Shown here piece after piece: positions 1 through 44,402 of a DNA stretch of 44,402 bases. The DNA comes from a virus. The notes under the pieces are model-generated. The model had not been told where the DNA came from. It saw only the letters and a program-made list of their open reading frames with translations, and did no database searches. The stretch's first letter is position 1; each line of letters starts with the position of its first letter. Position numbers and translations under genes: made by a program. The DNA lies in the IMG/VR virus record IMGVR_UViG_3300031578_000103, positions 1-44,402 of that record, one strand, 5' to 3'.

Positions 1-2629
1 TGGTATTGGTGGAGTGCAGCAACATCAATTTACAATATCAGGAAGAGATTTAAAAACAGTTTTAAATAGGAATATGTAATGGCATTGGCCACGAAATATA
101 GAGCAGAATTTGATGATACACATGGTAAAACATGGTGTGTTGACTTTCTTGAAGATGCTTGGGGTGGTGCTGTAACTGATCTAGTACCTACAGACAATCC
201 TATAAACTTCTTCTGGGATGAGAATATTACCAATTCTATTATGAAGTCAGAGGTAGAGGTTCAGGTATATTCTGAGACTAACTTTGCATTGGTGGATCTT
301 TATTCACAGGCAGATAAGCATTTCAGGGTCTACATATACGATGCAGAATATCATACCAGTGTAGCACACATGTTAGCAGATCATATCTATTGGAGGGGCT
401 ATATTAAGCCACGTTATTATCAGGAGGCATATGAACCGCCCCCTTATCCTGTTACTATACTATGTACAGATGGTTTGGATTTATTAGAGACTACATTATA
501 TACACAGTATGATCAGGGTAGGCGTCAGGAAAGTCAGATAATACTTGACATACTAGCCACAGTAGAAGATACCTCATTTTATGAATATATCAATATCTAT
601 GAAGATACTATGAATAATGGTGTAGGTGATAGTCCGCTAAACCAGGTACAGCCAGACTCATATTTATTTAAGGATATGTATCAGGATGAGGTATTAGAAG
701 CTATACTATTAAAATATAATGCTTACATAGTACAGTATTTAGGTTATTTCAGGCTTTTAAGACCTGTTGAAATGGTTGGTGCTACTGAATATGGAATGTT
801 TGGTGCTACTGTATATGGCAGATACTTCACAGCTGTTGATACTACTGCTCCTGTATCATTCACGCCATTACAATACATAAGCAGGACTGCTACTCACATT
901 ACTAATCGCAGGCAAGTACCGGGTGGTGTTAAGATGATACAACCCACTGCTAAAAAGATAACGCTTCATCAGGATTATGGTAACAGGGAAAGCTGGTTAA
1001 ATAATTATGAATTTACCGCAGATAAATGTGATATTGATACTGATGCTTTTACTAACTGGACAAATGATGCTGGCATAGTAGCCAAACATATTAGTGAATT
1101 TTTAGTAAAAGAAACTAATGGTGTAGGTATAAATGCAGGTACTGGTGGCACCTATATGAAACAAGTAATCACACCACAAATATCTATAAGTATCACTGAT
1201 AAGTTTGTTATAGAACTTGATTATAATTGGTGGAATGACACTGCAGCTCCTGTTGCTGCTACCAGCATATCAATGATTATAAAACAGGGTGCAAGGTACT
1301 TAACAATACAAGATGATACTGAGGCAGTATGGGGTGGCATTGCAGCATTATTCTCATATTCACCTACTAATATCTATGGTGTAGCAAATATACCTGTTGG
1401 TTTTGGTGATGGGTGGATGCATTTTAAAAGAGAATTTTATGGTTTAGAAAGTACTAGTGACATAGAGGTTGTATTAGCTACTAATGGATTTGCTAATGCA
1501 TATAATTGTTTTAGAAACATAGAATTATATACTTCTTCATATGAGATTAAGCAAAAGCAAATAAGACGTAGATTCAAAGAGAGACTTGCATATTTAGGTG
1601 ATATATTTAGATTAAAAAGTAAATATTATACAGTTGATGTAAAAGAAGATAAGGAATTAGTAGTAGAAAATGTTATATCACCTGTATGTACACCTACAGA
1701 AGGTGTAGAGCTTACATATGATTATATACTAGGTGATGTAAGAAATGTAGATAACAATAATTATATTGATAATGTACTAGGGCAATTTAAAGGCTCACTA
1801 GCAGTACTGCATAGAGATACTCTTACAGAAGCAGCAGCCGATTTTGTTACAGATCATGATGCCGACTATCCTAATTTAGATGTTACCAGTGCTGGTGATG
1901 ATATCATATTTACATCCAAGACAGCAGGAAATGATTTTACAGGCAATACGACAATAACCAATACAGATGGTGATTTAGCTGGTGATGTTGATTATACTCA
2001 GGAAAATGTTGTAGCTCAGGCTCAAATTGATACTATAACAGTATTAGGTACTGATGGTACAGCAAATGTAACTTGTGATACATGGACGAAACTTGCTACA
2101 TGGAATGGAACCATAGCTCAGACCCTTCAGGATTTCGTTGATGCCTGGGAAGCATTTTATACAACAAAAGGAATATCACTTACCAATACAGCTACTGAAT
2201 TAATTTTTGAAGCAAATACCCCAGGTGATCCGCTAACACCATTAACATCAATAGTAACTGTATCGGGTAATTTAAGAGGGACTGTTGTTGTGACTCAGGC
2301 TAATATCGTAGGACAAAAACGTATTGATACTATTACCCTGACAGGGACATCAGGAACAGCAAACATACTTTGTGATGCTGTTACTAAAGAGGTTGATATT
2401 GATGAAGTTATTACTAATTCTGCTACATGGTCTACAAGGGCTGTAGGAGGCGAGTCACTGCCATTACTTGAATTAATAGGAGATGAGATAGCAAATCAAA
2501 CAAGTAGGACAAGAGACCTTATACAGATGCCTATTATTGAGACTACAGAAGCATTACAGATGAACTATATCGGTTGCTTTGTAGATGATCTTAATCAGTA
2601 TAGCGGTGTAGACCGTGCATTCGTTATGA
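1..2629. repeat. Left copy of 2.63 kb terminal direct repeat
   Basis: This stretch recurs at 41774..44402. It covers the last codons of the tape measure gene and most of the tail-tip gene. Reading the copies side by side I found two differences: T at 85 against C at 41858, and T at 159 against C at 41932. Both are silent in the tail-tip frame. The simplest reading is that the contig wraps around a circular or terminally redundant genome with a unit of 41,773 bp. Confidence 0.95.
2..79 (+). CDS. Tape measure protein, C-terminal fragment (second copy, cut by window start)
   Basis: The first 25 codons in this frame end with TAA at 77..79 and repeat the last 25 residues of the tape measure protein encoded at 40380..41852. 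The fragment exists only because the window starts inside the terminal repeat. The stop codon overlaps the tail-tip ATG by one base, as at 41852. Confidence 0.9.
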   Translation, partial: GIGGVQQHQFTISGRDLKTVLNRNM

Positions 2630-2772
2630 GTAGAGGATCTTTTAATGTTAAATATCGGTTATGGACAATAGACTTAATGGAGATTTTACCTACTATGGCA
2701 GAAAGTGGTTATACTGTTGACACGACAGTTATAACGGTTGATAATACATTGATAACGGTTGATCAAATATAA
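79..2772 (+). CDS. Large tail-tip / distal tail protein (897 aa)
   Basis: This is the gene directly after the tape measure gene on the circle, the place where siphoviruses encode distal-tail and tail-tip hub proteins. I see no enzyme motif. The N-terminal ~550 residues are rich in aromatic residues and beta-forming stretches, as in baseplate hub proteins of Bacteroidota phages. Residues about 650-748 and 749 onward form a tandem repeat of about 99 residues, each unit starting with IDTIT, a Gly/Thr run and a Cys-Asp. A related, weaker unit lies just before. These repeats look like stacked beta modules at the outer end of the tail. The ATG overlaps the tape measure stop by one base. The tail-tip role is inferred mainly from position and size; a virion protein is likely. 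Confidence 0.7.
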   Translation: MALATKYRAEFDDTHGKTWCVDFLEDAWGGAVTDLVPTDNPINFFWDENITNSIMKSEVEVQVYSETNFALVDLYSQADKHFRVYIYDAEYHTSVAHMLADHIYWRGYIKPRYYQEAYEPPPYPVTILCTDGLDLLETTLYTQYDQGRRQESQIILDILATVEDTSFYEYINIYEDTMNNGVGDSPLNQVQPDSYLFKDMYQDEVLEAILLKYNAYIVQYLGYFRLLRPVEMVGATEYGMFGATVYGRYFTAVDTTAPVSFTPLQYISRTATHITNRRQVPGGVKMIQPTAKKITLHQDYGNRESWLNNYEFTADKCDIDTDAFTNWTNDAGIVAKHISEFLVKETNGVGINAGTGGTYMKQVITPQISISITDKFVIELDYNWWNDTAAPVAATSISMIIKQGARYLTIQDDTEAVWGGIAALFSYSPTNIYGVANIPVGFGDGWMHFKREFYGLESTSDIEVVLATNGFANAYNCFRNIELYTSSYEIKQKQIRRRFKERLAYLGDIFRLKSKYYTVDVKEDKELVVENVISPVCTPTEGVELTYDYILGDVRNVDNNNYIDNVLGQFKGSLAVLHRDTLTEAAADFVTDHDADYPNLDVTSAGDDIIFTSKTAGNDFTGNTTITNTDGDLAGDVDYTQENVVAQAQIDTITVLGTDGTANVTCDTWTKLATWNGTIAQTLQDFVDAWEAFYTTKGISLTNTATELIFEANTPGDPLTPLTSIVTVSGNLRGTVVVTQANIVGQKRIDTITLTGTSGTANILCDAVTKEVDIDEVITNSATWSTRAVGGESLPLLELIGDEIANQTSRTRDLIQMPIIETTEALQMNYIGCFVDDLNQYSGVDRAFVMSRGSFNVKYRLWTIDLMEILPTMAESGYTVDTTVITVDNTLITVDQI

Positions 2773-2777
2773 ATGAT

Positions 2778-4631
2778 ATGAAAAAATTATTAGTTTTTGT
2801 TTTCTTGTTAATAAGTATCGGGGCTTTTAGTCAACTGGATACTATTAATATCGGCACTACTGCAAATGATGGCACCGGTGAGAGTTTACGATCTTCTATG
2901 CTTAAGACAAACAGGGCTATCATTGCACATCCTATGTATTCCGGTGTTTTTACAATACCACTTTCTTTTAAGCTTGAAACGGTCACGGTAACAACCAACG
3001 GATTGGAGCTTAATCTCTTAGACGGGCTATTATCAACAGCAGCCGAATTAAACTACTTAGTAGGTGCAACAGGAGCAACAGGAACAGGGGCAATGGTATT
3101 TGGCACATCTCCAACAATAGGCGGCACGATCACTATGGACAACGGAGCAACAATAACAAATACTGATGCCAGCACATTGACTATAACAGAAGCGAATGTA
3201 AATATTGCAGGTAATCTTGGAAGAACAGATGCAAGAGTTACACAAGGATTTTTTGGAGATATAGAATCATCAAATGTATCTACAGTTGGAGGTGTATCTT
3301 TATCAACTCTATTTATTCCGAGTCTGAATGCATCACTGACAGGAACGACAAACATAGCAAAGCTTCAGGTAGGTGATGCGGCAAGTCCATTTGCAGCGTT
3401 ATTTGATTCAATAAGAATTTATAATGGTCAGGTTTACTTTTTTATAGGGACTGATACTGCGATACTAGGAAAGTTAGAAGCAGAGGGCGCACCGATTGGG
3501 AATGTGGTTCCCCTTCAGAATGATTCTACTCAAATGGGTGTATCTACAGGTTTTGCAACTCCCTATCAAATGTACTTAGCAAATCTTGCGATAACAGAGC
3601 AATCCACATTAATAACAGAGTTACAAAATGCTCTGGTATCTTTAGGAGTTGATGACTATGTACCTCCTCACTTTGTTTCAGCAGAAATAGGTTCGCTTGG
3701 CTCTACTTTTGCCTCAGTTAAACATGATGACAATTTACACCAGGATTCAATACCACCTGTTTCATCTGTTACATTTAAAGAGAATGGAGTTACTTACGGC
3801 ATAACAGCTTTAACAATAGGACACGACTCGCTGATTATAGAATTAGACTCTGCTGGTCTGAGGGGTGCAACATTTCTATTTAGTTACACAGTACCGACAG
3901 GATCAAACGAAAAAGCACTTCAGGATTCAGCTACAATAGGAAATAAGGTTACTGCACAATCTAATAAAGCAGTAACAGATAACCTAACTGCGGGATTTCC
4001 TTTGATTCTTTCAGGGACGGTAAGCGGTACAGAGTCTATTAACGCTTATTCGCATCCTATTACCATGCCATCAGGGACACAACCAGGTGAGTTAATATTA
4101 GTTTTATATACTCAAGATGACGACGATTCATTAAGTATAAATATTGCTGCGTCCGGGAGTAATTGGCATATAGAGGCGGAAGATTCAGTTTACACTCATG
4201 TCCGTGGGGCAGTTATCTGGAAAATTGCAGAGGGTGGTGATGTGTTACTTATAGATTCTCACTTAACAGGACTTGAACAGGCATCTTTTATGTCTTTCAG
4301 AATATCAGATTTTAACACTGCCAATCCTTTAACAGTTACTTCGGCATATGCGATATCAACATACTCTGACCCTCCTTCAAATACAGGAGAATATGGGGCT
4401 AAAAATTATCTTTGGATAGTATCTTCACATCAACAGGGTCAGATTGTTGCAACAGTAGCACCAGCAGATTTTAGTGATTTACTTACTCAATTAGGAGGGG
4501 GCGTAAGTTCTGTATCTATTTCTACTGCTAATCGTGAATATAACACAGCAGCAGCTTATGATCCGGGAGCGTTCACTACTGCATACGCTTCGTGGGTATG
4601 TTTTACAATCATAGTTAATCCTATCCCGTAA
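2778..4631 (+). CDS. Tail fibre-like appendage protein with signal peptide (617 aa)
   Basis: Residues 1-19 form a typical Sec signal peptide: MKK, a hydrophobic core, then AFSQ. Next comes the motif INIGTTANDGTGESLRSSM, which is common at the start of phage tail-fibre modules. A segment near residue 70 (NGLELNLLDGL, then AAELNYLVG) and a GTSPTIGGTITM stretch are also typical of fibre proteins. The rest is low-complexity and beta-rich, and the C-terminal 200 residues resemble a receptor-binding domain. It starts 5 bp after the tail-tip gene and its last base is the first base of the next gene, so the appendage genes are probably one operon. An export signal is odd on a virion protein. Fibre role is fairly sure; the function of the signal is unknown. 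Confidence 0.72.
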   Translation: MKKLLVFVFLLISIGAFSQLDTINIGTTANDGTGESLRSSMLKTNRAIIAHPMYSGVFTIPLSFKLETVTVTTNGLELNLLDGLLSTAAELNYLVGATGATGTGAMVFGTSPTIGGTITMDNGATITNTDASTLTITEANVNIAGNLGRTDARVTQGFFGDIESSNVSTVGGVSLSTLFIPSLNASLTGTTNIAKLQVGDAASPFAALFDSIRIYNGQVYFFIGTDTAILGKLEAEGAPIGNVVPLQNDSTQMGVSTGFATPYQMYLANLAITEQSTLITELQNALVSLGVDDYVPPHFVSAEIGSLGSTFASVKHDDNLHQDSIPPVSSVTFKENGVTYGITALTIGHDSLIIELDSAGLRGATFLFSYTVPTGSNEKALQDSATIGNKVTAQSNKAVTDNLTAGFPLILSGTVSGTESINAYSHPITMPSGTQPGELILVLYTQDDDDSLSINIAASGSNWHIEAEDSVYTHVRGAVIWKIAEGGDVLLIDSHLTGLEQASFMSFRISDFNTANPLTVTSAYAISTYSDPPSNTGEYGAKNYLWIVSSHQQGQIVATVAPADFSDLLTQLGGGVSSVSISTANREYNTAAAYDPGAFTTAYASWVCFTIIVNPIP

Positions 4632-6316
4632 TGAAAAAACTAGGAATATTATTATTTATTTTATCAATAGCAATTTCTCTTAATGCTACCAATTATTATG
4701 TTGCTCCTGCAACAGCAACCCCGGCAGGTAATGATGGTAATCCCGGAACAATAGGCGCGCCCTGGCTAACTTGGGGTAAAGGATTTTCATCCGTATCATC
4801 TGGTGATACGGTTTTTTTCAGGGGAGGCAATTATCCTATTTCAGTAACAACGGGATATGGATATAGAGTATTTGTCAGTGGTTCAGTGGGGGGAAGAACG
4901 TGTTATACTAATTATCCGGGGGAAGTCCCTGTGCTGGATTGCTATGCTGCCGTGCCTTCAGTTGGCTCAGGTACATTGAATCAAGGTATTAGAGGAAGCG
5001 GCAGCTATATTCATTTCAGAGGTCTTACAGTTATAAATGTAAGACAAACAAAACCCACAGATGAAGTGGTAGCATTTTATTTTTCAGGCAGTAATAACAT
5101 AATAGAAAACTGTACAGTACGCGACGCGGGAGGTGTTGGCTTTGGATATTATGGAGGGCAAAATTCTCTGTTTCTAAATTGCGATGCTTATAACTGTTGT
5201 GACTCTCTAACTGCCGCAATGCCCGGAAATGATGGAGCAGGATTCAGACCCCATAACTGGACTGATAACACAGCAACTCTTACGCTAAGATATTGCAGGG
5301 CGTGGAATTGTGGAGATCAGGGATTTTCCGCAGGATATATCGGTCTTCTTACTTATGATGGATGCTGGTCATTTGATAACGGACAGTTACAGGGAGAAGG
5401 GCATGGTTTTAAGCAGGGTTGGATTAATACTGTAACACCTGATATGATACATAGGATTTATAAAAACTGTATAGCTGCAAATAATGACAGACAGGGATTT
5501 ACTACTAATGATGGAGGTTATGCTGCCGGAGGGATGCAGCTTTATAATAATACATCCTATCATAATGCTAGTTATGGTTTTATGATTTATAACACAACTA
5601 GTAGTGATGCACAAGAATTACTTAGAGATTATAAAAACAATATCTCTTACGCTAATACGGCTGGGGCAACATATATTGCAGCAAATGCATTATATACCCA
5701 TTCTTATAATACCTGGGATCACTCGCCACCACTTCCTCCTATGAATGACAATCAGTTTTTATCAGTTGATTCAACAGGTATTACAGGTCCAAGACAAGCA
5801 GATGGATCACTACCTGATATTGACTTTCTTAAGCTTTCGTCAACTTCAATGTTTATAGATGCAGGAACAGATTTAGGCGAAGGTGATGATATTGGTGCTT
5901 ATCAATATGTTGCACCTGGAGTGGATGAAGAGGCCGCAACAGTTTTCACAACATCAGTCTATGCAGGAACGAATTATGCAAATGTTGGGGTGTATGTTTA
6001 TGATCAGGGTAGCGCAGAAGTAACAGCAAGAGGGGTCTGTTGGAGCATAACACCGGGGCCGACAATTTACAATAATAAGACAAGTAATGGAACAGGGACA
6101 GGAGAGTTTATCGCAACGATAACAGGACTTTTAGAAGGAACTTTATATTATGTTAGAAGCTATGCCACAAACTCAGTGGAGACAGCTTACAGTGAAGTTG
6201 AATATAGCTTTACTACCAAGAAATCAGGGTCAGGGAGTCTTATACAGAGACAGATAGGAACGCATAACGGGATACTTCGTTATGATGCAAGAACTAATAA
6301 ATGGATATACTTATAA
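4631..6316 (+). CDS. Beta-helix tail appendage, possible polysaccharide depolymerase (561 aa)
   Basis: A signal peptide occupies residues 1-19. The following region (YYVAP, GNPGT, then SGDTVFFRGGNY) is the usual opening of right-handed parallel beta-helix proteins of the pectate-lyase-like fold. Asn- and Gly-rich turns typical of this fold continue to about residue 420 (GSNNIIENC, NSLFLNC, YKNCIAAN). Residues about 435-535 look like an Fn3-like domain with a GLLEGTLYYVRSYATNS motif common in Bacteroidota surface proteins. In phage tails such proteins bind or cleave surface glycans. No catalytic residues can be assigned by eye, so it may be a lyase or only a binding protein. It overlaps the previous gene by one base. 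Confidence 0.72.
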   Translation: MKKLGILLFILSIAISLNATNYYVAPATATPAGNDGNPGTIGAPWLTWGKGFSSVSSGDTVFFRGGNYPISVTTGYGYRVFVSGSVGGRTCYTNYPGEVPVLDCYAAVPSVGSGTLNQGIRGSGSYIHFRGLTVINVRQTKPTDEVVAFYFSGSNNIIENCTVRDAGGVGFGYYGGQNSLFLNCDAYNCCDSLTAAMPGNDGAGFRPHNWTDNTATLTLRYCRAWNCGDQGFSAGYIGLLTYDGCWSFDNGQLQGEGHGFKQGWINTVTPDMIHRIYKNCIAANNDRQGFTTNDGGYAAGGMQLYNNTSYHNASYGFMIYNTTSSDAQELLRDYKNNISYANTAGATYIAANALYTHSYNTWDHSPPLPPMNDNQFLSVDSTGITGPRQADGSLPDIDFLKLSSTSMFIDAGTDLGEGDDIGAYQYVAPGVDEEAATVFTTSVYAGTNYANVGVYVYDQGSAEVTARGVCWSITPGPTIYNNKTSNGTGTGEFIATITGLLEGTLYYVRSYATNSVETAYSEVEYSFTTKKSGSGSLIQRQIGTHNGILRYDARTNKWIYL

Positions 6317-6325
6317 CGTAAAATA

Positions 6326-6640
6326 ATGACATCACAGACTATAACAATCAAACAGGGAGATGCAGTAACATTATCCGAAACTATCACAGGGTTGGATTCG
6401 CTGGCTGGATATACCGCTAAAATGTATATCAAGGATTCCGAAGGCACTGAGATTGATACTCTTACAGGCAGCATTACTGATCTGATAATAACTTATGAGA
6501 TAGTCAATGAGGATTCAAAAGCCTATACTGTGGGGGAATATTTTTTTGAGACTAAAATATTTAATGTTAGTGATTTGGTTTATACGCCAAGTGAAGGTCT
6601 TTTTGTAATTGAATCAACCTTAGAAAACGATCCGGAATAA
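6326..6640 (+). CDS. Small beta-rich tail or baseplate protein (104 aa)
   Basis: The protein opens with TITIKQGDAVTLS and continues as alternating strands with YTAKMYIKDSEG and YTVGEYFFETKIF, like the N-terminal beta-sandwich of BppU-type baseplate proteins. That resemblance is by pattern only. It lies 9 bp after the beta-helix gene and overlaps the next gene by one base, within the run of tail appendage genes. A role as adaptor between the tail tip and the outer appendages would fit. No enzyme motif is visible. Confidence 0.5.
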   Translation: MTSQTITIKQGDAVTLSETITGLDSLAGYTAKMYIKDSEGTEIDTLTGSITDLIITYEIVNEDSKAYTVGEYFFETKIFNVSDLVYTPSEGLFVIESTLENDPE

Positions 6641-7719
6641 TGACAAAGGTAAGTGGAACTATATCACAATTAAGGGTATCAGGAAGTATCGGAATAGGAG
6701 GGTCAACAACAATAGATGGATCACCTTCGCTCCTTTCTGCAATTGTAGTTTTAGATACTAGAATTGATCTAGCATGGACAAATGGGAGCACCAATGAAGA
6801 TGGAATAAGCATCGAAAGATCAACGGATGGAATTACTTATGCTGAAATAGATACTGTCGCATCAGGTGTGGCTGTTTATTCAGATACTACCTGTGTGGCA
6901 AATACGCTTTATTACTATCGTGTCAGGGCTTATCTCGGGACGTTATTTTCTGAATATTCAAATGTTGATTCTGATACTACGCTTACCTCACAATATCAGA
7001 CTGTTTACGATGCTTTTACAACAAAACCAGCAGCCGCAATAGCAACAGCGCAAAATACTATGATTAAAACATTAGTAGATTATGGTATATGGTCTAAAAT
7101 GGATGTATTTTATCTTTTTGCACAAGAATTAAATACTGATAGTGAGGCTTTAAAAAACTGGGTTAATCCAGGAGTAAATGATGCGTCACTTGTTTATGCT
7201 CCATTATTTACTTCTCTTGAAGGAATTACAACTGCATATTCGGGAGCTAAATATATTAACACAAATTATAATCCTGCTACTGAGGGTGTAAAATATTCTC
7301 AGGACGATGCTCATGTAGCAATTTATTTAAGACAGCGTTTAACGGTATCAAGGGAAGATGTAGGAATAATAGGAGCACATGATGTATATATTCAATGCGA
7401 AAGGTCAACTCCTAATGCTGCATTTGCTATCAATGACAATACCCTTGATTCCGGTGCTAATAGTAATGATATTGGATTATTTTGCGCTAACAGGAGTGCA
7501 TCAAATTCGAAATTATTATACCATAATGGAGTAATTCTATTAACTAAAACGACAGCTTCAACGGGATTGCCAAATGCAGATATGTATGTTGGTAAGGCTA
7601 ATGGTTCAGCAGAGGTGAATGATGAACAGGTATCAATGATGAGTGCAGGAGGTAGTTTATCTGAAGGTGAACAGCTTAATTATTTTTCTGCAATAGAAAC
7701 ATATTTAGCATCTATATAA
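6640..7719 (+). CDS. Fn3-containing tail appendage protein (359 aa)
   Basis: After a short Gly/Ser-rich start, residues about 28-110 form an Fn3 domain: the IDLAWTNGS strand, ISIERSTDG, and the conserved TLYYYRVRAYLG strand are clear. The remaining ~240 residues are beta-rich with many Asn and Gly, reminiscent of a lectin/LamG-like or collar domain, although I cannot assign a family. It is coupled to both neighbours by one-base overlaps of stop and start. Fn3 domains are common on exposed phage tail proteins, where they may bind glycans weakly. Part of the virion is the best guess. Confidence 0.6.
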   Translation: MTKVSGTISQLRVSGSIGIGGSTTIDGSPSLLSAIVVLDTRIDLAWTNGSTNEDGISIERSTDGITYAEIDTVASGVAVYSDTTCVANTLYYYRVRAYLGTLFSEYSNVDSDTTLTSQYQTVYDAFTTKPAAAIATAQNTMIKTLVDYGIWSKMDVFYLFAQELNTDSEALKNWVNPGVNDASLVYAPLFTSLEGITTAYSGAKYINTNYNPATEGVKYSQDDAHVAIYLRQRLTVSREDVGIIGAHDVYIQCERSTPNAAFAINDNTLDSGANSNDIGLFCANRSASNSKLLYHNGVILLTKTTASTGLPNADMYVGKANGSAEVNDEQVSMMSAGGSLSEGEQLNYFSAIETYLASI

Positions 7720-8729
7720 TGGGGAAAAACGTAGTTACAAATTATCCGCTAACAGGAGTGCCACTAGGTAGTTATACCAGTGGGAATTTTACCTATTCAT
7801 CAACAATAGATGCAATAGATAATCTATATGCTAAGTGGTGTTACGATACTGGGTTTACAAAAGGATTACCAATTAGAGTATTGATGCACGGATGGAGCCA
7901 ACAAGCAAGTGATATTTCACAGGCAGGCATGGAAACGGTTGCACAACTCTCAAGATGTTTTGTATTAGTTGTAGGTATGAGAGGGAGGGATAGTGCTGAT
8001 GGGAGTATGGATATTTCAGCAAGGGAGATTTATGATATTTACGATGCAATCCAGTATGTTATTACACACTTTTCTTCTTTAGTAAATCCTGAAAATATAA
8101 TTATATCAGGGTATAGTGGTGGTGGTGGTAATACGTTAGCTTTTTGTTGTAAGTTTCCTGACTTACCAGTATTGGCAGTAGATTATTGCGGAATATCAGA
8201 TTATGCTTATGGAGTTAATAGTTGGAAAGAGGATGGATTTCCTGTAAGTTTAGTACAGGGTTCGGATAGTGCTTATGCTCGTTATGCTCCTTATGCAATA
8301 GCTAATTATGAATGTCTTTCTTATCTGTTATATATATATCATGGTGCTGATGATGTAACAGTTCTTCCGCATCATTCTACAATGATAAATGATGCTTTTA
8401 CAGGTGAAACATATTCTTTAAAAGCGGGAGTTGGACATATAAGCGGATTCGCGTATGAGAGTGATTACAAAAACAGGGCAATTAACATCAGAAAAAATTC
8501 AATAGGCAATACAGGCTCATTTAAAATCATAGGTTATATAAAGACCAGTTTATTTGAGATATGGCTTGGTAACGGAATGCAGGAGGTAGCTGATTTATCT
8601 TATAATGTGACAACCGATCAATATACGATAACTCCGCAGACAGGATCAATGGAAGTTACTATAACTCAGTATGATGGAAAGACAAAGATAGAAACCATAT
8701 CAGAAGAGACAATAATAACAGTTGTTTAA
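7719..8729 (+). CDS. Alpha/beta-hydrolase, likely tail-borne esterase (336 aa)
   Basis: This is a serine hydrolase of the alpha/beta fold. The oxyanion segment LMHGWS (about residues 55-60), the nucleophile elbow GYSGGG with Ser133, the acid at Asp212 in HGADDVTV and the base at His240 in GVGH are in the right order and spacing. The last ~80 residues form an extra domain. It is the last gene of the tail appendage operon, so it probably removes ester groups, for example O-acetyl, from surface polysaccharide at infection. The substrate is inferred only from context. A cargo enzyme that changes the lysogen's surface is a weaker alternative. No signal peptide is present. Confidence 0.75.
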   Translation: MGKNVVTNYPLTGVPLGSYTSGNFTYSSTIDAIDNLYAKWCYDTGFTKGLPIRVLMHGWSQQASDISQAGMETVAQLSRCFVLVVGMRGRDSADGSMDISAREIYDIYDAIQYVITHFSSLVNPENIIISGYSGGGGNTLAFCCKFPDLPVLAVDYCGISDYAYGVNSWKEDGFPVSLVQGSDSAYARYAPYAIANYECLSYLLYIYHGADDVTVLPHHSTMINDAFTGETYSLKAGVGHISGFAYESDYKNRAINIRKNSIGNTGSFKIIGYIKTSLFEIWLGNGMQEVADLSYNVTTDQYTITPQTGSMEVTITQYDGKTKIETISEETIITVV

Positions 8730-8792
8730 TAATGTTTAATTACTCAAAATATAAATGGTACTTTTTATGCCATTAACAGATAAATAGAAATA

Positions 8793-8960
8793 ATGGAAAA
8801 ACTAATTACAGGATACTTCACTTCGGTTGCTATCACTAGCATCCACTGGATAACGGAATTAACTCCAATCCTGGAATTTGCATCAATAGTTGTAGGTTTC
8901 TTAGGAATACTGGGTACAACTATATTAGTTTGGAAAAAAGTATTAATTACGAAAGAATAA
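8793..8960 (+). CDS. Small single-span membrane protein, holin-like (55 aa)
   Basis: The reading frame starts at ATG 8793 and ends at TAA 8960. It encodes a short amphipathic N-terminus followed by a hydrophobic span of about 20 residues (FASIVVGFLGILGTTILVW) and a positively charged tail, KKVLITKE. It lies in the gap between the esterase gene and two further membrane proteins, just before a terminator. Size, topology and place fit a holin or holin accessory protein, but such features are not specific. The upstream ~60 bp after the esterase gene shows nothing else. Confidence 0.5.
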   Translation: MEKLITGYFTSVAITSIHWITELTPILEFASIVVGFLGILGTTILVWKKVLITKE

Positions 8961-9015
8961 AATGAAAAAATAATTTATAGGTTTCAACTCTTTTTATTTA
9001 ACTAAAATTTTTATT

Positions 9016-9414
9016 ATGAAAAAATTAATGATGTTTGTTTTTCTTCTTATTCTGAGTATTCCCCTGGTTGCTCAGGTGATTGAACCCCCAACAGATTGGC
9101 TCGGACTATTTGCCAATATTAACACCTGGCTTTATTCTCTGCTTGGTATTGCTGCCGTTACAGTTTTTCTTGCTGCTGAAGCTAACAAGCTTCTTAAAAC
9201 AGAAGGATTTCTAAAACAATTAGTTGCCTGGGCAATAGCTATCATTTTACTGTTTGTAGGGAATCTTGTTAATATCGGATTTATGGCAGAATTAAGCTGG
9301 TTGAATACATTAATATATGGTATTGCAGCCGGCTTCCTTGCTAATGGAATCTTTGATATTACACTTATCCGGGCTCTGTTACGATGGTTGAAAGTAGAGC
9401 CGCCTGAGAGATGA
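9016..9414 (+). CDS. Multi-span membrane protein, putative holin (132 aa)
   Basis: An N-terminal signal sequence (residues 1-20, ending LVAQ) is followed by three hydrophobic segments at about residues 38-55, 68-88 and 96-115. The C-terminus is basic (RALLRWLK). It overlaps the next membrane gene by 4 bp, so the two are probably translated together. Small membrane proteins in pairs after the tail genes and before a terminator are usually holins or holin/antiholin pairs in phages of this group. No lysozyme gene is adjacent; a glucosaminidase is at 21900. Confidence 0.5.
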   Translation: MKKLMMFVFLLILSIPLVAQVIEPPTDWLGLFANINTWLYSLLGIAAVTVFLAAEANKLLKTEGFLKQLVAWAIAIILLFVGNLVNIGFMAELSWLNTLIYGIAAGFLANGIFDITLIRALLRWLKVEPPER

Positions 9415-9719
9415 TATTATATTTAGCTGTTATTGCAGGGGCTTTACTTTCGCTGCTATTCGGGTTAAACGAAGGTTTGGCAAAACAGGATTTTAAGGTA
9501 TCTATTTTTTTCAGGCAAAACTTAATTTCCACTTTGCTGAACATCGTTTGTGGTTGCATTTTAGTAATGGTAAAAGATGAAATTATTAACGTAATATCAA
9601 TCAATACCATTACCGCTCTGGTCTTGGGAATGTCAGGCCAATTTGTTTTCAAGAAGATAACAAAAGTATTCGATCCTCAAAGCCCTACCCTCTTGGGAGC
9701 AAAGAAAAAGCTTGTCTGA
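9411..9719 (+). CDS. Membrane protein, putative second holin-type component (102 aa)
   Basis: Hydrophobic segments at about residues 2-20, 38-55 and 60-78 suggest two or three spans. A basic tail near the end includes KKITK and AKKKL. The ATG lies within the last codons of the previous gene (ATGA overlap), so coupled translation is likely. A terminator follows 34 bp after the stop. A pair of overlapping small membrane proteins fits a holin with an antiholin or other regulator, but I cannot tell which is which. Confidence 0.5.
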   Translation: MILYLAVIAGALLSLLFGLNEGLAKQDFKVSIFFRQNLISTLLNIVCGCILVMVKDEIINVISINTITALVLGMSGQFVFKKITKVFDPQSPTLLGAKKKLV

Positions 9720-9752
9720 CAAGTAGAGTGCATCCAAGGTTATGCATTCGGA

Positions 9753-9779
9753 GCCTCGATTAAAGTCGGGGCTTTTTTA
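9753..9779 (+). terminator. Rho-independent terminator closing the tail/lysis operon
   Basis: GCCTCGA at 9753-9759 pairs with TCGGGGC at 9766-9772 (7 bp with one G:U pair) around a 6-base loop and is followed by six T. It lies 34 bp after the stop of the last membrane protein gene and before a new promoter, so it separates the late transcript from the RNA gene downstream. Confidence 0.85.
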
Positions 9780-9795
9780 TAAGTTTAAAACTAAA

Positions 9796-9827
9796 TTTGT
9801 GTGTTAAAAATATTCATTTTATCTTTG
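9796..9827 (+). promoter_or_regulatory. Bacteroidota-type promoter for a short RNA
   Basis: TTTG at 9796-9799 and TATCTTTG at 9820-9827 are separated by 20 bp. This matches the known Bacteroidota primary sigma consensus (-33 TTTG, -7 TAnnTTTG). No coding frame starts within the next 400 bp, and a strong terminator lies 170 bp downstream, so the product should be a short noncoding transcript starting near 9834. Confidence 0.75.
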
Positions 9828-9833
9828 TGGTTC

Positions 9834-10024
9834 AAAGGTGCGGAAGATTTATAAACTAAATCTTGTAAGATTATGAAATGGTAAAAATAGAAACTTAAAG
9901 AAACTGCCTGCTGTTTAGTCAATATTTGTTTGTACAGACATTTAACGATACTCTGGTCTGATCATCTAAGAGATACAGGGGGCAGGAGGAAAGATGACAG
10001 CCACTCTAATTGAGTGGCTGTTTT
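9834..10024 (+). ncRNA. Candidate structured noncoding RNA, ~190 nt, unknown family
   Basis: The segment lies between a consensus promoter and a terminator and contains no plausible gene. Helices seen by eye: AAGATTT 9844-9850 with AAATCTT 9858-9864 (perfect 7-bp hairpin); CTGCC 9904-9908 with GGCAG 9981-9985, continued after a short mismatch by CTG 9911-9913 with CAG 9976-9978; and, nested inside, CAGAC 9935-9939 with GTCTG 9956-9960. The 3' end is the 10-bp terminator stem. It sits beside the integrase and attP. I do not recognise the family. A 6S-like RNA, an antisense regulator of lysogeny or a host-targeting sRNA are all possible. Confidence 0.65.
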
Positions 10025-10025
10025 A
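9997..10025 (+). terminator. Strong terminator of the short RNA
   Basis: ACAGCCACTC at 9997-10006 pairs perfectly with GAGTGGCTGT at 10012-10021 around the loop TAATT, and the T at 10021 begins a run of four T (10021-10024). It ends the ~190 nt transcript and separates it from the attP/integrase region. Confidence 0.85.
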
Positions 10026-10135
10026 TGTCAAAAACCTTACTCTTTCTATGCATTCCAACACCAATTACACTCCAATGAGTTTTTACTAACCCTATAAATA
10101 TTTGATTGTTTGCCGATTAGGACTATATGCACTTA

Positions 10136-10177
10136 TGCACCCCATGCAAGTACGCTAGCCAACTGCGCCACACCCCG
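10136..10177 (-). other. Probable attP core: 5' half of a tRNA-Pro(GGG) gene
   Basis: Read on the minus strand from 10177 to 10136, this is the first 41-42 nt of a tRNA: 5' acceptor strand CGGGGTG, T8, G9, D-arm GCGC/GCGT around AGTTGGCTA, A26, anticodon stem strand CTTGC and loop ATGGGGT with anticodon GGG, then GCA. After that the match to a tRNA stops: the anticodon stem is not completed (TAAG in place of AG) and there is no T-arm. It lies 110 bp upstream of the integrase gene. A partial tRNA next to an integrase is the usual sign of an attachment core shared with the host tRNA gene. Bases 10026-10135 and 10178-10286 hold nothing else I can name. Confidence 0.75.
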
Positions 10178-10286
10178 ATATGCCATTGTTTCCGGCTTCT
10201 CATGTACTTTTCAGGCTCATGAAATTACACACTTTCTTTGCTATTTTGTGTCATATATGTTATATTTCCACTCAAATTAAACTCCA

Positions 10287-11474
10287 ATGGCATCCCTGAA
10301 ACCTGTTTTAAAGAACGACTTTATTAAAGCTGATGGTAAAGTTAATATTAAAATTAGGATATCCCATGATGGGAAAACAAGATATATTAAAACACCCTGG
10401 GATATCAAACCCCGTTTTATGAACCAGGATGGGACAATCAATAATAAGTATCCCGGCCAATCAAAACTTAACATGGCACTGTATCTTTTATTAACAGAAT
10501 ACAACGGGATCCTCGAGGGAATCGGTAAGGATATTATTTATATGGATATTAACACTATTGTAAATAAACTCAGGAGACACCAGGAGAGTGGGGAGGGCTT
10601 TATAAGGTATATTAAGGAAAGGATCAGGACCCTGAAGTCAGAGAAACGGTTCAGTTATGCGGAGACATACGAGGCGACAATCAAACACCTTGAAGCCTGT
10701 ACCGGGAAGAAAGAGATCCTTTTCAAAGAGATAAACCTTGAATTTCTGAATCGATTTGAGCGGTACCTCTTAGGCAAGGACAAGAAGATAAACACGGTCA
10801 GGATATACCTCAATAATATCCGTGCAGTTTTCAACCATGCCATTGACAATGATATTATCAAACAGGAACTATTTCCGTTCCGGAAGTTCCGGGTAAAAGA
10901 AGAAAGGACAGCAAAACGCAACCTGGATGCAGGGGAAATAAGAAAGTTATTATCTCAGGAACTATCACCGGCACGTCAGAGAGCACTGGACTTGTTCATG
11001 CTTTCCTTTTATCTGCTGGGCATGAATTTTAAAGATATGCTGTTTTTGACCCCTAAGAGCGTTTCTAAGGGACGTATTATTTATAGAAGGTATAAGACAG
11101 GAGGGGAGTTTTCCGTTAAGATACAGCCCGAAGCAAAGGCTCTACTGGACAAATACAAAGGAGAGCGGTACCTGTTGAGATTTATGGAAGGTAAAAATTT
11201 GAAGCGCAAAACAGAACCTTATAAGGATATTGTCAGAGACACTAATTTCCTTTTGAAGAAGATTGCTAAACAGGCCGGCATGGATATACCACTCAGCACT
11301 TATTTTGCAAGACACAGCTGGGCCACTATTGCCAGCTCAATAGGAATAAGCAGAGATATTATTCGCTATGCTTTAGGGCATGATATCAAAACAACCACTG
11401 ATATCTATCTGGAATATGATTACTCGCAGGTTGACCAGGCAAATGAGAGGGTAATAAATAAACTTAAAAGTTGA
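10287..11474 (+). CDS. int: Tyrosine recombinase, phage integrase (395 aa)
   Basis: The protein has an N-terminal arm-binding region, a SAM-like core-binding domain (about residues 105-205) and a C-terminal catalytic domain. The catalytic residues visible are Lys270 (YRRYKTG), Arg342 (YFARHSW), His365 (ALGHD) and the nucleophile Tyr374 (TDIYLEY). The first Arg of the usual RISE motif is replaced, as GMNFKDM, and this replacement is normal in Bacteroidota integrases. Length is typical. It would insert the phage into the host chromosome, presumably at a tRNA-Pro gene (see 10136..10177). No excisionase is adjacent; the HTH protein at 22679 is a remote candidate. Confidence 0.93.
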   Translation: MASLKPVLKNDFIKADGKVNIKIRISHDGKTRYIKTPWDIKPRFMNQDGTINNKYPGQSKLNMALYLLLTEYNGILEGIGKDIIYMDINTIVNKLRRHQESGEGFIRYIKERIRTLKSEKRFSYAETYEATIKHLEACTGKKEILFKEINLEFLNRFERYLLGKDKKINTVRIYLNNIRAVFNHAIDNDIIKQELFPFRKFRVKEERTAKRNLDAGEIRKLLSQELSPARQRALDLFMLSFYLLGMNFKDMLFLTPKSVSKGRIIYRRYKTGGEFSVKIQPEAKALLDKYKGERYLLRFMEGKNLKRKTEPYKDIVRDTNFLLKKIAKQAGMDIPLSTYFARHSWATIASSIGISRDIIRYALGHDIKTTTDIYLEYDYSQVDQANERVINKLKS

Positions 11475-11477
11475 TAA

Positions 11478-11750
11478 CTAAGATTGTTTCCTTTCCTTAA
11501 TTTTATTGAGAAGTTCCCCCATAGTATATCCCTCACCTTGGGTTTCCTTCGTACTATCCTTATCAACATTTTTAATATCCCCTCCAAGTTGTTTAAAGAT
11601 TTGTTCCAAAAGGAAATTTGTTCTTTTTTGAAGGTTAATCCTTTCATTTATCTTAAAATATCAACATGCTAATTCTCTGAAAATAAGAAATAAAAATAGA
11701 CAAATTGATAAAATAATGATTATAACGAGTAAAGTACTCAGATTTTCCAT
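11478..11750 (-). pseudogene. Small membrane protein frame interrupted by one in-frame TGA
   Basis: On the minus strand ATG (11750-11748) opens a frame of 90 codons ending with TAG at 11480-11478. It is broken only by TGA at 11663-11661 (codon 30). The first 29 codons give a membrane anchor (MENLSTLLVIIIILSIC...). The 60 codons after the TGA give a charged, helical tail (QKRTNFLLEQIFKQLGG) that resembles common Bacteroidota small membrane proteins. A Trp codon at the TGA would restore one protein. TGA is used as a normal stop elsewhere in this genome, so a nonsense mutation or a read error is more likely than recoding. It sits convergent to the integrase gene. Confidence 0.5.
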
Positions 11751-11753
11751 TAT

Positions 11754-12146
11754 TTAAAAGTTGATTATTAATGCTGTAGGTGATATGCTTATACTCGCTC
11801 GCTTAAGCCATTTTTCAGCATCAATAAAAATAATAACACTTGATATCTCAAATATTACAGACATAACAATTGTTGTTTTTGCAAGATTGGGAAGATCGTT
11901 GTTTATTTGTCCAAAATATATACCGAGTGCTGCTGCTCCGATTCCTGCATTCATATATCCTATCTGCCTTTCCCTACGGTATTTTCCTAAACAATATTGC
12001 ATCTTGTCTATATCGTTTGTAAAGGTCAAATCCCTAAATTTTTCTTGGGGAAGAGCATTGTAAAGATCATCATTTGCCCTTTTCTTCTCTTGTGCCAATA
12101 CTGAGGCACTAAGGAAAATGAAGATTAATAACAATAGCTTTTTCAT
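11754..12146 (-). CDS. Exported small membrane protein, unknown (130 aa)
   Basis: A signal peptide spans residues 1-18 (MKKLLLLIF..., ending VLAQ). A charged region follows, then two hydrophobic segments at about residues 64-80 and 89-107. It belongs to the leftward group of genes with the repressor, which are the genes usually expressed in a lysogen. Genes of this size and topology in that place can alter the lysogen's envelope or block superinfection, but nothing in the sequence proves this. No family recognised. Confidence 0.6.
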   Translation of the reverse strand: MKKLLLLIFIFLSASVLAQEKKRANDDLYNALPQEKFRDLTFTNDIDKMQYCLGKYRRERQIGYMNAGIGAAALGIYFGQINNDLPNLAKTTIVMSVIFEISSVIIFIDAEKWLKRASISISPTALIINF

Positions 12147-12151
12147 GTCAT

Positions 12152-12304
12152 TTATGATTTAATTTTGCATCTCAGTTTATTATTCGTTTGTTTAAGCCTG
12201 GCTATGGCCTTGGAGTTTTTTACAAACTCTCTGGATAGAAAGCTTACTGTATTACGCAACACCTCAATACGGATATCCCGATCCGTTTTATAAGTAATTT
12301 TCAT
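12152..12304 (-). CDS. Small basic protein, unknown (50 aa)
   Basis: The frame runs from ATG at 12304-12302 to TAA at 12154-12152, 5 bp before the start of the next leftward gene. The product, MKITYKTDRDIRIEVLRNTV then a basic helical half (FVKNSKAIARLKQTNNKL), is small and positively charged and may bind nucleic acid. It lies between the repressor and the exported membrane protein on the same strand, so all may be on one transcript. The stretch 12305-12382 before the repressor stop shows no gene. Confidence 0.5.
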   Translation of the reverse strand: MKITYKTDRDIRIEVLRNTVSFLSREFVKNSKAIARLKQTNNKLRCKIKS

Positions 12305-12382
12305 ACAGGAATTGTTTACAGTTGACTATCCAAATATAAGCAATTTTTGTACCGAAAGTACATGTTTGTTAATTTATTCACA

Positions 12383-12754
12383 TCATTTTTTAGTCAGTTC
12401 GTCAATAAGTTTTGTCTGAGCAGATATAATCTTTTTATATTCTTCAATAATAAAGTCCTTCTCCTTGCAGAGCAAACATTCAGTTTTGTCCTCGACTTTC
12501 CCTACCAACTTCTTCCCCTCCTTTATTTCATCATCAGTCAAAAACATATTGCCTTCACCTTTTAGTAACCATTCCATATTTAATTGTGCATAAATTTTCT
12601 GAATCCTGCCTGCCAAATCCGGGCTTATCTCTCTTTTGTCATCACGGATCATATAAATTGTGGCTGCTCCAGCTAATCCTATCTTTTTTGCAAATGCATT
12701 ATAGGATAAAAATGTCTGTTTAATAAATATGTTAAGTCTTTGGCCTTGTGTCAT
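12383..12754 (-). CDS. CI-like prophage repressor with XRE-type HTH (123 aa)
   Basis: Residues about 1-65 form a helix-turn-helix of the Bacteroidota repressor type: RLNIFIKQ, then YNAFAKKIGLAGAATIYMI as the HTH, and the diagnostic tail YAQLNMEWLLKGEGNMF. The last ~40 residues are a coiled coil (FIIEEYKKIISAQTKLIDEL) that likely drives dimer formation. It is transcribed leftward, divergent from the early genes, with repeated operator-like sites in between. A good Shine-Dalgarno sequence (AAGGAGG) lies before its ATG, unlike most genes here. It would maintain lysogeny. Confidence 0.85.
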   Translation of the reverse strand: MTQGQRLNIFIKQTFLSYNAFAKKIGLAGAATIYMIRDDKREISPDLAGRIQKIYAQLNMEWLLKGEGNMFLTDDEIKEGKKLVGKVEDKTECLLCKEKDFIIEEYKKIISAQTKLIDELTKK

Positions 12755-12789
12755 ATAACCTCCTTATTTTAATTTAGTATAAATTTAAA

Positions 12790-12834
12790 TAGTATATCAG
12801 ATTGAAATTAATTGCATTTATAGTATATCAGATT
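12790..12834. promoter_or_regulatory. Putative operators: repeated 14-bp sites between repressor and early genes
   Basis: TAGTATATCAGATT occurs exactly at 12790-12803 and 12821-12834, 31 bp apart (about three helix turns). A weaker partial copy, TAGTATAAATTT, starts at 12776. The sites sit in the gap between the divergent repressor and rightward early genes. The second copy covers the expected -33 region of the rightward promoter at 12848-12855, so bound repressor would block it. Confidence 0.6.
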
Positions 12835-12847
12835 CAATCAGAAAGAT

Positions 12848-12855
12848 TATCTTTG
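12848..12855 (+). promoter_or_regulatory. Rightward early promoter, -7 element
   Basis: TATCTTTG matches the Bacteroidota -7 box TAnnTTTG exactly and lies 31 bp before the first rightward gene. I see no clear TTTG at the expected -33 place, which is occupied by the second repeated operator. A weak -33 under repressor control would fit an early lytic promoter. Confidence 0.55.
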
Positions 12856-12886
12856 TATCATATATATGACAAATATATAACCAGAT

Positions 12887-13105
12887 ATGACAAAAAATAA
12901 TACTATGAATGGGGTAAATGCATTTTATTATGCATTTCATTGTTTGCCTTCGAATATGTTAGGAGCTGTCAGAGCGGAGATTATCGACCAAATGGGATGG
13001 GCACCAACAACATTCACAAGTAAGATTAACGGTAACCGTAATCTGAAGAAGCCCGAAAAAACCATACTGAAAATGATTTTTGAAGGTTACGGAATTGAAT
13101 TTTAA
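12887..13105 (+). CDS. Small early regulator, Cro-like by position (72 aa)
   Basis: This is the first gene rightward of the operator region. The product contains EIIDQMGWAPTTFTSKINGNR, which reads as a helix-turn-helix with the typical Bacteroidota sequence WAPTTFTSKINGNR, followed by a helical C-terminus (LKKPEKTILKMIFEGYGI). It is likely a small DNA-binding protein that works against or alongside the repressor. The HTH call rests on pattern only. The start at 12887 is the only sensible ATG, as the ATG at 12867 leads to an immediate stop. Confidence 0.55.
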   Translation: MTKNNTMNGVNAFYYAFHCLPSNMLGAVRAEIIDQMGWAPTTFTSKINGNRNLKKPEKTILKMIFEGYGIEF

Positions 13106-13122
13106 CCAAACCATTAAATTAT

Positions 13123-13443
13123 ATGGAACCATTATTATTTCCCGATAAAATAAAAATGGCAAAACGAACAAGTTTTGCATTGGAAGGCCAGCTTATTCAG
13201 AGGCAAAGAGAGCAATTCCATAAAGAGGAATATGGTTGTACTGAACTTTCAGCGAGAGAGCTTTATATAGTTAAGCTACTTTATCTAGGTATGGATCCAA
13301 AGGAAATTGCTGATTTTTATTCTGTATCAGTTTTTACAATTAAAACACATTTCAAAAATATTCATGAAGCACTTGATATACACAAACAAACCGATTTAGT
13401 GGTTTGGTATTGTAGGAAAAAACTCAATGGTGATGGGAAATAA
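13123..13443 (+). CDS. LuxR/GerE-type HTH regulator (106 aa)
   Basis: Residues about 40-95 form a LuxR-type helix-turn-helix: LSARELYIVKLLYLGMDPKE, then IADFYSVSVFTIKTHFKNIH. This is the usual pattern of an ELSxRE start, an IA motif and the TxKTHxxNI recognition helix. There is no receiver or sensor domain; the ~40 residue N-terminus is charged. It is the second early gene and may switch on later transcription. Regulation by a ligand or phosphorylation is not indicated. Confidence 0.75.
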   Translation: MEPLLFPDKIKMAKRTSFALEGQLIQRQREQFHKEEYGCTELSARELYIVKLLYLGMDPKEIADFYSVSVFTIKTHFKNIHEALDIHKQTDLVVWYCRKKLNGDGK

Positions 13444-13470
13444 CACACTTAATCACAGAAAATTAAAGAT

Positions 13471-13980
13471 ATGGAAGCAGCAAAACTGGAAAGACTGAAT
13501 GCCTGTAGAGATGCAGTTTTATGGGTGAAAACTCAAACATCAATTAAAGAAGCCTGGGAAAACTGTGAAAGAGGAGACTGGATGTTATGGCTTGCAAAAA
13601 GGCTTAATATAGATGATAAAAAACTGACAATGGCTAAAGCCATGTGTGCAAAACAAGTTGAACATCTTATGAAAGATAAAAGAAGTAAGGATGCTTTACC
13701 GGCTTGTTTTGATTATGTCAACGGAAAGATTACGAGAAAACAATTGACTGCTTATGCTGCTTTTGCTGCTGCTGCTTTTGCTGCTGTTGATGCTGCTTTT
13801 GCTGCTGCTGCTGCTGCTGATGCTGATGCTGATGCTGATGCTGCTTTTGCTGCTGCTTATGCTGCTGCTTATGCTGATGATGATGATGCAAAAAAATCTT
13901 CATTAAAAAAATCAGCTGGCATTTGCAGAAAATACCTTACAGAAGAAGTATTAACAAAATACAGAAAATTAAGGATATGA
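13471..13980 (+). CDS. Imm5-like protein with long Ala/Asp repeat (169 aa)
   Basis: The N-terminal ~85 residues (LERLNACRDAVLWVKTQTSI, then WENCERGDWMLWLAKRLNID) match the pattern of phage and bacterial proteins often annotated as Imm5-like: CxxA near the start, then CxRGDWMLWLA. Residues about 95-140 are almost only Ala, Asp, Phe and Tyr, encoded by GCT/GAT trinucleotide repeats. A basic helix (KKSSLKKSAGICRKYLT) closes the protein. Its function in phages is not established; an immunity or moron role has been guessed from the domain name. The repeat tract invites length change by slippage in units of three, which would keep the frame. Confidence 0.6.
   Translation: MEAAKLERLNACRDAVLWVKTQTSIKEAWENCERGDWMLWLAKRLNIDDKKLTMAKAMCAKQVEHLMKDKRSKDALPACFDYVNGKITRKQLTAYAAFAAAAFAAVDAAFAAAAAADADADADAAFAAAYAAAYADDDDAKKSSLKKSAGICRKYLTEEVLTKYRKLRI
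13755..13889 (+). repeat. GCT/GAT trinucleotide repeat tract
   Basis: About 135 bp consist of GCT units broken by TTT, TAT and GAT codons, with runs such as GCTGCTGCTGCTGCTGAT and four GCTGAT units. The tract is inside the coding frame of 13471..13980. It is unlike any other part of the window in composition and is a likely site of slippage between strains. Confidence 0.9.
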
Positions 13981-14219
13981 AATCAAGAGAAAAAATAAAA
14001 CTAGGTGAAGAGATGCTGAAGGCAACAATAGTATATTATCTGAAGCAAATTGATTACCTGCTTGACTTAAAGATAAATCATATTTATGTCTGGTCAACTC
14101 AGTCAAATGAGGGCGTTTTTCATGCCACGCAAATTATTTCAATGTTCATAAGCGTTGGATTCACTTGTTATATCGAATATGATGATTTTAACGCAAGATG
14201 TGAATTAGTAATATTTTAA
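13977..14219 (+). CDS. Hypothetical protein (80 aa)
   Basis: I choose ATG 13977, which overlaps the previous stop by 4 bp (ATGA); a TTG further upstream lies inside the preceding gene. The product has a helical first half (EKIKLGEEMLKATIVYYLKQ) and a beta-rich second half (HIYVWSTQSNEGVFHATQII). It contains no motif I recognise. It is part of the early run of small genes before the recombination operon. Confidence 0.6.
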   Translation: MKSREKIKLGEEMLKATIVYYLKQIDYLLDLKINHIYVWSTQSNEGVFHATQIISMFISVGFTCYIEYDDFNARCELVIF

Positions 14220-14231
14220 TACCACAAAGAG

Positions 14232-14411
14232 ATGAAAACAACAGAAGCAACAAGACTCTACAATGAAGCTGAAAGAGAAATTAAAAAGATTAATTCCAAA
14301 AGATGCTTTATTGATCGTGCTATTGATATTGTAGAATATCTCAATAAAGTACACGGTGATGAGACCGCAGACGAGATACTTGGACTTGTATTTGAAAATG
14401 AAATTGGATAG
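14232..14411 (+). CDS. Hypothetical small helical protein (59 aa)
   Basis: The frame starts at ATG 14232, 12 bp after the previous gene, with the CACAAAGAG spacing seen before several genes here, and ends with TAG at 14411. The product (MKTTEATRLYNEAEREIKKI, then IDIVEYLNKVHGDETADEIL) is charged and helical, with no recognised domain. A strong hairpin follows its stop at 14418. Confidence 0.5.
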   Translation: MKTTEATRLYNEAEREIKKINSKRCFIDRAIDIVEYLNKVHGDETADEILGLVFENEIG

Positions 14412-14417
14412 AACTTT

Positions 14418-14469
14418 GCGGTCGGGTGCAGGCGGATGGTTGCCTTAATAATCCTGCACTCGTTACCGC
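14418..14469 (+). promoter_or_regulatory. Long stem-loop in the leader of the 14484 gene
   Basis: GCGGT at 14418-14422 and CGGGTGCAGG at 14423-14432 pair with CCTGCACTCG at 14453-14462 and ACCGC at 14465-14469. This gives 15 pairs with one G:U and a 2-nt bulge around a 20-nt loop. There is no T-run, so it is not a standard terminator. It ends 14 bp before the next start codon and could control its translation or stabilise the message. Confidence 0.6.
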
Positions 14470-14483
14470 TTAAAATTAAAGAG

Positions 14484-14696
14484 ATGAATACATCAGAAGA
14501 AGTGGTCAAAGAAGTGTTAAAAATTTCCAATAGTAATATTTGGTTTGGATACTCCTGGGGTTTAGTAACTGGGGTGCTGGTTGGTGTATTAGCGGCTTTG
14601 CTGTTATTTTCCAGTTGCGCCACAACGCACCAATGGAAAAATAGATATGAGCGGTTGGAAATAATGGAACCGCCACAGGCTGAAAGATTTTTCTAA
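14484..14696 (+). CDS. Small single-span membrane protein with lipobox-like Cys (70 aa)
   Basis: I prefer ATG 14484 (preceded by AAAGAG, as in neighbouring genes) over the in-frame ATG 14436, which lies inside the stem-loop. A soluble N-terminus of ~24 residues precedes a hydrophobic segment (WGLVTGVLVGVLAALLLFSS) that ends in a Cys-Ala pair like a lipoprotein cleavage site. A charged tail follows (HQWKNRYERLEIMEPPQ). The span is far from the N-terminus for a classic lipoprotein. Spanin-like or envelope functions are possible; I do not recognise the family. Confidence 0.55.
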   Translation: MNTSEEVVKEVLKISNSNIWFGYSWGLVTGVLVGVLAALLLFSSCATTHQWKNRYERLEIMEPPQAERFF

Positions 14697-14715
14697 ACAA
14701 TTAAAACTTAAAATA

Positions 14716-15801
14716 ATGGAAACCCTTTTTGAAAAAAAAACAGAAACACGATTAGTAATAATCGAACCGAATCAGCTCGAAGAAGTTGTAAGAAATTCCG
14801 GCCTTCAGATCCAGGAAGGGGAAGAGATCAAACAATCCTATTTACCGTTTTTAAACCAACTGTCAGAGATTCAGTCACAGGCGAGTAAGATCAATTTTGA
14901 AAGCCCAAATGATCTTGATGAGAATATCGCAAGGGAGTTAAGGCTGAAAACCATAAAGGTCCGCACCGGATCACTCAATCTTAAGAATGACCGGAAAAAG
15001 TTATCAATGCTTAAAGGCAATCTAGAACAGGCTTCTTATAATGTCATAGCTGCTTCATGCAAATTAACAGAGGAAATTTTTTCCAATGTTGAGAAAGCCA
15101 GAGAGATTGCAGAGAAAAAAAATAAAGAGCAATTAAGGGCTGACCGTACTGAAAAATTGAGCCCTTATACTGAGTCTGCTTCTATGTATCCCCTTGGTGA
15201 AATGTCAGAACAGCAATTTAATGAGCTTCATTCCGGGTTGAGAATTTCACATGAAAATAAGCTGGCTGCCGAAAAGAAAGCAGAAGAGGATCGTATCGCA
15301 AAAGGAAAGGCCGAAGCAGAAGCAAGAGAGGCACAGCGCCTTGAAAATATACGGTTGCAGGAAGAGGCTAAGGAAAGAGAAAAACAGATCGCTTATGAAA
15401 GAGAGAAGGTCAGAGAAGAAAACGAAGAGAAGGAGCGTTTTGCAGAGGTTGAACGGAAAATGAATGCTCGGATACTTGCTGATCAAAAGGAAAGGGCTGA
15501 TAAGGAACGTGTTGAACTACTCGCTAAAGCTGAAAAAGAACGCATTGCACGGGAGAATATTGAGGCTGAAATTAAAAGAAAAAAAGATGCGGATGACAAA
15601 TTAAAAAGGGATAAAGCAGCCGCAGAAAAGAAAGCCAAACTTGCACCTGACAAAGAAAAACTTCTTGCATTTGGCCAGGCATTAAATGACGTGCCACGTC
15701 CTGAGATCAAATCTATTGAGGCTGCCTCTATTATGGCAAATATTAATGGATTGCTTGTGAAATTAAACAATTACATAATTGAAAATGCTAATAAACTTTA
15801 A
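14716..15801 (+). CDS. Coiled-coil protein of the phage recombination operon (361 aa)
   Basis: The N-terminal ~150 residues contain LVIIEPNQLEE, then IRELRL-like helical segments similar to the DUF1351 group found next to phage single-strand annealing genes. The middle (about residues 175-320) is a long, highly charged Glu/Lys/Arg/Ala coiled coil. The last 45 residues form a short separate helical unit. It is followed 2 bp later by a possible ssDNA-binding protein and then by the YqaJ-type exonuclease, so it likely acts in phage recombination or replication. The coiled coil suggests an oligomer. No catalytic motif is visible. Confidence 0.6.
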   Translation: METLFEKKTETRLVIIEPNQLEEVVRNSGLQIQEGEEIKQSYLPFLNQLSEIQSQASKINFESPNDLDENIARELRLKTIKVRTGSLNLKNDRKKLSMLKGNLEQASYNVIAASCKLTEEIFSNVEKAREIAEKKNKEQLRADRTEKLSPYTESASMYPLGEMSEQQFNELHSGLRISHENKLAAEKKAEEDRIAKGKAEAEAREAQRLENIRLQEEAKEREKQIAYEREKVREENEEKERFAEVERKMNARILADQKERADKERVELLAKAEKERIARENIEAEIKRKKDADDKLKRDKAAAEKKAKLAPDKEKLLAFGQALNDVPRPEIKSIEAASIMANINGLLVKLNNYIIENANKL

Positions 15802-15803
15802 TT

Positions 15804-16316
15804 ATGGAAACAACTGTAAAAGAACAGAATGGAAAAATCCATTGGAGAAAAGTATTTCTTTCCGATTATTTAGGATCATGTGATTTAGAGGACGGAAAGG
15901 ATCTGAAAGCAATAATCAAAAGCGTTACTATCAGAAACGTAAAAGGCCCGGACGGTAAAGAACAGGATCGAAATGTAGCAACCTTTACTGATGCCAGTTT
16001 AAAACCAATGATATTAAATGCTACTAATTGCAAATTGATGAAAAAATTTGCTAAGTCAGTATTTATAAATGACTGGAATAACATACCGATACAAATCTAT
16101 GTAAAGGATGACATTAAGGCTTTTGGTGAGATCACTGAAGGATTACGGATAAGACCGTCGCAACCGAGTATGGCTAAGCCCAAATTAACCCCGGCATCCC
16201 AGGCATGGACCAAGGCTATTGAGTTTTTAAAAGGTTCCGGCACAATGGATGCTATCAAAACCAGGTATGAGATAAGCAAAGAAGATGAAGAAATCCTTAA
16301 AAACGCTGTAATATGA
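15804..16316 (+). CDS. Recombination-operon protein, possible ssDNA-binding/annealing factor (170 aa)
   Basis: The first ~115 residues are beta-rich (FLSDYLGSCDLEDGKDLKAI, KSVTIRNVKGPDGKEQ, IPIQIYVKDDIKAFGE) and resemble an OB-like domain found in many phages beside exonuclease genes. A helical C-terminus follows after a Pro-rich linker. It is flanked by the coiled-coil protein and, across a homing endonuclease gene, the YqaJ-type exonuclease. Phages with this exonuclease usually also have an annealing or ssDNA-binding partner, and this is the best candidate here. The function is inferred from context. Confidence 0.5.
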   Translation: METTVKEQNGKIHWRKVFLSDYLGSCDLEDGKDLKAIIKSVTIRNVKGPDGKEQDRNVATFTDASLKPMILNATNCKLMKKFAKSVFINDWNNIPIQIYVKDDIKAFGEITEGLRIRPSQPSMAKPKLTPASQAWTKAIEFLKGSGTMDAIKTRYEISKEDEEILKNAVI

Positions 16317-16804
16317 TTGAGATTTGGAAGGGAATAGAAGAATCCGATGGTTATGAGGTTTCTAATCAAGGCAGAATCCGGAAGAGAGAAAAAATTATGA
16401 TGCAACAAAGACAAAATTCCGGATATCTTTTAGTGCATTTAAGACAATGTCATAAAAGGAGAGCCTTTACAGTGCATAGACTTGTGGCCAGATATTTTAT
16501 CCCAAATGGATTACACAAACCATGTGTTAATCATATAAATGGAAATAAAGACTGCAATAAGGCCGAAAACTTAGAGTGGTGTACTCATAGTGAAAACAAT
16601 ACACACGCTTATAGAACTGGATTATCTATTCATCGAGCCTGTAATGGAGAAAAGAATCCAAATTCAAAATTATCAAAAATTCAAGTTGATGAAATAAGAG
16701 GTAAATATAATCCCCCTCACTACAATCAAAATAGATTGGCAGAAGAATATAATGTTGCCAGTCAGACCATATCATCTATAATAACTAATACTCACTGGAA
16801 ATGA
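16313..16804 (+). CDS. HNH homing endonuclease with NUMOD4 domain (163 aa)
   Basis: Residues 1-50 are a NUMOD4 DNA-binding motif (EIWKGIEESDGYEVSNQGRI). The HNH nuclease core follows at about residues 60-105: HRLVARYFIPN, then CVNHINGNKDCNKAENLEWC, then HSENNTHAYRTG. The C-terminus carries a helix-turn-helix (RLAEEYNVASQTISSI). The gene overlaps its upstream and downstream neighbours by 4 bp each, so it sits cleanly inside the recombination operon without breaking a gene. It is a free-standing mobile endonuclease that spreads by cutting phages lacking it. Confidence 0.9.
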   Translation: MIEIWKGIEESDGYEVSNQGRIRKREKIMMQQRQNSGYLLVHLRQCHKRRAFTVHRLVARYFIPNGLHKPCVNHINGNKDCNKAENLEWCTHSENNTHAYRTGLSIHRACNGEKNPNSKLSKIQVDEIRGKYNPPHYNQNRLAEEYNVASQTISSIITNTHWK

Positions 16805-17397
16805 AACATTATGATGTAATGCAAAATGAAGAAGAATGGGATGCTCTTAGGCTCGGTAAATTTACCGCATCAACTTTTGCAGACCTATTTATGGATAAAA
16901 AAACAAAGGGTTATCAAAACGCTATTATTAAAGTAGCTTTTGAAAGGGTTACCGGAGAAAGTGAAGAGTCATATAATAACAGGTGGATGCAGAGAGGCCA
17001 CGAAAAAGAGCCTTTTGCACGGGAGAACTATGAATTACTTACTTTCAATTCACTCGAAAACGGAGGTTTTTACGAGTACTCTGAATTTATTGGTGCTTCT
17101 CCTGATGCAAAGATAGCAGGACAGAACGGAGGCTGTGAATTTAAATGCCCTTCCTTCCAGGTTTATAATGAATATCTCCAAACACAAAAACTCCCTAAAA
17201 GTTATTTCTGGCAGATACACGGGCAACTCCTTTGCACCGGATGGGATTTCATTGACTATATGCCATTTTCAAGCCCCAAGCTAAAGCAAATACTTATCAG
17301 GGTAGAAAGGGATGAAGCAATTCTGGACCAGCTTAAAACTCAACTGGATATATGTATTGAAGAAGTAAAAATATTAATCGAAAGGATAAAACAATAA
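16801..17397 (+). CDS. YqaJ/lambda-type alkaline exonuclease (198 aa)
   Basis: The protein matches the YqaJ-like viral recombinase fold: LRLGKFTASTFADLF near the start, RGHEKEPFAR with Glu68/Glu70, then GASPDAKI with Asp102, and CEFKCP with Glu113 and Lys115. The Asp-Glu-x-Lys set corresponds to the lambda exonuclease active site, which needs Mg2+ and degrades the 5' strand of dsDNA ends to leave 3' single strands for annealing. The length is typical. It overlaps the HNH gene by 4 bp and the next small gene by one base. Confidence 0.9.
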   Translation: MKHYDVMQNEEEWDALRLGKFTASTFADLFMDKKTKGYQNAIIKVAFERVTGESEESYNNRWMQRGHEKEPFARENYELLTFNSLENGGFYEYSEFIGASPDAKIAGQNGGCEFKCPSFQVYNEYLQTQKLPKSYFWQIHGQLLCTGWDFIDYMPFSSPKLKQILIRVERDEAILDQLKTQLDICIEEVKILIERIKQ

Positions 17398-17555
17398 TGG
17401 AAGAATATGTTTTTGAAGAAGCAAAATTCATTGAATGGCAAAAGTGGCTAAATCAATGGAGGCACGATTACAACCTTGAAATATTACACACAGAAATCAA
17501 AGGAGACAGCGCAGTTATATTATTAAAAAGAACTCGTAAAAATCATCAACAATGA
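17397..17555 (+). CDS. Hypothetical small protein (52 aa)
   Basis: The frame opens at ATG 17397, overlapping the exonuclease stop by one base, and closes with TGA at 17555, overlapping the next ATG by 4 bp. The product is Trp-rich and amphipathic at the start (FIEWQKWLNQWRHDYNLEIL) and basic at the end (LLKRTRKNHQQ). Tight coupling on both sides argues that it is a real gene of the recombination operon. No family recognised. Confidence 0.55.
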   Translation: MEEYVFEEAKFIEWQKWLNQWRHDYNLEILHTEIKGDSAVILLKRTRKNHQQ

Positions 17556-17908
17556 GCAATCTAAACATCAAATTAAACTTACAAAATCTCGTTTGCGCTT
17601 GCAGATTTGAAAAAGGAGTGGCCGGTCCGGTAGAATGCCTAATCATTCCACTTGAAAAGAACCATTTGTTTAAAGGCGAAAAGGGTGTTTATCTGGACTT
17701 GACTGCTTTTGAACTGAAAGAGAGAAAGGAAAACAAAACTCATCTCATCAAACAGACTCTTCCGAAAGAGATATTTAAAGCAATGACTGACGAACAAAAA
17801 AGGGCAACTCCGATACTTGGTGATGTCTCAACATGGGAATATACTGAAGCCGAGCCAATAAGTAATCTTGAAACATTACCGGAAGGAAGTGATTTACCCT
17901 GGGATTAA
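17552..17908 (+). CDS. Hypothetical protein with SSB-like acidic tail (118 aa)
   Basis: The product has a beta-rich N-terminus (LNIKLNLQNLVCACRFEKG), a central segment (GVYLDLTAFELKERKENKTH) and an acidic end closing in GSDLPWD. That tip recalls the acidic hydrophobic tail of single-stranded DNA-binding proteins (consensus DDDIPF), through which they recruit partners, but the tail is too short for a firm call. It lies between the exonuclease and the NinB-like protein, in a recombination setting, and overlaps both neighbours. Confidence 0.5.
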   Translation: MSNLNIKLNLQNLVCACRFEKGVAGPVECLIIPLEKNHLFKGEKGVYLDLTAFELKERKENKTHLIKQTLPKEIFKAMTDEQKRATPILGDVSTWEYTEAEPISNLETLPEGSDLPWD

Positions 17909-18318
17909 TGAAACGTAAACTAAAAACGGAACTTGACCGGGAAATGGTTATCGGTCAGATCAAAAGACTTGATCTTTCAAAGGATTATACTATTGATATT
18001 CTGTTGAGACGAAAGGTCAGGTCTATATCTCAAAATAGTCTTTATTGGTTATGGTTATCATGTATTGAGTTTGAGACAGGAAATGATAAAGATGACTTAC
18101 ATGATCACTTCAAAAAGAAATGGCTTGAGCCGATTGATATAAACCTATTTGGCGAGAGCTTTTTTAAATGGTCAACAAAGGATTTAAATACTATTCAGTT
18201 TAAGTATTACCTTGATAAGATACATGTATTCGCCTCAACTGAATTGAGCATAACCCTTCCTAATCCTGAAGATCAATACTGGGATGAATTTTACTCATTT
18301 TATATCGATAAGCTATGA
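17908..18318 (+). CDS. NinB-like recombination protein (136 aa)
   Basis: The segment LLRRKVRSISQNSLYWLWLS resembles the conserved R-x-x-R-S-x-x-Q-N-x-x-Y/W stretch of NinB/Orf-type recombination mediators. The rest is rich in acidic and aromatic residues (DKDDLHDHFKKKWLEP). In lambda, NinB (Orf) binds ssDNA and SSB and helps load the annealing protein. The gene lies within the recombination operon and overlaps the next gene by 4 bp. The family call is by motif only. Confidence 0.6.
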   Translation: MKRKLKTELDREMVIGQIKRLDLSKDYTIDILLRRKVRSISQNSLYWLWLSCIEFETGNDKDDLHDHFKKKWLEPIDINLFGESFFKWSTKDLNTIQFKYYLDKIHVFASTELSITLPNPEDQYWDEFYSFYIDKL

Positions 18319-18470
18319 GAGACACAGTTTTAATACATGAAATTCCAACACCGGAAGGATGCGGGGCTTTCGATGAAGGGCAAGACGAGCCTGAAGAATT
18401 AGATTTTTCAAAAATTGACAACATCGAATTTGAAGATATCGACTACAGCGATTACCCTTTAATGCCATGA
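18315..18470 (+). CDS. Very acidic small protein (51 aa)
   Basis: The ATG overlaps the previous stop by 4 bp and TGA ends it at 18470, overlapping the next ATG by 4 bp. About one third of residues are Asp or Glu (for example EGQDEPEELDFSKIDNIEFE), with a PLMP tail. Small acidic phage proteins sometimes mimic DNA or bind basic host proteins, but nothing here proves that. It is directly followed by a very basic small gene. Confidence 0.5.
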   Translation: MRDTVLIHEIPTPEGCGAFDEGQDEPEELDFSKIDNIEFEDIDYSDYPLMP

Positions 18471-18583
18471 TAAGATTGATATTCAAGATATTCCGCAGAT
18501 GGTTAAGAAGGCTGTTTGCTCGAAAAATAACCGCGAAGATACTGCATTACATAAACCTGGATAAAGGCAAAATGATACGATAA
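18467..18583 (+). CDS. Very basic small amphipathic protein (38 aa)
   Basis: The frame starts within the previous stop (ATGA) and ends with TAA at 18583. The product begins MIRLIFKIFRRWLRRLFARK: it alternates hydrophobic and Arg/Lys residues and would form a strongly amphipathic helix that could insert in membranes or bind nucleic acid. Translation coupling to the acidic gene upstream is likely. Tiny coding frames like this can be chance, hence the modest confidence. Confidence 0.4.
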   Translation: MIRLIFKIFRRWLRRLFARKITAKILHYINLDKGKMIR

Positions 18584-18585
18584 TA

Positions 18586-18927
18586 ATGTTTGAAAAGCGA
18601 TATAATAAATACAAGGCTGAGAGGCAGACATTCAATGGCAGGTCCTATCACAGCAAGAAAGAGGCTGACTATGCCGTACAGCTTGCATGGCAAAAGAAGG
18701 CCGGTGAGATTAAGGAGATAACGCCTCAGTTTAAGATTGACATAAGGGTCAACGGCAAGCATATAACTAACTATTATATCGACTTCCGGGTCGTGTATTC
18801 CGATGACAGAGTGGAATTAATAGAGGTAAAAGGATTTGCAACTCCTGAATGGATGCTAAAATTTAGACTTACAGAAGCCTTACTGGATGAGATCGAGCCG
18901 GGAGCAAAATTGGTAATAATAAAGTAA
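18586..18927 (+). CDS. DUF1064 family endonuclease / Holliday junction resolvase-like (113 aa)
   Basis: The pattern SYHSKKEADYAVQLAWQKKAGE, then ITPQFKI, then YYIDFRVVYSDDRVELIEVK is characteristic of phage DUF1064 proteins. The catalytic-type residues are Glu27, Asp64 of YYIDF and the ExK pair of IEVKG, a PD-(D/E)xK arrangement. Members are thought to act as structure-specific endonucleases in phage recombination. It follows the small basic gene by 2 bp and is followed directly by the next ATG. Confidence 0.8.
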   Translation: MFEKRYNKYKAERQTFNGRSYHSKKEADYAVQLAWQKKAGEIKEITPQFKIDIRVNGKHITNYYIDFRVVYSDDRVELIEVKGFATPEWMLKFRLTEALLDEIEPGAKLVIIK

Positions 18928-19107
18928 ATGGAATACGAGATATTAATTAAAGGAAAAGCGATGCACCCGACAGGTGGCAAGCCATACAGGTTCAAGACTT
19001 ATCAGGAGGCAAAAGACATGGTATCTATTTGTTATGGTCTGGACTCACTTAGTAAGAATGTATCTATTGTTAAAATTGGTAATTATGAAAGTATTAATCG
19101 GATTTGA
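18928..19107 (+). CDS. Hypothetical protein (59 aa)
   Basis: The ATG directly follows the DUF1064 stop; TGA at 19107 lies inside the next gene, giving a 23-bp overlap in another frame. The product has a beta start (MEYEILIKGKAM) and a helical segment (FKTYQEAKDMVSICYGLD). No recognised family. The overlap suggests the two are co-translated. Confidence 0.55.
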   Translation: MEYEILIKGKAMHPTGGKPYRFKTYQEAKDMVSICYGLDSLSKNVSIVKIGNYESINRI

Positions 19108-19648
19108 AGAAAGTCAGGAAGTTTGTATTGCTTTTCGGGAGAAAGGACATGAGGCATTTTCTAATGATACTGAAGATTGTTCTGGTGGTCATCCTGAATG
19201 GCATTTAAAAATGGATTTTTTCAAAGCATTGAAATCAGATAAATGGGATTTAATTATACTTCATCCCCCTTGTACTTATACGGCTGTTTGTGGAAATAGG
19301 TGGTATTGGGATAGCATATTAAGGGTTGATGGTATTGCATTATGTAGGTCTGCATGGATAGAATCCTTACTTGTTTGTAAGCAGGTAGCTCTTGAACAAC
19401 CAAAAACAATAATGCAAAGATATATCGGTAAAAAATCACAGGTTATTCAGCCGTGGCAATTTGGACATGGAGAAACAAAAGAAACGTGGCTATGGTTTTA
19501 TGGATTGCCATTACTTAAACCCACGAATATAGTTGAGGGGAGAGAACATAGAATATGGAAAATGCCTCCATCAGAAGATAGGCAGAAATTAAGAAGTAAA
19601 ACATTCCCTGGAATTGCAAAAGCAATGGCAGAGCAATGGAATTTTTAA
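19085..19648 (+). CDS. Orphan DNA cytosine methyltransferase-like protein (187 aa)
   Basis: I choose ATG 19085 (MKVLIGFEESQEVC); longer versions need a GTG start inside the previous gene. The start is a Rossmann SAM-binding motif I (LIGFEESQ). Further signatures of this phage family are CSGGHPEWH, the motif IV-like PPC at residues 61-63, CGNRW, then QPWQFGHGETKETWLW and RSKTFPGIAKAMAEQW. It probably methylates cytosine in DNA, for instance to protect phage DNA from host restriction. It is short for a classic Dcm-type enzyme and lacks an evident target-recognition domain. No restriction gene is nearby. Confidence 0.72.
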   Translation: MKVLIGFEESQEVCIAFREKGHEAFSNDTEDCSGGHPEWHLKMDFFKALKSDKWDLIILHPPCTYTAVCGNRWYWDSILRVDGIALCRSAWIESLLVCKQVALEQPKTIMQRYIGKKSQVIQPWQFGHGETKETWLWFYGLPLLKPTNIVEGREHRIWKMPPSEDRQKLRSKTFPGIAKAMAEQWNF

Positions 19649-19685
19649 AGCAATAGAGCAATGGCAACAGCAAACCAAAGAACTA

Positions 19686-19898
19686 ATGAGAGCAGATATA
19701 TCACAACAAATTATAAATACTCAAAAACCATTAATTGAATGTCCGGAATGTGGACAAAAAATTAAGACAAAAATATCTTTTAATGGTAGGGCCCATTTTC
19801 GAAATAAACGAAAAACTCAATATTGTAATTATTGTGGGTGGTCGAAAATAATTCCTACTGAAAGAGAGGCAATGATAGAGATAGGATTAATTGATTAA
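19686..19898 (+). CDS. Small zinc-ribbon protein (70 aa)
   Basis: I choose ATG 19686; an upstream TTG would start inside the methyltransferase gene. Two Cys pairs, CPECG at residues 18-22 and CNYCG about 28 residues later, form a zinc ribbon. Basic residues between them (GRAHFRNKRKTQY) suggest nucleic-acid binding. It sits between a DNA methyltransferase and another zinc-ribbon gene. No specific function can be assigned. Confidence 0.6.
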   Translation: MRADISQQIINTQKPLIECPECGQKIKTKISFNGRAHFRNKRKTQYCNYCGWSKIIPTEREAMIEIGLID

Positions 19899-19908
19899 AA
19901 CTAAGGAT

Positions 19909-20103
19909 ATGAAAGACAAATTAAGCCCACCCAAACCGCCTCTTTGCAGAATCATAGCACATAATAGATTTCCTGATGGAGGTTATAGTACGTGCCCTAA
20001 GTGCCATTCATCAAGGAAAAGCGGATGGATATGGTCTAAAAAACACAGGTATTGCATTAACCCTGGATGTGAATATTATACTAAACAAATTCCAAAGCAA
20101 TAA
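19909..20103 (+). CDS. Small zinc-ribbon protein (64 aa)
   Basis: ATG 19909 is preferred to an upstream TTG that overlaps the previous gene. CPKC and CINPGC form a four-Cys zinc site, with Trp and basic residues between (GWIWSKKHRY). The shape is that of a compact zinc ribbon. It lies between another zinc-ribbon protein and the Gp37/Gp68 protein. Role unknown. Confidence 0.6.
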   Translation: MKDKLSPPKPPLCRIIAHNRFPDGGYSTCPKCHSSRKSGWIWSKKHRYCINPGCEYYTKQIPKQ

Positions 20104-20129
20104 ATCAACAAGCACTCAAAACTAAGGCT

Positions 20130-20807
20130 ATGTTAAATAAATCAAACGGAAATATGTATGAATGGGCTAAAACATGGAATCCACTTGGTGGAGAATGTTC
20201 TCATAAATGTAGTTACTGCTCAACAAATAATTTAAAAAGATTTCCAGTAGTGGCATATAAATATTCAGGAGCATTAAGGTTGTTTAGTGATTTACATAAA
20301 GATTTTCCAGGTAAACCCAAAATAATATTTGTTGTGGGGCAAAACGATCTATTTGCCAATAATGTTGAGACTAAATATGTGCAAAGAATCATTCAAAGAT
20401 GTCATATTTGGAATCAGCATATTTATTTTTTTCAAACTAAAAACCCCGACAGATATCTTTCATTCTTGCCCGATTTTCCAAAAGGTTCTATTCTTTGTAC
20501 TACAATAGAGACTAACCGATATTACCCACAAATGGGATTTGCTCCATTAACATCAGCAAGGGCAGAGGCAATGTATAAAATCACTGACTATGAAAAACAG
20601 GTAACTATTGAACCTATAATGGATTTTGATTTAGTTGAAATGATCAATCTAATTAGAATATGTAACCCGTCAAAAGTTAATATTGGAGGGGATAGTAAAA
20701 ATAATCATTTGCCCGAACCTTCAAAAGACAAAATACTTGCATTGATTGATGAACTCAAAAAATTCACTGTCATAGATCAGAAGCGAAACTTAAAAAGGTT
20801 GATATGA
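20130..20807 (+). CDS. Phage Gp37/Gp68 (DUF5131) family protein with radical-SAM-like Cys motif (225 aa)
   Basis: The motif TWNPLGGECSHKCSYC contains Cys23, Cys27 and Cys30, the CxxxCxxC arrangement that binds a 4Fe-4S cluster in radical SAM enzymes. Downstream segments (VVGQNDLFANNV, QTKNPDRY, CTTIETNRYYP, VTIEPIMDFD, NIGGDSKNNHLPEP) match the DUF5131 group found in many phages. The reaction is not established; a nucleic-acid modification has been proposed from its neighbours in general. Here it lies near a cytosine methyltransferase and a PAPS-reductase-like protein. It overlaps the next gene by 4 bp. Confidence 0.82.
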   Translation: MLNKSNGNMYEWAKTWNPLGGECSHKCSYCSTNNLKRFPVVAYKYSGALRLFSDLHKDFPGKPKIIFVVGQNDLFANNVETKYVQRIIQRCHIWNQHIYFFQTKNPDRYLSFLPDFPKGSILCTTIETNRYYPQMGFAPLTSARAEAMYKITDYEKQVTIEPIMDFDLVEMINLIRICNPSKVNIGGDSKNNHLPEPSKDKILALIDELKKFTVIDQKRNLKRLI

Positions 20808-21022
20808 ATCTAATTACAATCAGACAAATACGATTCAAAGTAAATTATGAGTCATTAAAGGACTTTATTTCAAAAGCTCCTGTCAATATGGAATGTTATA
20901 ATGCTATATGGGAAGAGTTCAATAATCTGTATTGTAATGACGATGCGGAACAAATACTTATTAAAAAACTTTGGGATGATTTCATGTTCAGGTTCCGGGA
21001 TGTTTTAACTATAACTATTTGA
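20804..21022 (+). CDS. Hypothetical protein (72 aa)
   Basis: The ATG overlaps the DUF5131 stop by 4 bp and the frame ends one base before the PAPS-reductase-like gene. The product is acidic with a basic start (ITIRQIRFKVNYESLKDFIS) and an aromatic, helical rest (AEQILIKKLWDDFMFRF). It has no recognised motif. Its close packing between two putative Fe-S enzymes suggests that it may act with them. Confidence 0.5.
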   Translation: MNLITIRQIRFKVNYESLKDFISKAPVNMECYNAIWEEFNNLYCNDDAEQILIKKLWDDFMFRFRDVLTITI

Positions 21023-21023
21023 G

Positions 21024-21860
21024 ATGGCCGAGTTGAATAAAATAGAAAGAGCGATAGAAGTAATTAGAAAAGCAGAATCATTGGCTTTAAAGTATCAGTC
21101 TTATGGCTTTCATCTCGCTTTTTCTGGAGGTAAAGACAGTCAGGTTATTTATGAATTGGCTAAAATGGCAGGGGTCAAGTTTCGTCCAGTTATGCAAGTC
21201 ACGACACTTGATCCGCCGGAACTAATGAAATTTGTTCGTAATAATTACCCTGATGTAATATTAGAAAGGCCAAAGATTAATTTTTACAATCTAATAGTAA
21301 AAAAGAAGTCATTACCAACTAAAATGATACGGTACTGTTGTCAATATCTAAAAGAGCAATCAGGTGCAAATACAGTAACTATTTTAGGAATAAGAAAATC
21401 AGAAAGTAATAAACGGGCAAAACGTAATGAATTAGAAATATCAGGGAGAAAATATTCCAATACACTTGACCAGTTTAATATCGACAATAAAGATCAGATA
21501 TTATGTATAAATGGGAAAGATAAGATTTTACTTTCCCCCATAATTAACTGGACAAATTCTGATGTTTGGAGTTTTATAAGAAATAATAATATTGAGTATT
21601 GTGAACTATACGACAAAGGTTATCATAGAATTGGATGTATGTTCTGTCCGATGGCCTGTGTTAGAGTAAAACAACTTGATAGAAAAAACTATCCGGGAGT
21701 TGAAAAATTAATAAAGAAATCTATCCAAAAACTTTGTAAAGATAATAACTATGGGTCAATGTTAAATAATGATGTTGACGAAATATTCAACTGGTGGGTA
21801 ACAAATGATAGCATGAAAGTTTATAAAGCAAAGAAGAAACAATACAAATTAGCATTATGA
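21024..21860 (+). CDS. PAPS reductase-family (CysH/DndC-like) protein (278 aa)
   Basis: The PP-loop SGGKDS is at residues 34-39 and binds ATP or a nucleotide sulfate. Cys105-Cys106 (MIRYCCQYLK) and Cys205, Cys208 and Cys212 (GCMFCPMAC) would hold a 4Fe-4S cluster, as in PAPS reductases and in DndC of DNA phosphorothioation. Phage members of this family are frequent, but their substrates are mostly unknown. Its neighbours favour a role in nucleic-acid modification such as thiolation over host sulfur assimilation. No dndD/dndE-like genes are visible, so it is not a full Dnd system. Confidence 0.82.
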   Translation: MAELNKIERAIEVIRKAESLALKYQSYGFHLAFSGGKDSQVIYELAKMAGVKFRPVMQVTTLDPPELMKFVRNNYPDVILERPKINFYNLIVKKKSLPTKMIRYCCQYLKEQSGANTVTILGIRKSESNKRAKRNELEISGRKYSNTLDQFNIDNKDQILCINGKDKILLSPIINWTNSDVWSFIRNNNIEYCELYDKGYHRIGCMFCPMACVRVKQLDRKNYPGVEKLIKKSIQKLCKDNNYGSMLNNDVDEIFNWWVTNDSMKVYKAKKKQYKLAL

Positions 21861-21899
21861 AAACATTGTTAAATCTTAGTATTCACGAATAAAATCGGG

Positions 21900-22376
21900 A
21901 TGAAAAAAATGAGCTTACTAATACTTTTAATATCCTTCACTTTCACGACTACCTACGAATCATCGATAGTCAGTGGAGATTTGCTTTTTGAGGCACATAG
22001 AATTGTTTTTTACCAGGAGATAAAGGGTAAGGACTTCTCTGAAGACTTACTCATCCAGTGCCTTTATTTTGAGGGAATTCAGCATCCGGATATTGTCATC
22101 CGGCAGGCACGGTTAGAGACAGGTAATTACACATCGGAATTATTCTGGTGTGCCAATAACGTCTTTGGTATGAAATTTCCGAGGGTCCGGGAGACGACGG
22201 CAATAGGCATTTATAAGCGACATGCCAGGTTTGAACACTGGTCGGATGCTGTAAAAGATTACAAATTATGGCAGGAATACTACATTCAGAAAGGCTACTC
22301 GCCTGATGATTATTACCTGTTCCTTGTTGCCATCGGTTATGCAACGGACAAGAATTACATTAAGAAAATATCGTGA
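21900..22376 (+). CDS. Glucosaminidase endolysin with signal peptide (158 aa)
   Basis: A hydrophobic N-terminus (residues 4-18) may be a signal peptide or signal anchor. The core resembles the endo-beta-N-acetylglucosaminidase family: PDIVIRQARLETGNYTS with the catalytic Glu73, then CANNVFGMKF, then FEHWSDAVKDYKLWQ and a KGYSPDDYY segment. It would cut the glycan strands of host peptidoglycan at lysis. A signal suggests export by Sec, with release at holin action. It lies in the early region, 12 kb from the small membrane proteins at 8793-9719. Confidence 0.82.
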   Translation: MKKMSLLILLISFTFTTTYESSIVSGDLLFEAHRIVFYQEIKGKDFSEDLLIQCLYFEGIQHPDIVIRQARLETGNYTSELFWCANNVFGMKFPRVRETTAIGIYKRHARFEHWSDAVKDYKLWQEYYIQKGYSPDDYYLFLVAIGYATDKNYIKKIS

Positions 22377-22419
22377 AATATAAATAAAATATAATTATTA
22401 AACATTAAAAATTGAAATC

Positions 22420-22659
22420 ATGAACGAACAATTAGTTGGAGAAAAATCAATCAAAGCTGAAGCTGAAAACATGACAAAACAAATTTTGGATCGTCCAATT
22501 TCTGATCAGAATGAACTTTTTACATTAATCAGAAAGATGCTTACTGATTCAAGATCATGTACGATTTCAGAAATGAAAAGTAATAATGAATCATTTCAAC
22601 AAGAAATTAAATATGCTGAAGAAAGTCTTAAAACAGTGATTATGGGTGAATTGAAATAA
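22420..22659 (+). CDS. Hypothetical coiled-coil protein (79 aa)
   Basis: The product is charged and helical throughout (KSIKAEAENMTKQILDRP, then EMKSNNESFQQEIKYAEESL), with no Cys cluster or catalytic motif. It precedes the HTH protein and the replication initiator on the same strand. No family recognised. Confidence 0.5.
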   Translation: MNEQLVGEKSIKAEAENMTKQILDRPISDQNELFTLIRKMLTDSRSCTISEMKSNNESFQQEIKYAEESLKTVIMGELK

Positions 22660-22678
22660 TCAAGCATCAAAATAATTA

Positions 22679-22954
22679 ATGACTGACCCAATTACCATAG
22701 AAAGAGCCGAACTGCACATCATTGTTGACCGTGCCATTGAGCAGACGCTTAATGAGCTTGGCATCAAACGCAATACGTTCAACCCTTACATAAGCCAGAG
22801 ACAGGCAGCTAAACTCGTTGGTCGCGGGAGGCTCGAGAGGGCTATGGAGGAGGGACGTGTAGAGTGGTTTAAGCCTTCTATGGATAAGAGCCAGAGAAGG
22901 GTATATGTGAAAAGGGAAGATGTTGAGAAAATGCTTAATAATCCGATGAGATAA
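22679..22954 (+). CDS. Small DNA-binding protein, excisionase/MerR-like HTH (91 aa)
   Basis: Residues about 35-88 look like a MerR/excisionase-type winged helix: YISQRQAAKLVGRGRLERAM, then VEWFKPSMDKSQRRVYVKRE and DVEKML. The order is a helix, a turn, then a wing with basic residues. It lies just before the replication initiator and overlaps its ATG by one base. It may be an excisionase in spite of its distance from the integrase, or a replication accessory protein. Confidence 0.6.
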   Translation: MTDPITIERAELHIIVDRAIEQTLNELGIKRNTFNPYISQRQAAKLVGRGRLERAMEEGRVEWFKPSMDKSQRRVYVKREDVEKMLNNPMR

Positions 22955-23769
22955 TGAGTCTAAGATATACTAATACTGAAAAATGGAATGATTCATGGTT
23001 TGCTTCATTAAAACCATTGGAAAAACTTCTATTTATTTTTCTGTGTGATAATTGCAATATTGCCGGATTCATTGAAATTAACATAAAGATATGGGCAATC
23101 AATTTGGGGTGTTATCCTAAAAATATTGAAGGGGGATTGAAGGGGGTTCAAAGGGGGATAATCAGGAGTGTTGACGGTGATTGTCTTTACATCCGAAATT
23201 TTCTTAAGCACCAAAAAAATTATCCCTTCAATGAAAAAAATAAGGCTCATATAGCAATTATTAAATTATTTAACGAATACTCATATAAGTTTAATATAGA
23301 AGATATTACAAAATTTATTGAAGGGGGATCGAAGGGGGTTACTACCCCCACAGGTAATGGTAATGGTAATGGTAATGGTAATGGTAAGAAAGAGGGGTCT
23401 GGGGGGAAAAATGAAATCAATATTTCTTTTAAAACTTTCTGGAATTTATATGATAAGAAAGTTGACATGGGAAAATGCGGGCCAAAATGGAATCGATTAA
23501 CTGATATTGAAAGATTGAATTGTATTGACAAATTACCTGATTATATAAAGGCAACTCCAGATAAAAAATTCAGACGTGATCCGGAAACTTATTTGAATAA
23601 CAAAAGCTGGGAGAATGAGATAATAAAACCGAATGCTAAAAGCGAAACATTGACTTATGATGAGATATTAAAGATTTCTGAGACGAATCCTGACATTTGG
23701 AAGTCATATGAAGCTGTTAAGCGTGAAGGTGAACGAAAAGCAGTTTTTGAACTAATTAAATCAGAATAA
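22954..23769 (+). CDS. DnaD-like replisome organizer / replication initiator (271 aa)
   Basis: The N-terminal ~115 residues (RYTNTEKWNDSWFASLKPLE, then FLCDNCNIAGFIEIN and YLYIRNFLKHQKNYPFN-like segments) are typical of phage replisome organizers with a winged-helix DNA-binding domain. A Gly-rich linker with GNGN repeats follows at about residues 125-150. The C-terminal part (FWNLYDKKVDMGKCGPKWNR, then RRDPETYLNNKSWENEII) is the helicase-loader-interaction region common to these proteins. The linker-coding DNA carries a cluster of GGGGG iterons, so the origin is probably inside the gene, as in lambda O. Confidence 0.75.
   Translation: MSLRYTNTEKWNDSWFASLKPLEKLLFIFLCDNCNIAGFIEINIKIWAINLGCYPKNIEGGLKGVQRGIIRSVDGDCLYIRNFLKHQKNYPFNEKNKAHIAIIKLFNEYSYKFNIEDITKFIEGGSKGVTTPTGNGNGNGNGNGKKEGSGGKNEINISFKTFWNLYDKKVDMGKCGPKWNRLTDIERLNCIDKLPDYIKATPDKKFRRDPETYLNNKSWENEIIKPNAKSETLTYDEILKISETNPDIWKSYEAVKREGERKAVFELIKSE
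23128..23349. repeat. Iteron clusters inside the replication gene: candidate origin of replication
   Basis: The octamer GAAGGGGG occurs at 23128-23135, 23139-23146 (and AAAGGGGG at 23150-23157), 23320-23327 and 23331-23338. Within each cluster the copies are spaced by exactly 11 bp, one helical turn. The last copy runs into an inverted CCCCC at 23345-23349, giving the palindrome GGGGGT-TACT-ACCCCC. GGTAAT units follow at about 23354-23387. The repeats also encode similar residues (EGGLKGV, EGGSKGV), so a protein-level cause cannot be excluded. Confidence 0.55.
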
Positions 23770-23808
23770 TATGGAAGCACTAAAAATATGGATTAAATCG
23801 AAAATGAG

Positions 23809-24525
23809 ATGAAAACAGCAATAATAATAATTCCTCAAATAATTGAAAATGGTAATCTAGGTATGTATTTATCGGCTTGTGTTGAAAAGGTACAGCGTGA
23901 TGGTTATACCATTTTACATTCAACCTATTGGAGTGAATATAGTGAGATTAACATCAAAGTATTAATGAATAAGATTATTCATAGTACTGATGCTTTTTAT
24001 CTCTTCGTTGACTTCGGAATTAACAACTTTATGATTGAGATAGTTAATAGATTTCTCATAAAAGAAAATGGGGAATATAGATTTATCAAAGAGATTAAAG
24101 TGGAGATTGTTTTATCTGTTAAACATGGCACTCTTAATGGGTTTCTTTTGGAGATATCAAAGATTACAGGGTTCTCGATTGAGGCATTAAAGGGCAAAAC
24201 CCGTAAGCGTGAGATCGTCGAGGCGCGGCAAATTTATTTCACCCGTGCAAAACTTTTTACAAAAGCCTCCCTTGCAATGATAGGGGGATTGGTTGGGAGA
24301 GATCATGCTACTGTCTTACATGGGATCAAACAAGTTAATGAGGTTGCTGAATTAATAAGGAAGTATGATGATTGGTTTGGTGAAAAGAAACAAAATAAGA
24401 TTGCTGTTCATTTTGAACCAGAGCCGAATAAAACTCCATATAAATCTCCATATAAATCTCCATATGCATCTGTTATGAGTAGCAGCAACAAGGGATATTC
24501 AGGGTTTAGGGAGCATAGTTTATAA
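23809..24525 (+). CDS. Phage protein with DnaA-type domain IV (238 aa)
   Basis: Residues about 125-180 match the C-terminal DNA-binding domain of DnaA: KGKTRKREIVEARQIYF, then SLAMIGGLVGRDHATVLHGI with the signature RDHATV at 164-169. The AAA+ ATPase domain of DnaA is absent. The N-terminal ~110 residues are a separate alpha/beta domain, possibly nucleotide-binding (AIIIIPQIIENG, AFYLFVDFG). The C-terminus has repeated YKSP units. It follows the DnaD-like initiator and probably binds DnaA-box-like sites to help or block initiation. I saw no perfect TTATCCACA box nearby. Confidence 0.75.
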   Translation: MKTAIIIIPQIIENGNLGMYLSACVEKVQRDGYTILHSTYWSEYSEINIKVLMNKIIHSTDAFYLFVDFGINNFMIEIVNRFLIKENGEYRFIKEIKVEIVLSVKHGTLNGFLLEISKITGFSIEALKGKTRKREIVEARQIYFTRAKLFTKASLAMIGGLVGRDHATVLHGIKQVNEVAELIRKYDDWFGEKKQNKIAVHFEPEPNKTPYKSPYKSPYASVMSSSNKGYSGFREHSL

Positions 24526-24554
24526 TTAGAGATATTGATAATAAATTAAAAGCA

Positions 24555-24977
24555 ATGAAAGCAACAGAGTTGAGAATCGGAAATAAATTATTTGATTATG
24601 CCGGAAGGGAAATAACTGTAAGGTGTATTAGTATTCCACTACAATTAAAAGAATATTTCGTCGGTTGTAATGAAAACCATTCAAACTATACAATGGATGA
24701 GTTAAAACCTATTCCGCTCACCGAAGAATGGCTGCTGAAGTTTGGGTTTGGAAGATATAAAGATAGCGAATATAAAGCAAGGGCTTGGACATTAGATGAT
24801 CGTATCCTTGAAAAAATTGGGGTAACAGCGTATCATTTTTATATGTTAAAAACGGGCGGTAAATTTCAGGCAAGAACAGGATGGATGGATTCATGTGGGT
24901 TAAGATATATTCAATACGTTCACCAACTCCAAAACCTTTATTTTGCCTTAACAGGAGAAGAACTAATAATAAATTAA
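24555..24977 (+). CDS. Conserved Bacteroidota phage protein of unknown function (140 aa)
   Basis: The product begins MKATELRIGNKLFDYAGREI and contains PIPLTEEWLLKFGF and ends VHQLQNLYFALTGEEL. That combination is very frequent in phages and mobile elements of Bacteroidota, but its role is not known. It is soluble, without a Cys cluster or membrane span. It stands after the DnaA-like gene at the start of a run of small unknown genes. Confidence 0.72.
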   Translation: MKATELRIGNKLFDYAGREITVRCISIPLQLKEYFVGCNENHSNYTMDELKPIPLTEEWLLKFGFGRYKDSEYKARAWTLDDRILEKIGVTAYHFYMLKTGGKFQARTGWMDSCGLRYIQYVHQLQNLYFALTGEELIIN

Positions 24978-24981
24978 AGCA

Positions 24982-25251
24982 ATGAAAGACAGGATATTTG
25001 AAATTATGGTAGGGGCTTTTAAAAGAAGCCTGATTGTCTCTGATATGGTTGAGATGAATAAGATCGCCAAAGGGATAGATCATGTGACCTGTGCTTATTA
25101 CATGGAATTTGTAAGGTGGTTAAGGCATAATTGTACGATTTATTCTGATGGGAAAAACAAGAAATGGGCATATATGGCATCCGATGATATTCTTTATTTT
25201 GATGATGAAGGAGTTTATCAACACTGGAAAGAAAATATTAATAATAAATAA
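24982..25251 (+). CDS. Hypothetical protein (89 aa)
   Basis: A helical first half (EIMVGAFKRSLIVSDMVEMN) and an aromatic second half (YYMEFVRWLRHNC, then KWAYMASDDILYF) are visible, without a known motif. The gene starts 4 bp after the previous stop and ends 3 bp before the next start, within a tightly packed early operon. Function unknown. Confidence 0.55.
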   Translation: MKDRIFEIMVGAFKRSLIVSDMVEMNKIAKGIDHVTCAYYMEFVRWLRHNCTIYSDGKNKKWAYMASDDILYFDDEGVYQHWKENINNK

Positions 25252-25254
25252 GCC

Positions 25255-25461
25255 ATGAAAACAGAAGAAGACAATTTCACAAGCACAACAGATGGAGTCA
25301 AGAGTGATGAATGCCCGAGATGTGGAATAATTTGGGATAAGAAAGAACATGAAACTCAGGAGTGCCTAACTTGTGGCTATCCTGAAGTTGATACCGATGA
25401 TGAATGTAATTGTTCCGACCCTGGCTGTCCATGTAGAGGTCATAAAATCGGAGGATTATAA
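25255..25461 (+). CDS. Cys-rich zinc-binding protein (68 aa)
   Basis: Eight Cys residues in pairs (CPRC, CLTC, CNCSDPGCPC) suggest two zinc sites: an N-terminal rubredoxin/zinc-ribbon-like knuckle and a C-terminal Cys cluster. Acidic residues are frequent (EVDTDDE). The next gene starts 2 bp after its stop and is also Cys-rich, so the two may work together. Function not known. Confidence 0.6.
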   Translation: MKTEEDNFTSTTDGVKSDECPRCGIIWDKKEHETQECLTCGYPEVDTDDECNCSDPGCPCRGHKIGGL

Positions 25462-25462
25462 T

Positions 25463-26155
25463 ATGAAAACAAAACTCGAAGAAAAACAAGCGGAACTGAT
25501 TGAACTATTAGATAAATATTTTTTATCCAAATGTCGTCCTTCATTTAATGAACTTCTTGAATGTAATGATTTAAAATCCGAGATTACCGAACTGGAGAAA
25601 CAGGAGCAATCCGACAGCAATCAGGAGATCAAAGAAGTTCATACAACTTGTGATGGTTGTCAAATGTTTGCAGAATGCGGATGTATGTTAGATGATTCAT
25701 GTCCTGAGTGCGTTGAATATCATTTATGGACTCCAAAGGACCAATCCGACAAGAAGCAATCAGACATTATTGACTGTATATTAAAGTTTGATGTTACTGC
25801 TCCTTTAATTGAAAAGGGGAGATACTTTGAAACGATTCAGCGAGATTTGCGGGATGCAATGAAGCAATCCGACAGCAAAGAAGATTGTGGGTGTAATTCC
25901 GATGTAATAGGAAGTTATGCAAGATGTCCTGTTCATTCGCCTAATGAAGATAAGCAATTAAGTGCTGAAAAGATAGAAAAGTTAACTAAATTATATAAAG
26001 ATAATCCGGTATGTGTTGCTAATATATGTGATGAAGTATTAGATAGAAGTGGTGCATTGCTTGGTAAAATAAGAGATAAATATAGAGAACAACTTAAAGA
26101 CAAACGATATGAAAGAAGAAACATACAAAAAAGTCTTCATCAAAAGTCCTGCTGA
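25463..26155 (+). CDS. Hypothetical charged protein with central Cys cluster (230 aa)
   Basis: I choose ATG 25463; an upstream GTG would overlap the previous gene by ~90 bp. The N-terminus is a coiled coil (KLEEKQAELIELLDKYF). A Cys cluster follows at about residues 63-83 (CDGCQMFAECGCMLDDSCPE) and a second near residue 142 (CGCNSDVIGSYARCPVH). The C-terminal ~60 residues are basic and helical. The phrase SDSKEDCGCNSD and repeated QSD motifs suggest internal duplication. Its end overlaps the next gene by 47 bp. No family recognised. Confidence 0.5.
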   Translation: MKTKLEEKQAELIELLDKYFLSKCRPSFNELLECNDLKSEITELEKQEQSDSNQEIKEVHTTCDGCQMFAECGCMLDDSCPECVEYHLWTPKDQSDKKQSDIIDCILKFDVTAPLIEKGRYFETIQRDLRDAMKQSDSKEDCGCNSDVIGSYARCPVHSPNEDKQLSAEKIEKLTKLYKDNPVCVANICDEVLDRSGALLGKIRDKYREQLKDKRYERRNIQKSLHQKSC

Positions 26156-26453
26156 TTTGCCGGAAGATGTATTATTACATGTAGGTAATAGACATGGATT
26201 TGAGGAAATTATTTATATTGAAAATGGCAAAACTAAAAAACCGTTTAGATATGATAGTGATGATACTTCTACATTAAAAATTGAAAATATTGACTGGTAT
26301 CTCAAAGAAGTCGAACCGGTAACGGATGAGGATATTGAGAAATGGGCAAGAAATGAAATTCCATTTTCGGGTAATGATTATAATTATGAAGTTGGTAAAA
26401 GAGTAGGAATAACAATTGGTGCAAAAGCACACAGAGACGGATTAATTAAATAA
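26109..26453 (+). CDS. Hypothetical protein (114 aa)
   Basis: The gene starts 47 bp before the end of the previous one, in another frame. The N-terminus (KVFIKSPADLPEDVLLHVGN) is beta-rich, and the C-terminus (VTDEDIEKWARNEIPF, then GKRVGITIGAKAHRDGLI) is helical; this layout is common in Bacteroidota phages. No catalytic motif is seen. Function unknown. Confidence 0.6.
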   Translation: MKEETYKKVFIKSPADLPEDVLLHVGNRHGFEEIIYIENGKTKKPFRYDSDDTSTLKIENIDWYLKEVEPVTDEDIEKWARNEIPFSGNDYNYEVGKRVGITIGAKAHRDGLIK

Positions 26454-26468
26454 ATAATAAATAAAGAG

Positions 26469-26687
26469 ATGAAAAATATTTATTTTTTTGCAAATGGTAA
26501 TTCATCCGTTTTTATTAATGGTGAACAAATGCCTGTATTACAAGAAGCATGGATTCAATTATTTTTTAAGTATCTTGTAGAAAAAGGATATGACCCATTA
26601 GATTTTGAAATAAAAATGCCAAATGGAAGTTCCGCAAAGGCATTTAAGACAAGTGACGGGAATTTTAATTGGGAAATTAAACATTAA
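26469..26687 (+). CDS. Hypothetical small beta-rich protein (72 aa)
   Basis: The product (IYFFANGNSSVFINGEQMPV, then FFKYLVEKGYDPLDFEIKMP) is small, with mixed strands and one helix. It is preceded by AAAGAG at the usual spacing for this phage. No domain recognised and no membrane segment present. Confidence 0.5.
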   Translation: MKNIYFFANGNSSVFINGEQMPVLQEAWIQLFFKYLVEKGYDPLDFEIKMPNGSSAKAFKTSDGNFNWEIKH

Positions 26688-26717
26688 CATAATGAATAAA
26701 ATTTCTACCTTTGCTTT

Positions 26718-26855
26718 ATGGCAAAACGCAAAGGGTTATACGTCAAGATCTCCGGCAAGGATGCAATCAAGAAGCTGCCCTCCAAATGGGAACAGGTGAA
26801 GATATGGGCTGCTCATGCGGAGATACTGAAGATATTCAAAAGAGATAAAAATTGA
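26718..26855 (+). CDS. Small basic protein (45 aa)
   Basis: The frame runs from ATG 26718 to TGA 26855, 4 bp before the next gene. The product (MAKRKGLYVKISGKDAIKKL, then WEQVKIWAAHAEILKIFKRD) is basic and may bind nucleic acid. A perfect -7 box TACCTTTG lies at 26706-26713, so close that a transcript from it would begin at or just after the ATG. I see no matching -33 element, so this promoter is doubtful. Confidence 0.45.
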   Translation: MAKRKGLYVKISGKDAIKKLPSKWEQVKIWAAHAEILKIFKRDKN

Positions 26856-26859
26856 GATC

Positions 26860-27147
26860 ATGAAACTTTCTGAATTATCAAAATTAGGACATGAAGTATT
26901 TGAAGCTAATAAAGAAAAAGCTCTTAAACTTCAAAATATGAAAACCGAATCCAGGTATATTGAAACAATAGTAAGATTCAACGGAGTATTTGACCGTTTG
27001 ATTTACGACACAAAGAAAAACGAGTTTACAGTAGTGTTGTGTGTTGGGAGTGGAAACGGAACATCCGTACCGGAAGTGCTGCCTCCAGACATAGCTTTTT
27101 ATGATGAGGTCAAATTTAAAAAGGTTATAATAACATCAAATAACTGA
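26860..27147 (+). CDS. Hypothetical protein (95 aa)
   Basis: A charged helical N-terminus (ELSKLGHEVFEANKEKALKL) is followed by a beta-rich part (YIETIVRFNGVFDRLIYD, then NEFTVVLCVGSGNG). No motif recognised. It starts 4 bp after the small basic gene and ends 4 bp before the next gene, so it belongs to the same packed operon. Confidence 0.5.
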   Translation: MKLSELSKLGHEVFEANKEKALKLQNMKTESRYIETIVRFNGVFDRLIYDTKKNEFTVVLCVGSGNGTSVPEVLPPDIAFYDEVKFKKVIITSNN

Positions 27148-27151
27148 GATC

Positions 27152-27565
27152 ATGGAAAGAGATACAAAAAAGCAAATAGAGACAGTAAATAAGGCAGTTC
27201 CAATATCAATTGATCATAAAGAAGTATTCGCAAATTATGATAAGCAAATGGGTGCTTTTAATAATGAGATACAAGAAATGATTGCTGAATTTTCTCATAA
27301 AATTAACTACGAGAAGGAACGGCTTTTGACAGAAAGAATCAAAATATTATTTAATGAGGATATTGATCTTATTACTGAAACACAGCGGATATTTCCTCGC
27401 ATAACGGCAAAGCGTTCTGATATTGATAAGTCAGAAGCTTTCTTTTGGAACGATGGAACTAATTTCGGTAAGCTGATAATTACATTCTACCCTTTTGAAA
27501 ACTTTCCTGAATTATCTTCTGACCCATTATCGGTAAAAATAACCTACGGGTTTAAATACAAATAA
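27152..27565 (+). CDS. Hypothetical protein (137 aa)
   Basis: The first ~70 residues form a helical coiled-coil-like region (NNEIQEMIAEFSHKINYEKE). The last ~60 are beta-rich (FFWNDGTNFGKLIITFYPF). No enzyme motif is visible. After its stop lie two tiny overlapping frames (27565-27624 and 27608-27679) that I do not support as genes; the second encodes KKISKKEFIKLCYYGKCKRD and may be a remnant. Confidence 0.5.
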   Translation: MERDTKKQIETVNKAVPISIDHKEVFANYDKQMGAFNNEIQEMIAEFSHKINYEKERLLTERIKILFNEDIDLITETQRIFPRITAKRSDIDKSEAFFWNDGTNFGKLIITFYPFENFPELSSDPLSVKITYGFKYK

Positions 27566-27650
27566 TGAAACGTAATGAAATGGAAATGGTAGAAACAACA
27601 ATTGATTATGAAAAAAATAAGTAAAAAGGAATTTATAAAATTGTGTTATT

Positions 27651-27995
27651 ATGGAAAATGTAAAAGAGATAAAATTTAATGAAGAAAAGGCATCTGCATA
27701 TCTAAAAGTATCAAATGAATTTATTTCAGGTATTAAAATTAAGATAGGTGAGGCAAATGAAATGGATATGATTTATGAACAACTCACAATAACTATTGAT
27801 GCAATATTTTATTCTGCATTAGTGGAAGATAAAATATTAACTTATTATTGTCCACGTCCTAAATTTTTTGATTGGTTATTTAGAAGATGCAAAAAAGTAG
27901 AATGGAATTTAAAAGTTAAGGATGTTTTACTTAATCCACCAAAACCTATTACTAATACTAAAAGAATTTATATAACAGAGCTAAAGGAGGATTAA
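27651..27995 (+). CDS. Hypothetical protein, last gene of the early operon (114 aa)
   Basis: The product is mixed alpha/beta: EKASAYLKVSNEFISGIKIK at the start, then a central FDWLFRRCKKVEWNLKV stretch and a NTKRIYITELKED end. It has no recognised domain. A strong terminator begins 32 bp after its stop, so it is the last gene of the long rightward early transcript. Confidence 0.5.
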   Translation: MENVKEIKFNEEKASAYLKVSNEFISGIKIKIGEANEMDMIYEQLTITIDAIFYSALVEDKILTYYCPRPKFFDWLFRRCKKVEWNLKVKDVLLNPPKPITNTKRIYITELKED

Positions 27996-28026
27996 TTTAA
28001 TAGCCATACGACCATTATGCACATGC

Positions 28027-28055
28027 AGCCCCTTCAGAAATGAGGGGGCTTTTTT
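28027..28055 (+). terminator. Terminator at the end of the early operon
   Basis: AGCCCCTTC at 28027-28035 pairs with GAGGGGGCT at 28042-28050 (9 pairs, one G:U) around AGAAAT, followed by a T-run. It separates the early/replication genes from the packaging genes. Bases 28056-28180 after it hold only a possible promoter. Confidence 0.85.
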
Positions 28056-28124
28056 GTTTATAACTGTGCTGCCATTTGTTGAGAACTACATTCTTGTTTA
28101 TTCTTATTTAGACCAGTTAAGTAT

Positions 28125-28132
28125 TAATTTTG
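28125..28132 (+). promoter_or_regulatory. Possible -7 box of the late promoter
   Basis: TAATTTTG fits TAnnTTTG and lies between the early terminator and the packaging genes, where a late promoter is expected. I do not find a TTTG at the proper distance upstream, so the site may need an activator such as the LuxR-type protein, or may be chance. Confidence 0.3.
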
Positions 28133-28180
28133 CGTTTTTGAGTGCTAACTCTTAAGTGTGGAATAAATATTTGCTGCTAA

Positions 28181-28276
28181 ATGAAACTCAATGAGATTCA
28201 TATTAATGCTGACAATCCCCTACACAGGAGGCGCTATGCCATTATTGTAATAAAGAAAAACGGAGTGTTATGTTAG
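28181..28276 (+). CDS. Very small ORF, possible ParB-like remnant (31 aa)
   Basis: ATG 28181 to TAG 28276 overlaps the next ATG by 7 bp. The start, MKLNEIHINADNP, resembles the opening of ParB/nuclease-domain proteins (KLxEIxxNxDNPR) that often lie upstream of phage terminase genes. After that the sequence turns basic (HRRRYAIIVIKKNGVLC) and stops. It may be a truncated relic or a short leader peptide. The evidence is thin. Confidence 0.3.
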   Translation: MKLNEIHINADNPLHRRRYAIIVIKKNGVLC

Positions 28277-28905
28277 GTAATGATTTTAATGTGGACTTTG
28301 ACTTTAATATGGATACTGATATTGATAATAAACCAGCCATTCACCAAACGCATAGACGAAACACCGAATGCCTTATACGAGAGACAAGAACTATCTACAG
28401 GCGAGCCTTCTCAGAGACCCAGTTACTCGATGTGCTGGGATTGGAATTTAAAGAGGGCTATAGTTATCATTGCATAACAGCCGGGGATGTGGACTCCCTG
28501 AGTTATCTGAAATGCGTACTGAGACAGCAGGACCTCGAATATTGCTTATTCTCCACATGGTGCATGGCAGGAGATGACATAATGCAGTTTGAAGAGTGGC
28601 TCGAGACAGGGAGGATAAAGAAGCTGGATGCCTATGTAGGTGAGATATTCCCCCGGACTTACAGGATGGAATGGAAGAAACTGAATGAGGTATTTAAAAA
28701 TTACCAGTGCGGGAGAATAGTAGTATTCAGGAACCACGCTAAGATTTATGCCGGCTATGGAAAAAAATTCGCTTTTGGCATTGAGACCAGTGCGAACATT
28801 AACACCAACCCACGTGCAGAAAATGGATGTGTAACCATAGGCAAAGAGATTTATCAGTTTTACAGAGATTACTTCGATGGGATAATATCATTTAACATAG
28901 AATAA
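28270..28905 (+). CDS. PLD-like protein upstream of terminase (211 aa)
   Basis: The N-terminal ~25 residues are acidic and disordered. The core (FSETQLLDVLGLEFKEGYSY, then LEYCLFSTWCMAGDDI) leads to GRIVVFRNHAKIYAGYG and FGIETSANINTNPRAENG. The HAK triplet followed by an ExSANxNxNxRxE block is like the HxK motif and flanking strand of phospholipase D-type nucleases. Such proteins are often seen just upstream of terminase genes in Bacteroidota phages. Only one HxK motif is present, so activity would need a dimer. Possible role in packaging or DNA processing; the family call is moderate. Confidence 0.6.
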   Translation: MLGNDFNVDFDFNMDTDIDNKPAIHQTHRRNTECLIRETRTIYRRAFSETQLLDVLGLEFKEGYSYHCITAGDVDSLSYLKCVLRQQDLEYCLFSTWCMAGDDIMQFEEWLETGRIKKLDAYVGEIFPRTYRMEWKKLNEVFKNYQCGRIVVFRNHAKIYAGYGKKFAFGIETSANINTNPRAENGCVTIGKEIYQFYRDYFDGIISFNIE

Positions 28906-28906
28906 T

Positions 28907-29365
28907 ATGCCAGGAGGAAAGGGAAATATCGAGCCGGAAGATGGCAAACAATTCAGCAGTGAGTACCAGCCAGAAGAGAAATGGACGGAGGAAGAAGCCT
29001 TAAAACTTGGGAAGGATTTAATTGCATGGCAAAGGGAATCTCCAGCTAATATGTTTTGGGATGAGTACCTTATAATGGAGAGGGATTTATACCCTGAAGT
29101 AATAGCATATTTATCTGAAAAATTTACGTCGTTTTTAAAGCTACATGGAAAGGCTAAAAAGATACAGGAAATAAAGCTGAAGAAATATGGCACAGCTGAC
29201 AAGTTAAATGCGGCGATGACAAAGTTTGTTCTTATCAATGATCACGGCTGGAAAGATCAATCACATATAGATCATACTAATGATGGTAATTCTTTTAATT
29301 CTTATAGCGATGCAGAGCTCCTTGCTATTGCAGCCAAACTCGTGGAGTCAAAAGACAAAGGATGA
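28907..29365 (+). CDS. terS: Terminase small subunit (152 aa)
   Basis: The gene lies immediately before the large terminase subunit. The product has a charged N-terminus (MPGGKGNIEPEDGKQF), a helical centre with EEALKLGKDLIAWQRESP and MFWDEYLIMERDLYPEVIAY, and the segment KLNAAMTKFVLINDHGWKDQ, which is typical of this small-terminase group in Bacteroidota phages. It would recognise the packaging site and guide the motor protein. It starts one base after the PLD-like stop. Confidence 0.78.
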   Translation: MPGGKGNIEPEDGKQFSSEYQPEEKWTEEEALKLGKDLIAWQRESPANMFWDEYLIMERDLYPEVIAYLSEKFTSFLKLHGKAKKIQEIKLKKYGTADKLNAAMTKFVLINDHGWKDQSHIDHTNDGNSFNSYSDAELLAIAAKLVESKDKG

Positions 29366-29381
29366 GTTTGGTGATCAGTTA

Positions 29382-30575
29382 ATGTACCGATGGACCATGC
29401 AGGCCCGTCCTGCACAGCTTATCCCTGAAGGTGACTGGACGGTATGGCTTATCAAAGCCGGGAGGGGTTATGGCAAGACCAGGATAGGAGCTGAGACCGT
29501 GCGCATATGGAAAGAGAACAATCCTATCATGCATTTTATAGGTGCTACAGCCGGTGATGCAAGGGATATAATGATTGAAGGTCCTGCAGGGATCCTTAAC
29601 ACTTCCCCTCCCTGGGACAGACCAAAGTATGAACCGTCGAAGAGGAAACTCACTTGGAACAACGGATCTTATGCTCTGGTGTTTACTGCTGATGAGCCGG
29701 ACCGGTTAAGAGGTCCACAATGTCATGCTGCATGGTGTGATGAGATTGCCAGCTGGAAATATCCGGAAGATGCCTGGGATAACATGATGATGGGGCTCAG
29801 ACTTGGAACTAATCCCAGGGTAATAGCCACAACCACACCCCGTCCGACAAAGCATATCAAAGGATTGATGAAAGATCCCAATGTTCATGTAACGCATGGC
29901 ACGACATACGAGAATATCGCTAATCTGGCTCCAGCATTTCTAAATACAATCATAACCAAGTATGAAGGGACACGGTTAGGCCGTCAGGAGCTTAATGCTG
30001 AGATTTTGGAAGATATTGAAGGGGCACTGTGGACACAGGCTCTCATTGATGATTCCAGAGTTAAGGTTTACCCTGATCTGATACGCATAGCAGTGGCTAT
30101 CGATCCGGCAGTGACCAGCAATGTGGATTCCGATGAGACAGGTATCGTTGTCGGGGGGAAGGATGCAGACGGGCATATCTACATACTGGATGATGTCTCA
30201 GGGATTTATTCACCACAGACATGGGCCACGAAAGCATTGCACAGCTATACTACATGGAAGGCTGACAGGATGGTTGCTGAGGTGAACAATGGAGGTGACC
30301 TGGTTGAGACGGTGATACGAAATATTGATAGGAATGTAAGCTATAAGGGTGTCCATGCCAGTCGTGGCAAGGTGACCCGTGCTGAGCCTGTTGTGGCCTT
30401 ATATGAGCAGAAGAGGGTGCATCATGTAGGTGTGCTGTCCAAACTCGAAGATCAGATGACCAGCTGGGCTGGTAACATGGGAGAGAAGTCACCTGATAGG
30501 GTTGATGCCTTGTGCTGGTGCGTGACATTCCTTATGGATGAGAAACGACCAAGTGATGATGACTGTGTGGCATGA
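29382..30575 (+). CDS. terL: Terminase large subunit (397 aa from ATG 29382)
   Basis: The ATPase carries Walker A AGRGYGKT (residues 26-33) and Walker B HAAWCDE with Asp120-Glu121. The nuclease domain shows AIDPAV with Asp241, then SDETGIVVGG, and the last acidic group in SPDRVDALCWC. It cuts concatemers and drives DNA into the prohead. The start is uncertain: ATG 29382 follows the small-subunit gene, whereas an in-frame ATG at 29280 would overlap it by 86 bp and add 34 residues. Homologues usually have a short stretch before WxxxARPxQL, so some of that extension may be real. Confidence 0.93.
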   Translation: MYRWTMQARPAQLIPEGDWTVWLIKAGRGYGKTRIGAETVRIWKENNPIMHFIGATAGDARDIMIEGPAGILNTSPPWDRPKYEPSKRKLTWNNGSYALVFTADEPDRLRGPQCHAAWCDEIASWKYPEDAWDNMMMGLRLGTNPRVIATTTPRPTKHIKGLMKDPNVHVTHGTTYENIANLAPAFLNTIITKYEGTRLGRQELNAEILEDIEGALWTQALIDDSRVKVYPDLIRIAVAIDPAVTSNVDSDETGIVVGGKDADGHIYILDDVSGIYSPQTWATKALHSYTTWKADRMVAEVNNGGDLVETVIRNIDRNVSYKGVHASRGKVTRAEPVVALYEQKRVHHVGVLSKLEDQMTSWAGNMGEKSPDRVDALCWCVTFLMDEKRPSDDDCVA

Positions 30576-30585
30576 TAAGTGAATT

Positions 30586-30813
30586 ATGAGAGTAAAAAAG
30601 CGATTTTGTATTAAATGCGGAATTGAATTAAAGCCTATTGAACCCAAAATGCATAGAAAGCCAGAAAGTGCTATGTGGGATGGAGGTATAGTTGATAAAA
30701 TAGCTGCTGGCTATGGTAGTGATTTAGATGGCAATATGTATCTAATTGCTATCTGTGATAAATGTGTGATAGGAAACAAAGATAAAATTGAATTTGTAGG
30801 AACATATATGTGA
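30586..30813 (+). CDS. Small zinc-ribbon protein (75 aa)
   Basis: CIKCG near the N-terminus and CDKC at about residue 57 form a four-Cys zinc site with ~50 residues between (KPIEPKMHRKPESAMWDGG). The fold is a split zinc ribbon. It is AT-rich compared with the terminase gene before it and sits just upstream of the split tmRNA gene, suggesting a later insertion. Function unknown. Confidence 0.6.
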   Translation: MRVKKRFCIKCGIELKPIEPKMHRKPESAMWDGGIVDKIAAGYGSDLDGNMYLIAICDKCVIGNKDKIEFVGTYM

Positions 30814-30863
30814 TGCAGACGAAACTTGAATTTGTGGCATAAAATATAAAGTTCTTTGAAAAT

Positions 30864-30925
30864 ATTGTTACCGTAGATTTATAGAGTAATTTGTTTGGAC
30901 TCGGGTTCGACTCCCGACATCTCCA
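30864..30925 (+). ncRNA. ssrA: Permuted tmRNA, acceptor piece (3' half)
   Basis: The segment carries GTAGA near 30873, the conserved GTTTGGAC at 30893-30900 and a T-arm TCGGG-TTCGACT-CCCGA at 30901-30917. The acceptor strand CATCTCC at 30918-30924 and discriminator A at 30925 follow; a CCA end is not encoded (the genome reads ACAA). This is the 3' end of a tmRNA, the same pattern as in Bacteroides and Porphyromonas one-piece tmRNAs (GTAGA...GTTTGGAC...GGGTTCGACTCCC...CTCCA). Its acceptor strand pairs with GGGGATG at 31031-31037, so it is upstream of its partner: the gene is permuted. The 5' edge of the piece is estimated. Confidence 0.85.
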
Positions 30926-31030
30926 CAATCGCCTTAAGATTCGTTAATCCGTCACGTTAGTACGGTTTCCTGTCATGAATGAAAGTGACGCTGAATAATC
31001 AAGTAGTTGCACTACCGTTGACAGGAATAT
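30926..31030 (+). other. Intervening segment joining the mature 3' and 5' ends of the permuted tmRNA
   Basis: About 105 nt separate the acceptor 3' end from the 5' end of the coding piece. The segment folds on itself: TCCTGTCA 30968-30975 pairs with TGACAGGA 31019-31026, and inside it GTAGT 31003-31007 pairs with ACTAC 31011-31015; GTCAC 30951-30955 can also pair with GTGAC 30985-30989. No gene fits here. In permuted tmRNAs of other lineages such a spacer is cut out by tRNA 3' and 5' processing enzymes. Confidence 0.7.
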
Positions 31031-31178
31031 GGGGATGACATGGTTTAGACAGCAAACGAGGGAAATAGATTGTCTGATGATAACGATAAGCCAAAATAAA
31101 CGGCAAAACAATTCAAATGTTTCAGTATCCTGCTATGCAGTATGCTTAAACCGTTAAGAGGGAACGAAATCCCTCAAC
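31031..31178 (+). ncRNA. ssrA: Permuted tmRNA, coding piece (5' half with tag frame)
   Basis: GGGGATG at 31031-31037 is the 5' acceptor strand; it pairs with CATCTCC of the upstream piece, seven pairs with G3:U70, the alanine identity pair. The D-region ACATGGTTTAGACAGC follows, close to that of Bacteroidota tmRNAs. AAAC 31054-31057 can pair with GTTT 30893-30896 to begin helix P2. The tag frame starts at GGC 31102 with U at -5 and A at -4, as known resume codons, and reads GKTIQMFQYPAMQYA before TAA 31147-31149. A hairpin, GAGGGA 31158-31163 with TCCCTC 31170-31175, closes the piece. The 3' edge is estimated. Confidence 0.83.
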
Positions 31179-31212
31179 GAAAGTTCTTTTAAATAATGAT
31201 AATATTTAAATA

Positions 31213-31383
31213 ATGGCAACGATAAAACCAATGGACAAAAAGAAAATGGATGAGATCAAGACAATCCTGATCCCTTTCGTCCAGTGGATGATAGGAAAGG
31301 ACTGTGACAAGGAAGAGGCTAACAGGATAGTTGACAAGTACTTTAAGCAGACAGAGAACAAACCAGCTAAAAAAGCAGGATAA
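31213..31383 (+). CDS. Hypothetical small helical protein before the portal gene (56 aa)
   Basis: The frame runs from ATG 31213 to TAA 31383; its last base is the first base of the portal ATG. The product is basic and helical (MDEIKTILIPFVQWMIGKDC, then ANRIVDKYFKQTENKPAKKA). Coupling to the portal gene supports it as real and late-expressed. No family recognised. Confidence 0.6.
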   Translation: MATIKPMDKKKMDEIKTILIPFVQWMIGKDCDKEEANRIVDKYFKQTENKPAKKAG

Positions 31384-32708
31384 TGGGATTATTTTCTAAC
31401 ATAATCAACAGGGCAGCGATGAAGCTGAACGTAAGCAAGGCTAATAGACTTGATGAGTACGTGCTTAGGCAGATAGCTAATATCGCCGTTTACCCTGATT
31501 ACAACTCCGGCACATATCTCAAGGGATATACAGGCAATGTTGATGTTTTTACTATTATCAACAAGATCACCGAGCCAGCAAGTATAGTCCCAGTTTATCA
31601 ATACGATAAGAAGGATAATGAGGTCGAGGGCAGGATGATAGCATTGCTTAACAATCCCAACCCCTTTGACAGCTCCCTCTCCAGGGCCGAGCTTATTGAG
31701 GCAGCCCTATCTTTTTACCTGATTTTTGGCGACAGTTATACAGCATACGACACCATCGACAATGGCCCCAATGCCAATGTACCCCTGAGACTGGACGTGC
31801 TGCCCCCGCAATGGATCGAGATAGTCATGGGAACCTATTTCAATCCCATACAGGGATATAAGTTCATGATGAGCGGTAATGTGCTTGATTATGAGAAAGA
31901 GCGGGTCCTGCACTGGAAAGAGTTCAATCCGGATTATGACCAGCAGGGGACAGGCTATCTGAAGGGCATGTCCAGGCTAAAGCCTATCCTGAAGAGTGTT
32001 GTCGGCAGTAGCAGCGCCTATGATGCATTGGTCGCTGCCTTCCAGCATTCGGGGGCCTTCGGGATACTGTCCATATTGGATGAGGAAGGAGCAACGGAAG
32101 GGATAAGCAAGACACAGCTGAGCCGTATCAAGCAGCAATATAAAGATGATTATACCGGGACGAAAAATACAGGCAAAATTGTAGTAACAAACAAAAAACA
32201 TGAGTGGTCTAATTTCGGCATGACGACACGGGAGCTGCAGATCATACAAGCCCTGGGAGCATTTAAGGGAGCGATATGTGATGCATACAACGTGCCGGAT
32301 GTGCTATTATCAGGGAGCAATGACAAGACTTATATGAATTTTCCGGAGGCAGCGAGGGCATTATGGACAAATGCTATCATGCCAAGCCTGGATGCCTACC
32401 TGGGAAAACTCAGTCGTTGGCTGGCTCCAAAGTTCAAAGAGGAAGGGCATGAGTTGCGAGCAGACTATTCCGGAATAGAGGCACTGCAGAAGAACAGGAA
32501 AGAGCAGGTAGAATGGATGGTAAAAGCCGGATTTACTTACAATATGATATGGAAAGAATTAGGTTATGACCCTTCGAATGAACCATACATGGACATCCCA
32601 CTGGTTCCGGCTGGTATGATGCCTATCTCTGAAATAGGGATGATGCCCGGTAATACAGAAGAGGTAATGAAGAGACTGAAGATACCGGATTACAGAAATG
32701 CAAATTGA
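31383..32708 (+). CDS. Portal protein, HK97 type (441 aa)
   Basis: The product has the layout of HK97-like portals: an N-terminal segment, NVDVFTIINKITEPASIVPV, then LLNNPNPFDS, LSFYLIFGDSYTAYD, VLPPQWIEIV, ERVLHWKEFNPDY and the stem segment GMSRLKPILKSVVGSSSAYD. Twelve copies form the ring through which DNA enters and leaves the capsid. Length is normal. It overlaps the following Mu F-like gene by 11 bp. Confidence 0.9.
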   Translation: MGLFSNIINRAAMKLNVSKANRLDEYVLRQIANIAVYPDYNSGTYLKGYTGNVDVFTIINKITEPASIVPVYQYDKKDNEVEGRMIALLNNPNPFDSSLSRAELIEAALSFYLIFGDSYTAYDTIDNGPNANVPLRLDVLPPQWIEIVMGTYFNPIQGYKFMMSGNVLDYEKERVLHWKEFNPDYDQQGTGYLKGMSRLKPILKSVVGSSSAYDALVAAFQHSGAFGILSILDEEGATEGISKTQLSRIKQQYKDDYTGTKNTGKIVVTNKKHEWSNFGMTTRELQIIQALGAFKGAICDAYNVPDVLLSGSNDKTYMNFPEAARALWTNAIMPSLDAYLGKLSRWLAPKFKEEGHELRADYSGIEALQKNRKEQVEWMVKAGFTYNMIWKELGYDPSNEPYMDIPLVPAGMMPISEIGMMPGNTEEVMKRLKIPDYRNAN

Positions 32709-33471
32709 AGTTAATAAATATAAACAAACGTTCTTTAAAAATATCTACTGGCGAAAAGGGATTAAGGTACTGACGGCCTGCCATGCCTCTATCATTGAAA
32801 GGGTAATGGATGTTGATCCGAGGGATTTAAAACCACGTATAGCAGGGCTGCTTAATAAAAAACCTGTTGAGATGTATGTCAAAGAGATGTGGATCAAGAC
32901 AGGAAGTTATTTTGCAGCCAATACGATCAAGCGGATAAGAGGCAAGGGTGATGACGTGGATCTGAGCTACAAAGATGGCGCTCTGGATGAGATGATTGAC
33001 TATTGGGAAGATTACTTCAGGCGTTACACTAACGAGCGTAGTATGTTTGTCATAGGCTCGATAATGGACACTCAGACGGTGATTGTTAATAATCTGATTG
33101 ATCAGGTGGTTGCTGAGGCGATGAGTGAGGGGTTGAGTATCTACCAGATACAGAAACGCTTACAGAACGAGCTGACAGAAGGAATGACAATGGTCAATAA
33201 GTATCAGGCAGAGCGCATAGCACGGACAGAGGTCAACAGTGCCAGCAACAAAGGTAGTTTTGACTCAGCAGAACAGACGGGATTATGTACCGGGAAAAGA
33301 TGGAGCTCTAGTCATCGTAAAGATGCAAGAACCCTGCATATAGAGTATGAGTCGCTTGGTGAGGTTCCGATGGATTATTTATATGATGGAATGCTTTATC
33401 CTCTTGATCCGAATGGAGGGCCAGATCAGATTATTAATTGTGGATGCACGCATATATTGAATTATGATTAA
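32698..33471 (+). CDS. Head morphogenesis protein, Mu F / SPP1 gp7-like (257 aa)
   Basis: The C-terminal ~90 residues contain ERIARTEVNSASNKGSFDSA, then GKRWSSSHRKDARTLHIEYE and a CGCTH ending, the conserved block of the phage Mu F-like minor head family. The N-terminal two thirds are helical. Members act in early capsid assembly, near the portal. It lies directly after the portal gene and 11 bp overlap it. This is the usual gene order. Confidence 0.85.
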   Translation: MQIEVNKYKQTFFKNIYWRKGIKVLTACHASIIERVMDVDPRDLKPRIAGLLNKKPVEMYVKEMWIKTGSYFAANTIKRIRGKGDDVDLSYKDGALDEMIDYWEDYFRRYTNERSMFVIGSIMDTQTVIVNNLIDQVVAEAMSEGLSIYQIQKRLQNELTEGMTMVNKYQAERIARTEVNSASNKGSFDSAEQTGLCTGKRWSSSHRKDARTLHIEYESLGEVPMDYLYDGMLYPLDPNGGPDQIINCGCTHILNYD

Positions 33472-33472
33472 G

Positions 33473-33601
33473 ATGAAAAAGAAAGCGAAGGTCATCAACG
33501 AAAAAGAAGGGTTATCAAATGCTTCAATCATCACAAGCGTTGTTAAGCCTATGCGAAGTAAAGGAGTTGCAAAACTACCAGACAGAAACAGAAGGAAATG
33601 A
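33473..33601 (+). CDS. Small very basic protein (42 aa)
   Basis: ATG 33473 to TGA 33601 encodes MKKKAKVINEKEGLSNASII and then a basic end (MRSKGVAKLPDRNRRK). It starts one base after the Mu F-like gene and precedes the protease gene by 27 bp. It may be a minor head component or chance coding; no domain recognised. Confidence 0.4.
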   Translation: MKKKAKVINEKEGLSNASIITSVVKPMRSKGVAKLPDRNRRK

Positions 33602-33628
33602 ATTGAGATTAAGCTAAAATACATAGAT

Positions 33629-34351
33629 ATGGACTTCAAGGTAAAAAGTAATTTCGAGCTGAAAGATGCTGATGGAAAGAAAGGCATCGTGACGGGTTAT
33701 GCTTCGATATTTAATAATATTGACAGCGATGAAGAGATGGTTATTCCGGGAGCTTTTGCTAAGACTCTTGATGAGAGAGGGCCAAAATCAAAGATGCCAC
33801 GCATTAAACATCTCTGGCAACATGACAGTTGGCAACCAATCGGTATTCCTTCGATTCTTGAGGAGCAAAATAAAGGTCTCTATTTTGAAAGTAAATTTGG
33901 TACTGATCCTCACTGCCAAGAGAAACTTCAAAAGCATATCGATGGGATCATAACAGAACTGTCCTTTGGTTATAATGTCATAAGATCAGAAGATATTATG
34001 GATGATGAAGGTAATCGATTATATCGAAAACTTATTGAACTCAAACTTTGGGAATATTCATCGGTGACATGGGGAGCAAATTCTTTAGCTCAAATTATCT
34101 CTGCCAAAGGTGAGTCCGTTGATATTATGGCAAACCTCAATAAAAGGCTCGAAGCATTGAATCGTGGACTCAAAAATGGCAAATATACCGATGAGACATG
34201 CGAGCAGTTTGAAGCAGAAATTGAAAAGATACAGGCAATTATAAAGTCACTTAACATCAGTCCTGCGCCGGAAGTAGTTTCCACCCAGGGAGTTGTTGCG
34301 CCGACTAGCAAACAGATATTGGAAACTATTATTAATTCATTTAAATCTTAA
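33629..34351 (+). CDS. Prohead protease, HK97 family (240 aa)
   Basis: The N-terminal protease domain contains VTGYASIFNNIDSDEEMVIP, IKHLWQHD with His61 and His65, and ITELSFGYNVI with Ser112, the catalytic Ser-His set of the HK97/U35 herpes-like protease fold. The last ~80 residues are a helical tail (LNKRLEALNRGLKNGKYTDE). It cleaves scaffolding or the capsid delta domain during maturation. It lies just before the capsid gene, as usual. Confidence 0.9.
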   Translation: MDFKVKSNFELKDADGKKGIVTGYASIFNNIDSDEEMVIPGAFAKTLDERGPKSKMPRIKHLWQHDSWQPIGIPSILEEQNKGLYFESKFGTDPHCQEKLQKHIDGIITELSFGYNVIRSEDIMDDEGNRLYRKLIELKLWEYSSVTWGANSLAQIISAKGESVDIMANLNKRLEALNRGLKNGKYTDETCEQFEAEIEKIQAIIKSLNISPAPEVVSTQGVVAPTSKQILETIINSFKS

Positions 34352-34355
34352 TGTA

Positions 34356-35597
34356 ATGAATGAACAAGAATTAAAAGCATTACAGGATCAGATCAAAGCA
34401 GAGCTCAAGACTATCAAAGATGCTAATGCAGCATTAACGGCAGCTCTTGAAACAAAGGCTCCTGTGGAGAAGATTGAGGAACTCATCAATAAGGCCAATG
34501 CCGGTGAGATCTCCGTCAAGAAACTCTCTGATCAGTTGGATGCACTGGAACTTAGCATGAAAGATGTTAAGCTAGGGAACCAAATTGCCAATCCTTTTGC
34601 GGACTTTAAAAAAGTCTATGATGAAAAGGGCAAGGCATCTGCAAAGGCTCCCGGAGGTCAATTTGTCTTTGAGCTGAAGGGAAATCCCCGGATGCTCTTT
34701 AAGGCACACATGGATGAGGATACAAACCTCACAGATGCCATTGCTACAGCAGTTGTCGTACCGATGCGTACACCGGGAGTTGAGAAGCTCCCTGACCGTC
34801 AGGTATTGATATTGGATGCAGTTGCAAGAGGAGTTACAGCCTCAAACCGTGTCACATGGGTTGAGCGTTCTGCGCGCACTGATGCCACAGCTCCGGTAGC
34901 TGAAGGGGTCACTTATGCACAGAGTGCCTTTACGTATATCATGAAGGTTGCTGAGGTAGAGAAGATTGGTACTTTTATTAAGGTAACCAATGAATGTCTG
35001 GAGGACTGGCCAGAATTTTTAACACAGATCAGGAATGAACTTCTGCCTATGGTTGAACGTGAGCTTGAAGATCAGACCTATCAAGGATCAGGAACGACTC
35101 CTCAGCTGGATGGTATTATAACCACGGCAAATGCTTATTCCAGCACAAGTCTGGATGATAAGATACCGAAGGCCAATACATTCGATGCTATCCGTGCAGC
35201 TGCTAATCAGATTGCTGAATATAACTTCATTCCTAGTGTAGCATTTTTGGCTCCTGCTGACTTTGCTGAGTTAGAGATGACAAAGGACGACCAGGGGCGT
35301 TACGTAATGCCTCCTTTCTCCACTGCCAATGGGACAACCGTGGCAGGGATCAGGATCGTACAGAGCAATCTTATCACAGTAGGGGATGTCCTTGTGGGAG
35401 ACTTCAAAAAAGTAACCCTGTACATCAAGCGTGGTATTGAGGTCAAAATATGGGATCAGGATTCAACTGACCCGGAACTTGATCTTAAGACTATCACTGC
35501 AAGCGTTAGGGCTGCCGTTAAATTCCCGTTACCTTCAAGGAGCGCATTTGTGTATGATGCTATTAGTGACATCACCAGTGCAATCCTGGCAGTATAA
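34356..35597 (+). CDS. Major capsid protein, HK97 fold (413 aa)
   Basis: I choose ATG 34356 over an upstream TTG inside the protease gene. The N-terminal ~95 residues are a coiled-coil delta domain (ELKALQDQIKAELKTIKDAN), likely removed by the protease. The rest matches HK97 capsids: VTASNRVTWVERSARTDATA, then VEKIGTFIKVTNECLEDWPE, QIRNELLPMVERELEDQTYQ, GSGTTPQLDGI and AFLAPADFAELEMTKD. It forms the icosahedral head. The order portal - Mu F-like - protease - capsid is standard. Confidence 0.93.
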   Translation: MNEQELKALQDQIKAELKTIKDANAALTAALETKAPVEKIEELINKANAGEISVKKLSDQLDALELSMKDVKLGNQIANPFADFKKVYDEKGKASAKAPGGQFVFELKGNPRMLFKAHMDEDTNLTDAIATAVVVPMRTPGVEKLPDRQVLILDAVARGVTASNRVTWVERSARTDATAPVAEGVTYAQSAFTYIMKVAEVEKIGTFIKVTNECLEDWPEFLTQIRNELLPMVERELEDQTYQGSGTTPQLDGIITTANAYSSTSLDDKIPKANTFDAIRAAANQIAEYNFIPSVAFLAPADFAELEMTKDDQGRYVMPPFSTANGTTVAGIRIVQSNLITVGDVLVGDFKKVTLYIKRGIEVKIWDQDSTDPELDLKTITASVRAAVKFPLPSRSAFVYDAISDITSAILAV

Positions 35598-35625
35598 CTT
35601 TAAAACAAGAAAGGAAAAATATATT

Positions 35626-36156
35626 ATGAAAAAGTTTATTGCAATTATGATCGGGCTGCTTTTCACAGTAGCTCTTATGGCTCAAACGACAGGCACGACC
35701 TATACTTTGAAGCCTAATGTAACTTCAGTTACTGCCTTCAGCTACACCCACACAGGTGATTGGGATGCAACCTCGCTGAAGGATTCTATCGGGGGAGTAG
35801 CTTCTCTTTACTGGACATTTGACATTGCAAAGAGTAACCTGTATTATTATCAGTTTGTTATTGAATATGATACAGTGCTTACTGTTGCCAGAGCAATAGG
35901 GAATCACGTCACTGTGGCACTACAAGCAAGTCTAGATGGAACTTACTTTTTTCAAATAGACTCAGTTCTATTCCATCCGACAACCATGTGGCTTCCGGCA
36001 GCTCAAGTCCTTGACCCAACATTGGGAATTACCTCTGTTAAAGATGTTTCTACCGGTGTACTATGGAGATACCTGCGAATAAAAGCAACAGGAGGCGATG
36101 CCAATAAATGCTCAATAATATCTAAACTGTCTCTCAAAGTCGGAATAAGATATTAG
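35626..36156 (+). CDS. Signal-peptide protein following the capsid gene (176 aa)
   Basis: Starting at ATG 35626, residues 1-20 form a clear signal peptide (MKKFIAIMIGLLFTVALMAQ). The mature part is a single beta-rich domain (LYWTFDIAKSNLYYYQFVIE, then VTVALQASLDGTYFFQIDSV, then GVLWRYLRIKATGG) that resembles a jelly-roll or discoidin-like fold. It sits between the capsid gene and a terminator and may be a capsid decoration protein, but an export signal argues for a periplasmic or surface location. Function unknown; a longer frame starting inside the capsid gene is not credible. Confidence 0.6.
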   Translation: MKKFIAIMIGLLFTVALMAQTTGTTYTLKPNVTSVTAFSYTHTGDWDATSLKDSIGGVASLYWTFDIAKSNLYYYQFVIEYDTVLTVARAIGNHVTVALQASLDGTYFFQIDSVLFHPTTMWLPAAQVLDPTLGITSVKDVSTGVLWRYLRIKATGGDANKCSIISKLSLKVGIRY

Positions 36157-36179
36157 CCGGCAGGTTTATGCTAGATAAC

Positions 36180-36217
36180 AGGGCAGGGAAGTGAGATGCT
36201 CGCCTGCCCTTCTTTTA
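36180..36217 (+). terminator. Terminator after the capsid cluster
   Basis: GGGCAGG at 36181-36187 pairs with CCTGCCC at 36203-36209 around a 15-base loop (which could add inner pairs), followed by TTCTTTT. Partial termination here would raise the capsid message relative to connector and tail genes. Confidence 0.7.
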
Positions 36218-36245
36218 AATTCATCTCAATATTAACACAACAGAA

Positions 36246-36431
36246 ATGAAACAGTTTAAATTTTCAAAGGATTTCGTTCACGGAAACAAGAAGGTTGACA
36301 AAAAAGGAAGTACTAGGACCGTGACTTCCCGTCATGCTGCTTTCCTTGAGACCAATAAGTTCGGGTCTATAGTCGGGGATGCCCCGGCCAAGAAAGAGAA
36401 CAAGGGTGCTGAGAACCGTGACACCAAGTAA
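36246..36431 (+). CDS. Hypothetical small basic protein (61 aa)
   Basis: The product is basic and hydrophilic (MKQFKFSKDFVHGNKKVDKK, then SRHAAFLETNKFGSI, then PAKKENKGAENRDTK). It is the first gene after the terminator and precedes the connector gene. It may be a minor head component. The ~45 bp after it contain a GC-rich repeat (GCTCCGG twice) that I cannot explain. Confidence 0.5.
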   Translation: MKQFKFSKDFVHGNKKVDKKGSTRTVTSRHAAFLETNKFGSIVGDAPAKKENKGAENRDTK

Positions 36432-36477
36432 TTAAAAGAGGCCACATCCGGGGCTCCGGCTCCGGGGTGATCTCAAA

Positions 36478-37044
36478 ATGAATAACGACATGGAACTAAG
36501 TATATTATCAACCGGGATAAGTGAGCCGGTAAACATTGCGGAGGTTCGTGATTTTATAGGTTATCCTTCAACGAATCAGGATACCGTTATTAAAAAGATG
36601 ATAATAACGGCCCGTGAATGGCTTGAGGAGTATTGTGCCATATCGATAGTCAATAAGCAATACAAAGCATATTTTGAGAAGGCCGATGCCTTGAATGGAT
36701 GGTATGAACTGCCCGTCAGCCCGGTCCTGTCAACACCGGCACTTGTGGTTGCGGTCCGTGGTGTGACAATAGATTTTGAGCAGATGGGGCTTAACATTGT
36801 CAGGGTCAGGCCATATAGCACATACGGCACTATCGGAGTGGGCAGTACCGGAGTCAACTGGTACATGGAGGTGACTTTTAATGCAGGGGCAGCAAATAAC
36901 ACTGCTGATGAGATCATTCGCAAGATAGTAGCAACCATGTTTAATGCCAGAACTGATGGAGCAGGTGAAGGGGTGCAGATGGGAAGGCTCCCTTATGACA
37001 CTTTGCGATTGATTTCTGCAATTAACAAAAATACTGGATTATGA
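36478..37044 (+). CDS. Head-tail connector, gp6-like (188 aa)
   Basis: The N-terminal ~70 residues (EPVNIAEVRDFIGYPSTNQD, then IKKMIITAREWLEEYCAISI) match the gp6/gp15-type connector family, which forms a ring under the portal. The C-terminal half (SPVLSTPALVVAVRGV, then VRPYSTYGTIGVGSTGVNWY) is the beta part. Its stop is at a direct repeat (37033-37050) that recurs after the next gene. Confidence 0.85.
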   Translation: MNNDMELSILSTGISEPVNIAEVRDFIGYPSTNQDTVIKKMIITAREWLEEYCAISIVNKQYKAYFEKADALNGWYELPVSPVLSTPALVVAVRGVTIDFEQMGLNIVRVRPYSTYGTIGVGSTGVNWYMEVTFNAGAANNTADEIIRKIVATMFNARTDGAGEGVQMGRLPYDTLRLISAINKNTGL

Positions 37045-37050
37045 AATGGG
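37033..37050 (+). repeat. Direct repeat, left copy, flanking the 37046 cassette
   Basis: ACTGGATTATGAAATGGG here is identical to 37261-37278. The two copies are 228 bp apart and enclose one small zinc-ribbon gene. The left copy contains the stop of the connector gene; the right copy contains the start of the next head-tail gene. Confidence 0.9.
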
Positions 37051-37258
37051 ACTTTCTATTGAATCACAAATTATTGATTGTGCATATTGTAATGGGCAAG
37101 CACATTTGCAAAAAACAAATAGGGAATTAACCTATAGAAATGAGATATGTAAAGTTGTTGAGCATTTTTATAAATGTAAAGAATGTAAAGAAGAATTTAC
37201 GACAACAGAAACGGATACTATAACAATGTTACAAGCACAAAATCAGTACATAGTATAA
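37046..37258 (+). CDS. Small YgiT-type zinc-finger protein, apparent insertion (70 aa)
   Basis: CAYC at residues 12-15 and CKEC at about residues 44-47 form a zinc site like the YgiT/MqsA N-terminal zinc-finger, followed by a tail (EEFTTTETDTITMLQAQNQY). The gene lies between two tightly linked head-tail genes, is more AT-rich than they are, and is enclosed by 18-bp direct repeats, so it looks inserted. A DNA-binding or antitoxin-like protein is possible but not shown. Confidence 0.6.
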   Translation: MGLSIESQIIDCAYCNGQAHLQKTNRELTYRNEICKVVEHFYKCKECKEEFTTTETDTITMLQAQNQYIV

Positions 37259-37260
37259 AC

Positions 37261-37278
37261 ACTGGATTATGAAATGGG
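37261..37278 (+). repeat. Direct repeat, right copy, flanking the 37046 cassette
   Basis: This second copy of ACTGGATTATGAAATGGG includes the ATG (37269) of the next head-tail gene. Deletion between the copies would put the connector stop directly at this start as TTATGA, an overlap as seen elsewhere in the operon. Confidence 0.9.
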
Positions 37279-37586
37279 GAAAAGACTCAATAACAATTTA
37301 TACCCTCACTACAACAACGGATGCCAGTGAGGATGTCACCGAGACATGGGATGATGGGGTAACGGTCAGTGCCAGCGTGGTACAGATTGACGGGGCCCGC
37401 TATGTCAAGGAAGAGGAATTAATTGATAAGGCAGTTTATAGAGTAGAATGTTTTGATAACAGCTACTCGAACAATATAAAGATAGTTTTCGGGAGTTTAA
37501 CACTATTCCCGATAAGGCCGTGGACGAAAAATGCAGACCGATCCATGAGAAGTATTGCAAAGATAATAATGGCGACGAAGGTATGA
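37269..37586 (+). CDS. Head closure / head-tail adaptor protein, SPP1 gp16-like (105 aa)
   Basis: A small beta-barrel-like product (DSITIYTLTTTTDASEDVTE, then YVKEEELIDKAVYRVECFD, then LFPIRPWTKNADRSM). The size, place and pattern fit the phage head-tail joining family (gp16/FII-like). It would sit under the connector ring and close the capsid. It overlaps the HK97 gp10-like gene by 4 bp. Confidence 0.7.
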   Translation: MKWGKDSITIYTLTTTTDASEDVTETWDDGVTVSASVVQIDGARYVKEEELIDKAVYRVECFDNSYSNNIKIVFGSLTLFPIRPWTKNADRSMRSIAKIIMATKV

Positions 37587-38050
37587 AGCCGATGGCGAAC
37601 ATAGAGATCAAGGGCACTGAGGAGCTGCTGAGAGGCTTTGAGAAGTACCGCAAAGAAGCCACTAAGGCTATCAAGAGAGGTGTGGACAGGACGGCGGGAA
37701 TGGTAGCTTCAGATGCTAAGGAAAGGCTTGCAGGGGGATTAGGAGGTCTGATGCGCAGAGTCACCGGGAGGTTAATAGCTTCGGTACATGCTGAATTTGG
37801 GAATAAAACTGAGCAGCCTGAGAAAAATACATTTAAACCAGTAAAAGCCAGTGAAGCATCTGATAAGAATCTTAACGTGACTATTGCAGATGATGAAGCG
37901 GTGGCAGGGACAAATGTACACTACGGTCCATATATTGAGTTCGGGACTAAGTTCATAAGTGCAATGTCATTCCTGGGATTCGCAGCGGTGAGGCAGGATA
38001 AGCGACTTAAAGAGAGGGTAATTGAAGAACTGAATAAGATAAACAAGTGA
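37583..38050 (+). CDS. HK97 gp10-like tail/neck protein (155 aa)
   Basis: ATG 37583 is chosen; a longer frame would run far into the previous gene. The pattern IKGTEELLRGFEKYRKEATK, then DRTAGMVASDAKERLAG and NVHYGPYIEFGTKF is typical of the HK97 gp10 family, where the Y-E-F-G-T motif is diagnostic. It acts in joining heads and tails. It overlaps the next gene by 4 bp through a GTG start. Confidence 0.85.
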   Translation: MKPMANIEIKGTEELLRGFEKYRKEATKAIKRGVDRTAGMVASDAKERLAGGLGGLMRRVTGRLIASVHAEFGNKTEQPEKNTFKPVKASEASDKNLNVTIADDEAVAGTNVHYGPYIEFGTKFISAMSFLGFAAVRQDKRLKERVIEELNKINK

Positions 38051-38481
38051 GCACAGCGCATAAGGAAATATCGTACGATCTGATACAGGGGATATTTACC
38101 GTGCTGGATGGCAATGTTACCTATTCAGGGACTACTTACCCTGTTTATAAGAGCATTCCGAAGGTACCGGCATCGATATATGTCTGGATAACAGAGGTGA
38201 TGTATGATGAGGATGGGACGAAAGACTCTTTTATCTATTACGGCACTGTCCAGGTGAGGGTTGTCGATGAGAGCCTTCAGAGAGCTGATAAGAAAAAAGG
38301 ATTAGGGATACTTGGTATTGTCCGGGGATTACTTAAGCCAGCACGGTCAACGGTATTCTCAATAGGCGACACTTTGACACTGATAGCACTTAAACCGGGA
38401 CCATATAACGAGATGACTGAGCAATCAGATAATATTTTGAAAATGAGTTTTATAGATATATATGATTTTTTAATTCAATAA
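38047..38481 (+). CDS. Tail terminator-like protein (144 aa, GTG start)
   Basis: The gene starts with GTG within GTGA, overlapping the stop of the gp10-like gene. The product (HKEISYDLIQGIFTVLDGNV, then YPVYKSIPKVPASIYVWITE, then FIYYGTVQVRVVDES) has the layout of tail terminator/completion proteins of the gp11/gp17 type. It caps the tail tube so that it can join the head. The position between the gp10-like and tail-tube genes supports this. Confidence 0.7.
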   Translation: MSTAHKEISYDLIQGIFTVLDGNVTYSGTTYPVYKSIPKVPASIYVWITEVMYDEDGTKDSFIYYGTVQVRVVDESLQRADKKKGLGILGIVRGLLKPARSTVFSIGDTLTLIALKPGPYNEMTEQSDNILKMSFIDIYDFLIQ

Positions 38482-38494
38482 GGAGGAATTGATT

Positions 38495-38911
38495 ATGGCA
38501 AGCACAGCAATTAGCGGATCGTTATTGGCAGTATTAACCGGGACAGACAAGATACTTGAGAGTAAAAACTGTACCCTTACTGTTAATGTAGCAACAGCAC
38601 CCACGTCTACAAAAGACAGTGCACGGTGGGCATCTCATATTAAAGGTGAAAGGGATTGGAGTATTTCAGTAGATGGCCTGGTAGATGAGACTAACGTAGC
38701 AACTGGATTTACCCATCACGAAATGATGGCTATGATCATAGATGGTACAGCGGATACAACTATTAAGTTTGTAACTAACACTCCGACTAATACTGTTGGG
38801 TGGACAGGTGAAGGTACGTTTGTAAACCTTACTACTACAGGACCACAGGACGAAGGATCTACATGGGCAGTAGAGATCAAGGGTAACGGACCATTAGCAG
38901 AAATTATTTAA
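38495..38911 (+). CDS. Tail tube protein 1 (138 aa)
   Basis: ATG 38495 is preceded by a perfect AAGGAGG at 38479-38485, one of the few in this phage, and fits a highly expressed structural gene. The product (MASTAISGSLLAVLTGTDKI, then TSTKDSARWASHIKGERDWS, then GPQDEGSTWAVEIKGNGPL) is a TP901-1-like tail tube protein. About 90 residues of the next gene are a diverged copy. It builds the hollow tail through which DNA passes. Confidence 0.85.
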   Translation: MASTAISGSLLAVLTGTDKILESKNCTLTVNVATAPTSTKDSARWASHIKGERDWSISVDGLVDETNVATGFTHHEMMAMIIDGTADTTIKFVTNTPTNTVGWTGEGTFVNLTTTGPQDEGSTWAVEIKGNGPLAEII

Positions 38912-38923
38912 AAGATATAAATT

Positions 38924-39697
38924 ATGGCAAACACAGCAATTAATGGTACACTGTTATTAGTGTACATGGATGGTGTCAAGATAGCAGCCCAAAAAGGTGT
39001 GACAATGACACTTAACGTGGAGACCTTTCCAACAAGCACAAAGGATGATAATCGATGGGCTTCACACGGGAAAGGGGAGAGATCCTTTGAGATAGGTCTG
39101 GATGGTCTGATTTCAACTACTGGTAAGACAGCAAAAGCACTATATGATTATATGATCAATGGTACTGAGCTCTTATTGGTAATAGAGGGTACAACCAATA
39201 CATATTTTGCAACAGCAGATATGACAAATGTCTCTCTTGTGGGACCGCAGGATGAGGCAAGCACATTATCTGGCACGATAAAAGCAACTGGTATAGTATA
39301 TACTATGCTTACCAATCTTTTGACAGATCCTGATCTGGATGATGATGCTACATATGATACATTTACACACACTGCTTCCCCACCTGCTGTTACATCTGCT
39401 ATTAATGCAGCTGGTGGAGCGGTCGCTGATAGTAATATTATAGCTGTTACAGATGCTCATATATATAAACTGGTGACATTTCTTACCAAAACTTCTGGTG
39501 AACTCCCAACGGTAGGTATATATGATACTAGTGCTGTTGGTTATATCTCTAATCAACCTTCTTTAACAGAAGGTATTAACTTCATAACACTTACCGCTAC
39601 TGCAACAGAAGCCGCAGATGCTTTTCTTAGAATAGAAAATACTGGTGCTTGTAACTTTGCATTAACTACAATTTACATTTGGGATACAACTCCGTAA
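38924..39697 (+). CDS. Tail tube protein 2, with extra C-terminal domain (257 aa)
   Basis: Residues 1-125 are a paralogue of the preceding protein (MANTAINGTLLLVYMDGVKI, TSTKDDNRWASHGKGERSFE, GPQDEASTLSGTIKATG). The last ~125 residues form a beta-rich domain (VGIYDTSAVGYISNQPSLTE, then ADAFLRIENTGACNFA) like a carbohydrate-binding module. It may decorate the tail surface, as the C-terminal Ig domain does in lambda gpV, or form special rings. It starts 13 bp after the first tube gene. Confidence 0.8.
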   Translation: MANTAINGTLLLVYMDGVKIAAQKGVTMTLNVETFPTSTKDDNRWASHGKGERSFEIGLDGLISTTGKTAKALYDYMINGTELLLVIEGTTNTYFATADMTNVSLVGPQDEASTLSGTIKATGIVYTMLTNLLTDPDLDDDATYDTFTHTASPPAVTSAINAAGGAVADSNIIAVTDAHIYKLVTFLTKTSGELPTVGIYDTSAVGYISNQPSLTEGINFITLTATATEAADAFLRIENTGACNFALTTIYIWDTTP

Positions 39698-39698
39698 G

Positions 39699-40055
39699 AT
39701 GATACTACAACTGCCATTTAAAACATTTGGATACTTCAAAGAGAAGCCTGTGGAGATTCTATTGAACATAGGTACTCTTGAAGATATGTGTGAAAGGCTT
39801 GGTATAGAATTTTATGAGATAGGAGACTTACTTCAGGATTCTAATATTGATTTTGTTACTCAATTATTGTACTATGGTTATCTTACAGCATGTCAAAAGA
39901 GTTATAAGAAGCCTAAGTATAATAAGGTACACGCCCAGTATTGGGCTTCCCATATGAGTGCAGAAAGTAAAGAGGGCTTTGCTAAACTGCTTACTGAATT
40001 ACTTGGTAAGGCAAAGAAGATTGCTGAAGCTGATAGTAAAAAAAAAGCACCCTAA
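39699..40055 (+). CDS. Tail assembly chaperone, short form (gpG-like, 118 aa)
   Basis: The gene lies between the tail tube and tape measure genes, the fixed place of tail chaperones. The product (LPFKTFGYFKEKPVEILLNI, then LEDMCERLGIEFYEIGDLLQ) resembles the Bacteroidota gpG-type proteins and ends in a Lys run (DSKKKAP). The Lys run is encoded by nine A at 40038-40046, a -1 slippery site. It binds the tape measure protein during tail assembly. Confidence 0.8.
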   Translation: MILQLPFKTFGYFKEKPVEILLNIGTLEDMCERLGIEFYEIGDLLQDSNIDFVTQLLYYGYLTACQKSYKKPKYNKVHAQYWASHMSAESKEGFAKLLTELLGKAKKIAEADSKKKAP

Positions 40056-40375
40056 CCTTTGAAGACTTAAGGAAGTTTGCTGTAGGAGAGTTAGGATGGA
40101 CATTAAGCAGGTACAGGGATGCTACAATATATGAATACAATTTAGCAGCTTCCGGATATCATCGTAAATGGGAAGCAAACACTGCATGGTTAATGAGAGA
40201 GATTGTATATAACATATGGGTTGTTGCTCCTTATATCAAACCTCAGGATAAACCAACTAAAAAGCAGATTATGAAGTTGAGTATAGATGAAGTTCCGGTT
40301 AAAGAAGAAGCATTACAAGAGGATGTGATTAAGGAAGCAGAAGCATTTGAAGATAAGTTAAAATTTAATAATTAA
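39699..40375 (+). CDS. Tail assembly chaperone, -1 frameshift fusion (gpGT-like, ~225 aa)
   Basis: At the nine-A run (40038-40046) a shift of -1 lets translation read on from 40046 as STLTFEDLRKFAVGELGWTL and onward to TAA at 40373-40375, an extension of 109 residues. The extension frame has no good start codon of its own near its beginning (first ATG at 40193) and includes TAWLMREIVYNIWVVAPYIK, like the T part of gpGT. The other shifted frame stops after a few codons. The fusion fits the conserved G/GT rule of long-tailed phages. Confidence 0.82.
40038..40046 (+). promoter_or_regulatory. Slippery sequence for -1 programmed frameshift
   Basis: Nine consecutive A in the zero frame read AAA AAA AAA GCA CCC TAA, giving A-AAA-AAA slippery heptamers nine bases before the zero-frame stop. 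The -1 frame is open for 109 codons. I did not find a clear stimulatory pseudoknot downstream. Confidence 0.8.
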
Positions 40376-40379
40376 GGCA

Positions 40380-41852
40380 ATGGGTTTATTATCAAATTTG
40401 TGGGTGAAAATAAAAGGGGATAGCACACACCTTGACAGCACGCTGAAGAAATCCAAGTCAGGAATTAAGACATGGGCAAAGAATATTGGGACTGTTATTG
40501 CTGCTGGGTTCGCTGTTGCTGCTGCAGCTGTCCTTGCCTTCGGGAAAAAGTTAGTAGATCTGGGTGGCCAGGCGCAAGGTGTGGAGGCTGCATTTAAGAA
40601 ACTTAATGAACCAGATTTATTAAATAATTTAAGGAAGGCTACCAGGGGTACTGTTGATAATTTAGTATTAATGACAAAAGCCATACAGGCCAAAAACTTT
40701 AAGATACCCCTTGATCAACTTGCTACATACTTTGAATTTGCTACAAAACGAGCTATACAAACAGGAGAGTCGGTTGATTATTTAGTTGATTCAATAATCA
40801 CAGGGATAGGGAGAAAGTCCGTATTGGTTATGGACAATTTAGGTATTAGTGCTATTGAATTACAAAATGAGGTAAAAAAGACCGGGGATTTTGCTACGGC
40901 TGCTGGTGTAATTATAAGAAGAGAACTTACATCAATGGGCGATGTTGCTGATACTGCCGGTACTAAAATTGCTGCTTTAGCAACCACTTGGGCAAACTTT
41001 AAAGTATCACTTGGTAAAAAACTAGTTAATAATGAATATTTTGGTTATTTTCTTAGAGGATTAGAGGCAATATCAAACTGGTTAAAAGGTCCCTATGCAA
41101 ATTTATCAAAGGAACAAATTGAGGCAGAACAACAGAAACTAACATTACAAAGAGAACAGTTATTACTTGGTAGAGAAGCAATACTGCAAGAAAGGGAGAA
41201 GTCAAAAAGAGCTGATGCTTATAATGATACACTGATACAAAATACTATTAATTTAGGTAAGAATAAAAAAGAACTAGATAAAATTAATGCTATATTACTT
41301 GAATTAGGAGAAGTTAAGGGAGGAAAAATCAACGCACCGGATACTAAAGAGGCATTAATTGATATTATGCATTATGTATCACAGGCTAACAAAAAACTCG
41401 TTACCCCATTTGTATATTCTAAACCCTCTTCAATAAGACCTGCTGGTATAGGTGCTGATACAAGACAGGAAATACCATTTTCTAGCAAGGGTTTTGAAAC
41501 AACAAAGAACTTAGTAGAAGACTTACAAGGTACATTTGCAGATATGTTCACTGCAATATCTTCTGGTAGTGGAACTGCCTTTGAGGATATGGCTAAAGCT
41601 TTTGGTAGATCAATACAAAGTATGGTAGCTCAGTTATTGGCTGCAAAGTTAGTAATGATGTTACTAAACCTTATAGCTCCTGGAGCAGGAACTATCCTTA
41701 ATGCTACTACAGGCAATATTAAGATGCCTAGTTTCAACCAAACACCAAACAAGCTAGCTCCGGGTCCTATTGGTGGTATTGGTGGAGTGCAGCAACATCA
41801 ATTTACAATATCAGGAAGAGATTTAAAAACAGTTTTAAATAGGAATATGTAA
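40380..41852 (+). CDS. Tape measure protein (490 aa)
   Basis: The product is mostly helical with hydrophobic segments: LWVKIKGDSTHLDSTLKKSK at the start, an alanine-rich hydrophobic stretch (VIAAGFAVAAAAVLAFG, ~37-53), LDQLATYFEFATKRAIQTGE and GDVADTAGTKIAALATTWAN. Near the C-terminus lie AFGRSIQSMVAQLLAAKLVM and a Gly-rich end. The Thr/Ala-spaced block GTKIAALATTWANFKVSLG is a hallmark of phage tape measure proteins. It sets tail length; 490 residues would fit a short tail of roughly 70 nm at the usual ratio. The gene overlaps the tail-tip ATG by one base. Confidence 0.85.
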   Translation: MGLLSNLWVKIKGDSTHLDSTLKKSKSGIKTWAKNIGTVIAAGFAVAAAAVLAFGKKLVDLGGQAQGVEAAFKKLNEPDLLNNLRKATRGTVDNLVLMTKAIQAKNFKIPLDQLATYFEFATKRAIQTGESVDYLVDSIITGIGRKSVLVMDNLGISAIELQNEVKKTGDFATAAGVIIRRELTSMGDVADTAGTKIAALATTWANFKVSLGKKLVNNEYFGYFLRGLEAISNWLKGPYANLSKEQIEAEQQKLTLQREQLLLGREAILQEREKSKRADAYNDTLIQNTINLGKNKKELDKINAILLELGEVKGGKINAPDTKEALIDIMHYVSQANKKLVTPFVYSKPSSIRPAGIGADTRQEIPFSSKGFETTKNLVEDLQGTFADMFTAISSGSGTAFEDMAKAFGRSIQSMVAQLLAAKLVMMLLNLIAPGAGTILNATTGNIKMPSFNQTPNKLAPGPIGGIGGVQQHQFTISGRDLKTVLNRNM

Positions 41853-44402
41853 TGGCACTGGCCACGAAATATAGAGCAGAATTTGATGATACACATGGTA
41901 AAACATGGTGTGTTGACTTTCTTGAAGATGCCTGGGGTGGTGCTGTAACTGATCTAGTACCTACAGACAATCCTATAAACTTCTTCTGGGATGAGAATAT
42001 TACCAATTCTATTATGAAGTCAGAGGTAGAGGTTCAGGTATATTCTGAGACTAACTTTGCATTGGTGGATCTTTATTCACAGGCAGATAAGCATTTCAGG
42101 GTCTACATATACGATGCAGAATATCATACCAGTGTAGCACACATGTTAGCAGATCATATCTATTGGAGGGGCTATATTAAGCCACGTTATTATCAGGAGG
42201 CATATGAACCGCCCCCTTATCCTGTTACTATACTATGTACAGATGGTTTGGATTTATTAGAGACTACATTATATACACAGTATGATCAGGGTAGGCGTCA
42301 GGAAAGTCAGATAATACTTGACATACTAGCCACAGTAGAAGATACCTCATTTTATGAATATATCAATATCTATGAAGATACTATGAATAATGGTGTAGGT
42401 GATAGTCCGCTAAACCAGGTACAGCCAGACTCATATTTATTTAAGGATATGTATCAGGATGAGGTATTAGAAGCTATACTATTAAAATATAATGCTTACA
42501 TAGTACAGTATTTAGGTTATTTCAGGCTTTTAAGACCTGTTGAAATGGTTGGTGCTACTGAATATGGAATGTTTGGTGCTACTGTATATGGCAGATACTT
42601 CACAGCTGTTGATACTACTGCTCCTGTATCATTCACGCCATTACAATACATAAGCAGGACTGCTACTCACATTACTAATCGCAGGCAAGTACCGGGTGGT
42701 GTTAAGATGATACAACCCACTGCTAAAAAGATAACGCTTCATCAGGATTATGGTAACAGGGAAAGCTGGTTAAATAATTATGAATTTACCGCAGATAAAT
42801 GTGATATTGATACTGATGCTTTTACTAACTGGACAAATGATGCTGGCATAGTAGCCAAACATATTAGTGAATTTTTAGTAAAAGAAACTAATGGTGTAGG
42901 TATAAATGCAGGTACTGGTGGCACCTATATGAAACAAGTAATCACACCACAAATATCTATAAGTATCACTGATAAGTTTGTTATAGAACTTGATTATAAT
43001 TGGTGGAATGACACTGCAGCTCCTGTTGCTGCTACCAGCATATCAATGATTATAAAACAGGGTGCAAGGTACTTAACAATACAAGATGATACTGAGGCAG
43101 TATGGGGTGGCATTGCAGCATTATTCTCATATTCACCTACTAATATCTATGGTGTAGCAAATATACCTGTTGGTTTTGGTGATGGGTGGATGCATTTTAA
43201 AAGAGAATTTTATGGTTTAGAAAGTACTAGTGACATAGAGGTTGTATTAGCTACTAATGGATTTGCTAATGCATATAATTGTTTTAGAAACATAGAATTA
43301 TATACTTCTTCATATGAGATTAAGCAAAAGCAAATAAGACGTAGATTCAAAGAGAGACTTGCATATTTAGGTGATATATTTAGATTAAAAAGTAAATATT
43401 ATACAGTTGATGTAAAAGAAGATAAGGAATTAGTAGTAGAAAATGTTATATCACCTGTATGTACACCTACAGAAGGTGTAGAGCTTACATATGATTATAT
43501 ACTAGGTGATGTAAGAAATGTAGATAACAATAATTATATTGATAATGTACTAGGGCAATTTAAAGGCTCACTAGCAGTACTGCATAGAGATACTCTTACA
43601 GAAGCAGCAGCCGATTTTGTTACAGATCATGATGCCGACTATCCTAATTTAGATGTTACCAGTGCTGGTGATGATATCATATTTACATCCAAGACAGCAG
43701 GAAATGATTTTACAGGCAATACGACAATAACCAATACAGATGGTGATTTAGCTGGTGATGTTGATTATACTCAGGAAAATGTTGTAGCTCAGGCTCAAAT
43801 TGATACTATAACAGTATTAGGTACTGATGGTACAGCAAATGTAACTTGTGATACATGGACGAAACTTGCTACATGGAATGGAACCATAGCTCAGACCCTT
43901 CAGGATTTCGTTGATGCCTGGGAAGCATTTTATACAACAAAAGGAATATCACTTACCAATACAGCTACTGAATTAATTTTTGAAGCAAATACCCCAGGTG
44001 ATCCGCTAACACCATTAACATCAATAGTAACTGTATCGGGTAATTTAAGAGGGACTGTTGTTGTGACTCAGGCTAATATCGTAGGACAAAAACGTATTGA
44101 TACTATTACCCTGACAGGGACATCAGGAACAGCAAACATACTTTGTGATGCTGTTACTAAAGAGGTTGATATTGATGAAGTTATTACTAATTCTGCTACA
44201 TGGTCTACAAGGGCTGTAGGAGGCGAGTCACTGCCATTACTTGAATTAATAGGAGATGAGATAGCAAATCAAACAAGTAGGACAAGAGACCTTATACAGA
44301 TGCCTATTATTGAGACTACAGAAGCATTACAGATGAACTATATCGGTTGCTTTGTAGATGATCTTAATCAGTATAGCGGTGTAGACCGTGCATTCGTTAT
44401 GA
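41774..44402. repeat. Right copy of 2.63 kb terminal direct repeat
   Basis: This segment repeats 1..2629 with an offset of 41,773 and only two silent differences, at 41858 and 41932. The window ends inside the tail-tip gene, so this copy has no boundary of its own. Confidence 0.95.
41852..44402 (+). CDS. Tail-tip protein, second copy, cut by the window end
   Basis: The frame repeats 79..2629 codon for codon and is open to the end of the window, which falls about 48 codons before the stop seen in the first copy. The two nucleotide differences (third position of Ala and first position of Leu) do not change the protein. This is the same gene seen twice through the terminal repeat, not a paralogue. 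Confidence 0.92.
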   Translation, partial: MALATKYRAEFDDTHGKTWCVDFLEDAWGGAVTDLVPTDNPINFFWDENITNSIMKSEVEVQVYSETNFALVDLYSQADKHFRVYIYDAEYHTSVAHMLADHIYWRGYIKPRYYQEAYEPPPYPVTILCTDGLDLLETTLYTQYDQGRRQESQIILDILATVEDTSFYEYINIYEDTMNNGVGDSPLNQVQPDSYLFKDMYQDEVLEAILLKYNAYIVQYLGYFRLLRPVEMVGATEYGMFGATVYGRYFTAVDTTAPVSFTPLQYISRTATHITNRRQVPGGVKMIQPTAKKITLHQDYGNRESWLNNYEFTADKCDIDTDAFTNWTNDAGIVAKHISEFLVKETNGVGINAGTGGTYMKQVITPQISISITDKFVIELDYNWWNDTAAPVAATSISMIIKQGARYLTIQDDTEAVWGGIAALFSYSPTNIYGVANIPVGFGDGWMHFKREFYGLESTSDIEVVLATNGFANAYNCFRNIELYTSSYEIKQKQIRRRFKERLAYLGDIFRLKSKYYTVDVKEDKELVVENVISPVCTPTEGVELTYDYILGDVRNVDNNNYIDNVLGQFKGSLAVLHRDTLTEAAADFVTDHDADYPNLDVTSAGDDIIFTSKTAGNDFTGNTTITNTDGDLAGDVDYTQENVVAQAQIDTITVLGTDGTANVTCDTWTKLATWNGTIAQTLQDFVDAWEAFYTTKGISLTNTATELIFEANTPGDPLTPLTSIVTVSGNLRGTVVVTQANIVGQKRIDTITLTGTSGTANILCDAVTKEVDIDEVITNSATWSTRAVGGESLPLLELIGDEIANQTSRTRDLIQMPIIETTEALQMNYIGCFVDDLNQYSGVDRAFVM

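Follow-up and report, generated by a model that had tools for sequence, protein, structure and literature searches.

The window (the whole 44,402-nt stretch of viral DNA analyzed here, IMG/VR record IMGVR_UViG_3300031578_000103) carries a tmRNA gene between its genes for the terminase large subunit and the portal protein, with a small ORF on the terminase side. ARAGORN called a permuted tmRNA on the plus strand at 30836–31240, with the tag GKTIQMFQYPAMQYA and a stop codon. The Rfam model of permuted tmRNAs (tmRNA_permuted, RF04321) matched at 30866–31149 with 61.5 bits (E = 1.3e-9), above its gathering score of 47, and the one-piece model (RF00023) stayed below its cut-off, with 29.4 versus 47 bits. 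The one-piece order, with the 5′ half upstream, does not occur here: on the plus strand the 3′ tRNA half (30890–30925) precedes the 5′ tRNA half (31031–31056). The features of the locus are as follows.

10287–11474, + strand: tyrosine integrase of the Bacteroides-phage type (PF13102), far from the tmRNA
29280–30575, + strand: terminase large subunit, upstream neighbor
30836–31240, + strand: permuted tmRNA gene, extent given by ARAGORN (RF04321 match within it)
30851–30859: boxA-like motif GTTCTTTGA, upstream of the T-arm
30863–30870, + strand: P2b, strand of the acceptor piece (TATTGTTA); partner at 31075–31082, from family duplex energies
30890–30895, + strand: P2a, strand of the acceptor piece (TTTGTT); partner at 31051–31056, two-sided changes in five of six pairs
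30901–30917, + strand: T-stem and T-loop, TCGGG TTCGACT CCCGA, from covariation
30918–30925, + strand: 3′ acceptor strand CATCTCC (30918–30924) and discriminator A; CCA not encoded, CAA comes next
30926–31030, + strand: intervening segment, 105 nt; its excision by tRNA-processing enzymes is predicted by reference to known permuted tmRNAs (PMC11915505)
30943–30967, + strand: conserved hairpin GTTAATCCGTCACGTTAGTACGGTT of the intervening segment; stem CCGT/ACGG, loop CACGTTAGT, from conservation and covariation
31031–31037, + strand: 5′ acceptor strand GGGGATG, 7/7 pairs with 30918–30924
31038–31050, + strand: D-region ACATGGTTTAGAC
31048–31053, + strand: GAC-AGC
31051–31056, + strand: P2a, strand of the coding piece (AGCAAA), covarying with 30890–30895
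31075–31082, + strand: P2b, strand of the coding piece (TGATGATA), pairing with 30863–30870
31102–31149, + strand: tag reading frame, from ARAGORN and tag conservation in the family
31158–31175, + strand: post-tag hairpin (GAGGGAACGAAATCCCTC), predicted at -9.9 kcal/mol; probable 3′ end structure of the coding piece
31383–32708, + strand: portal protein, downstream neighbor

The original prediction had placed the T-arm, both acceptor strands and the D-region exactly where we find them, and had read a tag frame downstream, which ARAGORN also called. Its 7-bp acceptor stem is intact in the window, including G3:U70, the alanine identity pair. Hairpins resembling the post-tag hairpin were seen in relatives. 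Part order, score, acceptor, P2 helix and a tag frame with its stop are thus all present. None of the alpha-type features (T-loop GGCGGTA, alpha D-region, AND-initial tag) is found, and two details are atypical for the family described below, namely a D-region with TTTAGAC and a tag ending in QYA. Together with covariation and relatives that have known hosts, the ARAGORN and Rfam results confirm that the locus is a real circularly permuted tmRNA gene of a Bacteroidota phage, as had been proposed.

The integrase lies ∼20 kb from the tmRNA, and most of its relatives come from Bacteroides phages or human-gut phages. Genes for DUF5131 and a PAPS-reductase domain were noted at 20130–21860. No tmRNA was found in the examined DNA of the four IMG/VR contigs whose terminases are nearest to the window's, so the gene is not fixed among the phage's kin and appears to come and go. 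A boxA-like motif (GTTYNTTGA) precedes the T-arm in 32/90 family members, versus 1/90 in a control region, and in 6/30 host genes; a search for a promoter excess in the tmRNA region found none.

A family of permuted tmRNAs in viral sequences

We scanned IMG/VR for a T-arm with CTCCA followed by GGNTTTGACNG at either of two distance ranges, leaving the 5′ acceptor strand unspecified. These relaxed scans returned 36 and 61 stretches at the two ranges, which with earlier matches gave 90 distinct candidates, and a perfect 7-bp acceptor was present in 86 of them. About 100 viral contigs carry the family, which is therefore not unique to the window's phage. A first architecture scan had returned mainly beta-type permuted tmRNAs (ANDxxxALAA tags), which form a separate group and were set aside. 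In several family members ARAGORN called no tmRNA.

Covariation was assessed in an alignment of 87 distinct cores, in which named phages were included and from which we had dropped several rows that were beta-type or nearly duplicated others, as well as one false row. Across the acceptor, T-stem and P2, 93.5% of paired cells could pair (75.7% when shuffled), two-sided changes numbered 276 (68.5 when shuffled, sd 8.3), and the covariation score was 0.483 (0.135 when shuffled); sliding the partner strand by 1–3 columns left at most 66 two-sided changes. Such changes affect the whole T-stem (five pairs), four pairs of the acceptor and five of the six in P2a, and G3:U70 was invariant (87/87). Covariation of the acceptor stem and P2 is thus strong and exceeds both controls. 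Chance is excluded, since 86/90 candidates pair perfectly with a strand that was not part of the search and three helices covary beyond the controls. A further helix, P2b, joins a region 17–45 nt upstream of GGAC to the region preceding the tag; a member's own strands form duplexes averaging -9.8 kcal/mol, versus -7.5 for shuffled partners (sd of means 0.24). RNAalifold on a wider alignment recovered the T-stem and acceptor only, and the register of P2b varies between members.

Variants were also seen. Six members (L236, L237, L242, L245, L246, L259) have alpha-like T-loops (GGCGGAA, GGCAGAA, GGCAGTA or similar) in place of TTCGA. Two human-gut phage contigs, MT836666 and MT837398 (L152 and L154), carry the T-arm GGACACGGGTTCGACTCCCGTTAGGTCCACA, the former with a tRNA-Ile just downstream, and these loci are possibly further permuted tmRNAs.

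The intervening segment contains a conserved hairpin in a subset of members

Across the 90 members the intervening segment is 18–138 nt long (median 63), CCA is encoded in only seven, and no segment motif is common to most. Three members (L027, L037, L098) hold a tRNA gene (Arg or Ala) within it. The spacer had been described as structured, and in the window it does contain a hairpin of its own that is conserved and covaries (30943–30967). Its motif, GYTAAYCNGTCRCKTTAGTACNG, occurs in the intervening segment of the window and of nine other members. Scanning IMG/VR with AACCCGTCRCKTTAGTACGG yielded 17 contigs, six of them known members and 11 new. In nine of the new contigs both tRNA halves are present and the acceptor pairs 7/7; wider inspection showed the same in L235, and in L240 the 5′ half was seen.

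We then freed two stem positions on each side and sorted the resulting 35 distinct sites. Of these, 29 lie within tmRNA genes, 26 by an automated test together with L239, which is cut by its contig end, and L240 and L254, which were assigned by eye from partial evidence. Both freed pairs are kept in all 29 sites within tmRNA genes and in none of the six elsewhere, and in tmRNA genes the inner freed pair takes all four types (C-G, A-U, U-A and G-C). The loop is conserved as CRCKTTAGT in the window and the listed members (L042, L047, L053, L081, L086, L094, L121, L125, L133, L234–L246, L248, L250, L253–L255 and L259). The hairpin is therefore conserved in a subset that includes the window and is almost confined to these tmRNA genes. 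Its pattern had no match in 396 Bacteroidota genomes, and a relaxed Rfam search with a hairpin-bearing gene returned no family. A role as a processing or regulatory signal is our guess; we also considered an H-type pseudoknot (GYTAA/TTAGT), for which pairing is possible and the loop geometry doubtful.

The phage tag differs from the host tag

A filter that favors A or S near the end recovered tags in 80 members, a set that includes two beta-type genes and excludes the window. Tag length is modally 15 aa (exactly so in 47 of the 80), and in these 47 diversity averages 0.43, 0.41 and 0.56 at the first, second and third codon positions, values that are descriptive because the rows are related. 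The family consensus is GKVI[QN][LM]FN.PLRA[VA]A. To compare phage with host we removed the two beta-type tags and added those of the window and of Maribacter phage Panino, again giving 80; R or K stands at position -4 in 64 and AA ends 48, C-terminal figures that the filter biases toward A or S. In 29/30 Bacteroidia host tags, position -4 is A and the final AA is preceded by L or M. The host tag is thus a 9-aa peptide ending in A[LM]AA (GENNYALAA type), versus a phage tag of ∼15 aa with R/K at -4. As predicted from the genes, the phage degradation tag is consistently unlike the tag of the host bacteria. A C-terminal LAA is a recognition signal for ClpX.

A subgroup of four members (L088, L089, L156, L157), crAss-like phages among them, has another type of tag (DNVNNIVDYTNVA, DKSFVTDYTRIAA). 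An SmpB gene was found in one of 42 viral records tested, and host SmpB is therefore presumed for the remainder. In that record (G481, member L082) the SmpB gene (23427–23849; 161.5 bits) accompanies a permuted tmRNA whose tag, GNKTSYAMAA, is host-like.

Hosts retain the one-piece gene

Three Bacteroidota genomes that hold a permuted member retain a one-piece ssrA. In Carboxylicivirga sediminis, a prophage member lies amid phage-like genes on a 154.8-kb scaffold, and the genome also has a one-piece tmRNA (141.6 bits, tag GENNYALAA); a Bacteroidales MAG has a permuted member on one contig and a one-piece tmRNA as well, and a further Bacteroidota genome (G236) has both forms. More broadly, a one-piece tmRNA exceeded the cut-off in 55/60 Bacteroidia genomes. 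Among 396 Bacteroidota genomes, only G236 passed the RF04321 cut-off; the Carboxylicivirga permuted copy falls below it, so RF04321 misses some members. Our genome-wide pattern scan would recover only 22/90 phage members, and absence of the permuted form from host ssrA is accordingly likely and not proven. Five candidates from the pattern scan of genome contigs (L048–L050, L052, L054) were rejected because the pattern had hit either a tRNA gene or a one-piece tmRNA, the apparent second half being fortuitous. In locus L056, an integrase-like gene immediately follows the one-piece ssrA of Carboxylicivirga on its 3′ side, which suggests an element integrated there.

Named phages also belong to the family: Panino, an isolate, and the crAss-like phages cr7_1 and cr124_1, all annotated plainly as SsrA. 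The accessible part of the Panino paper does not mention permutation.

Origin and proposed function

The family's D-region TTTGACAGC and T-flank TTTGGAC are those of the one-piece form of class Bacteroidia, where TTTGAC occurs in 24/30 genes and TTT before GGAC in 24/30. Among the 30 best-scoring genes of a wider phylum sample the counts fall to 1/30 and 0/30, and these genes have TTCGAC with TTC or TCC. GACAGC is common to the family and to beta-type phage genes, which have TTCGACAGC with GTT or GCT. Alphaproteobacterial permuted genes differ from the family in both D-region and T-flank. An independent permutation in Bacteroidota phages, a fourth bacterial lineage, is the best reading of these signatures and in our judgment probably correct. 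The alternative is that Bacteroidota phages acquired a proteobacterial (alpha- or beta-type) permuted tmRNA that then adapted to its hosts, so that the permutation was not independent. In its favor, the permuted genes of phages include beta-type ones that have GACAGC as well, alpha-like T-loops (GGCAGTA/GGCGGAA) are seen in a few members of the family, and one alphaproteobacterial permuted gene, L222, has TTTGAC (TTTGACAG). We nevertheless consider transfer unlikely: most members resemble Bacteroidia one-piece genes in TTTGACAGC, TTTGGAC, a TTCGA T-loop and a G-initial tag, and one member (L024) has exactly the same 5′ half as a one-piece gene from Bacteroidales (GGGGCTGTTTGGTTTTGACAGC). When the tRNA-like domain was used to build a tree, the phage sequences fell mostly among the Bacteroidia one-piece sequences, with no support for this placement. 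The original claim of independence therefore holds as to the signatures, which are of Bacteroidia and not alpha or beta type, but is not proven, because a domain of 56 columns is too short for the permutation to be located on a tree.

Three other readings concern what the gene does. That the halves are remnants of att sites or of a rearranged host ssrA, a pseudogene, is extremely improbable: ssrA is a common integration site, and an integrase-like gene sits just downstream of the Carboxylicivirga one-piece copy, but the window's integrase is 20 kb off, an isolated virulent phage and crAss-like phages carry members in varied surroundings, and both the covariation of acceptor, T-stem and P2 in 87 distinct cores and the codon-level conservation of the tag frame contradict it. 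The RNA might instead inhibit or decoy host trans-translation, much as expression of a DS6A phage gene consisting of little beyond a tRNA-like domain inhibits tmRNA (PMC11915505, PMC4131195); we find this quite unlikely, as a decoy would not need the frame, length and stop codon that are conserved here. Retention of the intervening segment in a one-piece permuted RNA would fit the conserved covarying hairpin of a subset and the shortest segments of only 18 nt. Yet known permuted tmRNAs are cleaved (PMC11915505), and the segment ranges over 18–138 nt, has no motif common to most members and holds tRNA genes in three, which makes retention very unlikely.

We thus favor, with good confidence, a functional-looking permuted tmRNA of a temperate Bacteroidota phage, whose lineage most likely arose from a Bacteroidia one-piece ssrA by a permutation of its own. 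By analogy with known permuted tmRNAs, a single transcript would comprise an acceptor piece (P2 3′ strands, T-arm and 3′ acceptor), the intervening segment and a coding piece (5′ acceptor, D-region, P2 5′ strands, tag and 3′ hairpin), from which tRNase Z and RNase P would excise the segment. Because most members do not encode CCA, a host enzyme would add it, and the resulting two RNAs would be held together by the acceptor stem, P2a and P2b. With host SmpB and, given the invariant G3:U70, charging with alanine by host alanyl-tRNA synthetase, the transcribed and matured RNA could be accepted by stalled ribosomes and mark proteins with the phage tag instead of the host's GENNYALAA type. The benefit would be ribosome rescue during infection and, as the original prediction had it, retuned tagging, with a changed fate of tagged proteins. 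A more speculative scenario, which we regard as possible but doubtful, is that a phage tmRNA lineage, permuted once, replaced the host degron with its own tag (basic at -4, often ending in AVA), that rescued proteins go to another protease or escape, and that the excised hairpin has a processing or regulatory role.

Comparison with known tmRNAs

Permuted tmRNAs have been described in three bacterial lineages (alpha, beta and cyanobacterial), from which alone RF04321 was built (PMC11915505), and are known from mitochondria; a fourth lineage, common in viruses, would add to these. If real, it would provide, in hosts that keep the one-piece form, a clean case for how and why permutation arises and for asking whether phages turn trans-translation to their own ends. 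The difference between host and phage tags is concrete and testable, the hairpin is a conserved RNA element with no Rfam match, and a dedicated covariance model would annotate genes that standard tools partly miss. In the open-access literature we found no paper describing the family, its tag or its hairpin. The accessible part of a 2022 ARAGORN survey reports 53 phage two-piece tmRNAs, 50 of them from marine or aquatic samples (PMC9004378), and may include Bacteroidota phages; one tmRNA, its form not stated, is described for the Cellulophaga phage group Calle (PMC8776804). The family is thus a new, widespread and largely undescribed variant of permuted tmRNA, some members of which, including those of Panino, cr7_1 and cr124_1, were already deposited in GenBank as plain SsrA.

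With the alpha, beta and cyanobacterial systems of RF04321 the window shares the order of parts, the G3:U70 acceptor and a score over gathering; the family differs from them in its D-region, flanks and tag, in its Bacteroidia-type signatures, in a CCA that is mostly unencoded and, in a subset, in the hairpin of the intervening segment. Marine phages such as Melnitz and the pelagimyophages likewise encode a permuted tmRNA, but the Melnitz gene belongs to the alphaproteobacterial type and comes with a glutamine riboswitch, whereas the window's family is Bacteroidia-like (PMC9004378). The Bacteroidia one-piece tmRNA (RF00023) is similar in D-region, T-flank, acceptor and G-initial tag, and the family departs from it in its permuted order and in its tag, which is ∼15 aa long and has R/K at -4, where the one-piece tag has 9 aa and ends in A[LM]AA.
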